DNA of 9,938 nucleotides from Deltaproteobacteria bacterium RIFOXYA12_FULL_61_11 (GTDB taxonomy: Bacteria; Bdellovibrionota_F; JAHFAK01; YA12-FULL-61-11). Below the pieces are notes generated by a model, which made no database searches, was not told where the DNA came from, and saw only the letters and a list, made by a program, of their open reading frames with translations. A program made the translations under genes and the position numbers. The stretch spans positions 1-9,938 of the forward strand of contig MGSU01000139.1 in NCBI GenBank assembly GCA_001799195.1, read 5' to 3'. Each line of letters begins with the position of its first letter. Position 1 is the stretch's first letter. Positions 1 through 9,938 of the stretch are shown here, piece after piece.

Positions 1-109
1 CATCTTGTACTTGTTGATGACCTTGCCGACCCTCGCGGTAGCCGCGGCGTAAGAGATGGGTCGTATAGACCTTGCCCTTGTACGTCCGCTTCGTAGTAAC
101 AACGTGAAC
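1..109 (-). pseudogene. 5' remnant of an IS1634-like transposase, frameshifted and cut by the window edge
   Basis: Read on the minus strand from 109, the frame gives VHVVTTKRTYKGKVY followed by TTHLLRRGYREG. This matches my recollection of the N-terminus of IS1634-group (IS4 superfamily) DDE transposases, which typically begin M-HVVTT-R, continue KGKVY-THLLR-SYREGGKVKN, and cut and paste their own element. After YREG the frame degrades to RQGHQQVQD, but dropping one base near position 28 gives YREGGKVINKYKM, much closer to the family. No ATG, GTG or TTG is in frame between the likely transcription start and the conserved block; the expected start codon position is GTT. Two lesions suggest a dead copy. 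The rest of the gene lies left of the window. A sequencing error could explain the frameshift. Family assignment is from memory of the motif, not from a search. Confidence 0.6.
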
Positions 110-136
110 TGTGCCGGTTCTCGTAGCAATAGATTG

Positions 137-165
137 ATAATATGGCCTGTTAATCCCTTTGTCAA
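137..165 (-). promoter_or_regulatory. sigma70-type promoter reading into the transposase remnant
   Basis: On the minus strand a perfect -35 hexamer TTGACA (165-160) is followed by exactly 17 bases and the -10 hexamer TATTAT (142-137), five of six matches to TATAAT. Transcription would start near 130, about 20 bases before the transposase-like reading begins. Spacing and hexamers are close to the E. coli consensus. Whether it belongs to the insertion element or was formed at the junction with flanking DNA cannot be told, because the element's terminal repeat was not identified. Confidence 0.6.
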
Positions 166-445
166 GTGAATATGCAATTTTTTAGTGACAACTTTTTGCA
201 ATGTTGATAACTTGAGAAATGCATTTACATCATTGATATATTTACTAATTCATGTATTTTGCTGGATATTTAGGCAAAAAACTTCAGACTAATTCTCCCA
301 ACCACATTCTTCTTGCAAACATAGGGTACCATCGGGTTGATTCGGCAGCAAGCAAGGAAGTCCCTGCTCGGAAATAAGACGCACCGAGGCCTTCCTCGCA
401 CATTATCGAAAAGCTGACCCGAAGGAGGGATAATTCCCCAACATC
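166..445. other. Non-coding spacer, AT-rich in its left half
   Basis: This stretch lies between the lipoprotein stop and the transposase promoter. Roughly 166-300 is conspicuously AT-rich, with T runs and A runs, against GC-rich DNA everywhere to the right; composition returns toward the local norm after about 300. I see no open frame with a ribosome binding site, no tRNA-like cloverleaf and no convincing direct repeats. The only structure noted is the small hairpin at 385-398. It may be the outer flank or end of the insertion element, or transferred DNA. Confidence 0.5.
385..398 (-). terminator. Weak candidate terminator hairpin downstream of the lipoprotein gene
   Basis: CGAGG (385-389) and CCTCG (394-398) can form a 5-bp stem with a 4-base loop. 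Read on the minus strand it lies about 50 bases after the lipoprotein stop and is followed by GTGCGTCTTATTT, a broken rather than continuous T run. The stem is short, so this is a low-confidence call. Confidence 0.22.
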
Positions 446-1198
446 TCAACCCGGATCGTCAGCCAGACTGTCGACCTGATCGAAACGGGCAGTGTGGGGG
501 CCTGTGGCCACGACCTTGAAATACACCGGCTCCGAAATGTAGTCGCCACTGGTGACCTGGAGCCGAACCCCGGCGATCCCTTCCTGCACCGAATCGTTGA
601 CCAAGGTCAGGACCTGAGAAGCGCTCTCACCTTCGAGGAGCGGCACCGTCGTGGGAAGGTCCTGCATCCCCGCGCCAATGGGTTCTTTGTCTTCCGAGTA
701 CACCCGGTACAGACAAATCATGCCATCGCGAGGTTCCTGGCCAAAATTGCTGACCACCACCTTGACCTGCAGGTCGAAACTCCCCGTCACCTGATTGAGG
801 TACACGAGATCGCTCACGATCAGAGAAGTTTCCACGAGCGGAGGGAGAACGGGGACTTGATCATCCGAGGGTTCGACCGGCACCGGGGGTTCTGCTACTC
901 CGGGAGGCCCGGGAGGTCCCTGAGGCCCGGTGACTTGCTCAAGGAATTCATCATCCCTCTTCAACCGCTCGGCGAGGCGTTCCACCAACTCGGCATAGAT
1001 CTCTTCCTCCGAGAGCTCCTGGTCCTCGAGAGTGGCGAACAGCGCAGCAGTCCCGAGACGCACAGGATCATCGGCAAGACTTGTCCCATCAGCACTGCTG
1101 TCGTCGAGGTGCTGAGGTTCATGATCTCCAGGTTCCGTGGCAGATTCCCCGCACCCGCTGAGAACGAGCAGGAGGACACTGAGGAGAGAACGAGACAT
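446..1198 (-). CDS. Predicted outer-membrane lipoprotein with a short collagen-like tract
   Basis: A protein of 250 residues. Residues 1-16 form a lipoprotein signal peptide: MSRS, a hydrophobic stretch, then the lipobox LSGC with the lipidated Cys at 16. The residue after Cys is Gly rather than Asp, which by the usual sorting rule points to the outer membrane. An acidic, low-complexity segment follows, with a helical LSEEEIYAELVERLAERL stretch, then a collagen-type run GPQGPPGPPG at about 91-100 and a Pro-rich linker. The last 120 residues look like a beta-sandwich (SLIVSDLVYLNQ, FDLQVKVVVSNFG, GVRLQVTSG), resembling CARDB or fibronectin-type adhesion modules; that likeness is inference. The ATG at 1198 was chosen over an upstream in-frame ATG at 1291 because it begins the signal peptide and has GAGAGGTG just upstream (1203-1210). 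It is transcribed divergently from the large operon; a functional link is unproven. Confidence 0.82.
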   Translation of the reverse strand: MSRSLLSVLLLVLSGCGESATEPGDHEPQHLDDSSADGTSLADDPVRLGTAALFATLEDQELSEEEIYAELVERLAERLKRDDEFLEQVTGPQGPPGPPGVAEPPVPVEPSDDQVPVLPPLVETSLIVSDLVYLNQVTGSFDLQVKVVVSNFGQEPRDGMICLYRVYSEDKEPIGAGMQDLPTTVPLLEGESASQVLTLVNDSVQEGIAGVRLQVTSGDYISEPVYFKVVATGPHTARFDQVDSLADDPG

Positions 1199-1336
1199 GG
1201 CACACCTCTCGCTGGTCGAAGGTTCCCCCCGACCATGACGTATTCCACATCCTGGTGCAACCGGTAAATGTCCATGGCGTCCTCGGTGCATGTGAGAGAG
1301 AACATCACCGGGTACAGCCTATGGCAAGGGCATATT

Positions 1337-1351
1337 TGCAATGGCATTGCA
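1337..1351. promoter_or_regulatory. Perfect 15-bp dyad, candidate operator
   Basis: TGCAATG (1337-1343), one central G (1344) and CATTGCA (1345-1351) form a perfect inverted repeat with 7-bp arms. Its right arm overlaps the candidate -35 element of the rightward operon, a position typical for repressor binding; activator binding is less likely there. The cognate regulator is not encoded in the window. A 7-bp perfect dyad can arise by chance in several kilobases, but the location in the divergent intergenic region adds weight. Confidence 0.42.
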
Positions 1352-1375
1352 CCGGCGAGTGGGGTGGGCTATTAT
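1347..1375 (+). promoter_or_regulatory. Candidate promoter of the radical SAM operon
   Basis: TTGCAC (1347-1352; only three of six -35 consensus bases) is followed by 17 bases and TATTAT (1370-1375; five of six -10 bases). Transcription would start near 1382, leaving a leader of about 22 bases before the ATG at 1405. The poor -35 together with an overlapping dyad fits a regulated promoter. Confidence 0.4.
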
Positions 1376-1404
1376 GTCGACCTCACGTTCGAGTGTCGGG
1401 ATCG

Positions 1405-3834
1405 ATGAAGGTACTCCTCGCCAACCCACCCTGGCTCAAGAAGGGATATTATGGCGTGCGCGCCGGCTCACGCTGGCCTCATTTCGAGAACGAGCACAGT
1501 TGCTACGTCCCCTACCCCTTCTTCCTCGGGTATTCGACCGCTCTCCTGCTCGAACGCGGACACGAGGCCGTACTCCTCGACGCGTGTGCAAGCCGAGAAG
1601 ACTACGAAACCTTTTATCGGCGCGTCCTCGCCGAAACCCCCGAGGTCGTCCTCCTGGAGGTCTCGACCATTTCCATCGCCAACGACCTCCTCGTGGCCCG
1701 CGAGCTGCGCCGTCGGCTCGGCCGCAACATTCGCCTGGGCTTTGCCGGGTTGCACAGCTTCATGTATACCCCGGCCTTCCTCGAAGGCCACCCCGACCTC
1801 GACTTCATCTTGATCGGCGAATACGAACTACCGCTCCTCGGCTACATCGAAGCCCTCTCGGGCCGCGGCACCTTCGGACAAGTCCCTGGTCTGATTGTCA
1901 GACACCGCGGCAAGATCCTGGCAACTCCGCGCGGGTCCAACCTCCACGAGCTCGATCTCTTGCCCTGGCCGTGTCGCGACCAAGTCGACCTGCACCTCTA
2001 CAACGACACCCCCGGCGGTATCCCCTCACCCTCGCTCCAGCTCTGGTCCAGCCGCGGCTGTCCCTTCGGTTGCATCTTCTGCGCCTGGCCCCAGATCATC
2101 TATGGAGAACGCCGCTATCGCAGCCGCGACCCGCACAAGGTCGTCGACGAGCTCGAGGCCGTGGTGAGCCGGTATTCCATGGCCTCCTTCTATTTCGACG
2201 ATGATACCTTCAACATCGGCCGTCCCAGGGTCCTGGCTCTCTGCGAGGAACTGCTGCGCAGGGGCCTGACCATTCCTTGGGCGGCGATGTGCCGGGCCGA
2301 CCTCATGGATGCCGAACTCCTCGAGAGACTGGCCGGGGCCGGTCTTCGCGCGGTCAAGTATGGAGTAGAGAACGCCACCCAGACCATCCTCGACGGCAGC
2401 GGCAAACGCCTCGACCTCGACCACCTGCGCTCGGTCGTTGCCTCCACCAAGGCCGCGGGCATCCTCACTCACCTGACCTTCATGTTCGGCCTCCCCGGAG
2501 AGACCTACGACTCCGCTCGTCGGACCATCGACCTGGCTCTCGAACTTGACCCTTATACCCTCCAGTTCACGATCGCCACGCCGTTCCCGGGCAGCGACTA
2601 CCACGCCTTCCTCGAACAGCGCGGCCTCTTGGTCAGTCGAGATCACCAACGCTATGACGGTTTCCACTCGGCGGTCATCCGTACCGAATCCCTCGGTCCC
2701 GAGGAACTGATGGACCTCTTGGCCGAGGCCAATCACCGCTGGCGCAGGCACCTGCACCGCCGGGCCGTCGCTGCTCCAGACCAGCACTATGACGTGGACT
2801 GTTCGCTGATCGTGGTCAACCACAACGGTGCTGAGGTGCTGCCACGTTGCCTGGGTTCGTTGGTGGAACAAACCCATCCCTGCCGCGAGATCCTCCTCAT
2901 CGACAACGGTTCCACCGACGGTTCTGCCGAGGCCGCTGCAGCGCAATTCCCTGAAGTGAAAGTACTGCGCTTCCCCTCGAACCGGGGCTACTCCCGAGCC
3001 GTGAACATCGGTATCCGCTGCGCCAAGGGAAAATACCTCGGCCTCATCAACAATGACGCGTCACTCGAACCGCACTGGCTCGAGGTCATCCTGGGTCGTT
3101 TCAGCCGCGAGCCCGAGACCGGGTTGATCGCTTCGCGCATCCTCTACGCAACCCGCCCGGAATTGATCAATTCAGCCGGCGATGGGGTGCTCGCCTCGGG
3201 CTACGTCTACCAACGCGGCAACCACTGCCGCGACGACGAAGACTATGACCAGGCCCGCGAGGTCCTCGGCGCCTGCGGTGCCGCACTCGCCGTACGTGCC
3301 CATCTCTTCAACGATATCGGTACCTTCGATGAAACCTTCGGGATGTATCTCGACGATATCGACTTTTCCCTCCGCGCCAGGTTGTGGGGGTACCGCTGCA
3401 TCTACGAACCCCGGGCACTCGTCTACCACGTCGGCTCCCACACGACGGGATCTTTTTACAATAATACCAATGTGTTTTATATCGCCAAAAACAATGTCAA
3501 CCTGATCATCAAGAACTTCCCCCGCGAACTCCTTCGCAGGCGTTGGCCCTCCATCCTGTTGCACTTCTTCCGACAACAGGGCTATCATACCCTCCGTTCC
3601 GGGCACGGCCTTGCCTATTCCAAAGGACTGCTCCGAGGACTCTTGGAGAGCGGGACCATGCTGACCCGGAGGCGGCATATCCTCGGAGGGAAGCGGATCG
3701 AGTACACCGAGCTCTATACCGAACTGGACCGCTGCGCCGCCGACTACGAAGGCTTCCGACGCCATCGGCAACCGCTCTGGCTGAGCGGGAGGAGAAAGCC
3801 CCAGCATGAGGACTCAGGGCATGAGCACGGGTGA
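1405..3834 (+). CDS. B12-binding-like radical SAM protein fused to a family 2 glycosyltransferase
   Basis: An 809-residue two-enzyme fusion. Residues 1 to about 160 look like the cobalamin-binding-type Rossmann domain that precedes many radical SAM proteins: it opens MKVLLANPPW and continues GYSTALLLERGHEAVLLDA; the classic DxHxxG cobalt-ligand motif is not seen, as is common in this class. Residues 210-430 are the radical SAM domain, with the CxxxCxxC cluster motif in RGCPFGCIFC (Cys 219, 223, 226), YFDDDTF, CRADL, KYGVEN and FGLPGET. From about 465 to 690 is a GT2 transferase of the rhamnosyltransferase-like type: SLIVVNHNG, LLIDNGSTDGS, LINNDA in the DXD position, and MYLDDIDFSLRARLWGY. 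The start was set at the ATG before KVLLANPPW; a GTG at 1393 is also possible, and the ribosome site is weak. No membrane segment is seen. Probable role: radical modification coupled to sugar transfer, substrate unknown. Confidence 0.88.
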   Translation: MKVLLANPPWLKKGYYGVRAGSRWPHFENEHSCYVPYPFFLGYSTALLLERGHEAVLLDACASREDYETFYRRVLAETPEVVLLEVSTISIANDLLVARELRRRLGRNIRLGFAGLHSFMYTPAFLEGHPDLDFILIGEYELPLLGYIEALSGRGTFGQVPGLIVRHRGKILATPRGSNLHELDLLPWPCRDQVDLHLYNDTPGGIPSPSLQLWSSRGCPFGCIFCAWPQIIYGERRYRSRDPHKVVDELEAVVSRYSMASFYFDDDTFNIGRPRVLALCEELLRRGLTIPWAAMCRADLMDAELLERLAGAGLRAVKYGVENATQTILDGSGKRLDLDHLRSVVASTKAAGILTHLTFMFGLPGETYDSARRTIDLALELDPYTLQFTIATPFPGSDYHAFLEQRGLLVSRDHQRYDGFHSAVIRTESLGPEELMDLLAEANHRWRRHLHRRAVAAPDQHYDVDCSLIVVNHNGAEVLPRCLGSLVEQTHPCREILLIDNGSTDGSAEAAAAQFPEVKVLRFPSNRGYSRAVNIGIRCAKGKYLGLINNDASLEPHWLEVILGRFSREPETGLIASRILYATRPELINSAGDGVLASGYVYQRGNHCRDDEDYDQAREVLGACGAALAVRAHLFNDIGTFDETFGMYLDDIDFSLRARLWGYRCIYEPRALVYHVGSHTTGSFYNNTNVFYIAKNNVNLIIKNFPRELLRRRWPSILLHFFRQQGYHTLRSGHGLAYSKGLLRGLLESGTMLTRRRHILGGKRIEYTELYTELDRCAADYEGFRRHRQPLWLSGRRKPQHEDSGHEHG
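3787..3795 (+). promoter_or_regulatory. Ribosome binding site inside the preceding gene
   Basis: GGGAGGAGA lies 10 bases before the ATG at 3806 and within the last codons of the radical SAM-glycosyltransferase gene. It decides the start of the next gene in favour of 3806 over a second in-frame ATG at 3821, and implies translational coupling through a 29-base overlap. Confidence 0.6.
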
Positions 3835-4747
3835 CAAGATCGCCTTGGTCGGCAAACCCCGGCGCGGGAAGAAGCCCTCGAACGCTTCCCCCGAGCCTTC
3901 GCAAACCCCGGTTCCTCCCCCAGACCTCCAAGCTGGGGCAGAGACGAAGCTGCTCGAGGTGGAAGATCTCCGAGCCGAAAACCACCGACTCAAGACCGAG
4001 CTCCTCGACGAATTGCTCCGTTTAGAACACCAACTCGACCGTAAGGACGAGGCCCAAAATAGGAATCTGAGTGAAATCGACGATTTGCGCGACAAACTCG
4101 AGTTCCAGGAGCGCGAACACCGGCGCCTCGCAAGCAAGGTCGAGGAACTGAGCACGGTCTTGCACGACCTGCGAGGGCGCCATGCCTCGGTCTGCGAACA
4201 ACGTGACCATCTCGAGTTCGAGCGCGGCGAAACCCGGGGACAGCTCCTCGGCCTCACCGCCCAGCTCTCGCGTGCCGAGGCCGACCACCAGGCGCTGGTG
4301 CGGGAGCTCCAACGGGTGGAACACGAACGCGCTCGACTGGAGAGGGAGTATCGCGAAGCCTGCACGAGAAGCCACCTCCTCGGAGAGGAACTGCAGGAAC
4401 ATCGAGAAAAGCTGCACCGCGCAGAAGCCGACCGTACCAGGCTCGAACAGGAACTCGAGGCTGCCTCGAAACACCACACTCAGCACCTCGCGGCCCATGA
4501 ACAAGCCTTGGCAGCATTGCGCGAACGCAGCGAGGACGCTGCAACTCGCTTGACCAGGAGGTTGCACGAACTACGTGCCGAGAACCACAACCTAGCCATG
4601 ATCCTGGCCGGAGTACGGGACCACTGGTCGTATCGGTTCCAAAAACGCCTTTGGGTGCTGAGTAAACGGTACGGCCGACAGTATCCCCTGCTGGTTTGGC
4701 TTCTCCTCAAAAGTGTGGTAGCACATGGCCTGCGCCGCTCGGATTGA
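3806..4747 (+). CDS. Coiled-coil protein, paralogue of the next gene
   Basis: A 313-residue protein with no signal peptide. Residues 1-45 are basic then Pro-rich and probably disordered. Residues 48-265 are almost continuous heptad-type coiled coil rich in Leu, Glu, Arg and His. It contains LRAENHRLK at 55-63, followed by ELLDELLRLE, and a second LRAENHNLA at 256-264. The C-terminus (about 272-310) is a distinct compact element: WSYRFQKRLWVLSKRYGRQYP, then a hydrophobic stretch VWLLLKSVVAHG that could pack on a membrane or a partner. Tails of the kind S-YR-xxx-L are common at the ends of coiled-coil extensions in surface-polysaccharide gene clusters; I offer this only as analogy. The function is unknown; a scaffold or tether for the enzymes encoded around it is the best guess. 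It overlaps the upstream gene by 29 bases. Confidence 0.8.
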   Translation: MRTQGMSTGDKIALVGKPRRGKKPSNASPEPSQTPVPPPDLQAGAETKLLEVEDLRAENHRLKTELLDELLRLEHQLDRKDEAQNRNLSEIDDLRDKLEFQEREHRRLASKVEELSTVLHDLRGRHASVCEQRDHLEFERGETRGQLLGLTAQLSRAEADHQALVRELQRVEHERARLEREYREACTRSHLLGEELQEHREKLHRAEADRTRLEQELEAASKHHTQHLAAHEQALAALRERSEDAATRLTRRLHELRAENHNLAMILAGVRDHWSYRFQKRLWVLSKRYGRQYPLLVWLLLKSVVAHGLRRSD

Positions 4748-4777
4748 ACGAGCGCTGAGATAAGACCCCTTTCCCCC

Positions 4778-4783
4778 GAGGTG
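4778..4783 (+). promoter_or_regulatory. Ribosome binding site deciding the start of the second coiled-coil gene
   Basis: GAGGTG sits 6 bases before the ATG at 4790. A GTG start at 4781 is in frame but lies inside this site and has no site of its own, so 4790 is preferred. Confidence 0.5.
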
Positions 4784-4789
4784 TTACTG

Positions 4790-5881
4790 ATGGAGACGTT
4801 GCCTGTCGTCGAGGAACTGCGCAAGCTCAAGAAAGAAGATTTGGTCCAGCGCTGTATCGCGCTGGCAGCCGCGACCTCGAATGACGGCGCTCCTTCCGCG
4901 ATAGAAGAACGCCTCCGGACCTATGAAGAAACCGTGACCAGGTTGGAACAAGGCTTCACCGCGCTCGTCACCGAGCAGGAGCAGAAGCTAGCCGGCTTGA
5001 CCAAAGCCCAAGAAACCCTTGCCCACGAACATGCCGCGCTGCTCACCTCCCACCGTGCCCTTGGTAAGGAGAAAGAACTCCTCACCCGGGAACTCCAGGG
5101 GCTCCAGGGATTGCGCAAAGAACTCGACGAAGCTCGGCGAACCCTCGCGAGAGACGAAGAAGAACGCAAGACCAATCTCCAGGAACTCACCAGACTCCGC
5201 GCCGAGAACCACAAGCTCAAGGAAGAGGTCATCGCCGAATTGCTCCGCCTCGAGGAAGAGCTCAAGCTCAAGGAAAACGATCACCGCAAGGTATTGGAAA
5301 AAATGAGGCAGATGGGTGAGGAGCACGAACGCATCCTCTCCGAAAAGGGCAAGCTCGGGGATGAACTCGACCAACTCAGACACGAGTTCCAGGAACGTCT
5401 CGCCGCCCTGGAAGGTGAAAAAACTCTCCTCAGCGCCGAGGCCGACAAAGTCCGCGGTTATGACCAACTCAAGCGTGACTACGACCACCTGCTCGAAGAG
5501 CACGACGAACTCAAGACGGTCATACGCCACGAGCTCGATCTCCTGGAGAAAGAAGTCGAAGGCAAGGAAAACCTCTTCGCTCAGGCCAACCAGATGATCC
5601 GCGAATTGGAGGAGAGTAAGAATCGCACGATCGAGGAGCTGCGCTCGAGCAAAGGCTCCTTGGAAGGCCACAGCCGCGACCTCGAGGAACGCTTCGCCAA
5701 GCTCGACCTGCAACACCAAGACCTCGTGCAGCAATACCAGAACCTCCGCGAGCGGGCGGCCTTCCGTTTGGCCCACGCGGCTCTGTTCAAGGTCAAGCGG
5801 TACGGTGCTCAGTACCCCACCCTGGCTCGGCTGTTCGTCGATCACCTGGTCCGCAGCGGCGTCAGGATCATTGCAGGCTGA
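4790..5881 (+). CDS. Second coiled-coil protein, paralogue of the preceding gene
   Basis: A 363-residue protein, no signal peptide. Residues 1-30 form a short helical head (VVEELRKLKKEDLVQRC). Residues 40-320 are a long, charged coiled coil dominated by Glu, Lys and Leu. LRAENHKLK at 136-144, followed by EVIAELLRLEEEL, aligns with the LRAENHRLK...ELLDELLRLE element of the upstream gene. The tail AAFRLAHAALFKVKRYGAQYP (RYGAQYP at 337-343), then a hydrophobic-amphipathic stretch and GVR, aligns with that gene's WSYRFQKRLWVLSKRYGRQYP tail. The two are therefore paralogues of different coil length, presumably forming a homo- or heteromeric rod with a shared docking end. No enzymatic motif is seen. 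A 42-base gap precedes it and a 12-base gap follows. Generic coiled-coil similarity to myosin-like proteins should not be over-read. Confidence 0.82.
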   Translation: METLPVVEELRKLKKEDLVQRCIALAAATSNDGAPSAIEERLRTYEETVTRLEQGFTALVTEQEQKLAGLTKAQETLAHEHAALLTSHRALGKEKELLTRELQGLQGLRKELDEARRTLARDEEERKTNLQELTRLRAENHKLKEEVIAELLRLEEELKLKENDHRKVLEKMRQMGEEHERILSEKGKLGDELDQLRHEFQERLAALEGEKTLLSAEADKVRGYDQLKRDYDHLLEEHDELKTVIRHELDLLEKEVEGKENLFAQANQMIRELEESKNRTIEELRSSKGSLEGHSRDLEERFAKLDLQHQDLVQQYQNLRERAAFRLAHAALFKVKRYGAQYPTLARLFVDHLVRSGVRIIAG

Positions 5882-5893
5882 CCGGACCCCCCC

Positions 5894-7537
5894 GTGCTGA
5901 CAGCCGATCTCTTCAGCTCCAGGATCAACAAACTGGACCAACGGATGCACCACCTGGGGGGTACTGCCGTCCCACCCGACAATGCCCAACTCGCGCGCTA
6001 CCAAAAAGAACTGGAGCAATTGGTGCGTCCGATGCTCGAGGCCGAACGGGACTACGTCCTGTTGGCCGACGACCTGGACTTGCATCGTCGGCTGACCGGT
6101 TCGATCGAGGATTTCGAGACCCGCCTCGAGCGTTACCGCCAGCGCCCGACGGGACACCGCACCCCGCTCGGCGTAAGCCGCTACAATTTCTTCCGGCTCG
6201 ATCAGATCCTCCACTTCGCAAGCACCGGAGAACGGTCGCAGAGCTATCCCGAGGACTACCTGTTCCGACCGAGACCCTTCCGAGAACTGCGCAGGACCTT
6301 CCTGGCCTACCTCACAGCCATCGCTGAACGGGCCACCGCGGCTGGTCTGGAGTTGGTCTGGTACGACCCCGAGGTCCCCGAGCTGATCAACTCCTTCGCC
6401 GCTGCAGCAGAACATACGTCAGAGCGAGAACTGATCCGATTGTTCGGTGTGGTGGTCGAACACGCCTTCATCGGTCCCCAGACCATTGTCCTCGACCCGC
6501 ACCACCTCTGCAACGCGAGCTGCGAGCACTGTTGGATCCACACGCCGGACGTACACCACGAACCCGACTTCTACCGCCGGAGCTTCGACTGGGAGGTCTA
6601 CAAGGCCCTGATCGATGACTGCGCTGCCATGGAAGTCGACGGCATCATCTTCCAGGGCGACGGAGAACCCCTCGCCTACCGTCGTTTCCGGGACATGCTC
6701 ATCTACGCGCGGGACCGTGAGGTCAATGTCTCTTTCTTCACCAACGGCATCCTCCTCGACGAGGAGCTGGCAGCGTTGGTGGTCGACCGCTCGGTCAAGG
6801 AGATCTTTTGCAGCCTGCCAGCAGCGACCAGCCGGACCTGGGGCAAGATCAACACCCGCTGCGATGCCGGGACCTTCGACACCATCCTCTCGAACCTCAG
6901 CAACCTGACCAGGTTGAAACGGGCCGCAGGGGTCGAGCGACCGGTCCTCCAGTTGACCCATGTCATCCATACGATGAACTGGCGCGAGGTGCCGCTGATG
7001 GCGCGCAATGACGCCATGGTCGGCGCCGATCTCTCGAGGTTCTATCTCATACGTCTCGACCACAACCTGCGCTACTTGCAACTGCGCGACCATGAGGTGG
7101 CAGCGCTCATGGAACAGATTCCCAGGGTTCGCGCCTTCCTGCGTTCGACTCTCTCCACCACCCTGGTCGACAACATCGACTTCCAGCTCAACAACTACGC
7201 TGCCGCCGATGGATCCTGGGCCAGCGACACCTTCCTGCGCATCGGTTGCACGATCGGCTTCTACTTCTGCCTGATTCCGGCTCGCCTGGACCTCAGCCTG
7301 TGCTGTCATCTCCGTACCATCGGGCACCTCGATTGGATCGGTTTCAAGGAACTGTGGTTCTCCGACCACTACCAACGGATCCGCCACCAGGCAAAACATC
7401 TGCGTCGCTACCGCGACGTCAATTTCCTCAACGGGGCCAGATTGTATGACGAGCACTGCACCCATTGCGACAATCACCAGCAGTTGCTCCGTACCAATGA
7501 GCAACTCCAACACCTCGATCTGCTGCGTTTCTGTTGA
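5894..7537 (+). CDS. Radical SAM protein with a SPASM-like cysteine-rich tail
   Basis: A 547-residue protein from a GTG start 12 bases after the previous stop; the ribosome site is poor, so the start is uncertain. Residues 1-190 are an unassigned, mostly helical extension. The radical SAM domain runs from about 196 to 400: CxxxCxxC in HLCNASCEHCW (Cys 206, 210, 213) to hold the 4Fe-4S cluster that cleaves S-adenosylmethionine, FQGDGEPL at 253-260 in place of the usual GGEP, and VSFFTNGILL as the next strand. The C-terminal part has Cys 452 and 459, a Cys-Cys pair at 470-471 (SLCCHL), Cys 522 and 525 (CTHC) and Cys 547 as the last residue. This arrangement recalls SPASM/Twitch domains that bind auxiliary Fe-S clusters, but the spacing is not canonical. 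SPASM enzymes modify peptides, sugars or other substrates; the substrate here is unknown. Confidence 0.86.
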   Translation: MLTADLFSSRINKLDQRMHHLGGTAVPPDNAQLARYQKELEQLVRPMLEAERDYVLLADDLDLHRRLTGSIEDFETRLERYRQRPTGHRTPLGVSRYNFFRLDQILHFASTGERSQSYPEDYLFRPRPFRELRRTFLAYLTAIAERATAAGLELVWYDPEVPELINSFAAAAEHTSERELIRLFGVVVEHAFIGPQTIVLDPHHLCNASCEHCWIHTPDVHHEPDFYRRSFDWEVYKALIDDCAAMEVDGIIFQGDGEPLAYRRFRDMLIYARDREVNVSFFTNGILLDEELAALVVDRSVKEIFCSLPAATSRTWGKINTRCDAGTFDTILSNLSNLTRLKRAAGVERPVLQLTHVIHTMNWREVPLMARNDAMVGADLSRFYLIRLDHNLRYLQLRDHEVAALMEQIPRVRAFLRSTLSTTLVDNIDFQLNNYAAADGSWASDTFLRIGCTIGFYFCLIPARLDLSLCCHLRTIGHLDWIGFKELWFSDHYQRIRHQAKHLRRYRDVNFLNGARLYDEHCTHCDNHQQLLRTNEQLQHLDLLRFC

Positions 7538-9827
7538 GCCCGAGGACCCTGACCCGATCCCGACTCCCCAGGTGCACCTCCCTCACTTCGAGCCTGGGCA
7601 ATGGTCCCCGGAAACCTTCTTCGACCTCGACCGGGCCGTGCGCAAACTGGGCACAGCGGTCGGTGTTCCCGGAGTTCCTCGCTACCGTCTCGGGGCCGGC
7701 AACTCCCTTCCCCCCCGTGCCGGCATCCTGAGGCTACTCCCTGCTCCTGCCACCTTCGACCTGGACTGGTGGCCGGAATATCTTTCACCGTTCTTCCTCG
7801 ATGAGGTGGACGGCGGCCTCAACCTCCAGCTCCACCTGCGCTCTCCCGACACCTTCCTCGAACTCCTCGGCAGGTTGAGCGAGCTTCCCCTCTCCGGACT
7901 GCATCTGCATCCCGCAAAACCCCTGGTCCCGGAACTCCTGGCGGGGCGTGACGCCCCCCCAGGTATGGTCCTGAAGGTCTTCTCAGGCACTTCCTGGAAT
8001 TCCCTGCTCCCGGGTGAGACCTATCCCGCAGCGCCTCCCTTCGCGTATGCGGGCAATGAACCGAGTACATTCCGTTGCGGGCTGCGGGGCACCTTCTGGG
8101 TGGATGAGCACGGGTCCTTGCTCACCTGCGAGCAATGTGGCCCAGTCGCTTGGTTGCGAGGAGGCAGAGCGGAAGACACGGGTGACGCCTATCTCGCGCA
8201 GGTCGAGCGCTATCGTGCCGGATGCCCCGTCCCCTGCCGTTTCCACCGCGATCACCCCCCGACTTCCCATGCTCCCGCCCATAACCTTCCTCGAATTCCC
8301 CCTCCTATCAATCCACTCGAGAGAGTCCGATACGGTCTCCGCCGCCTCGCTGCAGGCGATACTACCTTGGGAACCCTGTACCTCGCCTCCGCTGCAACCT
8401 CCTCCGAGAAGGACCCTACCCTCGGGTCTCCCATGCTCGCGAACTTGCTCTCCAAGGCGGGTCGGGACGACCCGGAGTTCCATCTCGACCTGCAACGCCT
8501 GCTGCGCCAGGATCCTTGGCGCCCCGAATTGTATATCGTAGACGGCTTCGACCGGCTCCTCCGCTCGAGACTCGCTGGCGCCGAGAGCCGTTTTCGTCAA
8601 GCCTTGACCCTCGATCCTTCCTTCTTCCCTGCTCGGCAAGGACTGGCAGTCACGTTACTGGCTCGCGGCAACCTCGGAGCGGCGCGAACAGCGGCGATCG
8701 GATTGGAGGGACATTGCTCCCCCTTGCTCCTCTCCCTGCTGCGCGATGAGGTACAACCCGGATCATTGGTCGTGCGCTTGTTCGGACAAACCCTGCCCGA
8801 GGAACTACTCGACCACGGCCAACGACCTCGTTTCATCAACCTCGGGTTGACCGACGACTGCATGTTGCGCTGCAAGATGTGCTTCAAGTGGAAGAATGGC
8901 GGCCGCGCCACCGGCCGGGTGCCCCTCGAGACCTGGTATCGAGCTTTGACTGACCTCGGCGAAGCGTGTCATCACGAGGCCTCGCTCAACCTCGCCGGCG
9001 GTGAGCCCTTCTCCGATCCCCATGCCGTCGAACTCATCGCACAGGCCTCGGGACAGGGCTTGCACACCAACGTGTGCACCAACGGTTATGTCCTCAACGA
9101 GACGCTGCTCCAAGAACTCGATCGTGCCGGGCTTTCGCTTATGGCCCTCTCGCTCGACTCCCTCGACCCCGCCATCCACGACGGCTTGCGCGGCGTACCC
9201 GGCGTACTGGCGCATGCGCTCGAGCTGATCACCGCTATCGAGGCCCTCAAACCCCGGTTCCAACTCGACCTGCAACCGCTCTTGTTGCGCCCTAACCTGC
9301 CCGGTCTGCTCGAGCTCCTGCGCTTCGCCGATGGTCACAAAGCCATTTCCGGGGTCAACTTCCTGGCCATGATCCGACCGCATAACAGCCCAACGACGAA
9401 GCGATCCTGGCGGGACGCCAGTACCGGACTCTGGCCGGAGACCGCCGCTCTCGAAGCCCTGCTCGACGAACTCGTCGCGGCCAAAAAGGCCGGCGCGAAG
9501 ATCAACAATTCCTTCGAACAGCTCGAATTGTACCGTCGCTATTATCGTGACCCGGAGCGCTGTGATCTCGGCACCGGCACCTGCCTGGTCGGCGACTACT
9601 TCGTCAACCTCAATTTCGACGGTTGCTTCGAGTTATGCCCATATATCAATGGGGTGGATACCCACCTCGGCTTCCTGCACCAAGCCTCGCTGTTGCATCT
9701 ACGCGCCTCAGCCGCGGCTAAAGACGCTCGTCGCACCATGCGCCGCTGCACCCAGAATTGTTATCTGCGCCTGAACTGCTTGCACGCCTTCGAGAGCGGC
9801 ACCGATCGGGCCAACCAAGGAGCATGA
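7497..9827 (+). CDS. Composite protein: SPASM-like cysteine module, TPR-like linker, radical SAM/SPASM enzyme
   Basis: From the ATG at 7497 this is 776 residues, overlapping the previous gene by 41 bases. An ATG at 7446 (92-base overlap) and a GTG at 7572 (no overlap) are alternatives; none has a clear ribosome site. The N-terminal third lacks CxxxCxxC but carries a cysteine pattern like the end of a radical SAM enzyme: Cys 194 in FRCGLRGTFW, Cys 211 and 214 in LLTCEQCG, Cys 243 and 247 in CPVPC. Residues about 360-400 resemble a TPR repeat (FRQALTLDPSFFPARQGLA). The C-terminal half is a complete radical SAM domain: CMLRCKMC (Cys 455, 459, 462), LAGGEPF near 500, CTNGY and LSLDS. Its SPASM tail has Cys 696, 710, 714, 751, 755 and 761. 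It probably uses auxiliary Fe-S clusters to modify an unknown substrate. Confidence 0.86.
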   Translation: MSNSNTSICCVSVEPEDPDPIPTPQVHLPHFEPGQWSPETFFDLDRAVRKLGTAVGVPGVPRYRLGAGNSLPPRAGILRLLPAPATFDLDWWPEYLSPFFLDEVDGGLNLQLHLRSPDTFLELLGRLSELPLSGLHLHPAKPLVPELLAGRDAPPGMVLKVFSGTSWNSLLPGETYPAAPPFAYAGNEPSTFRCGLRGTFWVDEHGSLLTCEQCGPVAWLRGGRAEDTGDAYLAQVERYRAGCPVPCRFHRDHPPTSHAPAHNLPRIPPPINPLERVRYGLRRLAAGDTTLGTLYLASAATSSEKDPTLGSPMLANLLSKAGRDDPEFHLDLQRLLRQDPWRPELYIVDGFDRLLRSRLAGAESRFRQALTLDPSFFPARQGLAVTLLARGNLGAARTAAIGLEGHCSPLLLSLLRDEVQPGSLVVRLFGQTLPEELLDHGQRPRFINLGLTDDCMLRCKMCFKWKNGGRATGRVPLETWYRALTDLGEACHHEASLNLAGGEPFSDPHAVELIAQASGQGLHTNVCTNGYVLNETLLQELDRAGLSLMALSLDSLDPAIHDGLRGVPGVLAHALELITAIEALKPRFQLDLQPLLLRPNLPGLLELLRFADGHKAISGVNFLAMIRPHNSPTTKRSWRDASTGLWPETAALEALLDELVAAKKAGAKINNSFEQLELYRRYYRDPERCDLGTGTCLVGDYFVNLNFDGCFELCPYINGVDTHLGFLHQASLLHLRASAAAKDARRTMRRCTQNCYLRLNCLHAFESGTDRANQGA
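9817..9822 (+). promoter_or_regulatory. Ribosome binding site for the truncated last gene
   Basis: AAGGAG lies 7 bases before the ATG at 9830, and only 1 base before the in-frame ATG at 9824, so 9830 is the better start. It sits within the end of the preceding gene. Confidence 0.55.
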
Positions 9828-9829
9828 CC

Positions 9830-9938
9830 ATGAGCATGGCGAGGAGCGGAGACATACGCGGCCCAGTGAAGATACTCCGGCTGTGTGATGACGGACGCGG
9901 TGAAGGTCGTCTCGAGGATCGAGCGGTACTTTGTTCGC
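9830..9938 (+). CDS. 5' end of an unidentified gene, cut by the window edge
   Basis: An open frame of 36 complete codons runs to the right edge. From 9830 it reads MSMARSGDIRGPVKILRL, then CDDGRGEGRLEDRAVLCS. In-frame ATGs at 9824, 9830 and 9836 compete; 9824 forms an ATGA overlap with the preceding stop, while 9830 has the best-placed AAGGAG. The VKILRLCDD segment could be the first beta strand of a Rossmann-type enzyme such as a glycosyltransferase, but too little is visible to assign anything. It is the likely sixth gene of the rightward operon. Confidence 0.55.
   Translation, partial: MSMARSGDIRGPVKILRLCDDGRGEGRLEDRAVLCS

Follow-up and report, generated by a model that had tools for sequence, protein, structure and literature searches.

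Introduction

Among the ABC exporter-dependent O-polysaccharide systems, a group employs a coiled-coil terminator, i.e., E. coli O9a with WbdD/WbdA and Wzm/Wzt, and Klebsiella O4, O7, and O12 (PMC11231755, PMC3482155). In the WbdD model, a coiled-coil ruler is combined with a C-terminal amphipathic helix, and the end group is recognised by a carbohydrate-binding module of Wzt (PMC11231755). The radical SAM (rSAM) enzymes known to act on sugars stem from aminoglycoside-like natural-product pathways (PMC5461906, PMC10991966). In the open-access literature searched, such sugar chemistry is known from a few antibiotics and not as a routine step of surface-glycan assembly, and there is no description of a system with rSAM enzymes in polysaccharide or O-antigen clusters or fused to glycosyltransferases; the Xanthomonas papers found to name both rSAM and Wzm concern unrelated genes. 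Here we analyse a window, the entire contig MGSU01000139.1 (G000:C139 in our numbering) of 9,938 nucleotides, which probably belongs to an operon for surface-glycan assembly of the ABC exporter (Wzm/Wzt) kind, with rSAM sugar-tailoring enzymes coupled to glycosyltransferases.

The operon and its boundaries

Re-checking of all coordinates bore out the six-gene, same-strand operon of an earlier note on this DNA, with the boundaries claimed there:

1405..3834, + strand: P0001, 809 aa, B12-like, radical SAM and GT2 regions
3806..4747, + strand: P0002, 313 aa, coiled coil that ends in a short hydrophobic/amphipathic tail, RFQKRLWVLSKRYGRQYPLLVWLLLKSVVAHG
4781..5881, + strand: P0003, 366 aa (GTG start) or 363 aa (ATG 4790), coiled coil with a related tail, KRYGAQYPTLARLFVDHLVRSGVR
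5894..7537, + strand: P0004, 547 aa, about 190 aa at the N-terminus, then radical SAM and a SPASM-like C-terminus
7497..9827, + strand: P0005, 776 aa, N-terminal region, TPR segment and C-terminal radical SAM
9824..9938, + strand: start of the sixth gene with ATGA coupling, MTMSMARSGDIRGPVKILRLCDDGRGEGRLEDRAVLCS..., 3' part cut by the contig end

Overlaps of 29 bases (P0001/P0002) and 41 bases (P0004/P0005) and a gap of 12 bases (P0003/P0004) agree with these coordinates, as does a 42-base gap between P0002 and P0003 when ATG 4790 is taken as the start of P0003. An internal ATG at 3821 in P0002 would shrink its overlap with P0001 from 29 to 14 bases. The coupled sixth start stands as well, ATG 9824 overlapping the TGA of P0005; this last gene is interrupted by the end of the window, and its fragment gave no significant match against the fetched loci. 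Searches across the window for tRNA and Rfam RNA genes found none, and the contig carries no Wzm, Wzt, polymerase, or flippase.

Three rSAM proteins with an intact CxxxCxxC, one of them fused to GT2, had also been claimed, and both the residues and the Pfam matches (Radical_SAM above cut-off in P0001, P0004, and P0005, and Glycos_transf_2 in P0001) were located:

2059-2082, + strand: CxxxCxxC of P0001, C219/C223/C226
6509-6532, + strand: CxxxCxxC of P0004, C206/C210/C213, Pfam Radical_SAM 2.3e-13
8859-8882, + strand: CxxxCxxC of P0005, C455/C459/C462, Pfam Radical_SAM 1.2e-13

No window protein reaches the cut-off of a curated rSAM family in NCBIfam.

P0001 and its homologues

In P0001, the radical SAM domain (Pfam Radical_SAM 2.4e-16) is flanked by two further domains:

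N-terminal domain, + strand: degenerate B12-like Rossmann fold, Pfam B12-binding below cut-off
about 2794-3684, + strand: C-terminal GT2 glycosyltransferase, Pfam Glycos_transf_2 6.2e-28, with the motifs NNDA and DDIDF intact

The DxHxxG cobalamin motif is missing from the N-terminal domain in all aligned family members (43/43), and B12-dependent methylation by P0001 was rejected on these grounds. For residues 1-455 of the AlphaFold2 model (mean pLDDT 91.2), the closest solved structure is AprD4 (6fd2; Z 35.9, rmsd 3.0, 426 residues aligned), the second-best structure reaching a Z of 28.6, and HpnJ is the top NCBIfam match of the N-terminal half. The rSAM part of P0001 is AprD4/HpnJ-like, at scores below the curated cut-offs of both families (AprD4 family NF033070, 108 bits against 500; HpnJ TIGR03471, 207.6 bits against 577.6).

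P0001 has homologues in over ten phyla, where they lie amid glycosyltransferases, epimerases, and more rSAM genes. The 133 proteins encoded by their operon neighbours include 15 GT4 and seven GT2 glycosyltransferases, seven epimerases, five ABC ATPases, and 17 other rSAM proteins, and besides P0001 the GT2-rSAM fusion is present in ten other loci (Planctomycetota, Cloacimonadota, Wallbacteria, Myxococcota, and others). Since the peptides LANPPW and AGSRWPH seeded the homologue search, their invariance is not counted as evidence. In six loci (L070, L084, L086, L091, L092, and L117) a Wzm/Wzt polysaccharide ABC exporter immediately adjoins the P0001 homologue. Five of these encode Wzt_C, out of 63 P0001-family loci (1.0 Mb in all); the 41 matches in 116 whole genomes, each taken as about 3 Mb, would lead one to expect about 0.1. 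As 55 of the 63 loci show no Wzm/Wzt in the fetched stretch, other export routes are possible.

Two rival explanations start from the relatives of P0001. GT2 domains act on lipid carriers too, and with HpnJ as top NCBIfam match one might think of a glycolipid or hopanoid-type pathway in which an HpnJ-like P0001 modifies a sugar-like lipid side chain and the GT2 domain adds to it. However, P0001 falls far short of the HpnJ cut-off and its relatives sit in polysaccharide clusters. A search of its own genome, which is 87% complete, gave no match to squalene-hopene cyclase (PF13243), and a hopanoid pathway was rejected for this reason; we consider the whole lipid-head explanation improbable. AprD4 as closest solved structure, and the pathways to which the known rSAM sugar enzymes belong (PMC5461906, PMC10991966), would fit a soluble oligosaccharide of the aminoglycoside-like type that is released after sugar chemistry like that of AprD4, NeoN, or BtrN. 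Hallmark genes of natural-product pathways are missing from the neighbour tallies, however, and the links of two window rSAM families to Wzm/Wzt and Wzt_C point to an exported lipid-linked polymer instead, so that a soluble product seems very unlikely.

P0004, P0005, and the exporter loci

Cysteines C452, C470, C471, C522, and C525 form the SPASM-like C-terminus of P0004, whose cysteines are invariant across the family alignment. A single-sequence structure prediction of P0004 was discarded (mean pLDDT 40). P0005, too, has extra cysteines of SPASM type; an additional cysteine set (C194-C247) lies in its N-terminal region, and its C-terminus carries CTQNCYLRLNC. Its relatives within its own genome share 33-41%. 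A further segment precedes its radical SAM domain:

about 8568-8690, + strand: TPR segment of P0005, Pfam TPR_19 4e-5, just below cut-off

SPASM-type rSAM enzymes are frequently peptide maturases. The earlier note had kept a peptide-modifying system as alternative. In such a system, P0004 and P0005 would install bonds in a small precursor that the glycosyltransferase glycosylates. Besides the SPASM-type cysteines, weak NCBIfam similarity to several maturase families and PqqE as top solved-structure match by sequence for both proteins speak for it. Of the SPASM/twitch rSAM sugar enzymes (BtrN, BlsE, NeoN, HygY), BlsE is among the solved-structure matches of both proteins and BtrN among those of P0004, in alignments limited to the rSAM core; because PqqE, a peptide enzyme, outscores them, the structure matches do not settle the substrate class. 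Against a precursor stand the maturase scores shown, which are all far below cut-off, the internal gaps of 12 and 42 bases, which leave no room for a precursor gene inside the operon as far as the contig end at 9938 (the earlier note had seen none between the genes either), and the glycosyltransferases, epimerases, and exporters that are the neighbours in other genomes. The peptide alternative gained no support, and we give it little probability.

Relatives of P0004 link the operon to polysaccharide export instead. Because the A4 profile also matches the P8 family, a tree, rather than E-values alone, decided which proteins count as members of the P0004 family. The family is found in all seven genomes of one other phylum; in four of them a family member overlaps, or lies directly against, a Wzt gene that includes Wzt_C, and in three of these four loci Wzm lies just upstream. 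In the tree, P0004 itself falls with the third rSAM gene from three of these loci (support 99/92), and the loci of its sister genes, in another phylum, have the order Wzm–rSAM–Wzt–rSAM–rSAM.

For every rSAM family of the window there are fusions, be it with another of these families, with GT2 or GT4, or with a carbohydrate-binding domain of Wzt_C-like type. In the same genome as the window, P0020 consists of a P0004-type rSAM, a Wzt_C-like region, and a P0005-type rSAM; with 18.9 bits, the middle region stays below the Pfam cut-off, but BLAST aligns it to a true Wzt_C with an E-value of 2e-10. Other fusions are GT4-rSAM, the rSAM fusions P9C-P4 and P5C-P4, and a P0001-type protein with P9C and P8. 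The only Wzt_C above cut-off in this genome lies on another contig (C81), with no adjoining rSAM gene.

The domain order of P0020 mirrors the adjacency of the P0004 and P0005 genes.

The coiled-coil pair

The paralogy of P0002 and P0003 was upheld: their Smith-Waterman score of 191 exceeds 500 shuffles keeping heptad positions (89 ± 12, maximum 131), and the final 60 residues alone score 67 (shuffles 23 ± 5), so that the relationship goes beyond coiled-coil composition. Pfam and NCBIfam show no catalytic domain in either protein and, for P0002, generic coiled-coil family matches only. Hydrophobic or amphipathic stretches are present in the tails of P0002, P0003, P0010, and P0023, and glycosyltransferase or rSAM genes adjoin coiled-coil genes in C41, C137, L077, and L158.

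Of the surface glycan system with scaffold proteins that the earlier note had proposed, the glycan part was well supported, by neighbouring glycosyltransferase, epimerase, and Wzm/Wzt genes and by the fusions. The scaffold part gained no direct evidence, the coiled coils being unrecognisable by sequence outside their own genome when P0003 was searched against 192 genomes. Glycosyltransferase, epimerase, and Wzm/Wzt genes recur near P0001 homologues across phyla, and Wzm/Wzt genes near the closest relatives of P0004. Strict recurrence in the same order was not supported: a second locus with exactly these six genes did not turn up.

Discussion

The glycan context of the operon is well supported, while its chemistry, its substrate, and the role of the coiled coils we infer. 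AprD4 takes a hydroxyl off a sugar ring, and since it is the nearest solved relative of P0001, we propose that P0001 would alter a sugar by radical chemistry and then add or extend this sugar by means of its own GT2 domain. P0004 and P0005 might introduce further C-H changes (epimerisation, oxidation, or deoxygenation), and one of them possibly places the end group, to be read by a Wzt-type carbohydrate-binding domain ahead of export. With their putatively membrane-prone tails, P0002 and P0003 could keep the enzymes together on the inner membrane, or else determine how long the chain grows, in the manner of the WbdD coiled coil. Gene order, domains, fusions, and the glycan and exporter context of relatives are shown by the analysis; export of the window's own product by Wzm/Wzt, like this cap and the ruler or scaffold role, is inferred.

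A bolder and rather doubtful version is that several rSAM enzymes edit the sugars of the growing chain in place, that a radical-made end group is the export signal for Wzt_C-type domains, and that the coiled coils are length rulers. If true, this would be an as yet undescribed, widespread class of surface-polysaccharide assembly, in which radical chemistry takes the place of the kinase/methyltransferase terminator WbdD. With linked and fused rSAM, glycosyltransferase, and exporter genes in many phyla, much unknown C-H chemistry would be waiting on bacterial surface sugars, and some of the many rSAM families lacking a function gain candidate glycan roles; for experiments, the Wzm-rSAM-Wzt loci offer compact units.

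Of the described enzymes, AprD4 (PDB 6fd2), the radical SAM 1,2-diol dehydratase of apramycin biosynthesis, has its fold in common with residues 1-455 of P0001 and is a precedent for rSAM action on sugars; in contrast to AprD4, P0001 (identity 23-25%) carries a fused GT2 domain, and no gene for an AprD3 reductase is present in the window. From the hopanoid-associated HpnJ, P0001 differs by the same fusion as well as by its score. The WbdD-type systems resemble the window in having glycosyltransferase modules in single and fused proteins and a long coiled coil whose C-terminus includes an amphipathic or hydrophobic segment, and, by way of its relatives, in Wzm, Wzt, and Wzt_C, including the Wzt_C-like domain fused to a P0004-type rSAM. 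Unlike WbdD, the coiled coils of the window are standalone genes that bear no terminating enzyme, be it kinase, methyltransferase, or Kdo transferase, no exporter gene lies on this contig, and several rSAM enzymes are present instead.

Gene Content of the Operon

The window is contig C139 in its entirety, part of a metagenome-assembled genome (4.64 Mb, 342 contigs, 87% complete). Starting at position 1405 and reaching the window end, the plus strand carries five complete genes and a truncated one, the overlaps and gaps of which agree with those that the earlier note had reported for an operon. P0001 is composed, in this order, of a B12-like fold, a radical SAM (rSAM) domain, and a GT2 glycosyltransferase (GT) domain. 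P0002 and P0003 are coiled coils and paralogues beyond compositional likeness, and P0004 and P0005 are rSAM proteins with additional cysteines of the SPASM type. In its N-terminal half, P0005 (7497-9827) possesses a second cysteine set between residues 194 and 247 (C194, C211, C214, C243, and C247), resembling a SPASM domain without rSAM core and perhaps representing a decayed rSAM protein. Divergent from the operon lies the following feature.

446-1291, minus strand: possible lipoprotein gene with a lipobox-like LVLSGCGE and a short collagen-like GPQGPPGPPG

This assignment is unsure because the codon score favours an overlapping plus-strand ORF (494-1267).

In the structure model of P0001 (43 alignment rows, mean pLDDT 91.2), residues 1-455 resemble AprD4 (Z 35.9 over 426 residues; next enzymes 28.6 and below), a radical SAM diol dehydratase whose structure was solved with the sugar substrate paromamine, and the C-terminal part matches GT2-fold glycosyltransferases. 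Such a predicted fold shared with AprD4 is no proof of shared chemistry. A cobalamin motif is absent from all 43 P0001-family rows (class B motif check), scores stay below the curated cut-offs of both the AprD4 and HpnJ families, and no curated cut-off for RiPP maturases is reached.

Sister Clusters in the Same Genome

With 140 first-look PF04055 candidates, 50 of which were scored, this genome is exceptionally rSAM-rich and ranks top among the 59 compared. Sister clusters of the window operon exist on several of its contigs (C41, C137, C245, and C280). On C41, genes encode, in order, the coiled coil P0010, the GT4-rSAM fusion P0009, the rSAM proteins P0008 and P0007 (the latter 53% identical to the N-terminal part of P0001), a DegT aminotransferase, and a further rSAM protein. 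On C137, P0021, a giant coiled coil following a GT-like N-terminus, overlaps P0022, an rSAM protein of 1368 aa. C245 has three rSAM genes that overlap, and one of them encodes a protein ending in a Wzt_C-like tail and also containing a coiled coil. On C280, the single protein P0020 runs from a P0004-type rSAM through a Wzt_C-like region to a P0005-type rSAM, thereby uniting in one chain two types that are neighbours in the window. Two features belong to these clusters.

L043, 15643-16038: small cysteine-rich lipoprotein-like ORF (131 aa) within the C41 glycan cluster
L052 (C137), 6656-10030, minus strand: coiled-coil protein with GT-like N-terminus, more than 1100 aa, mostly coiled coil

The L052 coiled coil is made of near-identical repeats (EKQVARYEALLGEKDRLTRKQEEEQERHQAQLEELS), and its length would shift with repeat-number variation.

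Relatives in Other Genomes

One scan with P0001 and P0007 identified 65 loci, of which 63 (L056-L118), named to more than 10 phyla, were used. Full rSAM-GT2 fusions account for 11 rows, window included; all retain the second GT2 acidic motif, and the first is degenerate in L060-L062. The 133 co-directional neighbours of P0001 homologues belong most often to the Pfam families Radical_SAM (17), glycosyltransferase group 1 (15), SPASM (8), GT2 (7), and epimerase (7); ABC ATPases number 5. Genes for the ABC polysaccharide exporter Wzm/Wzt immediately adjoin the P0001 homologue in six loci. Wzt_C, the carbohydrate-binding domain of Wzt, occurs in five of the 63 loci (1.0 Mb in total), where about 0.1 would be expected from a background of roughly 0.1 per Mb (41 matches in 116 whole genomes, taken as about 3 Mb each), an estimate since genome samples and search methods differ between loci and whole genomes. 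In three genomes, carbamoyltransferase-like genes, named by eye from the N-terminal sequence, lie close to rSAM genes of the P0001 or P9 type.

L056, 3985-5667: carbamoyltransferase-like gene
L110, 3385-5067: carbamoyltransferase-like gene
L159, 12505-14211: carbamoyltransferase-like gene

With a P0004-family profile built from the same genome, full-length members are found in few genomes, yet in all seven of one other phylum. In four of these seven (L152, L154, L184, and L185), a member either overlaps a Wzt gene that includes Wzt_C or lies directly next to it; Wzm is encoded upstream in three of the four, and further members follow downstream (one in L154, two in each of the others). As the profile also detects related rSAM families, membership was examined by maximum-likelihood phylogeny (68 rSAM domains). 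The tree recovers the P0004 clade (97/88), and the sister group of the window P0004 (99/92) consists of the third of the rSAM genes at the exporter loci L152, L184, and L185 plus one further gene. Fusions link these families, i.e., P9C-P4 in six genomes, P5C-P4 in L156, GT4-P9C in C41, L077, L158, and L159, and P0001-type-P9C-P8 in L157. Two loci, L157 (758-5353, 1531 aa) and L077 (4857-10004, 1715 aa), each encode a protein in which three radical SAM domains are combined.

Discussion

Two window rSAM families have independent links to the Wzm/Wzt exporter, and each of the three has a connection, direct or via one step, to fusions with GT or Wzt_C-like parts. A surface-glycan context for the window operon is well supported. 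The earlier note had proposed a system that modifies surface glycans or glycoconjugates, and its direction is upheld by the GT and exporter context of the relatives, although no other locus was found to repeat exactly this gene set.

In known ABC-exporter systems, the distance between polymerase and terminating enzyme is set by a coiled coil that bears an amphipathic helix at its C terminus, and Wzt uses its carbohydrate-binding domain to check the end group (PMC11231755; PMC3482155). The remaining window features fit this model: the rSAM enzymes might have a tailoring or terminating role, and P0002 and P0003 may serve as scaffold or ruler. No exporter gene is present on the window contig, which ends before any, and the window coiled coils have no sequence-recognisable counterpart elsewhere in the 192 genomes searched. 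In contrast to the known systems, P0002 and P0003 are devoid of a catalytic domain. The open-access literature searched contains no description of this rSAM/surface-glycan system. Surface-polysaccharide assembly as an overall kind is already known, whereas what appears to be new is how heavily rSAM enzymes, both linked and fused, are employed there.
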